Assembly: GCA_023484515.1 (NCBI GenBank)
Contig: JAMDAY010000011.1
Span: 1-44,570 of the forward strand
Reading direction: 5' to 3'
Length of the DNA: 44,570 nucleotides
Origin: Patescibacteria group bacterium
Lineage (GTDB): Bacteria > Patescibacteriota > Doudnabacteria > UBA920
Made by a program: the position numbers and the translations under genes. Positions 1 through 44,570 of the stretch are shown here, in pieces. The notes beneath the pieces were generated by a model. It ran no database searches and was not told the origin of the DNA. It saw only the letters and a program-made list of their open reading frames with translations. Within the stretch, counting starts at the first letter, position 1; each line of letters begins with the position of its first letter.

Positions 1-480
1 AGCGCCTCTTGTATCTCCGATTAGACCTTGAGAAGAATTACAATGGGCAAGAATTAAAATTGCCGTTGGGTCATAGTTTTGTAATTTCCGAGCAACGTCA
101 ATTACAGTTTTAGGTGCAACTTCATTTGGTTTGCCGCCACTTGGTTCATATACTTCTATCGTGTTCAAAAAAGAATTAACGTGCGCAGAATCCTTATCTA
201 CATCAAATAAAATAACTAAATGAAGTCCTGTTTCTCCGCCATTAACCTTAAGCTCGACACCGGGAAAGACTATCAACCCTTTTTGGTTTCCTACTTTTTT
301 GATTTCATCTATGGCTTTACCAGTTTGATGGTCAGTAATGGCAATGCCTGTCAGATTCTGTGCAAGAGCGGCGTCAACAATATCGTTCGCCGTTGCCTGT
401 TTATCAGTAAAATCATTAGATGCAGGAGTATGCACGTGTAAGTCGAATTTTTTGAAATACAGACCTTTAGTTATATTCAT
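1..480 (-). CDS. PHP-domain protein, N-terminal part (cut by window edge)
   Basis: I translated this by hand from the ATG complementary to 478-480; it stays open to base 1, so only the N-terminal 160 residues are visible. It shows the metal-ligand set of a PHP (polymerase and histidinol phosphatase) domain: HxH at residues 15-17 in DLHVHTPAS, ITDH at 48-51, and Glu76 in FPGVELKV. A further LILAHCNS motif follows near residue 145. PHP domains hydrolyse phosphoesters using a trinuclear metal site. A PHP domain at the extreme N terminus, starting KFDLHVHTPAS, resembles proteins in which PHP is followed by an SMC/AAA-type ATPase (TrlF-like), a type often found near mobile elements. The ATPase part would lie outside the window, so that assignment is inference. 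No clear SD precedes the start. Confidence 0.8.
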   Translation of the reverse strand, partial: MNITKGLYFKKFDLHVHTPASNDFTDKQATANDIVDAALAQNLTGIAITDHQTGKAIDEIKKVGNQKGLIVFPGVELKVNGGETGLHLVILFDVDKDSAHVNSFLNTIEVYEPSGGKPNEVAPKTVIDVARKLQNYDPTAILILAHCNSSQGLIGDTRGA

Positions 481-610
481 CACATTGGTTGTTACATTTT
501 CACCCTTATTTTAGCACTTTTTCAAAACAATATAAAATGATATAATACGAATAACAACTAATGCCTAACCCCGTAGCAATCCTGTTGCGAGTATGGCGCA
601 ATAAAGTCAG

Positions 611-663
611 ACACCGTGAAGCCCAAAGACAGCCATCTGTCTTGCCTTTACGCTTCACGGTGT
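611..663. other. Perfect two-step hairpin upstream of the zinc-ribbon gene
   Basis: A 12-bp perfect stem (611-622 with 652-663, ACACCGTGAAGC and its complement) encloses a second 6-bp stem (627-632 with 637-642, AGACAG/CTGTCT). No T-run follows, so it is not a classic terminator. It lies in the 250-bp gap between the divergent PHP gene and the zinc-ribbon gene and could be a structured leader or a recombination/regulatory site. The function is unknown. Confidence 0.5.
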
Positions 664-733
664 AGCCAGGGGAAACTCTGGTTTGGCAAGCGGGTGGCCC
701 TTTTTGTTACCCCTGCCGGAAAGGAAATCAAAT

Positions 734-1045
734 ATGAAGAAGTGTCCATTCTGCGCCGAGGAAATCCAAGACGCAGCAGTTAAGTGCAAACATTGCGGAA
801 GTGGCCTGGTCGGAGGAACACCACCGCCAGCTCCGGGTACACAAGTCAGCCAAACGTACGTCAGGAACCCAAGGAGCGGCAAAACAAAAATTCTTCTGGG
901 CTTAGGCTTGATACTGGTCGGATTCATTACAATCGGGTCATCAGGGCCAAGCGGAGCCGGAAGATTCATTGGCGTAATGGCGTTTGCAATTGGTGTCTTG
1001 TTGATTATCTGGGGTAAAATGCAGCACTGGTTCCACTGGGAATAA
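734..1045 (+). CDS. Small zinc-ribbon membrane protein
   Basis: This is a 103-residue protein. An N-terminal zinc ribbon has CxxC at residues 4-7 (KKCPFCAEE) and CxxC at 18-21 (KCKHCGSG). A Pro/Gly linker follows, then two hydrophobic segments at roughly 56-74 and 77-96. The ATG at 734 is chosen because it follows a GGAAAGGAAA purine-rich site and because zinc-ribbon proteins of this kind start MKxCPxC; the longer frame from 683 has no such support. Two-TM zinc-ribbon proteins are common and their function is unknown. It sits in the presumed mobile element, between the PHP gene and a gene-poor stretch. Confidence 0.7.
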
Positions 1046-1133
1046 TGTAAGCAGATAGACGAAAGCTAATCACTTATAAATTAGTTGTGGATAAGTCCCT
1101 TCTGCTCACCCATAATAAAAAATACCTAAATCG

Positions 1134-1271
1134 TATAAAACAATATAGAGTAAAAAGCGATAAAATCATTCCGACCTACATCTATTTTCTTAATCACTAA
1201 TTTTCACCGATGTTAAATTCATCGGTGATTTTTTTGTTTCTTTGAACGCAAACCATATAAAACAATATAGA
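1134..1271. repeat. 16-bp direct repeat (TATAAAACAATATAGA), two copies
   Basis: The same 16 bases occur at 1134-1149 and 1256-1271, 122 bp apart, with a terminator hairpin between them. A looser relative (CAAAACAATATAAAATGA) lies near 525-542. The DnaA-box-like TGTGGATAA is at 1086-1094. The repeats could be iterons or recombinase-related, or promoter -10 clusters; the sequence alone does not decide. Confidence 0.4.
1204..1236 (+). terminator. Rho-independent terminator
   Basis: A perfect 9-bp stem (TCACCGATG 1204-1212, CATCGGTGA 1220-1228) with a 7-nt AT loop is followed by a run of seven T. It probably ends the transcript of the zinc-ribbon gene about 160 bp upstream. Confidence 0.8.
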
Positions 1272-1371
1272 TGAAATTTAACCCAGACTTTTTAGACATA
1301 AAGAAACAAATAGGCTATTCTAAGTATAGGAAAAATAATTTTCGTATTGTGTTGGGCCCGAAAACCCAAAG

Positions 1372-1443
1372 TCCACGCAGTACGGAAGCAATAGTAACGT
1401 AGTGGTTACTGTTCCTTCCGTATTTGACGTGGATTTTTATTTT
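1372..1443 (+). other. Long interrupted hairpin ending in a T-rich tract
   Basis: Three stem blocks pair in order: TCCACG (1372-1377) with CGTGGA (1428-1433), TACGGAAG (1381-1388) with CTTCCGTA (1415-1422), and AGTAAC (1393-1398) with GTTACT (1405-1410). They are separated by small asymmetric internal loops, and TTTTTATTTT follows. This could be a terminator or the 3' end of a small structured RNA. No protein gene lies directly upstream, which favours the RNA reading. Confidence 0.45.
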
Positions 1444-1444
1444 A

Positions 1445-1750
1445 ACTCATAGGCTTAAACGCTGTTCAATTTACGGTTCAAATGCTGTTCGGCAGTCCGC
1501 CAAGGACTGTGAGGTACCATCCGAACAGTGGCCTCGCAGTTCGTGGCGGATTTAATTTGCTGCTTTACTCCATCTTCCGAATTTCTCCCACTTTGCGGAA
1601 GATGGGGCAAGGCCGAAAACCTTGAGAGAAAGATTAAAAGTTTAGGACAGGGTCGTTGGCGAGTCCCTGGAAAAAAACCGGCCAAACCCTTCTGTTGGTA
1701 GTCAGGCCCAAAACCTCGCTCCGAGTCAAACCTTCTCGACGAGGTCAATC
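1445..1750. other. Gene-free stretch with nested stems, possible structured RNA
   Basis: I see no convincing protein here. Nested complementarity is present: CTGTTCGG (1485-1492) with CCGAACAG (1521-1528), enclosing CAGTCC (1493-1498) with GGACTG (1504-1509); then CATCTTCCG (1571-1579) with CGGAAGATG (1596-1604). A long minus-strand frame across the region has no SD and low-complexity translation, so it is treated as a shadow. The stretch may be a non-coding RNA of the mobile element or a long 5' leader of the gene at 1918. Confidence 0.3.
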
Positions 1751-1917
1751 GCTTGATTGTCAAATGGAAGAACTTAGCTTTCATCTTGTCAGGCAAAAAA
1801 CTGATGTCCGACGCGCCGGCATCACCGATTGAAGATATAAGCTCTCCTAAGCTACTGAATAATGAATTATTAAAATACTTTCTACCCACCACGAAAGTAA
1901 TAAAAGGTTCAACTGAT

Positions 1918-2337
1918 ATGTTAACAAGTAAACACGACAGACCGGAAAAGAAAACACAGCACATAAGGATGGATAAAGACCTGCAAAGACAACTAAAAAT
2001 CTATGCCGCCGAACATTCGACGAATATGACAAAGCTGCTTAACAGTTTTGTGAAGAAAATTCTGCACGGTGGTGGTTCAAACGAAGAGCTTGAGGAAGAA
2101 CTGAAAGCCCGCGACAGGTCGTTGCGGGAATTCCTGGCCAAGGGCAAACCGTTCGGCGATTCCAAATTCATATACGTAAGAATTTATGCACACCAAGCCT
2201 ACAATGTTAAAAAGGTTCTACAACAGGCAGGTTACGTACCGACACTACCACACAAACACCTCGACCACTTCACGACTGTAAAAGGCAAAATTTGGTTGTT
2301 AAAGGATAATCCTTATCCGAATTTACACCCTCCCTAG
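1918..2337 (+). CDS. Ribbon-helix-helix-like DNA-binding protein
   Basis: A 139-residue protein. The stretch KTQHIRMDKDLQRQLKIYAA followed by EHSTNMTKLLNSFVKKIL has the beta-strand/helix/helix pattern of ribbon-helix-helix (CopG/Arc-type) DNA-binding domains, at about residues 13-50. The rest is charged and unassigned. The frame is open further upstream (TTG 1753, ATG 1804), but I place the start at 1918 because the recognisable domain begins directly after it and an AAAAGG tract lies upstream. A start at 1804 cannot be excluded. The likely role is a regulator of the element, as inferred from the fold and location. Confidence 0.55.
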   Translation: MLTSKHDRPEKKTQHIRMDKDLQRQLKIYAAEHSTNMTKLLNSFVKKILHGGGSNEELEEELKARDRSLREFLAKGKPFGDSKFIYVRIYAHQAYNVKKVLQQAGYVPTLPHKHLDHFTTVKGKIWLLKDNPYPNLHPP

Positions 2338-2435
2338 CCCGAAAAGCTAACTTTTATCCCCTTCGTGCAGCCGACTTTACATCGGTTTCAAACTGAATTA
2401 GGCTTGGGCAAAGAATTGATAACGAAAGGAGTAAA

Positions 2436-3056
2436 ATGGCAAAAACTAATCAAGGCTCATTGTTCGAGCCTGTGTCTGCTTCCAAGAAAAAAGGGACGGA
2501 TAAAATCAACTACAAGACTTTATTGTACACGAATCCGAACATTGACCTGGGGCTGGCGGCATCAGGATTACAGAAAGCAATCCGGGCCGGGGATGAGATT
2601 CTGGCCTTACAGATGGCTTTCATAATCTTGCCAAGGTTTCCGTTCTACCTGTGGCGGAGATTGGCAGTCATCGCCAGCGAGGATGTGGGGCCTGCCAATC
2701 CGCAAGCGGCCATCCTTGTATCGGCTCTCTACAATTCGTGGGTGCTTAGCCGGGCCAAGAACAGCGAGTTCACCGGCAGGACTTTGATAGCCCAGGCCAC
2801 TCTGGCGTTAGCAAGAAGCGGAAAGAATAGGGAGAATGACCATATTACTTGGCTGGTCGGCAATCAGATAGAGCAGAACGAACGAATAGACCTGCCGGAC
2901 GTGATTAGGGATATGCACACAGCAGAAGGTCGCCGGCTCGGCAGAGGGTTTAAGCACTTCGTAGATGAAGCTAGTCGGCTAACCAACCCCCAGGGTAAAG
3001 ATGCCTACCGTGATAGATGTCTGGCTTACCTTAAGAAGATTGGAAAGTATACCTGA
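2436..3056 (+). CDS. Stand-alone RarA/MgsA C-terminal-domain-like protein
   Basis: A 206-residue protein with a strong SD (AAAGGAG, 2427-2433) before ATG 2436. Residues about 36-110 match the C-terminal tetramerisation region of the RarA/MgsA clamp-loader-like ATPases: LQKAIRAGDEILALQMA, then RRLAVIASEDVG at residues 74-85 followed by PANPQA. In RarA this region follows an AAA+ ATPase domain; no Walker motifs are present here, so the domain is free-standing. Stand-alone copies could modulate the host RarA or replication-fork proteins. That role is inference; the family resemblance is by eye. It sits in the element between the RHH and HTH genes. Confidence 0.6.
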   Translation: MAKTNQGSLFEPVSASKKKGTDKINYKTLLYTNPNIDLGLAASGLQKAIRAGDEILALQMAFIILPRFPFYLWRRLAVIASEDVGPANPQAAILVSALYNSWVLSRAKNSEFTGRTLIAQATLALARSGKNRENDHITWLVGNQIEQNERIDLPDVIRDMHTAEGRRLGRGFKHFVDEASRLTNPQGKDAYRDRCLAYLKKIGKYT

Positions 3057-3183
3057 TAACTTGGGAGGGGTATGGCACGCGTTGAAGACGCAAATTATTT
3101 TCTGCGGACTGCCATTTTATGACATTGTGATGGAAATGTGGCGTAAATAAAAGATAAAATAGTTGTCATTATCGATTGCAAAA

Positions 3184-3774
3184 ATGCGAACATTTCCGAA
3201 CAATGCAAAACGCCACCCCAAGAAGACCCTGACCACTCTTAACAAATTTGAGATGATGGCAGTGGTCAAAAAGCACGAGGGTAAGTCCTACCGGACTATA
3301 GCCAATGAGCTGAATTCCGAGTTCTCTAATAAAATCAATCGCCACTTCTCACCCCAACTGCTTCGGCATTGGTTTATGCAAGGCGGTAAGTTGTACCGGG
3401 CGTACTGGGATTACGTTGACCGTTGGAATGTGAACAACATCCGGGACGCAGAAGGCTGGCTGAAATCCTACATCACGGACGCAGTGCTGACTGTCCAAGA
3501 GATTGTCAAAGACCCTAAGCACCCTCACGCCCATAGTATGGCAATGGCCGTCATCCGCCGCTGTTGGGGCACACCAAAGCAGCAGTACGAGCGAAGAGAA
3601 AAGGAAAGACGGGAGCAGGAAGAAAAGGAACGGGAGGAGGAACGCCGAGCCCACAAGTTCGACGGCTGGTCAAAGCAGGAGCTCGAAAGTTACATCAAGA
3701 CGCTCCAACACCAGAGGAAAATGCAGATTATAAGCGAGTTGAGGGAAATAATTAAAAGTAAAGATAATCAGTAA
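3184..3774 (+). CDS. HTH protein with charged coiled-coil tail
   Basis: A 196-residue protein. Residues about 20-60 (LNKFEMMAVVKKHEGKSYRT followed by IANELN) look like a helix-turn-helix with the KSYRTIANEL recognition pattern. A Glu/Arg-rich coiled coil follows at about 138-165 (runs of EEREEERR), then a basic end. The architecture recalls phage terminase small subunits or element-encoded regulators, but there is no terminase large subunit or other phage gene in the window. ATG 3184 is preferred over TTG 3163. The gene lies directly upstream of the small recombinase (9-nt gap), so the two are probably co-transcribed. Confidence 0.5.
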   Translation: MRTFPNNAKRHPKKTLTTLNKFEMMAVVKKHEGKSYRTIANELNSEFSNKINRHFSPQLLRHWFMQGGKLYRAYWDYVDRWNVNNIRDAEGWLKSYITDAVLTVQEIVKDPKHPHAHSMAMAVIRRCWGTPKQQYERREKERREQEEKEREEERRAHKFDGWSKQELESYIKTLQHQRKMQIISELREIIKSKDNQ

Positions 3775-3782
3775 GGAGTAAT

Positions 3783-4277
3783 ATGACAAAAGCAGTATTA
3801 TATGCCCGTTGCGCCTCGGAAAAAGTGGCGCACAGCAATGACAGCATCGAGGGCCAACTAAAAGCCCTGCGACGCTATGCAAAGAAAAATAAATATCAAA
3901 TCGTAAGAGAGTATGTGGATGTCGGATTAAGCGGGAACAACTTAATTCGCCCGGCATTTGCTCAACTAAGGAAAGATTTATGGAAGGGTGAATTCAAAGT
4001 GTTATTGGTTAATGACTTAAACCGACTGTCTCGCAATGTGGTGGACTGGCTGGCGCTGGAAAGTTTATTTCAGGAACACGGTATACAAGTTGTTTGCGTA
4101 AATGGGCCACAACTTAATCAGTCTCCAGCAGGCAGTTTTGCCAAGATGCTACTCGTGGCCGCAAGTCAGTTTGAAAGAGAGTCTCTTGCCGAAAGAGTAA
4201 GGCAGGGCTTAAAAGGTCGAAAAGCAAAAAGACCCGTTCGCTTGCAGGCAGTGGGGTCTTTGTGCGGAAACAATTAA
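3783..4277 (+). CDS. Short serine recombinase (catalytic domain only), altered active site
   Basis: A 164-residue protein with SD AAGGAG just upstream. It matches the resolvase/invertase catalytic domain: VLYARCASEK at 5-14, DSIEGQ near 20-25, and NDLNRLSRN corresponding to the DRLxR arginine motif. It ends after the domain's long helix and has no DNA-binding or zinc-ribbon part. At the position of the nucleophilic serine (ARV-S in the neighbour at 4562, residue 11) this protein has Ala11, with Ser12 next to it. It may be catalytically dead, use the neighbouring serine, or act as a directionality or regulatory partner of the large recombinase. The domain call is secure; the role is inference. 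Confidence 0.8.
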   Translation: MTKAVLYARCASEKVAHSNDSIEGQLKALRRYAKKNKYQIVREYVDVGLSGNNLIRPAFAQLRKDLWKGEFKVLLVNDLNRLSRNVVDWLALESLFQEHGIQVVCVNGPQLNQSPAGSFAKMLLVAASQFERESLAERVRQGLKGRKAKRPVRLQAVGSLCGNN

Positions 4278-4285
4278 GCATTAAG

Positions 4286-4324
4286 CCTAACCGTTTGACT
4301 GTATTATACAGTCAAAGCGTTAGG
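4286..4324. promoter_or_regulatory. 39-bp near-perfect palindrome between the two recombinase genes
   Basis: CCTAAC (4286-4291) pairs with GTTAGG (4319-4324), and TTTGACTGTAT (4294-4304) pairs with ATACAGTCAAA (4306-4316) around a single central base. Only a CG/GC pair of mismatched dinucleotides breaks the symmetry. There is no T-run. It could be an operator, a recombinase binding site or a translational control hairpin; it ends at the first base of a possible GTG start (4324). Confidence 0.5.
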
Positions 4325-4344
4325 TGTCAAAGGGTGGACGGCTT

Positions 4345-4614
4345 ATGGTCAGCCAATCACTTCTACAAGAACTTAAAGCCATTCTGGAAAAGAAACACGG
4401 TCGGACGTTTACCAGCCAAGAACTGGAAGACTATGCCAAGCGCTGGACCGAGTATTTCGAACTGGCCCGCAGAGTTAGTTTGGCTAAGCCCATCAAGCTA
4501 TCTGCTCCTGTGATGGTATATTTCAAAAAAATTGCCAGCATAGACGAATTAAAGGAGCTGTATGGAAAAAGCAGTAATACTTGCCAGAGTATCGAGCAAG
4601 GAACAGGCCGATGA
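4345..4614 (+). CDS. Small hypothetical protein overlapping the large recombinase
   Basis: An 89-residue protein (MVSQSLLQELKAILEKKHGR...) with no family I can name. It is predicted mostly helical and soluble; its hallmark is RTFTSQELEDYAKRWTEYFE. It overlaps the start of the large recombinase by 53 nt in a different frame, so the two are probably translationally coupled. A GTG at 4324 in the same frame would add seven residues but lies at the edge of the palindrome. Position and size suggest an accessory protein of the recombination module. Confidence 0.5.
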   Translation: MVSQSLLQELKAILEKKHGRTFTSQELEDYAKRWTEYFELARRVSLAKPIKLSAPVMVYFKKIASIDELKELYGKSSNTCQSIEQGTGR

Positions 4615-6199
4615 AGGTTACTCTTTACCGGCCCAAATAAAATTGTTGAAGGATTACGCCAAGGGCAGGTTTGAAGTCCAAGAACCCGACGTATTTGAGA
4701 TAAAGGAATCGGCTAGCGGTAAAATGGTGCGCATAACTTTCAACAATATGTTGAAGCACATAAAAGACCACAAAATCAAAATCATTTTGTGTGAAAAAAT
4801 AGACAGGCTGACACGCAATCCCAAAGATGCGTTAATGATGTATGACTGGTTGCAGGAAGACGAGAGCCGGGAGATTCACTTTGTGAAAGAATCGTTCATC
4901 GTCAACAAGAACACCAAGGCGCACGAAAATTTGGTGTGGGATATGAAGGTTGCTATTGCGCGTTTCTATTCTAACAACCTGTCGGAAGAAGTTAAGAAGG
5001 GACGGAAGGAAAAGCTGGCCCAGGGCTGGCTTCCTGCTATGCCGAAACTTGGTTATAAGACCGTGGGCGAGAAAGGCCACAGGATACACGTACCCGAAGA
5101 AACGGAAGCCAAGCACGTGCGGAAGATGTTTGATTTGTATGCGACTGGCAACTATCCGCTCAAGCGGCTGATGTATGTAATGTACGAAGCCGGGTTTCGT
5201 ACTAAGAACGGATACAAGGTGTCTATGGGCAATTTGCAAAGGTTATTAACTGACCCGTTCTACTACGGCGTAATTCGCTGGGAAGGGAAAATTTATCCGG
5301 GCAAGCACGAACCGCTCATCTCCAAGGAAACGTTCGACAAGGTACAGGCCATCTTAAAAGGTAAAGCGACCCCTAAGCTGTCCCGGCATTACTACCTGTT
5401 CAAAGGCCACTTCCATTGTTCCAACTGCGGGGGCTTGATTACGTGGGAAAAGCACAAGGGCAAGGTGTACGGCCACTGCAATTACCGGTATTACAAGAAC
5501 TGCGAAAAGAAGAAGTGGGTGGACGAAAAAGACGTGGAGAATGAGCTTTTGGGCTATTTTGACCGCCTGGAAGTCAAAGACAAAGACGTGGCCGATTGGC
5601 TACTAAAAACCTTAAGGGAAAGCCACGGAGAGGAAATAGCTTATTTTGAAACCACCTTAGGACAGCTTAATACCGAGCTTGCCCGCTATCAGCGGATGCT
5701 GGACCGGCTGTATGAAGACAAGTTGTCGGAAGAAATAAGTAAGGAGCAGTACGACGCCAAGTTTAAGGAGATATCTGCCAAGAAAGAAAAGATTGCCGAA
5801 GCCATAGCCAAGCACTCCAAGCAAGGCAGTGAGTATTTTGAATTGGCTAATAGTGTTTACGAACTGGGTCAGAAAGGTCGACTGATTTACGAATCAGCAG
5901 ACCCGGAACAAAAACGCGAGCTTATGAAGCTCGTGTTCGGAAAATTAGAATTGAATGGCGAAGAAGTGAAAGCGGAATACTCCAAACCGTTTGAACATCT
6001 GGCCACCGCAGTTAAAACCACCAATCGTTTTGACTTAAGTTCTGAAATTAAAGTTGAGGGTAAAATTATACACATTTTTTCAGAACTCAAGCTTTCGCTC
6101 TCAAATAAACGAGAAACCCTCGCTTTTGGCGAGGGTCTTCCCATATGGCTCGGGAGGTGGGATTCGAACCCACGACCCATCGGTTACACCTACCCTTAA
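4562..6199 (+). CDS. Large serine recombinase with zinc ribbon
   Basis: A 545-residue integrase-type serine recombinase that moves DNA between attachment sites. The catalytic domain carries LARVSS with nucleophile Ser11 and KIDRLTR at 79-85. The recombinase domain spans about 160-275 (GWLPAMPKLGYK, DPFYYGVIRWEGK). A zinc ribbon has C286/C289 and C306/C314, and a coiled coil lies at about 360-420. SD AAAGGAG is just upstream. The last ~17 codons (WDSNPRP...) are the antisense strand of the tRNA-Asn 3' half, and the ~10 codons before that read through the tRNA terminator. The natural frame therefore continues into host DNA, which suggests the element is integrated at the 3' end of the tRNA gene. 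The original C terminus may be shorter. Confidence 0.93.
   Translation: MEKAVILARVSSKEQADEGYSLPAQIKLLKDYAKGRFEVQEPDVFEIKESASGKMVRITFNNMLKHIKDHKIKIILCEKIDRLTRNPKDALMMYDWLQEDESREIHFVKESFIVNKNTKAHENLVWDMKVAIARFYSNNLSEEVKKGRKEKLAQGWLPAMPKLGYKTVGEKGHRIHVPEETEAKHVRKMFDLYATGNYPLKRLMYVMYEAGFRTKNGYKVSMGNLQRLLTDPFYYGVIRWEGKIYPGKHEPLISKETFDKVQAILKGKATPKLSRHYYLFKGHFHCSNCGGLITWEKHKGKVYGHCNYRYYKNCEKKKWVDEKDVENELLGYFDRLEVKDKDVADWLLKTLRESHGEEIAYFETTLGQLNTELARYQRMLDRLYEDKLSEEISKEQYDAKFKEISAKKEKIAEAIAKHSKQGSEYFELANSVYELGQKGRLIYESADPEQKRELMKLVFGKLELNGEEVKAEYSKPFEHLATAVKTTNRFDLSSEIKVEGKIIHIFSELKLSLSNKRETLAFGEGLPIWLGRWDSNPRPIGYTYP
6117..6135 (-). terminator. Terminator of the tRNA-Asn transcript
   Basis: A perfect 7-bp stem (CCCTCGC 6117-6123, GCGAGGG 6129-6135) is followed on the minus strand by TTTCTCGTTT. 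It lies 10 nt beyond the tRNA 3' CCA, where a terminator would be expected, and inside the antisense recombinase frame. Confidence 0.75.
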
Positions 6200-6719
6200 A
6201 TTTCTTTAAGGAGTGGACTATATCATCATCCCAAAAGGGATGCGAGGCGCTTCGGTTGATCTTCATCAACCTACTCTCTTGCGAGATAGTCTCTGAACCT
6301 TCCCCAAAAATTGGGGCTTGGCTGCTGATTACCATTTTACAGGCTTCCAGCAATTCACCTCGTTTTTCCATTCTCAATTACTTGAGAAGGCTGCAATAGA
6401 CCGGCATGAATTTCCTTATGGCAGTTGGAGCAAACTAGGATGCATTTATCCAACTCTTTTTGGGTACGTTCCCATGATCGAGTTAGGCCATTTGATCCTA
6501 GCCCAAAGTCCTTCCCTTGAGAATCAAGGTGATGGAACTCCAAAGCTCCGGCGCAGCGATCATAACCACAGAATATGCATTTGCCGCCTTTATAGGCGAT
6601 TGCCATGGCCTTGATCTTTTTGCGCCTTTTATCCACTGCCATTTTAAGGTACTCTGCCCGGTCGGAATATTTCCTATTATCTGGCATACGATTTACGTTA
6701 GCCAATAATGGAGGTGTTC
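6187..6719 (-). mobile_element. Group I intron in the tRNA-Asn anticodon, with HNH ORF
   Basis: A 533-nt insertion. The 5' exon ends in U (6720) and the intron ends in G (6187), as group I introns require. Core elements on the minus strand appear in the right order: AATTGCTGGAA (6355-6345, P3/P4), AATCAGCAGCCAAGC (6330-6316, P6/P3 side), TTCAGAGACTA (about 6297-6287, P7) and ATATAGTCC (6223-6215, P7 complement). The HNH endonuclease frame occupies the 5' half, upstream of the core, and its stop codon touches P4. I could not confidently identify the internal guide sequence. Self-splicing is inferred from the core motifs. Confidence 0.9.
6355..6687 (-). CDS. Intron-encoded HNH homing endonuclease
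   Basis: A 110-residue HNH nuclease. Zinc/HNH residues are C37xxC40 (KCIFCGYD), H52H53 (EFHHLD), then C86xxC89H90 and H94 (LVCSNCHKEIH). Such enzymes cut intron-less alleles to drive intron homing; the likely target is the tRNA-Asn anticodon arm. I use ATG 6687. A TTG at 6705 in the same frame would add six residues, and neither has an SD. The gene lies wholly inside the group I intron on the same strand, and its stop codon overlaps the start of the catalytic core (AATTGCTGG). Confidence 0.88.
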   Translation of the reverse strand: MPDNRKYSDRAEYLKMAVDKRRKKIKAMAIAYKGGKCIFCGYDRCAGALEFHHLDSQGKDFGLGSNGLTRSWERTQKELDKCILVCSNCHKEIHAGLLQPSQVIENGKTR

Positions 6720-6743
6720 ACAGCCGATTGCTCTACCGCTGAG

Positions 6744-6995
6744 CTACTCCCGAATAATGTTATTCTTTTTTATAAACCTTCTTCCCGCTGCATTTTTCAA
6801 ATACTTTTTACGAAACCGGGCTTCTTCTAAACTAGCAAATTTTTCGCTATAAATCAACTTCCACGGTTTAAATTTGTTAGTGAAAGCAGTAAAACCCTTG
6901 TTGTGTTCGTCCAGTCTTTCTTGCAGAGTTTGACTGGCACTATCAACATAAGTGATTTGAAAGTTTATGCTTCTAAATATATATGCATAAGGCAT
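6744..6995 (-). CDS. GIY-YIG-like endonuclease domain protein
   Basis: An 83-residue single-domain protein of the UPF0213/GIY-YIG type. YAYIFRS at 4-9 corresponds to the GIY half. YVDSASQTLQERLDEHN at 16-32 corresponds to YVGxTxxLxxRLxEHN, with Arg27 as the expected catalytic Arg, and SLEEARFRKKYLK at 55-67 supplies the Glu. The usual YIG glycine is Asp18, so activity is uncertain. The last codons CGG GAG TAG are the first bases of the tRNA-Asn gene, and the stop codon is tRNA positions 8-10. An upstream GTG (7094) in frame would read through a palindrome and is rejected. It may belong to the tRNA insertion history. Confidence 0.7.
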   Translation of the reverse strand: MPYAYIFRSINFQITYVDSASQTLQERLDEHNKGFTAFTNKFKPWKLIYSEKFASLEEARFRKKYLKNAAGRRFIKKNNIIRE

Positions 6996-7006
6996 ATATA
7001 TTGGCA

Positions 7007-7073
7007 CTGAGCTACCCGCCTCGACTCGCGGCGTTAATGCATAAGCCGAGTCGACGCGAGGCGGGCTCCCGAA
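7007..7073 (-). repeat. tRNA 5'-end remnant split by a 51-bp palindromic insertion
   Basis: On the minus strand, TTCGGGAG (7073-7066) and TAGCTCAG (7014-7007) are the two consecutive blocks that begin the intact tRNA-Asn (TTCGGGAG then TAGCTCAG, from 6754). Here they are separated by an imperfect palindrome, 7065-7015, whose ends are CCCGCCTCG and CGAGGCGGG. This looks like a partial tRNA duplication produced when the GIY-YIG segment arrived, later hit by a palindromic repeat. The blocks are directly visible; the history is inference. Confidence 0.5.
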
Positions 7074-7200
7074 CGATATTAAGTTTTGCCTCACTTCTGG
7101 TATTTTATCAAAGTATTAAAATTTTATCAATAGCGCATATTTACCCTTTTTTCCGGAAAAGTGCTACAATTCAGGCATAAATAAGTATTACGTAATATTT

Positions 7201-7554
7201 ATGCCTAAACAACCAAAAATATTTTGGCTGCCCAGGGCAACGGGGATATTGTTTGTTCTGTTTTTGTCCCTGTTCGCGCTTGATGTCTTTGAGGGCAGCA
7301 GCGGGTGGGGGACAGTGGCGGCGCTTTTGGTGCATTTGCTGCCGGCCTTGGTTTTGCTTGCGGCAATAATAATTTCCTGGAAGCATGCCTGGACGGGCGC
7401 GGCCGCCTTTTTCGCGTTTGCGGCTTGTTACGTTTTTCTGGCCGGGCTGCACCGCCCCTGGCAGTGGTACGCGTTTATCCCTTTTCCGGCCGTTGTCATA
7501 GGGATTTTTTTCCTTGCCGACAACCGTGCCGCCAAACCGCATGGCGCCTCTTAA
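7201..7554 (+). CDS. Four-TM membrane protein (DUF7670-like)
   Basis: A 117-residue protein with four predicted membrane segments at about 13-30, 38-60, 67-85 and 91-107. The opening PKIFWLPRATGILFVLFLSL followed by FALDVF is typical of a small family of unknown function common in environmental bacteria (DUF7670-like, by eye). A TACAAT promoter-like box lies about 30 bp upstream (near 7163). No partner gene is evident, and the downstream gene is convergent. Confidence 0.7.
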   Translation: MPKQPKIFWLPRATGILFVLFLSLFALDVFEGSSGWGTVAALLVHLLPALVLLAAIIISWKHAWTGAAAFFAFAACYVFLAGLHRPWQWYAFIPFPAVVIGIFFLADNRAAKPHGAS

Positions 7555-7585
7555 TTTTAATCAAAACGGGCTTGGCCGCAGACCG

Positions 7586-8206
7586 CTAAAGTTTCCCCAC
7601 CAGTTCGGTCCCGGGCTTTAAGGTTTTTTTACCGGGTATCCAGTTAGCCGGGCAGGCTTCGCCCTGGTGCGTTGCCACATATTGCGCGGCCTGCAGTTTA
7701 CGGAACAGTTCGGTTGCCGAACGGCCAATGCTGTTGTCGCTGACTTCCGTGGCTTTTATGGAGCCTTCGGGATCAATAATGAACGTGCTGCGGAAAGCAG
7801 TGCCGTCTTGGGGATTATAAATGCCCAAGTATTTGGATAGTTCTCCGTTATGGTCGGCTGCCATGGGAAATTCCACTTTGCCAATGGCCGGAGAGCTGTC
7901 GTGCCAGGCTAAATGCGCGTAAGCGGTATCCGTACTGACGCTTAATATTTCGGCATTAATTTTTTGGAATTGCAAATACATTCCGGCCAGTTCTTCCAGC
8001 TCAGTCGGACAGACAAAGGTAAAGTCCGCGGGATAAAAAAATAAGACCAGCCATTTGCCTGCATAATCGGACAATTTTCTCTTTTCAATTTGCCCGTCAT
8101 AATAAACGTCCAATTCGCGGTTTGGCAGGCGGGTGTTAATTAAAGCAGGAGAGTGAGGATAATTTTGTTGGTCCATATGAGTAGGGTAAATTGTTAATTC
8201 CTCCAT
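7586..8206 (-). CDS. 2-Cys peroxiredoxin (AhpC/Prx1 family)
   Basis: A 206-residue cytosolic peroxidase that reduces hydrogen peroxide and organic hydroperoxides. FYPADFTFVCPTE carries the peroxidatic Cys66, with Thr63 and the later Arg completing the site. GEACPANW carries the resolving Cys185 in a C-terminal extension, as in typical 2-Cys AhpC enzymes. Length and motif spacing fit the family. An internal ATG (MDQQNY, 8176) would trim ten residues; a TATAAT overlaps the outer ATG and GGAGG follows it, so the shorter start is possible. Its electron donor (AhpF or thioredoxin) is not nearby. Confidence 0.93.
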   Translation of the reverse strand: MEELTIYPTHMDQQNYPHSPALINTRLPNRELDVYYDGQIEKRKLSDYAGKWLVLFFYPADFTFVCPTELEELAGMYLQFQKINAEILSVSTDTAYAHLAWHDSSPAIGKVEFPMAADHNGELSKYLGIYNPQDGTAFRSTFIIDPEGSIKATEVSDNSIGRSATELFRKLQAAQYVATHQGEACPANWIPGKKTLKPGTELVGKL

Positions 8207-8264
8207 TATATTTAACGTAATTGCAGTAAAATAATTTCTTAAATTTTTAATTGCCGCAATTTTA

Positions 8265-8292
8265 AAACGCCCCGCTTTAAGGCGGGGCGTTT
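8265..8292 (-). terminator. Bidirectional terminator hairpin
   Basis: An 11-bp GC-rich stem, AAACGCCCCGC (8265-8275) with its complement at 8282-8292, flanked by A- and T-rich ends. It follows the SurA-N-like gene on the minus strand and precedes the peroxiredoxin gene, so the two are separate transcripts. Confidence 0.8.
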
Positions 8293-8306
8293 GGCAAGCC
8301 GTAAAA

Positions 8307-8990
8307 TTAATAGGTTACGAAAGTTTTTATATTAGCCTTGGAGCGCAAGTCGGTAATTAGCTGGCCGGACTGGTCGCCAAGCTTTTGCTGTTGCAGTTGG
8401 TCCTTAATTTGGGCCTTGGCCGCGTCTTCCTGTCCTTGGGGGAGGGTAATGCCGTTGCTGGTAATGTAAGAATTGACTTCGTCGTCGGAAACCGCAACCT
8501 TGTCGCCCAAAAGTTTTTCCACTTCCTTCTGGATAACAATTTGTTCCTTTAGGCCGTCGCGGGACATATTTTGCGCTGCCAGGGTGTCGTCCAGGGTATG
8601 TCCGTTAACATTGAACTGGTCTTCATATTTTTTCATTTCCTGGTCAATTTCGCCCTGGCTTACGGTAATACCTTTGGCCTTGGCCTCGTTTTGTATCAAT
8701 TGCTTGTTAATCAGCATGTCCAGAGTGTCTTTGCCTCCCTGCTTTTCCAATTCCTTAATTACGGAAAGCCGGGTAATGGGATGGCCGTTGACCGTGGCCG
8801 CAATGAACAGCCCTTTATAGTAGTATCCTATTCCGGCCAGCAGCACCAGGATTGCCAGCACGATTGCGGTAATCCATACTTTTTTTTGTCCGATTATTTT
8901 TTTAAATTTAACCAGGCATTTCTTTTTATTGCCGTTCTCGCTTGCCTCGGCTTTTAGTTCCGCCGGGCTGTTTTGGTTGTTTTCTTGCAT
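8307..8990 (-). CDS. Membrane-anchored SurA N-terminal domain protein
   Basis: A 227-residue protein. A charged cytoplasmic N terminus (1-37) is followed by one membrane span at about 38-58 (ITAIVLAILVLLAGIGYYY). The extracytoplasmic domain begins AATVNGHPITRLSVIKELEK and continues with LINKQLIQNEAKAKGITVSQ and IDQEMKKYEDQF, the pattern of the SurA/PrsA N-terminal chaperone module. No parvulin PPIase domain is visible, so it is probably a chaperone-only foldase for exported proteins. The abundance of secreted proteins encoded at 14-17 kb fits, but a direct link is inference. Confidence 0.82.
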   Translation of the reverse strand: MQENNQNSPAELKAEASENGNKKKCLVKFKKIIGQKKVWITAIVLAILVLLAGIGYYYKGLFIAATVNGHPITRLSVIKELEKQGGKDTLDMLINKQLIQNEAKAKGITVSQGEIDQEMKKYEDQFNVNGHTLDDTLAAQNMSRDGLKEQIVIQKEVEKLLGDKVAVSDDEVNSYITSNGITLPQGQEDAAKAQIKDQLQQQKLGDQSGQLITDLRSKANIKTFVTY

Positions 8991-9139
8991 TTTGGGATAG
9001 TTAAAAATAATGTTTCCTAATTTACATTACCACAGAAAGGCTTTTTATACAATCGGGCCTGTAAATACCCGGCATTTTTCCAGTCTAATATGTTAAAGAC
9101 AGCTTAAAAATAATTGAAAATTGGAACATATGAAAAAAT

Positions 9140-9862
9140 ATGGAGAATATTTTTGAACCTAAGGCGGAACAATTTTACGGCGACAGCCTGAAAATTTTAA
9201 ACAAGTCCAAAGTTCCTTTTTTGGTCGGCGGCACCGTGGCGGTCAGCGCTTATACCGGCATTATCCGGCTGACCAAAGACATGGATATTTTTTGCAAGGC
9301 CGGAGACTACCCCAAAATTCTGGAAGCATTTGCCAAAGCGGGATACAAGACCGAGGTTACGGACGCAAGGTGGCTGGCCAAGGTTTGGCAGGACAAAAAA
9401 TATTTTGACCTGGTTTTTAACTTGCCCAGTTCCCTGACTCCCGTGTCCGAATTATGGTTTAAGGAATCGCAAAACGCAAAAATATTCGGCGTGCCGGTGC
9501 GCCTGCTGCCGCCGACCGAACTGGTTTTTTCCAAGGCCTTCGTCCAGGACCGGCATAAGTACGAAGGGTCGGATGTGGCGCATTTAATCTTAATCAAAAA
9601 AAAAGAAATAAACTGGAAGCGGCTGCTGTCCCACTTGGACCAATATTGGGAAATATTGCTCATCCACCTGCTGAATTTCCGGTTTATTTATCCTTCTGAA
9701 AGGGAAAGCGCGCCCCGCTGGTTAATGGACGAATTGCTTGCCCGCTTGCAAAGGCAAATTAATACTCCGCCTTCGCGAAAAAAAATTTGCCGGGGCCGGC
9801 TGTTCTCCGCCGCTGATTACGAAATTGACGTTAAAGAGTGGGGGTTTTCGGATATCGTATAA
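9140..9862 (+). CDS. Nucleotidyltransferase-fold protein
   Basis: A 240-residue protein. PFLVGGTVAVSAYTGIIRLT followed by KDMDIF at about residues 25-50 has the GG...TxDxD signature of the Pol-beta-like nucleotidyltransferase superfamily, as in AbiEii/MNT-type and related enzymes. The C-terminal half is helical and unassigned. No cognate antitoxin is adjacent, so a toxin role is not supported. It stands alone on the plus strand, diverging from the SurA-N-like gene. Confidence 0.7.
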   Translation: MENIFEPKAEQFYGDSLKILNKSKVPFLVGGTVAVSAYTGIIRLTKDMDIFCKAGDYPKILEAFAKAGYKTEVTDARWLAKVWQDKKYFDLVFNLPSSLTPVSELWFKESQNAKIFGVPVRLLPPTELVFSKAFVQDRHKYEGSDVAHLILIKKKEINWKRLLSHLDQYWEILLIHLLNFRFIYPSERESAPRWLMDELLARLQRQINTPPSRKKICRGRLFSAADYEIDVKEWGFSDIV

Positions 9863-9875
9863 TATGCAGATTAAC

Positions 9876-9960
9876 GCAGATACTGCAAACGGATATTCAC
9901 AGATCACGGACGTAGAGACAGATCTAGACTTGTCCCTACAAGGACAACCATAGGAGCAAA
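9876..9960. repeat. Dispersed repeat (GCAAACGGATATTCACAGAT type) with imperfect palindrome
   Basis: This segment recurs in two pieces at 33449-33475 (GCAAACGGATATTCACGGAT) and 33611-33672. It contains an imperfect palindrome at 9911-9938 whose perfect version is at 33618-33645, and both end in GGAGCAAACAAA or a close variant. Related AACGGATAAACACGGAT words occur at 33431 and 36700. It is a dispersed intergenic repeat family with no coding potential seen. Confidence 0.6.
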
Positions 9961-10013
9961 CAAAAAAATACGTATTATAATACATACTTCAATCTTCAAT
10001 TTTAATCTGCCAT

Positions 10014-10739
10014 ATGCCCGCTAAGGATAGTGTCATAAAAATTGCGGCGGTCAGCGATTTGCATTATCAAAAAAATGCGGATTTTTCGTATAAAAATGTA
10101 TTCGGGGAAATTTCGGAAAAAGCGGATGTTTTGGTCATACCCGGGGATTTGACGGGAACGGGACTTGCGGAGGAGGCAGAAGGACTTGCCGCAGATTTAC
10201 TGGCCTGCCGCATTCCCGTGCTGGGCCTGCTCGGCAACCATGATTATGAATCAGGCCAAGAACGGGAAATAAAAAATATTTTAAAGGATGCAAAAATTCT
10301 GTTTTTAGATGAACAGGTTTTTACCCTTGGCCAGGCAGGGTTTGCCGGAGCCAAAGGTTTTTGCGGAGGGTTTGGCAGTTATATGTTAAGCTCGTATGGT
10401 GAGCCGGCAATTAAGGAATTTGTTAAGGAGGCAATAGATGAGTCTTTGGCATTGGAAAATAATCTTAGGGTTTTAAGCACTAAGCGCAATGTGGCGGTAG
10501 TCCATTACGCGCCAATAACGGATACCATTAAAGGAGAACCTTTGGAAATTTATCCGTTTTTAGGCAGCTCGCGCCTGGCTGAGGTTATTGACCGGTTCAA
10601 CGTGTCCGCAGTATTCCATGGCCATGCCCATCGCGGCGCTTTGGCGGGCCGGACAGCCAAAGGCGCGCCAGTTTACAATTGCAGCTTGGAGCTGCTCCGG
10701 CGCAAACACCGCCAACCTTATGTCTTGGTGGAGATTTAA
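10014..10739 (+). CDS. Calcineurin-like metallophosphoesterase
   Basis: A 241-residue enzyme with all metallophosphoesterase motifs in order: AVSDLHYQK (DxH, about 13-19), VIPGDLTGTG (GDxxG, about 42-49), GLLGNHDYE (GNHD, about 74-78), VVHYAPI (about 160) and FHGHAHRG (GHxH, about 202-206). These bind two metal ions for phosphomonoester or phosphodiester hydrolysis. There is no signal peptide, so it is cytosolic. The substrate cannot be told from sequence. It is preceded by a repeat-rich spacer and followed, after 69 bp, by a membrane protein gene. Confidence 0.9.
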   Translation: MPAKDSVIKIAAVSDLHYQKNADFSYKNVFGEISEKADVLVIPGDLTGTGLAEEAEGLAADLLACRIPVLGLLGNHDYESGQEREIKNILKDAKILFLDEQVFTLGQAGFAGAKGFCGGFGSYMLSSYGEPAIKEFVKEAIDESLALENNLRVLSTKRNVAVVHYAPITDTIKGEPLEIYPFLGSSRLAEVIDRFNVSAVFHGHAHRGALAGRTAKGAPVYNCSLELLRRKHRQPYVLVEI

Positions 10740-10808
10740 AATTAGTAAAAAAATAAATATAGTGTTAAAATAAATTATTAACAATAAATAACTGTTCACA
10801 ACAAAAAT

Positions 10809-11447
10809 ATGACACACAATCAGCATACATTAGGAGCGGTGTTTAAGCATTGGCTGCCTCTGGGCATTGCCATTGTCGTCTTGTCAGGACTAGCATACCT
10901 GGCTACGCAGCAAAATTACCGCTTGTCTGCCAACGACCCCCAAATCCAGATAGCCGAAGACATTTCCAATTCCTTAACCCAAGGCAAGGCGCTGCCGGAC
11001 AATATTGTGCCTCCCAGTCCGACAACGGGAATGGAAGAAAGCCTTTCGCCGTTTTTGGTAATTTACAGCGCAACCGGCACGCCCATTGGGAGTTCGGTAC
11101 AGTTGGACAATAAAATTCCGACCCCGCCCGCCGGCGTGTACGATTACGCCAAGAAGCACGGCATGGACAAGTTTACCTGGGAACCGAAAAAAGGGATAAG
11201 AGTGGCCGCCGTGGCCATGTCCTATAGCGGAACCCAGTCCGGTTTTTTGATAGTCGGCCGCTCGTTAAGGGAAATTGAGAAGCGGGAAAGGCAGCTTTTG
11301 ATAATTTCCCTGGTTGCCATGGCCGCAGCCCTGGTTTTAAGCTTTTTGGCGGCATGGGTAATTGCCAAAATAGACAAGGCCGGGCATGGCCGGCATTTGG
11401 AAGCGGAACACCAGCATAACGGGACGGAGCCGGAACACCGCGCTTGA
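10809..11447 (+). CDS. Two-TM sensor-like membrane protein, function unknown
   Basis: A 212-residue protein. Membrane spans are at about 14-32 and 164-186, enclosing an extracytoplasmic domain of about 130 residues that contains FLVIYSATGTPIGSSVQLDN and VAAVAMSYSGTQSGFLIVGR. This topology and the strand pattern resemble a single sensor (dCache/PAS-like) domain, but no kinase, HAMP or effector follows. The short cytoplasmic tail is His/Glu-rich. It may report to a separate partner or simply be an envelope protein. No family is recognised with confidence. Confidence 0.65.
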   Translation: MTHNQHTLGAVFKHWLPLGIAIVVLSGLAYLATQQNYRLSANDPQIQIAEDISNSLTQGKALPDNIVPPSPTTGMEESLSPFLVIYSATGTPIGSSVQLDNKIPTPPAGVYDYAKKHGMDKFTWEPKKGIRVAAVAMSYSGTQSGFLIVGRSLREIEKRERQLLIISLVAMAAALVLSFLAAWVIAKIDKAGHGRHLEAEHQHNGTEPEHRA

Positions 11448-11515
11448 TGATAAAATTTCCGGCCACTATTAGCCAATCTTAACCTACTGACCATGAAAAG
11501 GAATGATTCGGGTCC

Positions 11516-11746
11516 TTAGCGGGATGTCGCCGGCATATAAAAAACCTTAAAAATAAACTCCAGGCCTGCAAATGGCTTGGAGTTTTTACTGTAGTCGTTT
11601 GTAGGAACAGCCATTTGCCAATACGCGCCCAAGCCAATATTTTTTTTATTTGCCAATTTTAAGACCATGGTGGCCATGCGGAGATAAGTATTTTTTTTAG
11701 CCCGGAACGCAGCAAGAATTTTTATTTTCTGAATAACCATGCGCAT
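11516..11746 (-). CDS. Doubtful small ORF
   Basis: A 76-residue frame (MRMVIQKIKILAAFRAKKNT...) with no recognised family and no SD. Its last third runs through the hairpin at 11555-11585, which argues against translation of the full frame. The amino-acid composition is basic and not obviously spurious. It is listed only because it fills the gap between two plus-strand genes. Confidence 0.2.
   Translation of the reverse strand: MRMVIQKIKILAAFRAKKNTYLRMATMVLKLANKKNIGLGAYWQMAVPTNDYSKNSKPFAGLEFIFKVFYMPATSR
11555..11587 (+). terminator. Terminator-like hairpin
   Basis: AAACTCCAGGCC (11555-11566) pairs with GGCTTGGAGTTT (11574-11585) with one G·T pair, and is followed by TTT-A on the plus strand. 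It is about 105 bp after the two-TM protein gene and is likely its terminator. Confidence 0.6.
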
Positions 11747-11840
11747 TATTTTTTTTCCAGTAAGCGGTTAAAAGCGGAGGCGTCGTTGTATAGTGAAAAT
11801 AGTTATCTATTTTCCATCGTTACATTTAAAGGCCGCACAT

Positions 11841-12368
11841 ATGAAAAAATCCATTATTATTCCAATAATAATCCTGGTGGCTGCGGGAGCGATATTAATT
11901 TACGTGATCCCCCGGAATAAGTCTTCCAATAATTCCGCCGGCACCTCCGGGAACAATACGCAAAATTTACCTTCAAGCAGTTTAAACCAGCCAGGTATGT
12001 TTGGGAGCGGTTCAAACATGCAAAGCGATTCCGGCCAGGGCGGGATAGTCATTAAATCCCTGGATATGCCGCAGGCAGGGTTTGCGGTAATCCAGCAGGA
12101 CAATAACGGCCAGCCCGGGAACGTTTTGGGTTCCAGCCAGCTATTGCAGACCGGTACGAATTCCATGGTCCAGGTGCCCACCAGCGTTCCACTGACGCCG
12201 GGGATGAGTTATTTCGTGTCCATTTATGACAACAGCGCCAACCAAAGCACTTTTGTCCAGGATGCGGACAAGATAATTTCTGACCAAAAAGGGGTTGCTT
12301 TAACCCAGCAGTTTACCGCGCCCCAGCAACCCCAACCGTCCAGCGCCATGCCGCCGACAGGGCAATAA
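11841..12368 (+). CDS. Membrane-anchored secreted protein (DUF7282-like)
   Basis: A 175-residue protein. It starts MKKSIIIPIIILVAAGAILI, a signal-anchor, followed by a Ser/Asn/Gly-rich linker (about 25-75). A beta-rich domain comes next (AGFAVIQQDNNGQPGNVLGS, then VQVPTSVPLTPGMSYFVSIY), resembling the extracellular DUF7282 fold in which a charge or bond statement is made about polymer surfaces; the function is unknown. The end is Gln/Pro-rich. I use the ATG at 11841 because the signal-anchor begins there; the longer frame from 11793 would bury it. The protein is predicted to face outside the cytoplasm. Confidence 0.65.
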   Translation: MKKSIIIPIIILVAAGAILIYVIPRNKSSNNSAGTSGNNTQNLPSSSLNQPGMFGSGSNMQSDSGQGGIVIKSLDMPQAGFAVIQQDNNGQPGNVLGSSQLLQTGTNSMVQVPTSVPLTPGMSYFVSIYDNSANQSTFVQDADKIISDQKGVALTQQFTAPQQPQPSSAMPPTGQ

Positions 12369-12398
12369 GAAATCTAAATGACCAATTATGAGGTTGTT

Positions 12399-12434
12399 AA
12401 ATTAAATCCGCTTGAGTAAGGCGGATTTAATTTT
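12399..12434 (+). terminator. Terminator hairpin
   Basis: A 13-bp AT-rich stem topped by GCGG/CCGC: AAATTAAATCCGC (12399-12411) with its complement 12421-12433, then TTTT. It follows the DUF7282-like gene by 30 bp. Confidence 0.7.
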
Positions 12435-12620
12435 AAGCCAGAAAATAAATTTTCACCTGGAATCAACCAAAAAATAATTTGGCAAAACTCTTGAACTTTT
12501 AACGCGGCTTTTGTTAAAATTAAAACTAATCATCCGCCTTTATATTAAATATTAAACCTGGCAATAAACCTGACAATTAACCCTCCACGGCGCATGATTG
12601 GTTTTAAAGGGTAAAATATA

Positions 12621-13955
12621 ATGAACAAAACCTTTTTAAAAAACCAAATTTTTAAGATTAAAAATTATTTCCAAAACAACACAAAATTATTCGCGGCGAT
12701 AGCGTTAATTTTAATACTTGCAGGGGCGGCGCAGATCCAGGAAGACAGGTTGTCTTTGTCCCAACCGGAGCCCCAATCCTCCGGCCAGGCCTCTTCTTCA
12801 ATAACGCTGGCCAGCCAAAATAACGTGGATGTGGCAAAGCTGTCCCAAATTGGCGATTACAGCGGCCTGCCCGTAAGCAAGGTTGATTACTTTCCCGTTG
12901 ACAACGCCCAGGGAACTGCAATTTTATTGCCCCAGTTCCATCGCGATCCCACCACGACCAGTACCCAGGATCCCCTGAACGACAATGCGCAGGCCAACCA
13001 GGAACAAACCTTGCCTATTTTGCGCGCGCTTGACCAGAACGGGGTAAGCTTGATTATGGTGGAAGGGGACTTGGCCGGTCCGGTGCCGCAGGATAAAATT
13101 GATTCCCTAAAAACGGAAATCGCAGCCCGCGACAAGTTTGAAACGGACTGGAAGAATTTTAAAGGGCAGCTGCAAGGCAGCAGCCTTAATCCATCGGTTG
13201 TCAGTTCTCTGCAAGCCAGCATGGACCAGCAGGCATCTGCCGTGGACAGGGACATAATTGTCAAGTACGGGGCGCCATACGTACTTAAGGCAGAAGGATC
13301 CGATTCCATTCTGGTAGGCGCGGAAGACCAGGCAACCTTGGACAAATGTACGGACATAATTAGAAATTACGTCTATTTGCAAGACCGCCTAAACCAAGTC
13401 CAGCAAGGCCAGCAGCCGGCTTCCATGCCTTCCGCTTCCATTGGCGCAGCCAATCCTAACATACAAAGCCTCATTCAGCAGCTTATGGGTTCTACCAATA
13501 CGCCTGCCGCCCAGCTTGCCGCATTGCAATACCAAGTGAACCAGAAAGGTGATACTTCATTATCCCAATCCTTGCAGGGTTTGGAACAAGATTTGTCAAA
13601 TGTGCAAAATAGCATGCAGGCCGCTACCGCAGCTGCGGTTTCTTCCAGTGCCGGTTCTTCTACCGCGCCTTCGCGCGCGAATAATCCTTACAGCAATATT
13701 AGCGATCCGGCCGTCTTGCAAAATATGCTGAACCAGTCCCAGCAGGACATTAACCAGTGGGTTATTGGGGAACGGAACAAAGAAGCCGCGCAGAATTTTG
13801 CGCAAGCGTTAAAAACTTACGGCAAGTCCGTGGGCGCCATTCAATTCGGCGCAGGCCACGAAGACGGCCTGGTAAGCGAATTGAACAAACAAAATTTGAA
13901 CGTAATCGTGATTACAACCAATGAAGTTGCTTCCCAGCCAAACCCGGTAGTATAA
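12621..13955 (+). CDS. Membrane-anchored TraB/Tiki-like protein
   Basis: A 444-residue protein. One N-terminal membrane span lies at about 22-38. A Tiki/TraB-EreA-like fold is suggested by ILLPQFHRD (His107), a helix, then SLIMVEGD (Glu148). At the end, GERNKEAAQNFAQALKTYGK (384-402) is followed by IQFGAGHEDGLVSEL, with His413 in GAGH. The R(N/D)xxxA helix, the GAGHxxG loop and the final strand VIVIT are the C-terminal hallmarks of TraB/PrgY/GumN proteins. A Gln/Ser/Ala-rich insertion (about 255-380) separates the halves. Family members are proposed metal-dependent hydrolases. The active site faces outward if the anchor is a signal-anchor. The family call is by motif only. Confidence 0.6.
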   Translation: MNKTFLKNQIFKIKNYFQNNTKLFAAIALILILAGAAQIQEDRLSLSQPEPQSSGQASSSITLASQNNVDVAKLSQIGDYSGLPVSKVDYFPVDNAQGTAILLPQFHRDPTTTSTQDPLNDNAQANQEQTLPILRALDQNGVSLIMVEGDLAGPVPQDKIDSLKTEIAARDKFETDWKNFKGQLQGSSLNPSVVSSLQASMDQQASAVDRDIIVKYGAPYVLKAEGSDSILVGAEDQATLDKCTDIIRNYVYLQDRLNQVQQGQQPASMPSASIGAANPNIQSLIQQLMGSTNTPAAQLAALQYQVNQKGDTSLSQSLQGLEQDLSNVQNSMQAATAAAVSSSAGSSTAPSRANNPYSNISDPAVLQNMLNQSQQDINQWVIGERNKEAAQNFAQALKTYGKSVGAIQFGAGHEDGLVSELNKQNLNVIVITTNEVASQPNPVV

Positions 13956-13962
13956 TAAAAAA

Positions 13963-13999
13963 GAAGGGCAGCTGGGTCACCAAACTTAAGTTGCCCTTC
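13963..13999 (+). terminator. Terminator hairpin
   Basis: GAAGGGCA (13963-13970) pairs with TGCCCTTC (13992-13999), with a secondary AACTTAAGTT palindrome in the loop. It begins 8 bp after the TraB/Tiki-like stop codon. Confidence 0.65.
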
Positions 14000-14040
14000 C
14001 CTTGTGGTTATCCTTCTTAAAATAAATCATCGGAAAGTAA

Positions 14041-14062
14041 GCCGCCCGGAATAGGGCGGCCT
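14041..14062 (-). terminator. Terminator of the Gly/Tyr-rich gene
   Basis: GCCGCCC (14041-14047) with GGGCGGC (14054-14060). On the minus strand it starts a few bases after the stop codon at 14067 and is followed by TTACTTT. Confidence 0.7.
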
Positions 14063-14066
14063 TTTA

Positions 14067-14744
14067 TTAGTACCAGGTATTGTAATTCAGGCCGTTGCCG
14101 ATATAGCCGGAATAAGGATAATAGCCGTTATTATATAATCCGCTGCCGTATCCGCCATACAACCCGCTCCCGTACCCTCCTCCGTACAGTCCGGAACCGT
14201 AACCGCTGCCATAAACCAAGCTGTTGCCGAAATACTGGTTTCCCGTCCCTCCGCCATATAATCCAGTCGCATACCCTAATCCCGTGCCGTAACCTCCATA
14301 GCCTCCATATAAGCCATTGCCGTAACCATATCCTAATCCAGTGCCATATCCTCCATAACCCCCGTATAGGCCGCCGAACAAGCCTGTGCCATATCCTCCC
14401 AAGTAACCGTTGGATAACCCGCCGTAATAGGGAGTGTAATACGTGCTGTCTGCGCCATACGGGCTATAATAACTGTTATACGCGCCCAAATCGTCTCGGT
14501 CGCCGTCAAACCACCAGGCGTAAGGAGGACTGCCGCCTACATTGTTTTGGGCCCCTCCAAAAAATCCGTTTAAGTAACCGTTGTCGTCATAGTCGCCGTC
14601 CAAATACGGCCCGCTGGCTTCGTAATTCCCAACCCCTCCGCCTAGATATTGCGCCTGGACCGAAGTTATTTTTAATCCAAAAACCAAGGCCACAATCAGC
14701 GCAGTGGCAAATATATAGGGCACCTTGTTAATTTTGTCAGACAT
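14067..14744 (-). CDS. Secreted Gly/Tyr-rich low-complexity protein
   Basis: A 225-residue protein. A signal peptide (about 1-31, ending SVQA before QYLGGG) is followed by a region extremely rich in Gly, Tyr, Leu and Asn, with repeated units such as GYGTGLGY, GLYGGYGGYGTGL and GYGSGLYGG. There is no Cys and few charges. An Asp-rich stretch (YLDGDYDDNGYLNG) lies at about 47-60. ATG 14744 is chosen because AAGGAGGTG sits directly before it; the in-frame GTG at 14753 lies inside that SD. Such composition is seen in structural or adhesive extracellular proteins. A cell-surface or matrix role is inferred, supported by the neighbouring secreted SQW-repeat genes on the same strand. Confidence 0.82.
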   Translation of the reverse strand: MSDKINKVPYIFATALIVALVFGLKITSVQAQYLGGGVGNYEASGPYLDGDYDDNGYLNGFFGGAQNNVGGSPPYAWWFDGDRDDLGAYNSYYSPYGADSTYYTPYYGGLSNGYLGGYGTGLFGGLYGGYGGYGTGLGYGYGNGLYGGYGGYGTGLGYATGLYGGGTGNQYFGNSLVYGSGYGSGLYGGGYGSGLYGGYGSGLYNNGYYPYSGYIGNGLNYNTWY

Positions 14745-14798
14745 TATTTTCACCTCCTTGATTGCATAGTGCCGTAGGTTATTTATTAAATATTCTTA

Positions 14799-14887
14799 TA
14801 GCCTGCGGCTAAACATCAAAAATTATTTTGACCAACCTGCTCGGAATTCTGAAATTTCGTCTTAAAAGCGCGTTCGGCAACAGACCC
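14799..14887. repeat. Truncated copy of a terminal-inverted-repeat element
   Basis: About 90 bp that closely match 37338-37427 (AGCC-TNC-GGCTAAACATCAAAA, then GTCTTAAAAGCGC and TTCGGCAACAGACCC). Only the right end is present here; the full element with both terminal inverted repeats is at 37266-37427. It ends 3 bp from the stop codon of the gene at 14890. Confidence 0.75.
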
Positions 14888-14889
14888 AT

Positions 14890-15651
14890 TTAACTGCCGC
14901 CCTGCGGGGAGCTGAACAATCCTTGCAAAATTACCCATTGGCTTACCGGATCCAAAGAATTAAAACCGTTCGGACCGTTGCCAAACAATCCTTGCAACGC
15001 AATCCATTGGCTTATTGCCTGCGCCCGGGTCGGCGGGCCTTGGTTTGCGAATAATCCGTATAGCACAATCCATTTGCTTACTTCATCTAAGTTGTAAAAA
15101 TTACTTGCCCCGTTGCTGAACAATCCTTGTAACGCAATCCATTGGCTTATTATTTGCGCCTGGAAAGGGGAATTTGCCTGTCCGAATAATTGCTGCAGGA
15201 CAATCCATTTACTGACAGGACCCAGATAATTAAAGGGGATGGCTTGAGGCTGCTGGTAAGGGGCAATTTGTTGGAAGGGGACTGGCGGATAAGTTTGGAC
15301 TGGCTTGTTTGCTTGGTTTAGCTGGTTTTGAGGAAAATAAATTATGGCAGCTAGCCACAGCATCGTTAAAACCGCTATTAAGGGAACAGGCGCGGCGGAA
15401 AAGCGAAGCGCATTTTTTCTGCCTGGTTTTTTCCACGCGCTGTCTACCATTTTTAGCTTGCTTTCGGAAATAGTTTTTGGGAGAAAAATAGCAGGCAGTA
15501 CGGGGAAAGAAAAATGGCTATAATTAATTACCTTGCCCATATTGTCCGGTGGGTCAAATTTTGAGAGTATGTCGGATGGTTTTTCTTTAAAGAATTCAGG
15601 GTTTGCGGTATTGGATCCATAGTGTTTTACGTTAACTTGGGTTTTTTTCAT
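14890..15651 (-). CDS. Membrane-anchored protein with five SQW repeats
   Basis: A 253-residue protein. The N-terminal ~85 residues are charged and presumably cytoplasmic; one membrane span is at about 88-105 (PVPLIAVLTMLWLAAIIYF). A Pro/Gln-rich linker follows, then five copies of an 11-residue motif at 146, 168, 191, 213 and 236, spaced 22-23 residues: VSKWIVLQQLF, ISQWIALQGLF, VSKWIVLYGLF, ISQWIALQGLF, VSQWVILQGLF. The copies alternate between two subtypes, suggesting a two-motif unit of 45 residues. The motif is shared with the secreted proteins at 15720 and 16343, so this may be their membrane-bound partner or anchor. I recognise no known family. The start follows AAAGGCGGG. Confidence 0.8.
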   Translation of the reverse strand: MKKTQVNVKHYGSNTANPEFFKEKPSDILSKFDPPDNMGKVINYSHFSFPVLPAIFLPKTISESKLKMVDSAWKKPGRKNALRFSAAPVPLIAVLTMLWLAAIIYFPQNQLNQANKPVQTYPPVPFQQIAPYQQPQAIPFNYLGPVSKWIVLQQLFGQANSPFQAQIISQWIALQGLFSNGASNFYNLDEVSKWIVLYGLFANQGPPTRAQAISQWIALQGLFGNGPNGFNSLDPVSQWVILQGLFSSPQGGS

Positions 15652-15680
15652 AAACCCGCCTTTCGTTATTTATACGGTTG

Positions 15681-15710
15681 AATAAAGGGGCAATCACTTG
15701 CCCCTTTATT
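15681..15710 (-). terminator. Terminator hairpin
   Basis: A 13-bp perfect stem (AATAAAGGGGCAA and its complement) with a 4-nt loop, 15681-15710. It lies 10 bp after the stop of the small SQW-repeat gene on the minus strand, so that gene is monocistronic. Confidence 0.75.
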
Positions 15711-15719
15711 CTGTTTTCA

Positions 15720-16019
15720 CTAGTAACCTATCGTTCCATACGGGTTAAACAAGCCCGACAGGACAATCCACTGGCTGATGGGGTTGTTATAGACTCCGTA
15801 GGCTCCGCCAGTTGTTCCTCCAGCTGTTCCCGTTCCACCGACAGTGCCAAAGGTGCCATACGGGTTAAACAAGCCCGACAGGACAATCCACTGGCTAATG
15901 GGGTTGTTGTAAGCCCCGCCCAGGGCTTGGGCGTGCGCCTGGCTGGTTACGGCAAAGCCTCCAACCGCCATTACTGCCGCTAAAGCTAACCCTGCCAATG
16001 CTTTCTTGATGTTCTTCAT
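15720..16019 (-). CDS. Small secreted protein with two SQW repeats
   Basis: A 99-residue protein. A clear signal peptide ends AHA at residue 30 (ALAGLALAAVMAVGGFAVTS, then QAHA), leaving a mature protein of about 70 residues. It is made of two copies of YNNPISQWIVLSGLFNPYGT at 37-56 and 77-96, separated by a Gly/Thr-rich spacer. The DNA of the two repeats is nearly identical, so the duplication is recent or maintained by conversion. The SD GGGAGGTG followed by AAAAA is the same as in the paralogue at 16343, suggesting matched strong expression. It has no enzyme motif; a structural or membrane-active role is inference. Confidence 0.85.
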   Translation of the reverse strand: MKNIKKALAGLALAAVMAVGGFAVTSQAHAQALGGAYNNPISQWIVLSGLFNPYGTFGTVGGTGTAGGTTGGAYGVYNNPISQWIVLSGLFNPYGTIGY

Positions 16020-16342
16020 TGTTTTTCACCTCCCTAGCTTGTTAAAGATTAAGCTTGATCCTGCAAAAGCGGTATTTCGTTTGCCGGCAAGCTTTGTTAC
16101 TGCAGTTTTATAGCTGCATCGGCCAAGCCTGGAAACAGATTATGGGCAGAAGGGTCACCATATGCCGCCTATTTTCTGTATGCCCAGCCTGGGCCGTAAG
16201 AGAAATGGCTTGCTCCATACTATTGATCTTTGCAAGATAAGCCGAGAGAATTATGCCCGGTTGATGGGAAAAATTGTTCAACCTAAATATGTCGTGCTCA
16301 ATAGTTGGAGGAATTCGCCAAAACCTCTCCTATATAAAATGC

Positions 16343-16762
16343 TTAGGGATCAACCGCCGTAGTCGCTGTAGTCTGAGCTGCGCCAAAGGTACCTAATGGA
16401 TTAAACAAGCCGGACAAGACTATCCATTGGCTTACCGGGTTATACATAGCGCCGCCATAACCGTAGCCGCCCGCTCCCGCCGCGCCGCCCGCCCCTACCG
16501 CGCCTCCCATGGGATAACCGAAAGCTATGGGATTAAACAAGCCGGACAAGACTATCCATTGGCTAATGGGGTTGTTGTAAGCCCCGCCGAGAGTGCCTTG
16601 GTTTTGGACGGTTTCAGCCGCCTCCTGTTCAGCCGCCTGCGTGGTGGCAGATTCCGTGGTTTGGGCTTTTGCCGGACTGAATACGCCAAAACTGGCCAAG
16701 GCCAACAGCGCCAATACTGACAACCCGGAAACTATTTTTTTCAGGCTTTTCATTTTTTTCAC
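16343..16762 (-). CDS. Secreted protein with two SQW repeats (paralogue)
   Basis: A 139-residue protein. The signal peptide (1-33) ends SPAKA before QTTESAT. A Gln/Glu/Ala-rich segment follows (34-57), then YNNPISQWIVLSGLFNP at 62-78, a Gly/Ala/Tyr-rich spacer (83-105), and YNPVSQWIVLSGLFNP at 107-122. The 45-residue spacing equals two 22-23-residue units of the anchored protein at 14890. SD GGGAGGTGAAAAA lies directly upstream, the same as in the gene at 15720. The 320-bp gap to that gene shows no further ORF. It is a member of a repeat family I cannot assign to anything described. Confidence 0.85.
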   Translation of the reverse strand: MKKMKSLKKIVSGLSVLALLALASFGVFSPAKAQTTESATTQAAEQEAAETVQNQGTLGGAYNNPISQWIVLSGLFNPIAFGYPMGGAVGAGGAAGAGGYGYGGAMYNPVSQWIVLSGLFNPLGTFGAAQTTATTAVDP

Positions 16763-17365
16763 CTCCCTTCAAGATGCTTAATTTTAAAGTTTTCCATACA
16801 ACCGTTATTCAAGAAAATTTTAAATGGCCGAACCGGCAATAAAAAAGCCTTACAGTGATATAAAGATAAAACTTTATCCATAAGGCTTTTGCCAAGTTCA
16901 GCCAGGCAGCATTTGGGTTGTTGCAAGGATATTTAACAAAAATCTATAATGCGATTCCCATTTTAAACGGCATTTTGCATAGACTTGGTTATCGTAATAA
17001 ACGTCCAAAGACGTGATGGAAAAATTTTATGGTTGTTGAGCCTGTATGGATTATCTTTTCGTTAATGTGTGTTTGGGATAAGAAATTACAGTTCGGTTTT
17101 TCCGGGAGCGGGAATTGCAACTCCCCATTTGATATTTGCAGAACAGCGCGTTGCTTGCTAGCTGCCAATTATATGACCGAGCAGCCAACAAATCCTTTCC
17201 ATGGCGGATATGGCTGCCTAGCATTAAATTCCCCTAGTTTAAAATAAAGTAAAATATTTTTGTTTTAGTCGGGTCAGCAAATATTTTTCGGGAGTTTGTT
17301 TCCTAAAGCAATCTGGCGAATTGCAGACAGCAATTATTCGGATACAATTAAGTCAATAACTATAA
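16763..17365. other. Gene-poor stretch
   Basis: About 600 bp with no convincing gene. A terminator-like hairpin is present at 16843-16890 (AAAAGCCTTA with TAAGGCTTTT, and an inner GATATAAAG/CTTTATC stem). A plus-strand frame at 17029-17247 has no SD or recognisable family and is not called. The words GTTTGTTTCCTAA (17294-17306) recur at about 21750. Promoters for the 16762 gene should lie here on the minus strand. Confidence 0.4.
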
Positions 17366-17611
17366 ATTTTTGGTTTATCGCCGGGAGTCGGCCCGGTTTG
17401 GAAAAGATGTTTCGGCGTTTCGGTAATTGTATCTTTAGATAACGAAGATCCGGTGCCGCAATTTAAAAATATTATTGCAAGTATGGGATCCAGCTACCGT
17501 CTAGAGGTTATAGAGGGAACGGAAAGCGTTGTTAATCCGAAGCATTTCAAAACAATGATAACGCTTTTGCGGGTTGGCGGACGGGTTTCCGTTTTAGCCG
17601 CGCTAATGTAG
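17366..17611 (+). pseudogene. Open remnant without start codon
   Basis: An 81-codon plus-strand frame that begins after a stop at 17363 and ends with TAG at 17609-17611. Its translation is protein-like (GVSVIVSLDNEDPVPQFKNI, then ..LRVGGRVSVLAALM) but it has no ATG, GTG or TTG at its beginning, so it looks like the tail of a lost gene. I recognise no family. It could also be a chance frame. Confidence 0.25.
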
Positions 17612-17621
17612 GGGCGCGGCA

Positions 17622-17650
17622 AAAAAGAGGCTGTGTTACAGCCTCTTTTT
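17622..17650 (-). terminator. Bidirectional terminator after purB
   Basis: A perfect 13-bp stem (AAAAAGAGGCTGT 17622-17634 with its complement 17638-17650) with a 3-nt loop and A/T tails on both sides. It lies 26 bp beyond the purB stop on the minus strand and closes the purine cluster. Confidence 0.88.
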
Positions 17651-17675
17651 ACGTATTGTTTGAACTTTTGGAAGG

Positions 17676-19067
17676 TTACATAACTGCTAATTTTCCCGCC
17701 ATTCCCGTGTAGTTCAATGGTGTAATGTTTTTCAGCTCTTTTTTTACATTTTCGTTTATGTCCAAGCCGTCTATAAACTTATGGATGTCATCTAAGGTGA
17801 CTTTTTTGCCGCGTGTCAGTTCTTTCAGCTTTTCATAAGGCATGGCCGCGCCCTCGCGCCTTAAAATGGTCTGGATGGCTTCGGCAATAATCTCAGGATG
17901 ATGTTCCAGATCTTCCCTGGTTCTTTGTTCATTGACCACTATTCGTCCCAATTGATTGGTCAAATATTTAAAGCCGATCAAACTATGTCCTAAAGCTACG
18001 CCTATATTCCTTATTACAGTGGAATCGCTCAGGTCGCGCTGTAAGCGGGAGATTGGCAGCTTGCGGGCAAAATATTCAAATACCGCGTTGGCCATTCCCA
18101 GGTTGCCCTCGCTGTTTTCCAAAAACCAAGGATTTATTTTGTGCGGCATAGTAGAAGAACCGACCTCGCCTTCGACCGGTTTTTGCGCTATCCACCCGTC
18201 ACTGACATAACGCCAAACGTCCTGGTTAAAACCTATCAGCATATTATTCATGCGTTTAAAACGGTCAAAAAGTTCTATGTAGGAATCGTGGGGTTCAATT
18301 TGGGTAGTAAAAAGATTAACTTCCAGGAGGTTTGTTTTTCTTTGTTTATTGATTTGATTTATAAATTTTTTGGAAAAATTTATCCAGTCAATTTTTGGGT
18401 ATGCGGCTGCCAGGGCATTGTAATTTCCTGTGGCGCCGTTTAATTTGACCAGTATCTTTTGCCCTTGCAAATGGTTCAAGCCACGATTAAGCCTTTGGGC
18501 GAATATTTTGAATTCCTTGCCAAAGGTGGTGGGGGAGGCGGGCTGGCCGTGCGTGCGGGAAAGCATTGGCACTTTGGCGTTTTCTTTCGCCAGCCGTTCA
18601 ATTTTGTTTACGACTTCTTTTAAGACCGGCAAATAAATATCACGCAAGCCTTCGCTAAGCATCAGCCCGTAAGCAATATTGCTGGCGTCTTCGGAAGTTA
18701 GGCCAAAATGAACCCATTCTACACAGTTTTTAAGGCTGGTAGCCGAAAGTTTGTCTTTTATGAAATACTCTATGGCTTTAAAGTCGTGGTTGGTGGCCTT
18801 AATATTTTTGTAGCCTTTAAGCTCAATATCCGCGATTATTTGGGCGTCTCGCTCGGTAAAATTTTGATAAATTTTGCGGATCGTTGCTTTTTCCTTTTCC
18901 GTGAGTTTGCGCATCCCTAAGCCTTTGGTTTCGGAAAGCGCTATAAGGTATTCGCATTCCATTAAAATTTTGTATTTCATGGAAGCGGCCTCGCTGAAAT
19001 AAGGGACCAGCGGTTTGGTATATTTGCAATACCGTCCGTCGATGGGGGAAATTGAGTTTAGGGGCAT
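17676..19067 (-). CDS. purB: Adenylosuccinate lyase
   Basis: A 463-residue member of the fumarase/aspartase superfamily. PurB cleaves SAICAR to AICAR plus fumarate, and adenylosuccinate to AMP plus fumarate. The signature GSSTMPHKINP loop is present, as are SRTHGQPASPTTFGKE (catalytic His region) and the N-terminal SPIDGRYCKYTKPLVPYFSE typical of the longer E. coli-type enzyme. Length fits. It is the last gene of the minus-strand purine cluster, separated from purC by a REP-flanked transposase remnant, so it may have its own promoter there. A REP copy begins about 10 bp upstream of its ATG. Confidence 0.97.
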   Translation of the reverse strand: MPLNSISPIDGRYCKYTKPLVPYFSEAASMKYKILMECEYLIALSETKGLGMRKLTEKEKATIRKIYQNFTERDAQIIADIELKGYKNIKATNHDFKAIEYFIKDKLSATSLKNCVEWVHFGLTSEDASNIAYGLMLSEGLRDIYLPVLKEVVNKIERLAKENAKVPMLSRTHGQPASPTTFGKEFKIFAQRLNRGLNHLQGQKILVKLNGATGNYNALAAAYPKIDWINFSKKFINQINKQRKTNLLEVNLFTTQIEPHDSYIELFDRFKRMNNMLIGFNQDVWRYVSDGWIAQKPVEGEVGSSTMPHKINPWFLENSEGNLGMANAVFEYFARKLPISRLQRDLSDSTVIRNIGVALGHSLIGFKYLTNQLGRIVVNEQRTREDLEHHPEIIAEAIQTILRREGAAMPYEKLKELTRGKKVTLDDIHKFIDGLDINENVKKELKNITPLNYTGMAGKLAVM

Positions 19068-19077
19068 GGTTATTTAT

Positions 19078-19138
19078 GGGCCGATGAATCGGCGCACTAC
19101 ACAAGGCGTTCAGAATCGTAGTGTGCCCATTTATGGGC
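19078..19138. repeat. REP-like repeat pair, purB side of the RAYT remnant
   Basis: Two halves are present: GCCGATGAATCGGCGCACTAC-type (about 19080-19100) and the GTAGTGTGCCCATTTATGGG type (19118-19137). Each has its own small palindrome (CGATGAATCG; GCCCATTTATGGGC). The same two halves, in opposite order, flank the other side of the transposase remnant at 19377-19426. Confidence 0.8.
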
Positions 19139-19369
19139 TTACTTGTAAAATTGTTCGAATTCCAAAATTAATTCTTGCGGATTATTTACTACAAAGTAAT
19201 CCAGATCTACTCCTGAGGTCTTGGACTTTAAATCTTTTAGTTCGTTAGTGACCAGTTTTTCTTTTCCTGCGAAAAAATTATTTCTAAAATCACAAACCAC
19301 AGTTACAAAATAGTAGCCGTCGGTTTTATAGTCATACTTTGCCAATCTGATATCTTTTCGGCCTCGCAT
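19139..19369 (-). pseudogene. Truncated REP-associated tyrosine transposase (RAYT)-like ORF
   Basis: A 76-residue frame. The N terminus RKDIRLAKYDYKTDGYYFVT matches the start of Y1/RAYT (IS200-like HUH) transposases, which nick and move REP palindromes. At the point where the HUH motif (PNHxH) should follow a strand such as LDYFVVM, the frame reads LDYFVVNNPQELILEFEQ, so both histidines are missing. The catalytic tyrosine region is also absent (full-length proteins are usually 150-250 residues). It is flanked on both sides by REP-like repeats, and its stop codon adjoins one. The likely reading is an internally deleted, inactive REPtron; the N-terminal match is by eye. Confidence 0.65.
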
Positions 19370-19376
19370 ATGTTTT

Positions 19377-19426
19377 GTAGTGTGCCCATTTATGGGCTAA
19401 AGGAGCCGATAAATCGGCGCACTACA
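19377..19426. repeat. REP-like repeat pair, purC side of the RAYT remnant
   Basis: GTAGTGTGCCCATTTATGGG (19377-19396) and GCCGATAAATCGGCGCACTA (19406-19425). The second half overlaps the end of purC: the purC stop TAG at 19422-19424 (minus strand) is formed by the repeat's GTGTAGTG end. Related repeats occur at 28562-28821 and inside the gene at 36140. Confidence 0.8.
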
Positions 19427-20387
19427 CCTCGTAACTCTTTAGGTTTTTCTTAATCCTCTCCGCGATCGGCGTCCCTAAATCGGTTTCGAATTTGTTGCCC
19501 GTAATTTGTTCATAAATTTGGATGTAGCGGGAAGCGAGCTCGGCCACCATTTCCGCCGGAGCCTCGGGCAAGGCAGGGTCATTATAAGGATCACAATGTT
19601 CCTTGAACCACAGGCGCAAGAATTCTTTGTCAAAATTTTCCGGCTCCTGCCCTTCGCCAATCCGCTGTTGGTAAGAAGCCGCCTGCCAGTAGCGGGAGGA
19701 GTCGGGCGTGTGGATTTCGTCCACAAGCGTAACCTGCCCGTTTTCGTCCAGGCCGAATTCGTATTTGGTATCCACCAAAATCAGGCCGTGTTCCAAAGCG
19801 ATTTTTTGCCCGCGCTCGAAAAGCGCGATGGCCGCTTGGGACATTTTTTCCCAAACTTCGGGCACAACCATTTTTTCTTCAATAATTTCTTTGCTGGTTA
19901 CCGGCCGGTCATGCTCATCGGATTTGGTGGTTGGCGTCAATACCGGTTTATCCAGCTTCTGATTTTTCTTCATCCCGTCCGGCAAGACAAAATCACCAAA
20001 ATCCCTTTGCCCCTTTTGGTAAAGCGTCCATAAGCTGGTGCCGGTTACGCCGGTAATGTAGCCGCGCACCACCATTTCAAGAGGAATTACGGAACATTTT
20101 TTTCCTATGACCACGTTCGGGTCCGGGCAGTCCAAAATATGGTTGGGGACAATGTCGCGGGTATTTTCAAACCACCATTTGCTGGTTTGGGTCAAAATTT
20201 GCCCTTTAAACGGGATGTGGGCGATTATCCTGTCAAAAGACGAATGCCGGTCCGTGGAGATTAAAATAATCTTGCCGGGTTGCGTATAAATATCGCGCAC
20301 CTTGCCCACCCTGCGCTGCCCCAAATTTTGGAAATTGGTTTCTTTCAGTACCCGGCCGATATTTTGGATAATGGTTTGTTTGTCCAT
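19422..20387 (-). CDS. purC: SAICAR synthetase
   Basis: A 321-residue phosphoribosylaminoimidazole-succinocarboxamide synthase that ligates aspartate to CAIR using ATP. Motifs include STDRHSSFDRIIAHIPFKGQ (substrate loop), PLEMVVRGYITG and LVDTKYEFGLD. Length is as in the longer yeast/CPR-type enzymes. The frame is open 66 codons further upstream, but the true start is ATG 20387 (MDKQTIIQNIG): upstream codons translate to low-complexity sequence overlapping the end of purM. The stop codon and last bases come from a REP-like repeat. It lies 37 bp downstream of purM, so the two are probably co-transcribed. Confidence 0.96.
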   Translation of the reverse strand: MDKQTIIQNIGRVLKETNFQNLGQRRVGKVRDIYTQPGKIILISTDRHSSFDRIIAHIPFKGQILTQTSKWWFENTRDIVPNHILDCPDPNVVIGKKCSVIPLEMVVRGYITGVTGTSLWTLYQKGQRDFGDFVLPDGMKKNQKLDKPVLTPTTKSDEHDRPVTSKEIIEEKMVVPEVWEKMSQAAIALFERGQKIALEHGLILVDTKYEFGLDENGQVTLVDEIHTPDSSRYWQAASYQQRIGEGQEPENFDKEFLRLWFKEHCDPYNDPALPEAPAEMVAELASRYIQIYEQITGNKFETDLGTPIAERIKKNLKSYEV

Positions 20388-20424
20388 ATGGTTAATTTTA
20401 AATTTAAGGTTTATGATTTTAGAT

Positions 20425-21540
20425 TTATTCGCCAGGGGGCGGCAAAGAAATATTTTCCGGCTCAAATATGGTCTGGCGGTTGCCGGCTTCCACCACGCCG
20501 ATATCTGCCAAGCTGTAACCGGCCTTGGCGCCAAGCGCGATGATTTTTTCCGCCTGACGGGCGGGGGTGTAAATATAGTAGCCAACGCCCCAATTGAAGG
20601 TTTTTAAGCAGTCTATTAACGGTACGCCTAAACTTTCGCGGAAGTATCTCATCAGCGGGGGAACAGGCAGCCAGGAATGTACGCGGTAAGCGTAACTTCT
20701 TTTGTCAAACGCGATCTTGCCCACGCCGTCGCCTGTGCCGGGGAGAAGCGCGTGGATTTCCGCGTTATTTTCCTGCAAAATTTCCATAAGTCTTACGTAA
20801 GACTTGGTCGGGATAAGCGCTTCTTCGCCCAATGTATTACCGTTCGGCAGCTTGGTTAAAAATTTGTCCGGCAGTTCCATGGCTTTCTTTATGACCAGGG
20901 ATATGCCGTTGGCATGAAGCCCGGAAGACGCGACGCCGATAATGTGATCGCCGGCCTGAAGGTTTTTGCCGGTGATCAATTTTTCCTTTGGGGCGACAAT
21001 GCCGGTAACAGAACCGCTTAGGGTGGCAATGGACCTTACCGGAGCCTTCGGGTTTATAAGGTAAGTGCAACTGGCCGATTCCCCGGCAGGCAAAGCCATG
21101 CCGACTTCTTCGCAGATCTTTAACAGGCCGTTCGCGTAATCTTTCGCCCTTTTTTCGTCGCCATACCAGGCGCTTTCCGAGGCTTCCAACTGGTCGGTGA
21201 ATACCACCGGCAGGGCGCCCTGGGCAATGACGTCGTTTACGACTATCAATGCGGTATCAATTGCGATGGAATTGTAATAAGTTTTGCCGGTTTGTTCGTA
21301 CATCCATTCCGCTATCCAGTTCTTGTTGCCCAAATCTTCCTGGGTTTGGCACCAAATGTGCGGCTGCGATCCTTTGTATTCAAAAACCGCGCCGTGCGCG
21401 TGGGTTGCGTCTTCATTAATAAAAACTCCCCGCTTGTTAGGGAATTTAAGGGTTTTTTTGCCAGCTTCTATCATGGCCATTTTAAAAGGCTCCATGACGG
21501 TATAGTCCACTCCGGCTTTTGCGTATTCGGATTTTGGCAT
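20425..21540 (-). CDS. purM: AIR synthetase (FGAM cyclo-ligase)
   Basis: A 371-residue phosphoribosylformylglycinamidine cyclo-ligase that closes FGAM to AIR with ATP. Visible motifs are YAKAGVDYTVM at the N terminus, VVNDVIAQGALPVVFTDQLE (PurM metal/ATP region), IGVASSGLHANGISLV and LPGTGDGVGKIAF, and FNWGVGYYIYTP near the end (FNMGIGM in classical enzymes). It is somewhat longer and more divergent than E. coli PurM (345 residues). A strong intrinsic terminator and a structured stretch lie between purE and this gene, so its expression may be separately controlled. Confidence 0.93.
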   Translation of the reverse strand: MPKSEYAKAGVDYTVMEPFKMAMIEAGKKTLKFPNKRGVFINEDATHAHGAVFEYKGSQPHIWCQTQEDLGNKNWIAEWMYEQTGKTYYNSIAIDTALIVVNDVIAQGALPVVFTDQLEASESAWYGDEKRAKDYANGLLKICEEVGMALPAGESASCTYLINPKAPVRSIATLSGSVTGIVAPKEKLITGKNLQAGDHIIGVASSGLHANGISLVIKKAMELPDKFLTKLPNGNTLGEEALIPTKSYVRLMEILQENNAEIHALLPGTGDGVGKIAFDKRSYAYRVHSWLPVPPLMRYFRESLGVPLIDCLKTFNWGVGYYIYTPARQAEKIIALGAKAGYSLADIGVVEAGNRQTIFEPENISLPPPGE

Positions 21541-21615
21541 TTTAGATTTTAAATTAAATTCGTTCTGTAATTATAATAGCAAAATTGTTTTATCTTAACA
21601 AATTTTGCAAAAAAA

Positions 21616-21643
21616 GGCGGCAGGGCTTAAAAGCCCTGCCGCC
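21616..21643 (-). terminator. Strong intrinsic terminator upstream of purM
   Basis: A perfect 13-bp GC-rich stem (GGCGGCAGGGCTT, 21616-21628, with 21631-21643) is followed on the minus strand by seven T (21615-21609). It sits about 70 nt before the purM start codon and about 180 nt after the purE stop. It either ends the purE transcript or acts as a conditional attenuator of purM. Confidence 0.85.
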
Positions 21644-21644
21644 C

Positions 21645-21824
21645 TGCGTGTTATTCGCGATGTAGCCGAGCCTGCCCCTATTTTGAATAGGGACAGGCGA
21701 GGCGAGGAGCTAAGAAAGGTTCTAAACTTGCCGGCTCTGCCGCGAAAGCAGTTTGTTTCCTAAGGTGATACCTTCGCTGCTTGCCCCGTAAAGATAAATC
21801 TACGGGGCTTGCGGCGGAAAACCT
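21645..21824 (-). promoter_or_regulatory. Structured spacer between purE and purM, possible attenuator
   Basis: There is no ORF in this 180-nt stretch. On the minus strand it holds a GCCCCGTA/TACGGGGC hairpin (about 21808-21784), an AGGT/ACCT hairpin, and GCCTGTCCCTATT pairing with AATAGGGGCAGGC (about 21698-21669, one mismatch), then the terminator at 21643-21616. Leader plus terminator directly before a biosynthetic gene is the layout of a riboswitch or attenuator, but I recognise no known riboswitch class. Confidence 0.35.
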
Positions 21825-22337
21825 TTATTTTGACTCCAGATATTCTTTGTAGCCAAGTTCCTGCAGTTTTGCCGCTTTGGCAATTACGCCTTCGGCCATT
21901 TTCTTTTTATAATCTTCCATTTTTTTCATCAGATTTTCATCGGACGTGGCTAATATCTGCGCTGCCAACAGCGCGGCGTTTTTGGCGTTGTCTATCCCTA
22001 CTGTTGCCACGGGCACTCCCGGCGGCATTTGCATGGTGGAAAGCAGGGCGTCCAAGCCGTCTAATTTCCAGTTGATAGGCACGCCAATAACCGGTAGAGT
22101 GGTATTGGCCGCCATTGCTCCGGCCAGGTGCGCGGCGCCGCCTGCGGAGGCGATTATTACCTTTAAGCCGCGGCTGGCAGCGGTCGCGGCAAACTTATGT
22201 GCCTCGTCCGGCGTGCGATGCGCTGAGCATACGGTAATTTCATAAGACACACCCAATTCCTCCAGCGTCTTAGCCGCGTCCTGCATTACTTTTAAATCGC
22301 TGTCGCTGCCCATAATTATTCCTACTAAATTTTTCAT
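21825..22337 (-). CDS. purE: N5-CAIR mutase (PurE class I)
   Basis: A 170-residue phosphoribosylaminoimidazole carboxylase catalytic subunit. It carries [12 protein letters not shown] (phosphate loop), [12 protein letters not shown] (catalytic His) and [17 protein letters not shown], all hallmarks of class I PurE. This class normally rearranges N5-CAIR made by PurK, but no purK lies in the window. The start codon is 3 nt after the stop of the methyltransferase gene, so the M24-like gene, methyltransferase and purE form a coupled unit. Confidence 0.96.
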
Positions 22338-22340
22338 AAA

Positions 22341-22955
22341 TTAATTTGCGGTTAATCCTAAAGTTGCAAATAAAATATAGCTTTCTTTTCTGTAGTCGTC
22401 TGAAATTAAATTGCTTTTATTTTTAGCAGAAAGAATGTCGTATGGATTTACGTCACTTTCCCATGATCCATCTGTTGGCCGGGAAGCTTTTATGATGGTA
22501 AAACCTTCATTTTTTAAAATATATTCTATTGTGTGTAAATTAACAGTATCGGGAGTTGTTGTTTCTTTGATTACCAATTTTCCGCCCGGTTTCAAAATCC
22601 TTTTAATTTCTTCAAAAATTTTTATATGATTATGAACTCCGGGATCACCTACGACATTACCTAAAAATACCTCGTCTACAGTATGGTTCCCCAAAAAAGG
22701 CATTTTTCCCGCGTCACCTGGAATTACATGAAAATTTTGCAGAGCTTCCAGTTTGAAGTCCCTTTCCGTACGTTTTGCTATTTTATGATCTTTTTCAACT
22801 GCAATATAAAAACTTCCTTCTTCAAATTTTTTTGATCCTGCCATTGGAACGCTTAAGCTTGCATAAGGTCCAATTTCAACAAAAATATAGCCTGGCTGCG
22901 GCAGTTCTTTTCTCTCCGAGCTAGTTTGGTTTAAGCGGTTTTCAAATTCTGTCAT
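22341..22955 (-). CDS. SAM-dependent methyltransferase-like protein
   Basis: A 204-residue protein. GYIFVEIGPYASLSVPMAGS corresponds to the SAM-binding motif I (E/DxGxG-like, here EIGPYA), AVEKD to motif II, VIPGDAGKMPF to motif III, and DEVFLGNVVGD with IFEEIKRILKPGGKLVIKET to the Methyltransf_11-type post-motifs. The substrate is unknown. The start ATG 22955 lies one base after the upstream stop (TAA at 22959-22957), so translation is coupled to the M24-like gene; the frame's longer extension overlaps that gene. Its position inside the pur cluster suggests co-expression rather than a purine role. Confidence 0.8.
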   Translation of the reverse strand: MTEFENRLNQTSSERKELPQPGYIFVEIGPYASLSVPMAGSKKFEEGSFYIAVEKDHKIAKRTERDFKLEALQNFHVIPGDAGKMPFLGNHTVDEVFLGNVVGDPGVHNHIKIFEEIKRILKPGGKLVIKETTTPDTVNLHTIEYILKNEGFTIIKASRPTDGSWESDVNPYDILSAKNKSNLISDDYRKESYILFATLGLTAN

Positions 22956-22956
22956 T

Positions 22957-23829
22957 TTAATATTTGCTTTTAATAAAATCCATCCCCACTGCCTCAAACA
23001 CTTGGTTAAAGCCGCCGAAAATTTCTTTTTTGCCGTCCTTGAAAGCGACTATTAGGTGGAAAAAGACGTTGGGAAGGCCGGGGTCTTTATTGTCTTCCGC
23101 GCGGATTTCCGTGGTAAAGGCAATGGTCGGCGGAATTTTAAAAGTTTCCCCTTCATCCAGGTTAATCCTTTTAACCCGGATAATCTCTTTAACCTTTTCA
23201 AAATTTTGGCTTGCAACTGCCGCTGCTTCCTCGGCTGTAAAATTTTCGTAAGACCAGGGAATGGTATGGCCAATGGTTTTGGGAAATTTGCCGGTAATAG
23301 GCGTGGTGCGGTTATTATTTAGACTATTTTCTTTGAGCAGTTTTTGCGCAAAATTGTTAACCTCTCTAAATTCCATGCCCACCTGGGCGTATTCCACAGC
23401 CTGTTCTACTATCTCAAGGCACTTTTTAATATATTGCTTGATTTTATCACTGTCACCATTATAAACCGTTAAGCCAAAATCGCCAATAATGCCGGTTCTC
23501 TTGTCCACGGGCGAGGCATAGAGCAAGCCGACGCAATTATTTCCAAATTTTGATTGTTCCTGGGGCCAGAATTCTTCCTTGCGCAAGTTGTCATAAAGCA
23601 GGCGCTTGGGGTTTTGTTCCGGCGCGAACAAGGCGCTAACGCCAAACGGGGGAGGCTCGTACCAGCCGTGTCCGTATATTTGATTGCCGACAGAGAGCTG
23701 CTTTAAGACATGGTCGCGGAATTGGGTTTCCGAAAGGCCTTGGCTGTGCTTAAGCACGCCAGCAAACACCTGGGCCGCTGTTTGCCTGAGGTTTTTGCAT
23801 ATATTAATCCTATTTATTTGGTCAACCAT
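22957..23829 (-). CDS. Putative M24 (pita-bread) family protein
   Basis: A 290-residue soluble protein. Patterns reminiscent of M24 aminopeptidase/creatinase folds: GIIGDFGLTVYNGDSDKI (compare DxG...xxD), GMEFREVNNFAQKLLKENSL, TIGHTIPWSYE (GHxI-like) and FHLIVAF with KEIFGGFNQVFEA near the end. The classical five metal ligands are not all obvious, so it may be a non-catalytic or specialised member. It lies upstream of and coupled to the methyltransferase and purE genes. Family confidence is limited; the gene itself is secure. Confidence 0.55.
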   Translation of the reverse strand: MVDQINRINICKNLRQTAAQVFAGVLKHSQGLSETQFRDHVLKQLSVGNQIYGHGWYEPPPFGVSALFAPEQNPKRLLYDNLRKEEFWPQEQSKFGNNCVGLLYASPVDKRTGIIGDFGLTVYNGDSDKIKQYIKKCLEIVEQAVEYAQVGMEFREVNNFAQKLLKENSLNNNRTTPITGKFPKTIGHTIPWSYENFTAEEAAAVASQNFEKVKEIIRVKRINLDEGETFKIPPTIAFTTEIRAEDNKDPGLPNVFFHLIVAFKDGKKEIFGGFNQVFEAVGMDFIKSKY

Positions 23830-23882
23830 TTTAATTTATTTTGTCACGTTTATAATATTTACAGCACAGCCTTCCGTATAAT

Positions 23883-23918
23883 GACTAACGATTTTCACGG
23901 CCGTGAAAATCGTTAGTC
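23883..23918. promoter_or_regulatory. 36-bp perfect palindrome
   Basis: Positions 23883-23900 (GACTAACGATTTTCACGG) are exactly complementary to 23901-23918. It lies between the HAD gene, whose stop codon it touches, and the M24-like gene. With no T-run it is not an ideal terminator; it could be a dimer operator or an mRNA-end hairpin. Confidence 0.6.
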
Positions 23919-24607
23919 TATTTTATTTGATGGTTTTTGGAGGCATTTAACTTTTTAATAATGGGGATTAGGTCTTTCAAATTATGGATTAAAAAATCCG
24001 GCTTGCAGGCCTTGAGGCGTTTACTGGAATTCCAGCCGCCGGTTAAGGCAACGGATTTAATTTTTAAAGAGTGGGCAATTTCAATTTCTTCGCACGTGTC
24101 GCCAATAGTCAATATTTCCGATTTGTAAAATTTATTGGACTTGAGGTAATCCAGCAGCTTTGTTTCTTTGGTCCTTTTTAAATTATGTCCATGCACGGTT
24201 GTTCTGCCAAGAATTTCATCAAAATAATGCGTTAACCCCAGCCTTTTAAGGTTTTTTTCAATATCAAATTTTAAATGATTGCTATAAATTATCGCTTTAA
24301 GGCCTTCGTGGTGAATCCATTTAATAACTTCCCTAGTCCCGCCGCGGCTTCTGGTGTATTTAACTTGCCGGTCGTAGGTATCATAATACAGCAACGCTTG
24401 TTGTTTATAGACTCGCATAAAAGAGGACTTGGCAAATCCATTAGCGGTATAAAAGTCTATAATCGGGATACTAAAAGTATCCTTAAATTTTTTAAGGCTA
24501 ATGGGTTTTAACCCGTATTTTTCAAAGACCATGTTGCTTGCCAGCCAAGTGGGTCTTGTGTCGGAAATAATTGTGCCGTTCCAGTCAAAGGCGACGAGTT
24601 TGATCAT
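23918..24607 (-). CDS. HAD-family hydrolase
   Basis: A 229-residue phosphatase-like protein. Motif I is LVAFDWNGTII (nucleophile Asp8; the second acidic residue is Asn, as in several HAD subgroups). Motif II is IIYSNHLKFD (Ser), motif III includes Lys in KRTKETKLLDYLKS, and motif IV is ILTIGDTCEEIEIAHSLKIK. A helical cap follows motif I, so it is phosphoglycolate-phosphatase-like. ATG 24607 is chosen because the nucleophile motif starts eight residues later. It sits between purD and the M24-like gene; the substrate is unknown, and a nucleotide-related phosphate ester would fit the context. Confidence 0.85.
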   Translation of the reverse strand: MIKLVAFDWNGTIISDTRPTWLASNMVFEKYGLKPISLKKFKDTFSIPIIDFYTANGFAKSSFMRVYKQQALLYYDTYDRQVKYTRSRGGTREVIKWIHHEGLKAIIYSNHLKFDIEKNLKRLGLTHYFDEILGRTTVHGHNLKRTKETKLLDYLKSNKFYKSEILTIGDTCEEIEIAHSLKIKSVALTGGWNSSKRLKACKPDFLIHNLKDLIPIIKKLNASKNHQIK

Positions 24608-24668
24608 AATAATAATCGTAGAAATACAAATAGAATAGATCCTTCGCTTTTTGAAATCTGCAAAAAGC

Positions 24669-25949
24669 TCAGGATGACGCCAGGGAAGAGGCGCCAATGT
24701 CGGTGCGGTAATGCTTGCCTTCAAATTTAATCAGATCTGCCGCGGCATAGGCTTTGTCCAGCGCCGCTTTTAGCGTCTCGCCAGTGGCCGTAACCCCCAA
24801 GACCCGGCCGCCGTTGGTTATCAATTGGCCGCGGTCAATTTTCGTGCCGGCGTGGAATACCACGACATCCTTCATCTTTTCTGCTTGCTCAATGCCTGTA
24901 ATTGGCAAACCTTTTTCGTATTTGCCGGGATACCCGCCCGAAGCCAAAACTACGCAGCAGGCATAGCCTTTATGCCATTCAATATCAATTTGGTCCAACT
25001 TTCCTTCTACCGACGCATTCAGTACGTCCAGCAAATCGGATTTCATCAGCCTCATTAAACTTTGGGTTTCCGGGTCCCCGAACCGCGCGTTAAATTCTAT
25101 CACCTTGGGCCCTTCTTTGGTTAAAATCAGGCCCGGATAAAGCAGTCCCACAAAAGGGGAGGCGTCTTTTTTTAAGATTTTTAAGATGGGGGTAACAATA
25201 TTGCGCGAAACGTCGGCCATTATGTCGCTTGTAACCCAGGGGACGGGCGCAATGGTGCCCATGCCGCCGGTGTTGGAGCCTTGGCCTCCGTCAAAAACCG
25301 GCTTGTGGTCCTGAGCCGAAGGCAAAAGTTTGAACGATTTGCCGTCGCAGAACGCGTGCACGGAAAATTCCCAGCCTTCCAAAAATTCTTCTATGACCAC
25401 TTCATTGCCCGCGTCGCCGAACGCTTTGTCCACCATTGCTTCTTTTAGCGCTTTTTTCGCTTCGGCCAGGGTTTTGCAGACCGTGACGCCTTTGCCCAAT
25501 GCCAGGCCGGAAGCCTTAATGACTATGGGAGCGCCAATGCTTTCCAGGTATTTAAGGGCGTGGTCGTAATTGCCGAATGTTTGGAACCGCGCGGTAGGGA
25601 TGCCGGCCCTTTGCATCAGGTTTTTAGCAAAGGCTTTGGAAGATTCAATTTGCGCCGCCTCCTTGCAGGGACCCCAAATTTTTAAGTTTTTCTTTTTAAA
25701 TTTGTCCACAATGCCCAAAGCCAGCGGATCGTCCTGGCCAACCACGGTCAAGCTGATCTTTTTCTTTTCCGCAAAATCTGCCAGCGCTTCTATGTCGGTT
25801 GCCGGTATGGCCACGTTTTCGCCCAACTGGGACGTGCCGGCGTTGCCGGGCGCAATGTAAATTTTTTTCACTTTGGGCGATTGGGACAGCTTCCATGCCA
25901 GTGCGTGCTCCCGCCCGCCGGAACCGATGATTAGCAATTTATGCGACAT
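24669..25949 (-). CDS. purD: Phosphoribosylamine-glycine ligase
   Basis: A 426-residue GAR synthetase, an ATP-grasp enzyme that joins phosphoribosylamine and glycine. The N terminus KLLIIGSGGREHALAWKLSQ is diagnostic. The ATP-grasp parts follow (PIVIKASGLALGKGVTVCKT, VVIEEFLEGWEFSVHAFCDG, VIEFNARFGDPETQ). ATG 25949 is used because the GSGGREHA motif starts ten residues later; the seven-codon extension lacks support. It is 74 bp downstream of purN on the same strand. Confidence 0.97.
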   Translation of the reverse strand: MSHKLLIIGSGGREHALAWKLSQSPKVKKIYIAPGNAGTSQLGENVAIPATDIEALADFAEKKKISLTVVGQDDPLALGIVDKFKKKNLKIWGPCKEAAQIESSKAFAKNLMQRAGIPTARFQTFGNYDHALKYLESIGAPIVIKASGLALGKGVTVCKTLAEAKKALKEAMVDKAFGDAGNEVVIEEFLEGWEFSVHAFCDGKSFKLLPSAQDHKPVFDGGQGSNTGGMGTIAPVPWVTSDIMADVSRNIVTPILKILKKDASPFVGLLYPGLILTKEGPKVIEFNARFGDPETQSLMRLMKSDLLDVLNASVEGKLDQIDIEWHKGYACCVVLASGGYPGKYEKGLPITGIEQAEKMKDVVVFHAGTKIDRGQLITNGGRVLGVTATGETLKAALDKAYAAADLIKFEGKHYRTDIGASSLASS

Positions 25950-26023
25950 AAATTTTTTCTTACGAAACACGAAATAAGCAAGAGGCCGGTAAGTCCGGCC
26001 AGCTCATAAGCTGGCTTACATGC

Positions 26024-26635
26024 TTATTCCGCGGAAAATTTAACGGTTAAATTATGCAACACCTCTATATATAATTGATTTTCTTTTTTCTTCAGCCTTT
26101 CGTATAACGAGTTGACGGTATCGTTGGTATCAATCTTTTCAAAACACCTGCCTAACACCGGGCCGAAGTCAAATTCCAGGGTGAGGAAATGGATGGACGA
26201 CCCGGCATAAGTTGCCTTTTGGTCAAGGAAACTTTGGATGGCTTTGGTGGTCAGCATTCCTTTGTTCCATAATCCTTCTGACCCGTCCGGGCATTTGGTT
26301 TTTCCATCCATTTCGTCCGGTATCAAGCCGGGGTGCAGGTTTAAGATTCTATTAGGGAACGCTAAGATTACCTCGTCAAGAATAATTTGTTTCCAGCCGG
26401 CCAGGCAGGCATAATCGGGATTTATTTTTTTCAGCAGGTGAAGCAAATCTTCTTTTTTTGGGCAAATTTCAATCGGCAAATGGTTTTTTCTGGCCCGCTC
26501 CAGGCCCAAGGCGCCAGCCTTGTCGGAAATTACGGCCGTAATTTCGCCATCAATTTTACCCTGGCTTATCCCGTCAATAATTGCCTGCAAATTGGTCCCG
26601 GTCCCGGCATTGGAAATTAAAACCGCGAGTTTCAT
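26024..26635 (-). CDS. purN: GAR formyltransferase
   Basis: A 203-residue phosphoribosylglycinamide formyltransferase that transfers formyl from 10-formyl-THF to GAR. VLISNAGTGTNLQAIIDGI is the GAR phosphate loop, with NAGTG in place of the usual GNGSN. NLHPGLIPD holds the catalytic His, and AGSSIHFLTLEFDFGPVLGR carries the catalytic Asp region. It lies between purF and purD. The 147-bp spacer to purF contains an AT-rich inverted repeat (about 26708-26752). Confidence 0.93.
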   Translation of the reverse strand: MKLAVLISNAGTGTNLQAIIDGISQGKIDGEITAVISDKAGALGLERARKNHLPIEICPKKEDLLHLLKKINPDYACLAGWKQIILDEVILAFPNRILNLHPGLIPDEMDGKTKCPDGSEGLWNKGMLTTKAIQSFLDQKATYAGSSIHFLTLEFDFGPVLGRCFEKIDTNDTVNSLYERLKKKENQLYIEVLHNLTVKFSAE

Positions 26636-26782
26636 ATATAATAGACGTTTAAAAGTTAGCGGAGTGTTCGCAAATATACAAACAATAATAATTGGAAATT
26701 GAATGTTGAAGATTAAGGGCTGCCAATTTTCAATTTTTAATCTTCAATATTTCAATTGGTATTCGTATATTAGCGATTACTC

Positions 26783-28204
26783 CTAAAACAGCTTTCCAAC
26801 CGGGACTTTTTGCGGGCCGTAAATTGGCTTTGTAATTTCTTTGGCCCGCTCTTTTAAGTCTATGGGGTATTCGCCGGTAAAGCAGGAAGTGCAAAAATTT
26901 TCTTCGGGCAGGCCCGTGGATTCAATCAAGCCTTTTAAGGACAAGTAATATAAAGATGTCGCCCCCAAGTATTCGCGGATTTCTTCCACGGTTTTGTGCG
27001 AGGCAATAAGTTTTTGCTGTTTGGGCGTGTCAATGCCGTAGAAATCGGGATACATTACGGGCGGGGAACTGATGATCATATGGACTTCCTTGGCGCCCGC
27101 GTCAAACAGCGATTTAACCAGTTTTTGGGAAGTGGTGCCGCGCACAATGGAGTCGTCCATTACGACCACGCGCTTGCCGCGCAGCACGTTGGCCAGGGGG
27201 ATTAGTTTCATCTGCACGCCCAAGTCGCGCGTATGCTGGTCAGGCTCTATAAAGGTCCGATGCACGTACCGGTTTTTTATCAGGCCCATTTCAAACGGGA
27301 TGCCGGTGCCTTCGCTGTAGCCAATGGCGACCGGAATGGCGGTTTCCGGCACGGGCACCACAATGTCCGCCTGCACCGGGTTTTCCTTGGCCAGGGCCAG
27401 GCCGCAGTTGCGCCGCACGTCGTAAACCAGCTTGCCGTTAATTTCGCTGTCCGGCCGGGAAAAGTAGACAAATTCAAAAATATCAATTTTCGGGGTGGCA
27501 GGAACAAGCTGGGTGGGCTTTAAGCCCTCCTCGTTTACCACTATTAATTCTCCCGGGTTGACTTCGCGCAAAAATTCCGCGCCTATCAGCTTGAGGGCGC
27601 AGGTCTCGGAAGCGAACACATAGCCGCCGTTAAGTTTTCCCACGGCAAAGGGCCTAATGCCGTATTGGTCGCGGAAAGCCACCAAGGTGTCTTTGGTCAT
27701 GGCTACCACGCAAAACGCGCCGGTAAATAAAGGAAAGGCAGCCGTAACCGCCTCTTGTAAAGTCTTTCCGCTGTCCAAATGCCAGGAAATGGCCTGGGCC
27801 ATCAGTTCGGAATCGGAATAGCCTTGAGTCTGCACGCCTTTGTCCTGCAAAAAATTGACCAGCGCGGTTACGGAAGGCAGGTTGCCGTTGTGGGCCAGGG
27901 CGAGCTGGTGGTTAACAATAATCGGCTGGGCGTGGGCCAGGCCGGTGCCTTCGCTGGTAGAGTAGCGGTTGTGGCCAATGGCAATGTGCCCGCGCAGGCT
28001 TTTAATAATCCTTTCGTTGTAGACGTGCGTGACCAAACCGGTGTCCTTGTAAACATCCAGCTCGCTGCCGTCGCTGACCGCAATGCCGCTGGACTCCTGC
28101 CCGCGGTGCTGCAGGGCAAACAGGCCGTAAAAAGCCAAACGGGACACGTCCAGTCCCTTGCCATATACTCCGAACACCCCGCATTTTTCGTTTAAATCTA
28201 ACAT
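26783..28204 (-). CDS. purF: Amidophosphoribosyltransferase
   Basis: A 473-residue glutamine PRPP amidotransferase, the first committed step of purine synthesis. The Ntn-type glutaminase begins after a short propeptide (MLDLNEK), making Cys8 of CGVFGVYG the nucleophile. HNRYSTSEG and HNGNLPSV complete that site. The PRTase domain has the PRPP loop RVVVMDDSIVRGTTSQK. A C-terminal FCTSCFTGEYP Cys pair resembles the Fe-S ligands of Bacillus-type PurF. It is normally feedback-inhibited by nucleotides. Upstream lies a short ORF and a REP cluster that separates it from purQ. Confidence 0.97.
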   Translation of the reverse strand: MLDLNEKCGVFGVYGKGLDVSRLAFYGLFALQHRGQESSGIAVSDGSELDVYKDTGLVTHVYNERIIKSLRGHIAIGHNRYSTSEGTGLAHAQPIIVNHQLALAHNGNLPSVTALVNFLQDKGVQTQGYSDSELMAQAISWHLDSGKTLQEAVTAAFPLFTGAFCVVAMTKDTLVAFRDQYGIRPFAVGKLNGGYVFASETCALKLIGAEFLREVNPGELIVVNEEGLKPTQLVPATPKIDIFEFVYFSRPDSEINGKLVYDVRRNCGLALAKENPVQADIVVPVPETAIPVAIGYSEGTGIPFEMGLIKNRYVHRTFIEPDQHTRDLGVQMKLIPLANVLRGKRVVVMDDSIVRGTTSQKLVKSLFDAGAKEVHMIISSPPVMYPDFYGIDTPKQQKLIASHKTVEEIREYLGATSLYYLSLKGLIESTGLPEENFCTSCFTGEYPIDLKERAKEITKPIYGPQKVPVGKLF

Positions 28205-28365
28205 GATTTTCTTTATGATGAATAATGATTAATTGTAAGCAAAATTTTCTATAGTTAAATGTTTTTTTCGCGGATCTGACGCGGATAGCAACGCAAATAT
28301 AACGCTGAAATTTAAAGGCGGGGGCTGGCAATCGCGTAATGCAAGTTGTGATTGCCAGCCAAAGA

Positions 28366-28533
28366 TTACGGTTTGCATCGGACATACCGGAAATATTGGC
28401 GCAGATGGAAGCGCAGCCAGTAAATTGGCTCTTTCCAGAATACGGGATGCGTAATTTTTCTGAACCTAACTTCATCCGGGTCGTTGGCCGCAATGTCCCG
28501 TTGCGCGTTTATCATCTCAAACCTCAGTGACAC
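28366..28533 (-). CDS. Small hypothetical protein with strong SD
   Basis: A 55-residue frame found by eye: MSLRFEMINAQRDIAANDPD..., with an aromatic and basic C-terminal half (VFWKEPIYWLRFHLRQYFRY). The GTG start at 28533 is preceded by AAAGGAGG (28548-28541), one of the best SD sites in the window; ATG 28515 is an alternative. No family is recognised. It sits upstream of purF, in a spacer that otherwise holds repeats (a GACGCGGATA repeat word at 28271-28280). It could instead be a leader peptide. Confidence 0.45.
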   Translation of the reverse strand: MSLRFEMINAQRDIAANDPDEVRFRKITHPVFWKEPIYWLRFHLRQYFRYVRCKP

Positions 28534-28561
28534 GGCGGTTGCCTCCTTTCAAGTTAAATTT

Positions 28562-28821
28562 GTAGTGTGCCTAATTTTTCGAGCAATCCGCAGACGCCGA
28601 TAAATCGGCACGCTACATCGGCCTTCCTTGTTATGTAGTTAGCTCATTTATGAGCTGTTAGTAACAGCCGATAAATCGGCTAACTACATATCTTGTTATG
28701 TAGTTAGCTCATTTATGAGCTGTTAGTAACAGCCGATAAATCGGCTAACTACATATCCAGTTGTCAGTAATAGCCGATGAATCACGTAAATTTATTTTAC
28801 GTGATAAATCAGCTAACTACA
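28562..28821. repeat. REP/BIME-like cluster including a 65-bp tandem duplication
   Basis: Four palindromic units of the same family as those at 19078-19426. Unit 1 (28562-28615) is GTAGTGTGC...GCACGCTAC. Units 2 and 3 are nearly exact copies with period 65 bp (28627-28691 and 28692-28756), each TAGTTAGCTCATTTATGAGC plus the GCCGATAAATCGGCTAACTA half. Unit 4 (28760-28821) is a variant enclosing CACGTAAA/TTTACGTG. It occupies the purF-purQ gap, and its last bases form the purQ stop codon. Confidence 0.88.
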
Positions 28822-29647
28822 GGAAATAACCAACGGCATTCTTGAAAATTTGCAGTCCCGGGCCGAAAGAGGGGAGGGGTTTGTTGGCCCTGACCAGTTT
28901 TTCCTTAAGCATTGGCCAGTTGGGGAGCTGGGTGAAAAATACGGCGCGTTCGGGATGAGGCATCATGCCCAAGACCCTTCCATTATATCCCAATACGCCG
29001 GCAATGTCCTGGGTGGCGCCGTTGGGGTTGGCCGGCAGGGACTGGTAACGGCAGATCTCGCCTTTGTCGTAGGTAAAAGCAATCGCGTTTTGATCCTTTA
29101 ATTTTTGCAGGGTTTGTTTGTCCGCAATGAATTTGCCTTCGCCGTGCGCGATGGGCAGGGAAAGTTTGGTGATTCCGGTAAGCCAGGGGGAGATGGAATT
29201 TTGGACGGCTTGCGCCGCCTTTCCGGGATTAATCCGCGTTGCCATCCGCGAGTTGTCTGCGGCTTTTAAGTCCACCCATCTTACCGTATACCTTGCGTTG
29301 TCGTTAAAAGTCAAAGCGCCCGGCACCACATTCAGGTTGGTCAAAATCTGGAACCCGTTGCAGATGCCAATGGCCAGCTTGTCCTTAGCCAGGAAGTTTT
29401 GCAAATCTTCCTTTAAGTGGTTGCGCAGCTTGTTGGAATAGGCTTTTCCCGAACCGGTGTCGTCGCCATAAGAAAAGCCGCCCGGCACCGCCAATATTTG
29501 GTAATTGGCCAGCTTTTTTATGCCGGCAATAAGGTCGTTAATATGCACTATATCCGTTTTGGCCCCGGCCAACTGGAAAGCAAACGCGGTTTCTTCCTCG
29601 CAGTTCAAGCCGTATCCGGAAAGTATTATCGCTTTGGGATTGGTCAT
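28817..29647 (-). CDS. purQ: FGAM synthase glutaminase subunit
   Basis: A 276-residue class I glutamine amidotransferase that supplies ammonia to PurL. It has ILSGYGLNCEEETAFAF at the N terminus, AVPGGFSYGDDTGSG (oxyanion region), AIGICNGFQILTNL with the nucleophilic Cys, and GMMPHPERA with the catalytic His-x-Glu. It is longer than Bacillus PurQ (227) and close to archaeal/CPR forms. ATG overlaps the TGA of the kinase-like gene (ATGA), so translation is coupled. The final Leu codon and the TAG stop are contributed by a REP-like repeat. Confidence 0.95.
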   Translation of the reverse strand: MTNPKAIILSGYGLNCEEETAFAFQLAGAKTDIVHINDLIAGIKKLANYQILAVPGGFSYGDDTGSGKAYSNKLRNHLKEDLQNFLAKDKLAIGICNGFQILTNLNVVPGALTFNDNARYTVRWVDLKAADNSRMATRINPGKAAQAVQNSISPWLTGITKLSLPIAHGEGKFIADKQTLQKLKDQNAIAFTYDKGEICRYQSLPANPNGATQDIAGVLGYNGRVLGMMPHPERAVFFTQLPNWPMLKEKLVRANKPLPSFGPGLQIFKNAVGYFL

Positions 29648-30309
29648 GATTTTTTATTTAATAACTGCTGTTCCATCGCGAAAAGAGATTTTAATTCATC
29701 CAGCCCGGCTAAGGCCTGGCTGCGCGCCGGTTCTTTTTGGGCGTTAATGTAGCCGGTAAGTTTCGCCAGGTCAAAATTCCAGCAGATGCTTTGAGTATCC
29801 TTCGTGACTGTCCAGGGCAAATAATCCCCGCCGAGATATTTCAGCTTGCCTTCAGGATCAGCGGCAAAATTTATTGGCGAGCTGTCTATTATTATTCCCG
29901 CCTGGGATAACTGTTCTAAAAAATTCAGCCTTTGGGGATTTTGTTCAATGCGCCTGGCTGCCATTGAAGCATTCTTGCCGTCGAGAGGGCGGCCTTTTAG
30001 CCTGGCTTCGGTATAGTTCTTTAAAGCCATATAATCCCGGTCTTTCGTAAAATCCACTTTTTCTTCTTCAATATAATCCCGGCCTCCTTTAATAAGCGAA
30101 CGCTTTTTTCCGGTTTTTATGATTAAAGGGATATTGTCCGTGAATAAGGCGTGTAGAATGTTGTTAAAACAAGCCATGCCTTGCATTTGCAGTTCGGTAT
30201 GGCGGGATTCCGCTTTTCGGTATATTTTTTCCACCAAACCGGGATTTTGCGGATCGTCGTAAACCCGTTTTTCCGCCCCCTCGCCAATGCCAATATGCCT
30301 AAAGAGCAT
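29644..30309 (-). CDS. Kinase-like protein embedded between purL and purQ
   Basis: A 221-residue protein. FRHIGIGEGAEKRVYDDPQN followed by GLVEKIYRK at about 3-32 resembles the glycine-rich loop and Lys of YrbL/atypical protein-kinase-like folds (GxGxxRxVYxxP...KxY). IIIDSSPINFAADPEGKLKY and LGGDY at about 160-185 occupy the catalytic-loop/Mg-loop position (DxxPxN...D). The start is one base after the purL stop, and the TGA overlaps the purQ ATG, so it is translated as part of the purL-purQ unit. No such gene is standard in purine operons. Kinase activity is inference from weak motifs. Confidence 0.55.
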   Translation of the reverse strand: MLFRHIGIGEGAEKRVYDDPQNPGLVEKIYRKAESRHTELQMQGMACFNNILHALFTDNIPLIIKTGKKRSLIKGGRDYIEEEKVDFTKDRDYMALKNYTEARLKGRPLDGKNASMAARRIEQNPQRLNFLEQLSQAGIIIDSSPINFAADPEGKLKYLGGDYLPWTVTKDTQSICWNFDLAKLTGYINAQKEPARSQALAGLDELKSLFAMEQQLLNKKS

Positions 30310-30310
30310 G

Positions 30311-33286
30311 TTAATAATCCTTAAACGTGGAGCGATACGCCTCCAGCGCGTCCTTAATTTCCAGTTTAATAAAGTTTTTACCGGCTGTGCCATTAACGGT
30401 TATCACTCCGCTGTTTTTAACAATCCCGATTTTGGCAAAAGCATTGCCTTCCATTAATTTTTCAAAAATTTTGGCCTTCTTCGGGTTAACCGTTGCCAAA
30501 ATCCTGCCCTGGCTTTCGCTGTAGAGCATGGTGTAGTCGGCTTTGGCGCTGCCTGAAATTTTTCCCAGATTGATTTCCCCGCCCAAATTGCCGCCCATTA
30601 AGGCCTTGGCCAGGGCAGCGGCCAAACCGCCTTTGTTGACGCTAATGGCGGAAGCAGCCAAATTTTGCTGTGCGGCGCGGTAGAAGGCGCGGTAAAGTTT
30701 TAGGTTTTTTTCCGCGTCCACGGCCGGCGCGTTATTGCCAAGTTCGCCGGACATCTTTAAAAATTCGCTGCCGCCCAATTCGTTGTGCGTTTCGCCCAAA
30801 AGGTAAATATAGTCTCCCGGCATTTTGGCATCTAGCGATACGGTTTTGGCAATGTCCGGGACTATGCCAATGGCGGAAATTAGCAGAGTCGGCGGAATGG
30901 AAATTTTTACGGGGCAACCGGCATTGTCAAATCCTTTAAAATCGTTGAACATGCTGTCCTTGCCGGAAATAAAAGGCGTGCCGAATGCCGTGGCGTAATC
31001 GTAACACGCTTTGGCAGCCTGCTTTAATTGGTAAAGCTTTTCCGGCTCGTTGGAAGAACACCAGCAGAAATTGTCCAGCAGCGCCATGTAGTCCACATTG
31101 GCTCCGGCTGCCACGGCCGCGCGGATGGCGGTGTCTATGGCGCAGGCTGCCATATTGTATGTATTGATGTCGGAATAAGCGGGAGTAAGGCCGTAAGCCA
31201 AGACCACGCCTTTTTTGGAAGTTAGAACCGGGCGCGTCACGCTGGCGTCCGCGTTAATTAGTCCTGCGCCCTGCAAAGGTTTTAGCACGGAACCGCCCTG
31301 CACTTCGTAATCGTATTGGCTTGAAATAAAACCAAAGCCGGCAATGTTCGGCTGGGAAAGCAAGGACAGCCATTGGCCGGCCGAGCAGGGACTGCCGGAA
31401 ATTTCCGGGTCAGGATATTTTTTTTCTATTGTCTCGGAATGTTGGGTTTTGGAAGGCCTGCCGTTATGCAGGAATTCCATGTTTATGTCCACAACCTTCT
31501 GCTTGCCGAATTTTACCGCGCATTTGCCGCTGTTCGTAAATTTGCCAATTATAGTGGCTTCCACGCCGCGGCGCTTCATTAAGGCTGAAAATTCCTTCCA
31601 TTTGTTTTTAGGCACGGCCAAAGTCATGCGCTCCTGGGATTCCGATATCCAAATTTGCCAGGGGGAGAGTCCGGGATATTTTAGCGGCACTTTGTCCAGC
31701 CAGACTTCGCAGCCGCCGGATTGGGTAGCCATTTCCGCCACGGAAGAGGAAAGCCCGCCTGCGCCGTCGTCGGTTATGCTGTTGTATAAATTTTTTTGCC
31801 TGGCTTCCTTAACCAGGGCGTCGCTCATTTTTTTCTGGGTAATAGGGTCGCCAATCTGCACGGCCCCGGCCGGGCTGCCTTTGTCCAGGGCTTCGGAAGA
31901 AAACGTGGCGCCGTGGATGCCGTCCAGGCCCACGCGGCCGCCGGCCATGACAATATAGTCTCCAGGCTCGGCTTTTTTCAGGTGGGATAGCTTTTTGCCG
32001 ATTTTTTTTGGGATTAACCCTACGGTTCCGGCGAACACCAAAGGCTTGCCGCGGTAACGCGGGTCAAAGCATATCGTTCCCTGGTTGGTGGGGATGCCGC
32101 TCTGGTTGCCGCCGGCGTTGACGCCCGCAACCACGCCTTCCATAATGCGCCGGGCCGAAAGCATTTTCTGCGTTTTTTCCGCGTCGCGGAAAAGTTCCGT
32201 CTTGTCGCGCGGGTCGGCCAAACAATATCCATAAACATTTATCACCGGCTTGGCGCCCAAACCGAATCCCAATGCGTCGCGGTTTACGCCCACAATTCCG
32301 GTAATGGCCCCGCCAAAAGGGTCCAAGGCCGAAGGGGAATTGTGGGTTTCCACTTTGTGGGTTATTAAATAGTCGTCATCAAATTCAATGGCGCCGGAAT
32401 TGTCCGTAAACACGGAAACGCAAAAGTCGCGGTTGTGTTTATTTTTTTGTTCCCGAATTTTTTCCGTGGCGCCCTTAATGTAAGTTTTGTATAATCCTTT
32501 TTCCACCTCGTCCAGGGGGTCGGCAAAAATGGTGTGTTTGCAGTGTTCGCTCCAGGTTTGCGCCAGGCTTTCCAGCTCCACGTCGGTCGGCTGCCTGCCC
32601 TGGCGGTTAAAGTAGTCGCGGATGGTTTTTAGGCTGTCCAAATCCAGGGACAGCGGCCCGCGGCGGGTGCCGTCTGCGTTTAAAATGCCCTGCTTGCCCA
32701 GTTGGGCCAGCTCGGTATCGGGAATGTTTAAATTGATTTTAACCGGCTTGGGCGTTTTGCCTAACTTGACTTTGGGCAAATTAAGCGGCAGCCCGTTGTT
32801 TTTTTGGTATTGGTTAAAATTTAAAACAACAGCCTTTTGGATGAGCGGGTTATACAGGCTGTCAGTTATGGTTTGCGCGTCTTTTGCCCAGTCAGCCGGT
32901 TTGCCGTTTTTTATTTCAACAAATATTGCCTGGCTGGAATAAACGTTTTCCCCGGGCTTAAACTTAATGCGCAGGCCGTCCTCCAGCGTTTCTTTGGCCG
33001 TGTTGCCGGCGTTGTCAGTTACGCCCGGCAAAAAAGAAATTTCCGCGACAAAGGAGAATTTTTCCGGCGCTGGCATTGTTAAGGAAGAAATTTCCAGCAA
33101 GGGATTGGTTAAAAGTTCCTGCGCTTTGGCAATTTGTTTTTCCGAAAGTTTGGTATCTATAGTATAGCTGTCCGCTATGGCCACGTCTTGGATTTGGCCG
33201 GACAGGCCCAGACTTTGGAAATATTTCTTTTTGGCCCGCGCCCTGGCGTCGGGGACGCGGTATTTTATGTTAATCCTGGTCGGCAT
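30311..33286 (-). CDS. purL: FGAM synthase large subunit with PurS-like N terminus
   Basis: A 991-residue phosphoribosylformylglycinamidine synthase. The catalytic part carries TWSEHCKHTIF, LITHKVETHNSPSALDPFGG, GVNAGGNQSGIPT, SITDDGAGGLSSSVAEMATQ and FISGKDSMFND. It lacks a glutaminase domain, consistent with a separate purQ downstream. The first ~175 residues look like two PurS-type halves (INIKYRVPDAR...LLTNPLLE and FVAEISFLPGVTDN...LYNPLIQKAV). This explains the absence of a separate purS and places it between small (about 740) and large (about 1300) PurL types. It is the first gene of the coupled purL-kinase-purQ unit. Confidence 0.96.
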   Translation of the reverse strand: MPTRINIKYRVPDARARAKKKYFQSLGLSGQIQDVAIADSYTIDTKLSEKQIAKAQELLTNPLLEISSLTMPAPEKFSFVAEISFLPGVTDNAGNTAKETLEDGLRIKFKPGENVYSSQAIFVEIKNGKPADWAKDAQTITDSLYNPLIQKAVVLNFNQYQKNNGLPLNLPKVKLGKTPKPVKINLNIPDTELAQLGKQGILNADGTRRGPLSLDLDSLKTIRDYFNRQGRQPTDVELESLAQTWSEHCKHTIFADPLDEVEKGLYKTYIKGATEKIREQKNKHNRDFCVSVFTDNSGAIEFDDDYLITHKVETHNSPSALDPFGGAITGIVGVNRDALGFGLGAKPVINVYGYCLADPRDKTELFRDAEKTQKMLSARRIMEGVVAGVNAGGNQSGIPTNQGTICFDPRYRGKPLVFAGTVGLIPKKIGKKLSHLKKAEPGDYIVMAGGRVGLDGIHGATFSSEALDKGSPAGAVQIGDPITQKKMSDALVKEARQKNLYNSITDDGAGGLSSSVAEMATQSGGCEVWLDKVPLKYPGLSPWQIWISESQERMTLAVPKNKWKEFSALMKRRGVEATIIGKFTNSGKCAVKFGKQKVVDINMEFLHNGRPSKTQHSETIEKKYPDPEISGSPCSAGQWLSLLSQPNIAGFGFISSQYDYEVQGGSVLKPLQGAGLINADASVTRPVLTSKKGVVLAYGLTPAYSDINTYNMAACAIDTAIRAAVAAGANVDYMALLDNFCWCSSNEPEKLYQLKQAAKACYDYATAFGTPFISGKDSMFNDFKGFDNAGCPVKISIPPTLLISAIGIVPDIAKTVSLDAKMPGDYIYLLGETHNELGGSEFLKMSGELGNNAPAVDAEKNLKLYRAFYRAAQQNLAASAISVNKGGLAAALAKALMGGNLGGEINLGKISGSAKADYTMLYSESQGRILATVNPKKAKIFEKLMEGNAFAKIGIVKNSGVITVNGTAGKNFIKLEIKDALEAYRSTFKDY

Positions 33287-33419
33287 AAATAGAAATAATC
33301 TTCCAAAATTTTTCCGGTGATGGAAGATGTGTCGGCTATAAATTCGTTATTATAGGGGCATTCGTTAGCCGCGCTTTATGCCTGCATTATAACGGTTCGG
33401 GGCGGGATAGTCAAAGACT

Positions 33420-33680
33420 GCATAGCTGCAGAACGGATAAACACAGATCAAGGCAAACGGATATTCACGGATTACGGATAAACCCCGCACCGGCCGGCCT
33501 GAAGGTCTCCGGTCCAGGACGCAGATTAAGGATCACAGATATCACGGACAGTAGGAACAGGCCAAGAAGGATGCGCCGGATAAAGCCATTGCCAAGCTGG
33601 CCATTGATGTCAAAGACGTAGGGACAGGTCTAGACCTGTCCCTACAAGGACAGGGGCGGAGCAAACAAAGGAAGTAGTTG
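33420..33680. repeat. Dispersed intergenic repeats with a 28-bp perfect palindrome
   Basis: The region 33287-34334 has no convincing gene. It holds AACGGATAAACACAGAT and GCAAACGGATATTCACGGAT words shared with 9876-9960, and a perfect palindrome at 33618-33645 (GTAGGGACAGGTCT plus its complement). The following GGAGCAAACAAAGG is shared with 9950-9960. It resembles short non-autonomous palindromic repeats. Confidence 0.75.
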
Positions 33681-33776
33681 CCCCATTCATTAAGCTGTTC
33701 ATTCCGCATATTTTAATGTTAGCCGGAATATCCGAAAACCTTGCCCTCTAAAGCAGGCAACAGACCTATAAAGAAT

Positions 33777-33830
33777 GTAGGGGCAAGCTTTAGCTGCCCG
33801 CAGTTCGGGCGCCCAAAGGGCAGCCCCTAC
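33777..33830. repeat. Palindromic repeat GTAGGGGC...GCCCCTAC
   Basis: Outer arms 33777-33784 and 33823-33830 are complementary, and the interior TGCCCGCAGTTCGGGCGCCC is itself partly self-complementary (GCCCG/CGGGC). It has the same GTAGGGG...CCCCTAC end type as the palindrome at 33618. Confidence 0.6.
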
Positions 33831-33894
33831 AAAGGATGATTTATCTTGCCACAGTGCCGCCTGGTACGGGACTTGCAATGGGCATGCAAAATGC

Positions 33895-34090
33895 GGTGTC
33901 ATTGCTGGCATAAAGCGCGGTGTCATTGCGAGGAAGCCGGGTGCATCCGAGGCTGACGAAGCAAACTATCCCGCGTGTCATCGCGAGTGCATCCGAAGCG
34001 ATCTGTTCCAGGCAAAGGAAAAGATTGCTTCGGCAAGACAAAGCCCTTGCCTCGCAACGACACCATAGGGACGCAATGACACGGGACTTG
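33895..34090. repeat. TGTCATTGCGAGG-type repeats
   Basis: Several degenerate copies of a GTCATTGCGAGG / GAAGCGATCTGTTCC / CTCGCAACGACAC motif in both orientations. This dispersed repeat type is seen in many unrelated bacterial genomes. ORFs across it are repeat translation and are not called. Confidence 0.6.
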
Positions 34091-34152
34091 CAATGCCATA
34101 GGGAAAAGAACCTTAAAAAACTCCTAATAAACCTTAAGCCCTGCCTATTGGG

Positions 34153-34180
34153 GAACGCCACAACACGTGTTGTGGCGTTC
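34153..34180. repeat. 28-bp perfect palindrome
   Basis: GAACGCCACAACAC (34153-34166) and its exact complement (34167-34180). It lies 18 bp before the conserved-core repeat at 34199. No T-run follows. Confidence 0.7.
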
Positions 34181-34198
34181 AGGAGGCATATGTTTGGG

Positions 34199-34294
34199 TG
34201 ATGACGCACATCTGGGACAATCTTCCTTAAGTTTGGTTGGTGATGATTATTATCCGGTAATCTAAAAACCGCTTATCCCAGATGTGCGTCATCA
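34199..34294. repeat. Conserved-core structured repeat, copy A
   Basis: A 96-nt unit. Perfect 19-bp arms (TGATGACGCACATCTGGGA, 34199-34217, with 34276-34294) enclose a core containing TTCCTTAAG, a TTGNTNATGAT block and GTAATCTAAAAACC. Copy F (42531-42626) has the same arms and nearly the same core in inverted orientation. Other copies (34823, 36023, 38964, 40485, 42631) keep core words but have different arms. Confidence 0.88.
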
Positions 34295-34334
34295 TTGCCT
34301 CTAAGCCTAAGAGCCGCCCTTCGTCTTTACGAAT

Positions 34335-34451
34335 ATGGACTCCTGGCCCAGAATAAAAAAATATATTGCCAAAGAAATCGGGACCGGCTATGCCATTGCC
34401 TTGGTTTTGGCAATCTTGTTTTTAGTGGTGTTGTATTTTTTGGGGAAATAA
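34335..34451 (+). CDS. 38-residue single-TM protein
   Basis: A small frame found by eye: MDSWPRIKKYIAKEIGTGYA then a hydrophobic helix (IALVLAILFLVVLYFLG) and a final Lys. A basic N terminus followed by one span is typical of small bacterial membrane proteins. No SD is obvious. A hairpin (34456-34464 with 34472-34480, AGGGGCCTT/AAGGCCCCT) begins 5 bp after the stop. It is not certain that it is translated; composition and the following hairpin favour it. Confidence 0.45.
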   Translation: MDSWPRIKKYIAKEIGTGYAIALVLAILFLVVLYFLGK

Positions 34452-34822
34452 AATAAGGGGCCTTGGCTAGTAAGGCCCCTGTGAAGCGATAATCAAGCAC
34501 CGTCCACCCTTTCTCTAGCCGCAAAAGGGCAATGCCGATGCCGTTCAAACCGGCAATAGCGTTTGCAGCCCTTAGCCTTGCGGCAATAGGGTGCGTTATT
34601 ATATATCCAGAGCAAACTTGAAGGAAATTGGAGTGAAATTGAAGGGAAATTTTCCGGGTTTTGAGAGTGTTTGGATGGGGGCTCTGGATATTTTCTCATA
34701 CTTCATCTTTTATTTTTTGTTCTATAAGCACCTCCTTTTTATTTCCGTTGCAGATAGCTTAATTGTAGCCTGTTTGTAAATATAATCAAGTATAAAATAA
34801 AAGGCAGAAAATTTATATACGA
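34452..34822. other. Gene-poor stretch
   Basis: Apart from the hairpin at 34456-34480 I see no gene. A strong SD-like AAAGGAGGTGC occurs on the minus strand (34737-34727), but no good start codon follows at the right distance. The nearest ATG opens only a 34-codon frame. Confidence 0.3.
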
Positions 34823-34916
34823 GAGGGCCGCCCTGTGGGATTATGTGTTTTAAGATGGGCAGATGATGGTCATAAACTAATAATCTAAAATCTGTTTGTC
34901 CCACAGGGCGGCCCTC
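34823..34916. repeat. Conserved-core structured repeat, copy B
   Basis: Perfect 18-bp arms (GAGGGCCGCCCTGTGGGA, 34823-34840, with 34899-34916) differ completely from copy A outside the GGGA/TCCC closing bases. The core keeps TTTTAAGAT, GATGATGGTCAT and TAATAATCTAAAATCTGTTT. Confidence 0.85.
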
Positions 34917-34930
34917 ATACACACGCAAAT

Positions 34931-35061
34931 ATCCGCCTTCGCCCTGAAGGGTTATGGCGGATTATTTATATAAACACTGTCTTGATTGATATTGTCAGCA
35001 TCCGCCTTCGCTCCTTCGGAGCTACGGCGGATTATTTTCTATATTTTACCCCTTCGGGGTA
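34931..35061. repeat. ATCCGCC...GGCGGAT hairpins and a CCCCTTCGGGG hairpin
   Basis: Two related hairpins (34931-34962 and 35000-35032) share ATCCGCCTTCGC...GGCGGATTATT with differing loops. TACCCCTTCGGGGTA is at 35047-35061. They lie downstream of the secreted-protein gene at 35175 on the minus strand; the last may serve as its terminator. Confidence 0.6.
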
Positions 35062-35174
35062 TTCTTATGGTAAATAAAAAAAGGAACCGGAAGGTCCCTT
35101 GGGCAGGCGAGAAAATCCATTGCGGATTCACGCTGTCCATGAGAGCCTTCCGGCCGGAAGCTACGTTCCGCATG

Positions 35175-35711
35175 CTATACTGCGTAGTAGTAGCTATTCC
35201 GTCCCGCTGCCACAGGTTTGATGACATTGTATGCCACCTCCTGGGCGGGCGAGTTCTGATCGCGCAGCAACCTCGCCACCAAAAGCAGGCGAGCTTTGGC
35301 GGCCGAAATGTGGTAAAGGGTGTTGGTAACTACGACCGCGCCCGTCGTGAGTACGGTGGGGCCGGTGGTGATACCGTTAGCATCAGTGGTCAGAGCGGTA
35401 GTGTTGGCCGGCATCGTCGCTGATTCGTGCGAATACTTCAGCGCGTTTTTTTCTGTCCCGGAGATGTCGGTGTCGCCGGCGGTCTGAACCTTGAAGACGA
35501 TGCCGCTGACCTCCGATGCCTGGTTAGGCGCTTCGGGCGAAGCCGTCTTGATGTTCATCACTTGCTGCTGAACCTGGCTGTTTTCGATCACGGCCTGCGT
35601 TCCGTTCGTGTTCGTCGTGAACGGGGGCGATGCCGCGACTGCGACCTGCAAAGCGAATAACGCGATCGCGATAATCATCAGTGTCCGGTTGAAAGTGAGA
35701 CGCTTCTTCAT
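35175..35711 (-). CDS. Secreted protein of unknown function
   Basis: A 178-residue protein. A signal peptide (KKRLTFNRTLMIIAIALFAL then QVAVAASPP) is followed by a mature part rich in Thr, Ala, Val and Asn with a beta-rich look. It contains QQVMNIKTASPEAPNQASEV and NALKYSHESATMPANTTALT, and a more conserved-looking C-terminal segment (AKARLLLVARLLRDQNSPAQ). ATG 35711 follows AAGGAGAG; the longer frame from 35768 would hide the signal peptide. The base composition (more GC-balanced, less A-rich) differs from the neighbours, hinting at transfer. No family recognised. Confidence 0.68.
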   Translation of the reverse strand: MKKRLTFNRTLMIIAIALFALQVAVAASPPFTTNTNGTQAVIENSQVQQQVMNIKTASPEAPNQASEVSGIVFKVQTAGDTDISGTEKNALKYSHESATMPANTTALTTDANGITTGPTVLTTGAVVVTNTLYHISAAKARLLLVARLLRDQNSPAQEVAYNVIKPVAAGRNSYYYAV

Positions 35712-36022
35712 CGCTTCTCTCCTTTTGAATGCCCTCTGCCCTGACGCAGAAGGCTGGGAATCCGGCATTGCGCCGGGGTGAGGGGGTGCAGGCCCCTGGC
35801 CTTTTTTGATCGGAGTAATCCAATAATACTTTACTTATGGCAAGTTGTCAAATTTTGCCTTTAATATAGGCAAATTTTAAAATGGCAAACATTGCTAAAA
35901 TTAGCCTTAAATAAGTAGAAAATTGGGATGGTAAACAAAGTGGTATAATGTAGGTAATTGAAAGATTGAAAATTGAAAGATTTAAAAATTGGGGATTGCT
36001 TAGAAAAAGGCGGTCGGGGCAG

Positions 36023-36117
36023 TTGATGGTGTTTATCTGGGACAATCTTCCTTAAGCTGGATTGATAATGATTACCATCAGATAATCTAAAAACCACTTA
36101 TTGTGGTCACCGTCAAG
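36023..36117. repeat. Conserved-core structured repeat, copy C (arms decayed)
   Basis: The core is intact (TCTGGGACAATCTTCCTTAA, TTGATAATGATTACCATC, ATAATCTAAAAACC) and close to copies A and F. The outer arms (TTGATGGTG near 36023 and CACCGTCAA near 36109) still pair, but the inner arm is disrupted (TTGTGGT in place of TCCCAGA). Confidence 0.7.
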
Positions 36118-36139
36118 GTTTCCATAGCGATTACTAATT

Positions 36140-36685
36140 ATGAGAGTGTTTGTGGCCATACCAATTTCAAAAGAATTGCAGGGGGGGATTTTGGAGTGGG
36201 TGACTAATTTCCAATTTCCAATTTCTAATTTCCAACCACGGTGGCTGCAGGGGAAAAATTTGCACGTAACGCTGGTGCCGCCGTGGCAGACACGGGAGTG
36301 GAAAGCGGAAAGCGAAAAGCTGAGAGCGGTAAAAGGCGCGCCGTTTAAAATCAGGTTCAATCAAATATCCCTAGGCCCGAATCCCAGGGAGCCAAGATTA
36401 ATTTGGGCCGGCGGCCCAACACCGCAAGAGCTGCCAATTTTAAAATCTAATATAGAAAAAGCCCTGGGCAAACAGCCGGAAGACCGTAAATTCAGGATGC
36501 ATATTACGCTGGCGAGGATGAGAACAGCTGATAAATCAGCTGACTACAACCCCCTAAGCAATCAGTTGCCGCAAACAGTAGGCTGGGAGGAAGAAGTTAA
36601 GTCGTTTGTGCTTATGGAGTCGCATCTTTCACCCAAGGGCGCGGATTACGAGGTGCTGGAAGAGTATGGCTTAAAGAAGGATTAA
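36140..36685 (+). CDS. 2'-5' RNA ligase-like 2H phosphoesterase
   Basis: A 181-residue protein of the 2H family (LigT/ThpR). The two HxT motifs are LHVTLVPP (about 41-48) and MHITLARM (about 120-127), with MRVFVAIPISKELQ at the N terminus, as in RNA 2',3'-cyclic phosphodiesterases. Two stretches look like repeat DNA captured in frame: an AATTTCC array at 36205-36235 (residues NFQFPISNFQ), and a REP-like tail at 36523-36549 (residues TADKSADYN). Both lie outside the HxT motifs, so activity may survive. A minus-strand shadow spans the same bases. Confidence 0.85.
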   Translation: MRVFVAIPISKELQGGILEWVTNFQFPISNFQPRWLQGKNLHVTLVPPWQTREWKAESEKLRAVKGAPFKIRFNQISLGPNPREPRLIWAGGPTPQELPILKSNIEKALGKQPEDRKFRMHITLARMRTADKSADYNPLSNQLPQTVGWEEEVKSFVLMESHLSPKGADYEVLEEYGLKKD

Positions 36686-36779
36686 CACGGATAATGCAAA
36701 CGGATAAACACGGATTAAAAACAAGAGCCGCCTTGCGTCCCGCGCGAATTGCGCGGCCGCGAGGCGGCTATGCAGAAAG

Positions 36780-37052
36780 TCAAGCGCGAGAATTTTCGTC
36801 ATCGAAATAATTCTCGTCTCCGTGGCCCTCCAGAAAAGCGTCGTTGGCAGCCAGGCGCCGGCGGAGGTCTTGATTTTGGTGCTTGCTTCGTCGCAGAGAT
36901 GCGAATGCAAGACCGCCCAGGATGCCAAGCATAGTAAACACGAACTTATCCAACCTGGCATCAATCAGCGCTGACGGTTCCGATACGTTTCCTACAGATG
37001 GCATCACGAAGGACACCAAAAAGAAACACAACATCAAAAATGTTCTACGCAT
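36780..37052 (-). CDS. Small membrane protein
   Basis: A 90-residue protein. An N-terminal hydrophobic segment (MRRTFLMLCFFLVSFVMPSV) looks like a signal sequence or first span. A second span at about 38-54 (FVFTMLGILGGLAFASL) follows, then a basic and acidic cytoplasmic tail (RRSKHQNQDLRRR...ENYFDDENS). ATG 37052 is chosen so that the hydrophobic segment is N-terminal. Two frames overlap here; this one has the better membrane pattern. No family recognised. Confidence 0.5.
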   Translation of the reverse strand: MRRTFLMLCFFLVSFVMPSVGNVSEPSALIDARLDKFVFTMLGILGGLAFASLRRSKHQNQDLRRRLAANDAFLEGHGDENYFDDENSRA

Positions 37053-37130
37053 TATTTTCCCTCTATTCAAATTCCCAGCCTTCCGGCCAGGTAGGGTAAT
37101 TATGGCAAAAGGGAAAAATTTTTTCAATTG

Positions 37131-37194
37131 TGGCAATGGTGTTTTTTACGCCGAGGGCTATCCAAAATTGTAAAAAACACCATTGCCATATAAT
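37131..37194 (+). promoter_or_regulatory. 19-bp inverted repeat abutting a TATAAT box
   Basis: TGGCAATGGTGTTTTTTAC (37131-37149) is exactly complementary to 37170-37188, and TATAAT follows at once (37189-37194). The same layout (20-bp arms, 18-nt spacer, TATAAT immediately after) occurs at 41343-41406 with unrelated arm sequence. The arms would cover the -35 region, as an operator or an inserted palindrome would. Confidence 0.5.
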
Positions 37195-37265
37195 ATAGAA
37201 AGTTATTGTAAGAGAATTGCGATGCGATTTCCAGGAATAGTCTTTTGGGGGTATAATATATTTAT

Positions 37266-37427
37266 GGGTCTGTTGCCGAATGCCATTTTGACTGCAATCG
37301 TAGAATTCCGGCGGCTTGTCCCAAAAAATTTATCCGCTTAGCCTACGGCTAAACATCAAAATTTGTTTGCGCCAATCCGCTCGAAATTCTACGATTTCGT
37401 CTTAAAAGCGCATTCGGCAACAGACCC
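37266..37427. repeat. 162-bp MITE-like element with 18-bp terminal inverted repeats
   Basis: The ends GGGTCTGTTGCCGAATGC (37266-37283) and its exact complement (37410-37427) enclose imperfect further pairing (TCGTAGAATT with AATTCTACGA) and a central TTAGCC-TAC-GGCTAA hairpin. It has no ORF. A right-end fragment is at 14799-14887. It ends 6 bp before the ATG of the HAD gene. Confidence 0.85.
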
Positions 37428-37433
37428 TTTTTT

Positions 37434-38237
37434 ATGAAAACATCGGACAAAACCAAATTGGCCATTTTTGACATAGACGGCACCATATTCCGGTCCAGTT
37501 TGCTGATAGAGCTTATTAACGGACTGGTGGAGTTTAACGTGTTTCCGGGAATCGCGAAAAAAGAAATGGAAAAAGACTACGTTGCCTGGCTGGACCGCAA
37601 GGGCAGCTACGAGGACTATATTAACAAAGTCATCCAAATTCATTTAAAATATATCAAGGGATGCCGGCAGGACGCGGTGGAAGAAGTGGCCGCGGTTGTC
37701 GTCAAAAAGATGAGGGACCGGCTTTACCGCTACACCCGCGACTTAATCAAAGAGCTGAAAAAGCAGGATTTTTTGCTAATTTCCATTTCCGGGTCGCCTA
37801 CATATATAGTTTCCAAATTCGCCCAGGCTTTGGGCTTTAACGCTTACTTTGGCAGCGAATACGAAATTAAGGGAGGGCTGTTTACGGGCAGGGTCTTGAA
37901 CGCGGACATTTTTTTGGACAAGCGCCTGGTGCTAAAAAAATATTTGGACAAGCACCATATTAAGGCTGACCTGCAAAATTCCGTGGCCGTGGGCGACACG
38001 GAAAGCGACGTGTCCATGCTGGAACTGGTAGGCCGGCCCATAGCCTTTAACCCCAACAACACCCTGGCTATGTTTGCCAAAAGCAACGGATGGGAAATTG
38101 TGGTGGAACGGAAGGATGCCATATACGAATTGGAAGAATTCAAATTTATTAACCCTAAGAGGATATTAAGGGAAACACGGAAGAATCAGCAGTTATCCGC
38201 AGATCCGGATAGTATCCGTAAATCAGGATCGGAATAG
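37434..38237 (+). CDS. HAD-IB family phosphatase
   Basis: A 267-residue SerB/PSP-like phosphatase. Motif I is AIFDIDGTIFRSS (nucleophile Asp13), motif II is LISISGSPTYIVSKFA, motif III is the Lys of RLVLKKYLDKHH, and motif IV is VAVGDTESDVSMLELVG. The cap region is helical. It ends with a charged tail. The glycosyltransferase ATG is 4 bp after its stop, so the pair is co-transcribed. Possible substrates are phosphoserine-like or lipid/sugar phosphates; the GT neighbour favours envelope metabolism, as inference. Confidence 0.88.
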   Translation: MKTSDKTKLAIFDIDGTIFRSSLLIELINGLVEFNVFPGIAKKEMEKDYVAWLDRKGSYEDYINKVIQIHLKYIKGCRQDAVEEVAAVVVKKMRDRLYRYTRDLIKELKKQDFLLISISGSPTYIVSKFAQALGFNAYFGSEYEIKGGLFTGRVLNADIFLDKRLVLKKYLDKHHIKADLQNSVAVGDTESDVSMLELVGRPIAFNPNNTLAMFAKSNGWEIVVERKDAIYELEEFKFINPKRILRETRKNQQLSADPDSIRKSGSE

Positions 38238-38240
38238 TCT

Positions 38241-38954
38241 ATGTTTATTTCCGTCATTATTCCCGCCTATAACGAAGAAAACTATATCGGGACCGCCATA
38301 GAGAGCGTGCTAAAGAACCCGCCTCCAAATTTACTGGAGGTGGTTGTGGTTAATAATGCCAGCACGGACGGAACCGCAAAAATCGCGTCCCAATTCGCCA
38401 AAGTGCGCGTGGTCACCGAGCCGCAAAAAGGCCTGACCAGGGCGCGGCAGCGCGGCCTTTTGGAAGCCAAGGGCGACATTTTGGCTTACATTGACGCGGA
38501 CAGCAAAGTGCCGGCAAACTGGCTTAACGCCATAAACCGGGAATTCCAAAAAAATCCCGGCTTAGTTTGCCTAAGCGGGCCTTACTATTACTACGACATC
38601 CCATACTGGCAAAAAATTCTGGTCCGTTTGTATTGGAATATTTTAGGGCGCATGGTTTATGCCGTTACCAAATACATGGCGGTGGGAGGCGGGTTTGCCG
38701 CCAGGAAAGAAGCTTTGGCAAAAATTGGCGGCTTTGACACCAGCATAGAATTTTTCGGGGAAGACACGGACATAGCTAGGCGGCTGCACGAGGTCGGCGA
38801 AGTAAAATTTACCAACAAACTGTGCATTTATACTTCCGGCCGCAGGTTTGCCAAGGAAGGCCTAATTAGGACCGGCCTTAAGTATGTGATTAATTACACT
38901 GCCGTGTCCCTGACCAAAAAGCCGGTGCCAATAAAATATAGGGATGTAAGGTAG
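38241..38954 (+). CDS. Family 2 glycosyltransferase
   Basis: A 237-residue GT-A enzyme. SVIIPAYNEENYIGTAIESV at the N terminus binds the nucleotide sugar, VVVNNASTDGTAKIA follows, and LAYIDADSKVPANWLNAI holds the DxD metal motif. FGEDTDIARRLHEVG is the acceptor-side ED motif. The C terminus has a short hydrophobic, basic tail (GLKYVINYTAVSLT) that may associate with the membrane. It probably transfers sugar to a cell-surface lipid or polymer. It is coupled to the HAD phosphatase gene. Confidence 0.92.
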   Translation: MFISVIIPAYNEENYIGTAIESVLKNPPPNLLEVVVVNNASTDGTAKIASQFAKVRVVTEPQKGLTRARQRGLLEAKGDILAYIDADSKVPANWLNAINREFQKNPGLVCLSGPYYYYDIPYWQKILVRLYWNILGRMVYAVTKYMAVGGGFAARKEALAKIGGFDTSIEFFGEDTDIARRLHEVGEVKFTNKLCIYTSGRRFAKEGLIRTGLKYVINYTAVSLTKKPVPIKYRDVR

Positions 38955-38963
38955 CGCAATAAG

Positions 38964-39072
38964 CGCCTTTTGGAGAGGTGACGCCCATCTGGGAAAGGTG
39001 ATTTAAATTATCAACAGCCTGACTAAGAAAGCTTGTTCCAGATGGGCGTTATCTGTACCAAATATCCTAAAG
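38964..39072. repeat. Conserved-core structured repeat, copy D (divergent core)
   Basis: Arms GACGCCCATCTGG (about 38980-38992) pair with CCAGATGGGCGTT (about 39038-39050), and an outer GCGCCTTTTGGA/TCCTAAAGGCGC stem surrounds them. The core here (GGAAAGGTGATTTAAATTAT and on) has diverged from the other copies, keeping mainly the GGGA/TTCC edges. Confidence 0.5.
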
Positions 39073-39254
39073 GCGCGTCTTGCGCCAGCAGGAACTTTAC
39101 CTGCTAAGATAACCATAAATTTTGGTTTATCCACCATTAAAAATCGGCCAAAAGCCGTTTTTTTGGTATAATGACTGCATCCTGCAGTTGTTCGCAAATT
39201 TACAGGCATTTGTATTTTTGCAGTAAAATCTTAAATCCTAAATCCGAAATAAAA

Positions 39255-40094
39255 ATGTCCCAATATTACAAACCGCGGCGCACGTATGGATTATATGACC
39301 CGAATTCCAAACAGGCCTACAGGGTCAGCCGCAGCAAAATTGACTTGTTTTTAAACTGTCCGCGCTGTTTTTATTTGGACCGGCGCTTGGGCGTGGGACA
39401 GCCGCCCGGGTTTCCCTTTAGCCTGAACTCCGCGGTAGACGCGCTGCTGAAAAAAGAATTTGACCTGCACCGCGCCAAACAAACCTCGCATCCCCTTATG
39501 CGGGCCTACCATTTGGACGCCGTGCCGTTCCAAAATCCCAAAATGAACGAATGGCGCGACTCCTTGCGCGCCGGCATCACCTTTCTGCACAAGCCCACCA
39601 ATTTTTTCGTGACCGGCGGCGTGGACGACGTGTGGGTCAACCCGCAAGGCGAACTGATTATTGTAGATTACAAAGCCACTTCCAAGGCCGGAGAAGTGGG
39701 GATAGATGCGGAATGGCAAATTGGTTACAAGAGGCAGATGGAAGTTTACCAATGGTTGTTCCGCCAGAACGGGTTTAAGGTCAGCGAAACCGGATATTTT
39801 GTATATTGCAACGGCGACGCGGACAAGGAAGCGTTTGACGCCAAGCTGGAGTTTGATATTAAGCTGATTCCCTATCAAGGCAAGCCGGACTGGGTGGAAG
39901 GGGTGTTGGGGGAGATGAAAAAATGCTTAATGGCGGAAAGCCTGCCTCGCGCGTCTTTAAACTGCGATTTTTGCGCTTACCGCAAGGCCGCGTTTGAGTT
40001 GGAATACCCACCCAAGCCTGTGCCGGAAGCCGTATTAAAGCCAGTAAAGACAAAGAAAAAGGCCGCAGTTCAGGCAGGCAGGGCCTTGTTTTAG
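39255..40094 (+). CDS. PD-(D/E)XK nuclease (Cas4/AddB-C-like)
   Basis: A 279-residue protein. Catalytic motifs are GGVDDVWVNPQGELIIVDYK (Asp, then DxK) followed by ATS, with a QMEVYQWLF motif behind it. An N-terminal LNCPRCFYLDRR Cys pair and a C-terminal LNCDFCAYRKAA Cys pair are placed as in Cas4/AddB Fe-S nucleases. A basic tail (KPVKTKKKAAVQ) follows. ATG 39255 fits the domain; the frame is open further up without support. No helicase or CRISPR genes are nearby, so it is a free-standing nuclease of unknown pathway, plausibly DNA repair. Confidence 0.82.
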   Translation: MSQYYKPRRTYGLYDPNSKQAYRVSRSKIDLFLNCPRCFYLDRRLGVGQPPGFPFSLNSAVDALLKKEFDLHRAKQTSHPLMRAYHLDAVPFQNPKMNEWRDSLRAGITFLHKPTNFFVTGGVDDVWVNPQGELIIVDYKATSKAGEVGIDAEWQIGYKRQMEVYQWLFRQNGFKVSETGYFVYCNGDADKEAFDAKLEFDIKLIPYQGKPDWVEGVLGEMKKCLMAESLPRASLNCDFCAYRKAAFELEYPPKPVPEAVLKPVKTKKKAAVQAGRALF

Positions 40095-40140
40095 GCTTTG
40101 CAGAATTGCTTCCGCCGGGCGGCGGCAGTTTTAATCGGCA

Positions 40141-40174
40141 GTTCATGAATATATTCATGAATATATTCATGAAC
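40141..40174. repeat. 34-bp palindrome built of 13-bp tandem units
   Basis: GTTCATGAATATATTC is repeated in overlapping fashion (ATGAATATATTC units) so that 40141-40174 reads the same on both strands. It follows the nuclease gene by 46 bp. Confidence 0.6.
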
Positions 40175-40185
40175 AGAAAAACAAA

Positions 40186-40210
40186 AGCGCCCGACATGGC
40201 AGCGGGCGCT
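40186..40210 (-). terminator. Terminator of the small Cys-rich gene
   Basis: AGCGCCCG (40186-40193) pairs with CGGGCGCT (40203-40210). On the minus strand it is followed by TTTTGTTTTT. It lies 15 bp after the stop of the gene at 40225. Confidence 0.8.
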
Positions 40211-40224
40211 GTGGTTGAAGGCTG

Positions 40225-40398
40225 TCATTTTTTTAAATCCTTTGGAGCCTGGAGGCGCTTGCCGTCCGGCAAGGAATTTTTGGGATAGTTAGCGCAAACA
40301 AGACAGCCGGGGCCTTGACCAAAAGAGCATGGGCATGCCTTCCGGATAAAGTGGCTTGTCCTCCTCAGCTTTTTGCTCAACCTATTTTCTTTTTTCAT
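40225..40398 (-). CDS. 57-residue Cys-containing basic protein
   Basis: A frame found by eye, starting MKKENRLSKKLRRTSHFIRK. The centre holds four Cys in CPCSFGQGPGCLVCANYP (spaced 1, 7 and 2 residues), likely a small metal- or zinc-binding knuckle. The N terminus is strongly basic, suggesting nucleic-acid contact. It is supported by a perfect terminator directly after the stop. No SD is clear and no family is recognised. Confidence 0.55.
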   Translation of the reverse strand: MKKENRLSKKLRRTSHFIRKACPCSFGQGPGCLVCANYPKNSLPDGKRLQAPKDLKK

Positions 40399-40484
40399 GT
40401 TTTATTCTGGAGAAGTGTAGCAAAGGCTGACTTTTTGGTCAATAAGAATTTTGACATAAGAATTTTGAACATGGCAAAGGTTTC

Positions 40485-40587
40485 CCCTTGAAGGCGCCCT
40501 TCCGGGATAAGTATCCTTAAGATAAGTTGGTAATGATCATTGTCAAATAATCTAAATCTGTTTGTCCCCGAAGGGCGCCTTCAAGGG
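40485..40587. repeat. Conserved-core structured repeat, copy E
   Basis: Perfect 18-bp arms (CCCTTGAAGGCGCCCTTC, 40485-40502, with 40570-40587) enclose CGGGATAAG, TCCTTAAGATAAGTTGGTAA, TGATCATTGTC and AATAATCTAAATCTGTTTGT. The arms are unrelated to those of copies A and B. Confidence 0.85.
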
Positions 40588-40663
40588 CTTCAAGGATGCA
40601 TAGGGTGTTCCCGGTTAATAAAGAAACACTTCCCAACAGCTTAATCACTTAGACTATTAGATT

Positions 40664-41329
40664 ATGTTAGATTTTCCTTATCCCCTCGTTTATTCCAAAA
40701 GGCGCAGCGTGTCAATTATTATCAAACATGGAAAAGTGGAAGTCCGGGCGCCGCAACGGGCTAATTTGGCGCAGATTAAAAAATTTGTCAGCAGCAAGCA
40801 GGGCTGGATAGACAAGGCCTTGGCCAGGCACAGGCAGCGGCAAATTCCCGAAAAAAAATTCACGGAAGGCGAACAGCTCCTGTTTTTGGGGAAAAATTAT
40901 CCTTTAAGGATTTCGGAAAATTATTTTTCCCGGCTCAGGATGGAGCAGGGGATTTTTTTACTGTCAAAGTTCAGGCAACGGTCGGCAAAAAGCCAGTTTG
41001 AAGACTGGTATCGCCGCCGGGCAAAAGAATTTTTAACGGAACGATGCCAGTATTACGGACGGCTGATGAATGTTAAATACCAGAAAATCACCATTACCGG
41101 CGCCGCCACCCGCTGGGGGTCGTGCAGCCGCAAAGGCACGATTAATTTTTCCTGGAAGCTGGCGCTTGCGCCGCCGGAGATTGTAGACTATGTGGCGGTT
41201 CACGAATTGGCGCACTTGCGGCATCATAACCATTCCAAAGAATTTTGGCGGTTTGTGGCCATGTATTTTCCCAATTTCCGCATGGCTAAAAAATGGCTAA
41301 ACCAGTCCGGGCACTTGCTGGCAATTTAG
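40664..41329 (+). CDS. YgjP-type (M48-like) zinc metallopeptidase
   Basis: A 221-residue protein of the YgjP/DUF45 family. VAVHELAHLRHHNHSKEFWR holds the HExxH zinc motif and a downstream His. TRWGSCSRKGTINFSWKLAL is the family's second hallmark (WGSC). The N terminus (YPLVYSKRRSVSIIIKHGKV then EVRAPQ) also matches. It is cytosolic and the substrate is unknown. Nothing in the neighbourhood points to a partner; it sometimes occurs near type I restriction systems, none of which is present here. Confidence 0.92.
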   Translation: MLDFPYPLVYSKRRSVSIIIKHGKVEVRAPQRANLAQIKKFVSSKQGWIDKALARHRQRQIPEKKFTEGEQLLFLGKNYPLRISENYFSRLRMEQGIFLLSKFRQRSAKSQFEDWYRRRAKEFLTERCQYYGRLMNVKYQKITITGAATRWGSCSRKGTINFSWKLALAPPEIVDYVAVHELAHLRHHNHSKEFWRFVAMYFPNFRMAKKWLNQSGHLLAI

Positions 41330-41342
41330 GGTTTTCTGACGC

Positions 41343-41406
41343 CCAAGTTCCGGCAAAATTTGTTATTTGCCTTGCCGCTGCAAATTTTGCCGGAACTTGG
41401 TATAAT
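41343..41406 (+). promoter_or_regulatory. 20-bp inverted repeat abutting TATAAT, leaderless-type promoter
   Basis: CCAAGTTCCGGCAAAATTTG (41343-41362) is exactly complementary to 41381-41400, and TATAAT occupies 41401-41406. The ATG of the AbrB-like gene is at 41413, seven bases beyond the -10 box, so the transcript would start at or next to the start codon (leaderless). The inverted repeat covers the -35 region and could be an operator. Confidence 0.55.
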
Positions 41407-41412
41407 AGGCTT

Positions 41413-41634
41413 ATGGACAGGAAAATCTTTAAAACCGGGCATTCGTTAGCCGTAACTTTGTCCAAAAAAATCTTGAATGAATTGGGCTTAAAAGAAGGCG
41501 ATGCCGTAAGCGTGGAAGCTGACAAGGCTGCGAGCAAAATTATCATCAAACAAGAGCAAAAACACGCCCAATTGTCTTTAAACTTGCATTTGCGCCAAAA
41601 GCTCGGCGTCCTGCCGCCGGGCGGCAAAAAATAA
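41413..41634 (+). CDS. AbrB/MazE-type DNA-binding protein
   Basis: A 73-residue swapped-hairpin protein. RKIFKTGHSLAVTLSKKILN followed by ELGLKEGDAVSVEAD is the classic AbrB/SpoVT-MazE domain. The C-terminal tail is short (QLSLNLHLRQKLGVLPPG). No toxin gene follows, so it is either an orphan antitoxin or a stand-alone regulator. An inverted repeat covers its own promoter, consistent with autoregulation, though binding is inference. ATG 41413 is preferred because the domain starts there; the frame is open upstream through the inverted repeat. Confidence 0.85.
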   Translation: MDRKIFKTGHSLAVTLSKKILNELGLKEGDAVSVEADKAASKIIIKQEQKHAQLSLNLHLRQKLGVLPPGGKK

Positions 41635-41805
41635 TTTTTCGTTTTACTTTGATTTTTCGCTATCATATTGTCTTTTATGATAGTTTTATTATTATGGACA
41701 GAATTGGCTTTTTCTGGTAGAATATTCCTTGTGCAATGCACCAAAAATTAAACCTTCGCCACAAACCAACAGAAACAGGAGATGACGAAGGAGGGGAAAC
41801 TATAG

Positions 41806-42372
41806 ATGCCACAAACGTTTGAAGTGATCATGGATGGCAGCCGCCTGGTTTTTAAGGAGATTGCCCGGTTGAAAGGAAAGCTGCATCAGGGCCATACGGC
41901 AGACGGCTTGTATTTCCGTTGCTGTGATTTTCGGTTCTGGGACCGGTTCTTAGCATTCTTGAAGTTTTTATTCAATGGCCGGTTTGACATTTTTGCCTGG
42001 CCCGGCGGCCTTACCATGTTATTGCTTGGCCAAGAGTACGGCCATCCGGACATGAGGGAGGCGACCTTCTATTGGATTGAAAAAATGCTGGCACTCCACC
42101 ATACCAACAGGGTTTTTATGGAGATGCATGGCAAGCACAAGGGCCGCTGCGGAGCCTACGCCTCAACGGAATCACTGGCGGGCAAATCCGATGACGAACT
42201 TTTCCGGCTACAGCTTCAACATCATCTGAGGATGAAGCGGATGTTGGAAGAAAGGTTCGCGGGCGTCGAAGGATTTAAGGCCGTCATTATTTACGACGAA
42301 GCGGTGGAGCAAACAGATGAGTTTGTTTTTAGCAATCTGGAGAACAACAAGCCGCTGTCCAAGGCCGCCTAA
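41806..42372 (+). CDS. Beta-carbonic-anhydrase-like protein
   Basis: A 188-residue protein. YFRCCDFRFWDRF contains CxDxR (Cys39, Asp41, Arg43), the first zinc motif of beta-carbonic anhydrases. FDIFAWPGGLTMLLL matches the following strand/PGG segment, and MEMHGKHKGRCGAYAS (His108, His111, Cys115) stands where HxxCGA is expected. The spacing here is H-x3-C or H-x6-C rather than H-x2-C, so zinc binding may be altered. Divergent family members like this are frequent in environmental bacteria. GGAGGGG precedes the start. Activity is uncertain. Confidence 0.55.
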   Translation: MPQTFEVIMDGSRLVFKEIARLKGKLHQGHTADGLYFRCCDFRFWDRFLAFLKFLFNGRFDIFAWPGGLTMLLLGQEYGHPDMREATFYWIEKMLALHHTNRVFMEMHGKHKGRCGAYASTESLAGKSDDELFRLQLQHHLRMKRMLEERFAGVEGFKAVIIYDEAVEQTDEFVFSNLENNKPLSKAA

Positions 42373-42396
42373 ATTTCGCTTTGGCATTTTCGCAAA

Positions 42397-42432
42397 GCCC
42401 TGCCGGCGCTGCTGGCGGGGTTTTCTTTTTTT
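42397..42432 (+). terminator. Terminator after the carbonic-anhydrase-like gene
   Basis: CCCTGCC pairs with GGCGGGG (one T·G pair) at about 42398-42420, followed by TTTTCTTTTTTTT. It begins 25 bp after the stop codon. Confidence 0.8.
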
Positions 42433-42530
42433 TGTGAATCGGTCCTATGCCGAAAAGCATAAGTATCACGGCAATGAAGACGGCCTTCCGGGGTTATCCT
42501 GCTAAAGTAAGGCTGGTGATTAACATTGGG

Positions 42531-42690
42531 TGATGACGCACATCTGGGATAAGCGGTTTTTAGATTGCCGGATAATAATCATTATCAACCAAACTTAAGG
42601 AAGATTGTCCCAGATGTGCGTCATCACTGCCTTTAAAGCCAGTTGATAGCGATCAACGTCTAATAATCTAAAGTCTGTTTATCCCGGAAG
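42531..42690. repeat. Conserved-core structured repeats, copies F and partial G
   Basis: Copy F (42531-42626) has the same 19-bp arms as copy A and is its near-exact reverse complement, with only a few core differences. Directly after it, 42631-42690 holds the 3' half of another copy (AGTTGATAGCGATCAACG, TAATAATCTAAAGTCTGTTT, ATCCCGG) without a matching 5' arm. They fill the 460-bp gap between the carbonic-anhydrase-like and acylphosphatase genes. Confidence 0.85.
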
Positions 42691-42831
42691 GTTGTCTTAA
42701 TTTTCCTTGTGCATCAGAGGTAAAGAGTTTAAGATCAATAATCAGCACCATAAACGTCATTTATACAGTTAGGTTAGCAGTCCGTTTAAAAAAGAGAATT
42801 TAACGACAAAAACATGTTACAATAAAAGCGT

Positions 42832-43104
42832 ATGTTAAAACATCTCAGCATTCAAATATACGGGCAAGTTATTGGCGTCGGTTTCCGCGGGTCTGCGGCA
42901 GAAAAAGCCGCTGAATTGGGGGTTAAGGGTTTTGTAGAAAATGCCGGCCGGGATTACGTTAATATAGAGGCGGAAGGGGAAGAAGGCAATTTGCAAAAAT
43001 TTCTAACCTGGTGCCGTAAAGGTCCGCTGTGGGCCAAGGTGGAAAGAGTGGAAACCAGCGAAGGCGAAGTAAAAAATTATACTGATTTTCAAATAACCGG
43101 ATAA
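42832..43104 (+). CDS. acyP: Acylphosphatase
   Basis: A 90-residue enzyme that hydrolyses acyl phosphates. IQIYGQVIGVGFRGSAAEKA has the phosphate-binding GVGFR loop with catalytic Arg, and GFVENAGRDYVNIEAEG supplies the catalytic Asn (VxN). Length is typical (about 90). A TACAAT box at 42818-42823 places the likely transcription start within a base or two of the ATG, so it is probably leaderless. YjbQ follows after 2 bp. Confidence 0.95.
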   Translation: MLKHLSIQIYGQVIGVGFRGSAAEKAAELGVKGFVENAGRDYVNIEAEGEEGNLQKFLTWCRKGPLWAKVERVETSEGEVKNYTDFQITG

Positions 43105-43106
43105 CT

Positions 43107-43502
43107 ATGGAACTGACAATCAACACCGGCAAAAAGAAACAAGTAATAGACATAACCGATGCCGTAAACAGGCGTTTGGCGCAAGCCGGGACGCAGGCGG
43201 GAATTTGTCATTTGTTTTTAAAGCATACCACGGCAGCCCTGGCTACCGCGGATTTGGATCCCGGCACGGATTTGGACATGCTGGACGCGTTTGACAAAAT
43301 TGTCCCGCGCTTAAATTACCGCCATCCGCACAATCCCAGCCACGCGCCTGACCATATTTTGTCTTCCGTAATCGGCGCAAGCCTGGCCGTGCCGGTTAAA
43401 GACGGCAAGCTGGATTTGGGAACCTGGCAGCGCGCAGTGCTGGTAGAATTGGACGGCCCGCGCGAACGTGATATGATTATGTCAGTAATAGAGGCAGTAT
43501 AA
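43107..43502 (+). CDS. YjbQ-family (UPF0047) protein
   Basis: A 131-residue protein of the YjbQ family, some members of which show secondary thiamine-phosphate synthase activity. Key residues are ICHLFLKHTTAALATADLDP (KHTTA) and RLNYRHPHNPSHAPDHILSS (conserved His cluster), then VLVELDGPRERDMIMSV. It is 2 bp downstream of acyP, in the same transcript. The physiological role is unclear in this organism. Confidence 0.94.
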   Translation: MELTINTGKKKQVIDITDAVNRRLAQAGTQAGICHLFLKHTTAALATADLDPGTDLDMLDAFDKIVPRLNYRHPHNPSHAPDHILSSVIGASLAVPVKDGKLDLGTWQRAVLVELDGPRERDMIMSVIEAV

Positions 43503-43518
43503 TAAACAAAAAAATTTT

Positions 43519-43716
43519 ATGGAATTTCAAAATAGAGGCAAGGACTTTAAAATTTTTCCGTCGGATTTCCCAGAAGAGGGCTATCCAGGTGAAGGAATGG
43601 TCAATCATTGGGAGGCCGGGGACTTAGACAATACAAATAATAGAGAAAGCGCAGGCAATAAACCGGATAAAACAGGAGAGCAGTTTCAAGAAGGGGATTT
43701 GCGCGAGGGAGAATAA
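43519..43716 (+). CDS. Small acidic hypothetical protein
   Basis: A 65-residue, highly charged and Gly/Asn/Glu-rich protein (MEFQNRGKDFKIFPSDFPEE...). It is probably disordered and has no Cys and no hydrophobic segment. It lies 16 bp after yjbQ and 20 bp before the PEBP gene on the same strand, so co-transcription is likely. No family recognised. Confidence 0.5.
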   Translation: MEFQNRGKDFKIFPSDFPEEGYPGEGMVNHWEAGDLDNTNNRESAGNKPDKTGEQFQEGDLREGE

Positions 43717-43736
43717 AAGACTAAGACATATCCAAA

Positions 43737-44318
43737 ATGAAAAAAATAATAATTGTCATTATTATCCTGGCAGCGGCGGTGATGGGGTTTGTGTGGTGGC
43801 GGAAGCCTTCAGGCAAGACTGTTTTTGAAAGTCCGTCAAACCAAACCGCTAATCCTGCTTCCAAGGAGGGAAATAATATGAAAATAGAAAGCCAGGCTTT
43901 TAAAGACGGGGAAAACATTCCCGCAAAATATACCTGCGACGGGGAAGGGGTAAACCCGCCGCTGGAATTTGGCAATGTGCCGGCTGAAGCAAAATCTTTG
44001 GCGTTGATAATGGACGACCCCGACGCGCCGGGTAAGACTTGGACGCATTGGCTGGTGTGGAACATTGACCCGGCCGTAAGCCGGATTGCGGAAAACAGCG
44101 TGCCGGAAGGGGCAATGCAAGGCCAGGCCAGCAGCGGGCAAAATAATTACGGGGGGCCTTGCCCGCCTTCGGGAACGCACCGTTACTATTTTAAGGTTTA
44201 CGCTTTGGATGCTAAACTTGACATTCCTTCTTATTCCGATCAAGCTGCCTTGGAACAGGCTATGGACGGGCATATAATCGGCCAGGCGGAATTGGTGGGG
44301 CTTTATAGCCGCCAATAG
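43737..44318 (+). CDS. Membrane-anchored PEBP/YbhB family protein
   Basis: A 193-residue protein. One N-terminal span (KKIIIVIIILAAAVMGFVWW) and a short linker precede a phosphatidylethanolamine-binding-protein domain. IMDDPDAPGKTWTHWLVWNI holds the DPDAP and GxxxHW motifs, and GGPCPPSGTHRYYFKVYALD the GPxPPxGxHRYxF motif of YbhB/YbcL proteins. The anchor would place the domain outside the cytoplasm. An internal ATG preceded by AAGGAGGG (start at 43878, MKIESQAFKDG) could give a soluble form. Its last 73 bp fall in the terminal inverted repeat. Confidence 0.93.
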   Translation: MKKIIIVIIILAAAVMGFVWWRKPSGKTVFESPSNQTANPASKEGNNMKIESQAFKDGENIPAKYTCDGEGVNPPLEFGNVPAEAKSLALIMDDPDAPGKTWTHWLVWNIDPAVSRIAENSVPEGAMQGQASSGQNNYGGPCPPSGTHRYYFKVYALDAKLDIPSYSDQAALEQAMDGHIIGQAELVGLYSRQ

Positions 44319-44570
44319 CGCTTCCTTCCAAGCTAGAGGATTCCCATTAATAGGCCGGTTGGTTTTTAATTTTAAAATGTATCATTAATATTATGACTAA
44401 AACAAAATTATCAAAGGCTTCCGGCAACCGGCTGGTAATAGTCAAATTAAAAACCAACCGGCCTATTAATGGGAATCCTCTAGCTTGGAAGGAAGCGCTA
44501 TTGGCGGCTATAAAGCCCCACCAATTCCGCCTGGCCGATTATATGCCCGTCCATAGCCTGTTCCAAGGCA
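44246..44570. repeat. 127-bp perfect inverted repeat reaching the end of the window
   Basis: Bases 44246-44372 are the exact reverse complement of 44444-44570, with a 71-bp spacer. The left arm includes the 3' end of the PEBP gene. Because the right arm stops at the very last base and carries a reversed gene tail, the likeliest cause is an assembly fold-back at a contig end. A plus-strand frame from 44394 is only the antisense of this gene tail and is not called. Confidence 0.93.

Follow-up and report, generated by a model that had tools for sequence, protein, structure and literature searches.

A short repeat shared by predicted secreted and membrane-anchored proteins in a single patescibacterial genome

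Three neighbouring genes on the minus strand of the stretch of DNA analysed here (44,570 nucleotides in its whole length; the window) encode proteins with a shared motif, and all three genes and their nine motif copies were found as the sequence-only reading of this DNA had described them. They belong to a family, here called SQW, of five genes with 12 motif copies at three loci of the same genome, the two other loci lying on contigs C3 and C14 (Table 1). A short hydrophobic tag, NPISQWIVLSGLFNP, is common to all five SQW proteins.

Table 1. SQW genes and associated features (positions in the window unless a contig is named)
Feature	Location	Strand	Description
SQW protein 2	16343..16753	-	136 aa, signal peptide (...SPAKAQ), two copies, Ala/Gly-rich linker
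SQW protein 1	15720..16019	-	99 aa, signal peptide (...SQAHAQ), two copies, strong Shine-Dalgarno (SD) site
Terminator-like inverted repeat	15680..15711		14 pairs, between SQW gene 1 and anchored gene
Anchored SQW protein 3	14890..15651	-	253 aa, basic N-terminal part, one transmembrane (TM) segment, five copies
Gly/Tyr-rich secreted protein	14067..14744	-	225 aa, ends NTWY-stop, strong SD site
C3 SQW gene	contig C3		92 aa from likely ATG, two copies 31 residues apart
C14 SQW gene	contig C14		81 aa, one motif copy

The start of SQW gene 2 is most likely the ATG at 16753 and not the GTG at 16762, because GGGAGGTG lies a few bases upstream of this ATG. In the anchored SQW protein 3, the TM segment (approximately residues 86–104) is followed by a Pro/Gln-rich stalk and then by the motif repeats, spaced 22/23/22/23, and the C-terminal end consists of repeat five plus SSPQGGS. 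In the DNA of this gene a 115-nt unit is repeated at 135 nt, a pattern that a duplicated two-motif unit would give. Basic residues precede the TM segment, and the repeats are therefore predicted to lie outside. The overall architecture agrees with the sequence-only reading, which had two signal-peptide proteins with two copies each and a membrane-anchored protein with five copies alternating between two subtypes. For the secreted proteins that reading gave spacings of 40 and 45 residues, of which the first holds for SQW protein 1 and the second was measured as 44 in SQW protein 2. Its proposal that these spacings are twice the 22–23-residue period failed at the C3 paralogue, with its spacing of 31, and at the single-copy C14 paralogue. 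Because spacing varies in this way, a fixed 45-residue register is disfavoured, and we regard a 22/45-residue register as not supported by the sequences.

The mature part of the Gly/Tyr-rich protein encoded beside the SQW genes is 34% G and 20% Y. The inverted repeat was scored on the plus strand in the scan, with a short T tail on the minus strand; this putative hairpin suggests that SQW gene 1 and the anchored gene may be separate transcription units. Just beyond the cluster lie plus-strand genes for a secreted TraB/GumN-like protein (12621–13955; E 4e-5, just under the Pfam cut-off) and, on the strand opposite to the SQW genes, a DUF7282 protein (11793–12368). Elsewhere in the window is a group I intron (6194–6419, minus strand; Rfam RF00028, 98.5 bits), which adjoins an apparent tRNA gene 3' half (GGTTCGAATCCCACCTCCCGAGCCA), and an HNH-like endonuclease reading frame lies just upstream of it (~6400–6700). 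ARAGORN reported no tRNA in the window. Two serine-recombinase-like genes (3783–6199, plus strand) end at the intron-split tRNA, and this arrangement resembles that of an element integrated at a tRNA locus.

The C3 SQW gene likewise adjoins a gene for a secreted Gly/Tyr-rich protein ending in NTWY, the counterpart of the window gene. A degenerate DNA pattern for NTWY-stop has just two occurrences genome-wide, in these two genes beside SQW genes, and two of the three SQW loci therefore carry an NTWY-ending gene. This linkage at two separate loci is new here. In this region (L054 5406–5969, 8690–10010, 10036–12920) the C3 pair is flanked by two ECF-type sigma factor genes, followed by genes for an FMN-binding-domain-like protein, an ApbE-like flavin transferase and an NqrB/ferredoxin-reductase-like protein, all named by reading the sequences and not by profile search. 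The C14 SQW gene adjoins a Gln/Asn-rich secreted protein gene (L055 8442–8960, minus strand) with an equally strong SD site.

The SQW repeat is real and selected, not a product of chance. The conserved segment, NP-[IV]S-Q-W-I-V-L-x-G-L-F-NP (15 residues), is found in the four secreted proteins, with five diverged copies in the TM-segment protein. Across the whole 1.3-Mb genome, a codon-degenerate pattern for QWIVLxxLF gave six matches versus none for a reversed control. A 24-position profile recovered the 12 copies at E values of 1e-11 to 1e-14, with the next best match at 0.33; as the profile was built from the same 12 copies, the informative figure is the distance to that next match. Pairwise between genes, the 15 motif codons differ by 3–9 synonymous codon changes versus 0–3 amino-acid changes (dS from 0.4 to saturated, and often saturated), and the pairs with two or three amino-acid changes all include the first C3 copy. 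The motif peptide is thus nearly invariant while its synonymous sites have diverged, and we conclude that it is under purifying selection.

We asked how far the family extends. The motif profile gave no convincing match in 21 other genomes of the same taxonomic family, in 48 others of the order (class and order being here the same 49 genomes) or in 379 others of the phylum, and a full-length alignment search found no relative in 380 relatives. A codon-degenerate scan for the strict core QWIVLxGLF in 84,980 GTDB species representatives, among which the genome itself is perhaps not included, returned 28 matches, where we estimate ~20 by chance. On reading, all of these looked like chance matches and were rejected, lying in multi-pass membrane proteins and short frames, with neither NP flanks nor a second copy; three of the genomes behind them, searched whole, gave no better match. 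The single match in viral contigs was also judged chance, and none was confirmed. The repeat had been called undescribed, and this stands: the SQW proteins have no relative in Pfam or NCBIfam, and a profile search of PDB sequences gave no match at E up to 10. Sub-threshold Pfam and NCBIfam hits (DUF2534, T2SSM, SbtA precursor and similar) mainly covered the signal peptide and were rejected. The N-terminal half of SQW protein 3 likewise had no relative, its weak matches (E 0.004–0.3) identifying no convincing homologous protein. The motif strings did not occur in the literature searched. The SQW family is therefore an orphan of this species or genus, confined to one genome among those searched; the set included no second genome of the same genus, and close relatives may exist outside the genomes sampled. 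The sequence-only reading had tied the standing of the repeat to recurrence in relatives with a conserved gene neighbourhood. The motif is absent from the other genomes searched, so no neighbourhood is conserved across genomes, but within this genome the NTWY linkage recurs at two loci.

Expression signals and composition also set these genes apart. Strong SD sites (GGGAGGTG, AAGGAGGTG, AAGGGGGT and similar) precede each of the four secreted SQW genes and the two Gly/Tyr-rich genes, bearing out the strong sites noted earlier at the two secreted window genes; the site of anchored SQW gene 3 is weaker. A site of any of these kinds stands ahead of an ATG in the first 40 codons in only two of 43 long open reading frames of the window and the two other regions. 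One of the two is the window Gly/Tyr-rich gene; leaving it out, the count is 1 of 42. The contrast is suggestive rather than formal, the SD cores having been picked after viewing the family sites. The mature secreted proteins carry almost no charge (no charged residue in SQW protein 1) and are Gly-rich, mostly also Tyr-rich. No Cys occurs in any member of the SQW or Gly/Tyr-rich families.

The genes, the selected motif, the signal-peptide-like and TM segments, the SD sites and the Gly/Tyr linkage together suggest export, self-association, tethering and a surface role. We propose, at about even confidence, that the SQW and Gly/Tyr-rich proteins form a self-associating extracellular surface matrix. 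Together, the five SQW genes and their two Gly/Tyr-rich partners would then supply a lineage-specific surface material of small, nearly uncharged, Cys-free proteins, produced abundantly and exported through the Sec pathway. The 15-residue segment would act as a sticker joining secreted proteins to each other, with the flexible Gly/Ala/Tyr-rich stretches as spacers, and SQW protein 3, showing five stickers outside, might tie the material to the producing cell or nucleate it there. Adjoining the SQW genes, no gene for a secretion or assembly helper was recognised.

Alternatively, the motif might be a docking tag through which the secreted proteins are held one-to-one by the anchored protein or by a different receptor at the surface, or through which secreted and anchored proteins alike attach to some third partner, for instance the cell wall or the surface of a host. 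Such a tag would tolerate the variable spacings and the single-copy protein better than a register-dependent fibre would. AlphaFold2 models (mean pLDDT 49.6 and 45.8) are weakly helical, with a short low-confidence helix at the motif, and are too weak to be relied on; they do not favour a cross-beta core, while by the Chou-Fasman scale the beta propensity of the motif exceeds its helix propensity. The tag bearers, however, have no other evident folded domain to display, their remainder being low-complexity linker, and we consider docking unlikely, although the most plausible of the alternatives. It is improbable that the motif is membrane-active, its short hydrophobic segments inserting into the bilayer of producer, host or competitor. 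The 11-mer has a mean hydrophobicity of 0.39–0.66 (Eisenberg scale) and contains Trp and Phe, as such a role would favour, but an 11-residue helix is too short to span a bilayer, and five copies on the producer's own membrane protein would endanger the producer. At 100 degrees the hydrophobic moment reaches only 0.03–0.20, which lends no support to the amphipathic helices of the sequence-only reading, and this low moment and the near absence of positive charge are unlike typical lytic peptides. A low-complexity family of recent origin that duplicates but has little function, its copies yet to decay, would fit a single genome among those searched and the nearly identical DNA of the within-gene copies of proteins 1 and 2, but is very improbable given the diverged, often saturated synonymous sites between genes, the retained peptide and the strong SD site at every secreted gene.

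The proposed surface matrix has partial precedents. Chaplins of Streptomyces comprise several short secreted hydrophobic proteins and longer surface-anchored proteins that share their domain and carry it more than once, and co-assembly of the two forms was proposed to tether the layer (PMC5618241). The SQW set, known from its genes, resembles them in combining short secreted subunits with a longer anchored multi-copy protein. However, the chaplin domain is much longer and has two Cys in all but ChpE, whereas the SQW and Gly/Tyr-rich proteins have none, and long chaplins are sortase-anchored, whereas SQW protein 3 has no sortase signal but a TM segment in its N-terminal part. No SQW protein matched the chaplin domain profile (PF03777), the search giving only weak sub-threshold hits, mostly over the signal peptide. 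Chaplins show that a subunit plus anchored multi-copy logic exists in bacteria; the SQW proteins are unrelated to them in sequence.

Curli follow a subunit plus nucleator logic with CsgA and CsgB, which resembles the scheme proposed here, and their ~22-residue tandem repeats recall the 22/23 spacing of SQW protein 3; this period is not kept in the secreted SQW proteins. The curlin repeat profile gave no SQW match in Pfam or NCBIfam, and no csg-type secretion genes were recognised near the SQW genes. A tick cement glycine-rich protein, a disordered Gly-rich chain with interspersed aromatics, depends on Arg-aromatic contacts (PMC11794139). Its Gly and aromatic make-up is like that of the SQW and Gly/Tyr-rich proteins and makes sticker-and-spacer behaviour plausible, but the tick protein is eukaryotic and shows no homology, and the SQW proteins, almost without charge, are unlike it in its dependence on Arg.

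More tentatively, with somewhat less than even confidence, the set may be an independently evolved and previously undescribed self-assembling surface polymer, in which secreted subunits, a Gly/Tyr-rich co-component and an anchored multi-copy nucleator would be joined by one 15-residue sticker. An orphan without relatives, the family is for now of limited wider reach. The means by which Patescibacteria attach to other cells are poorly known. If the SQW proteins do assemble, they would represent a compact surface material that relies on one short sticker and evolved in one lineage of small-genome bacteria.
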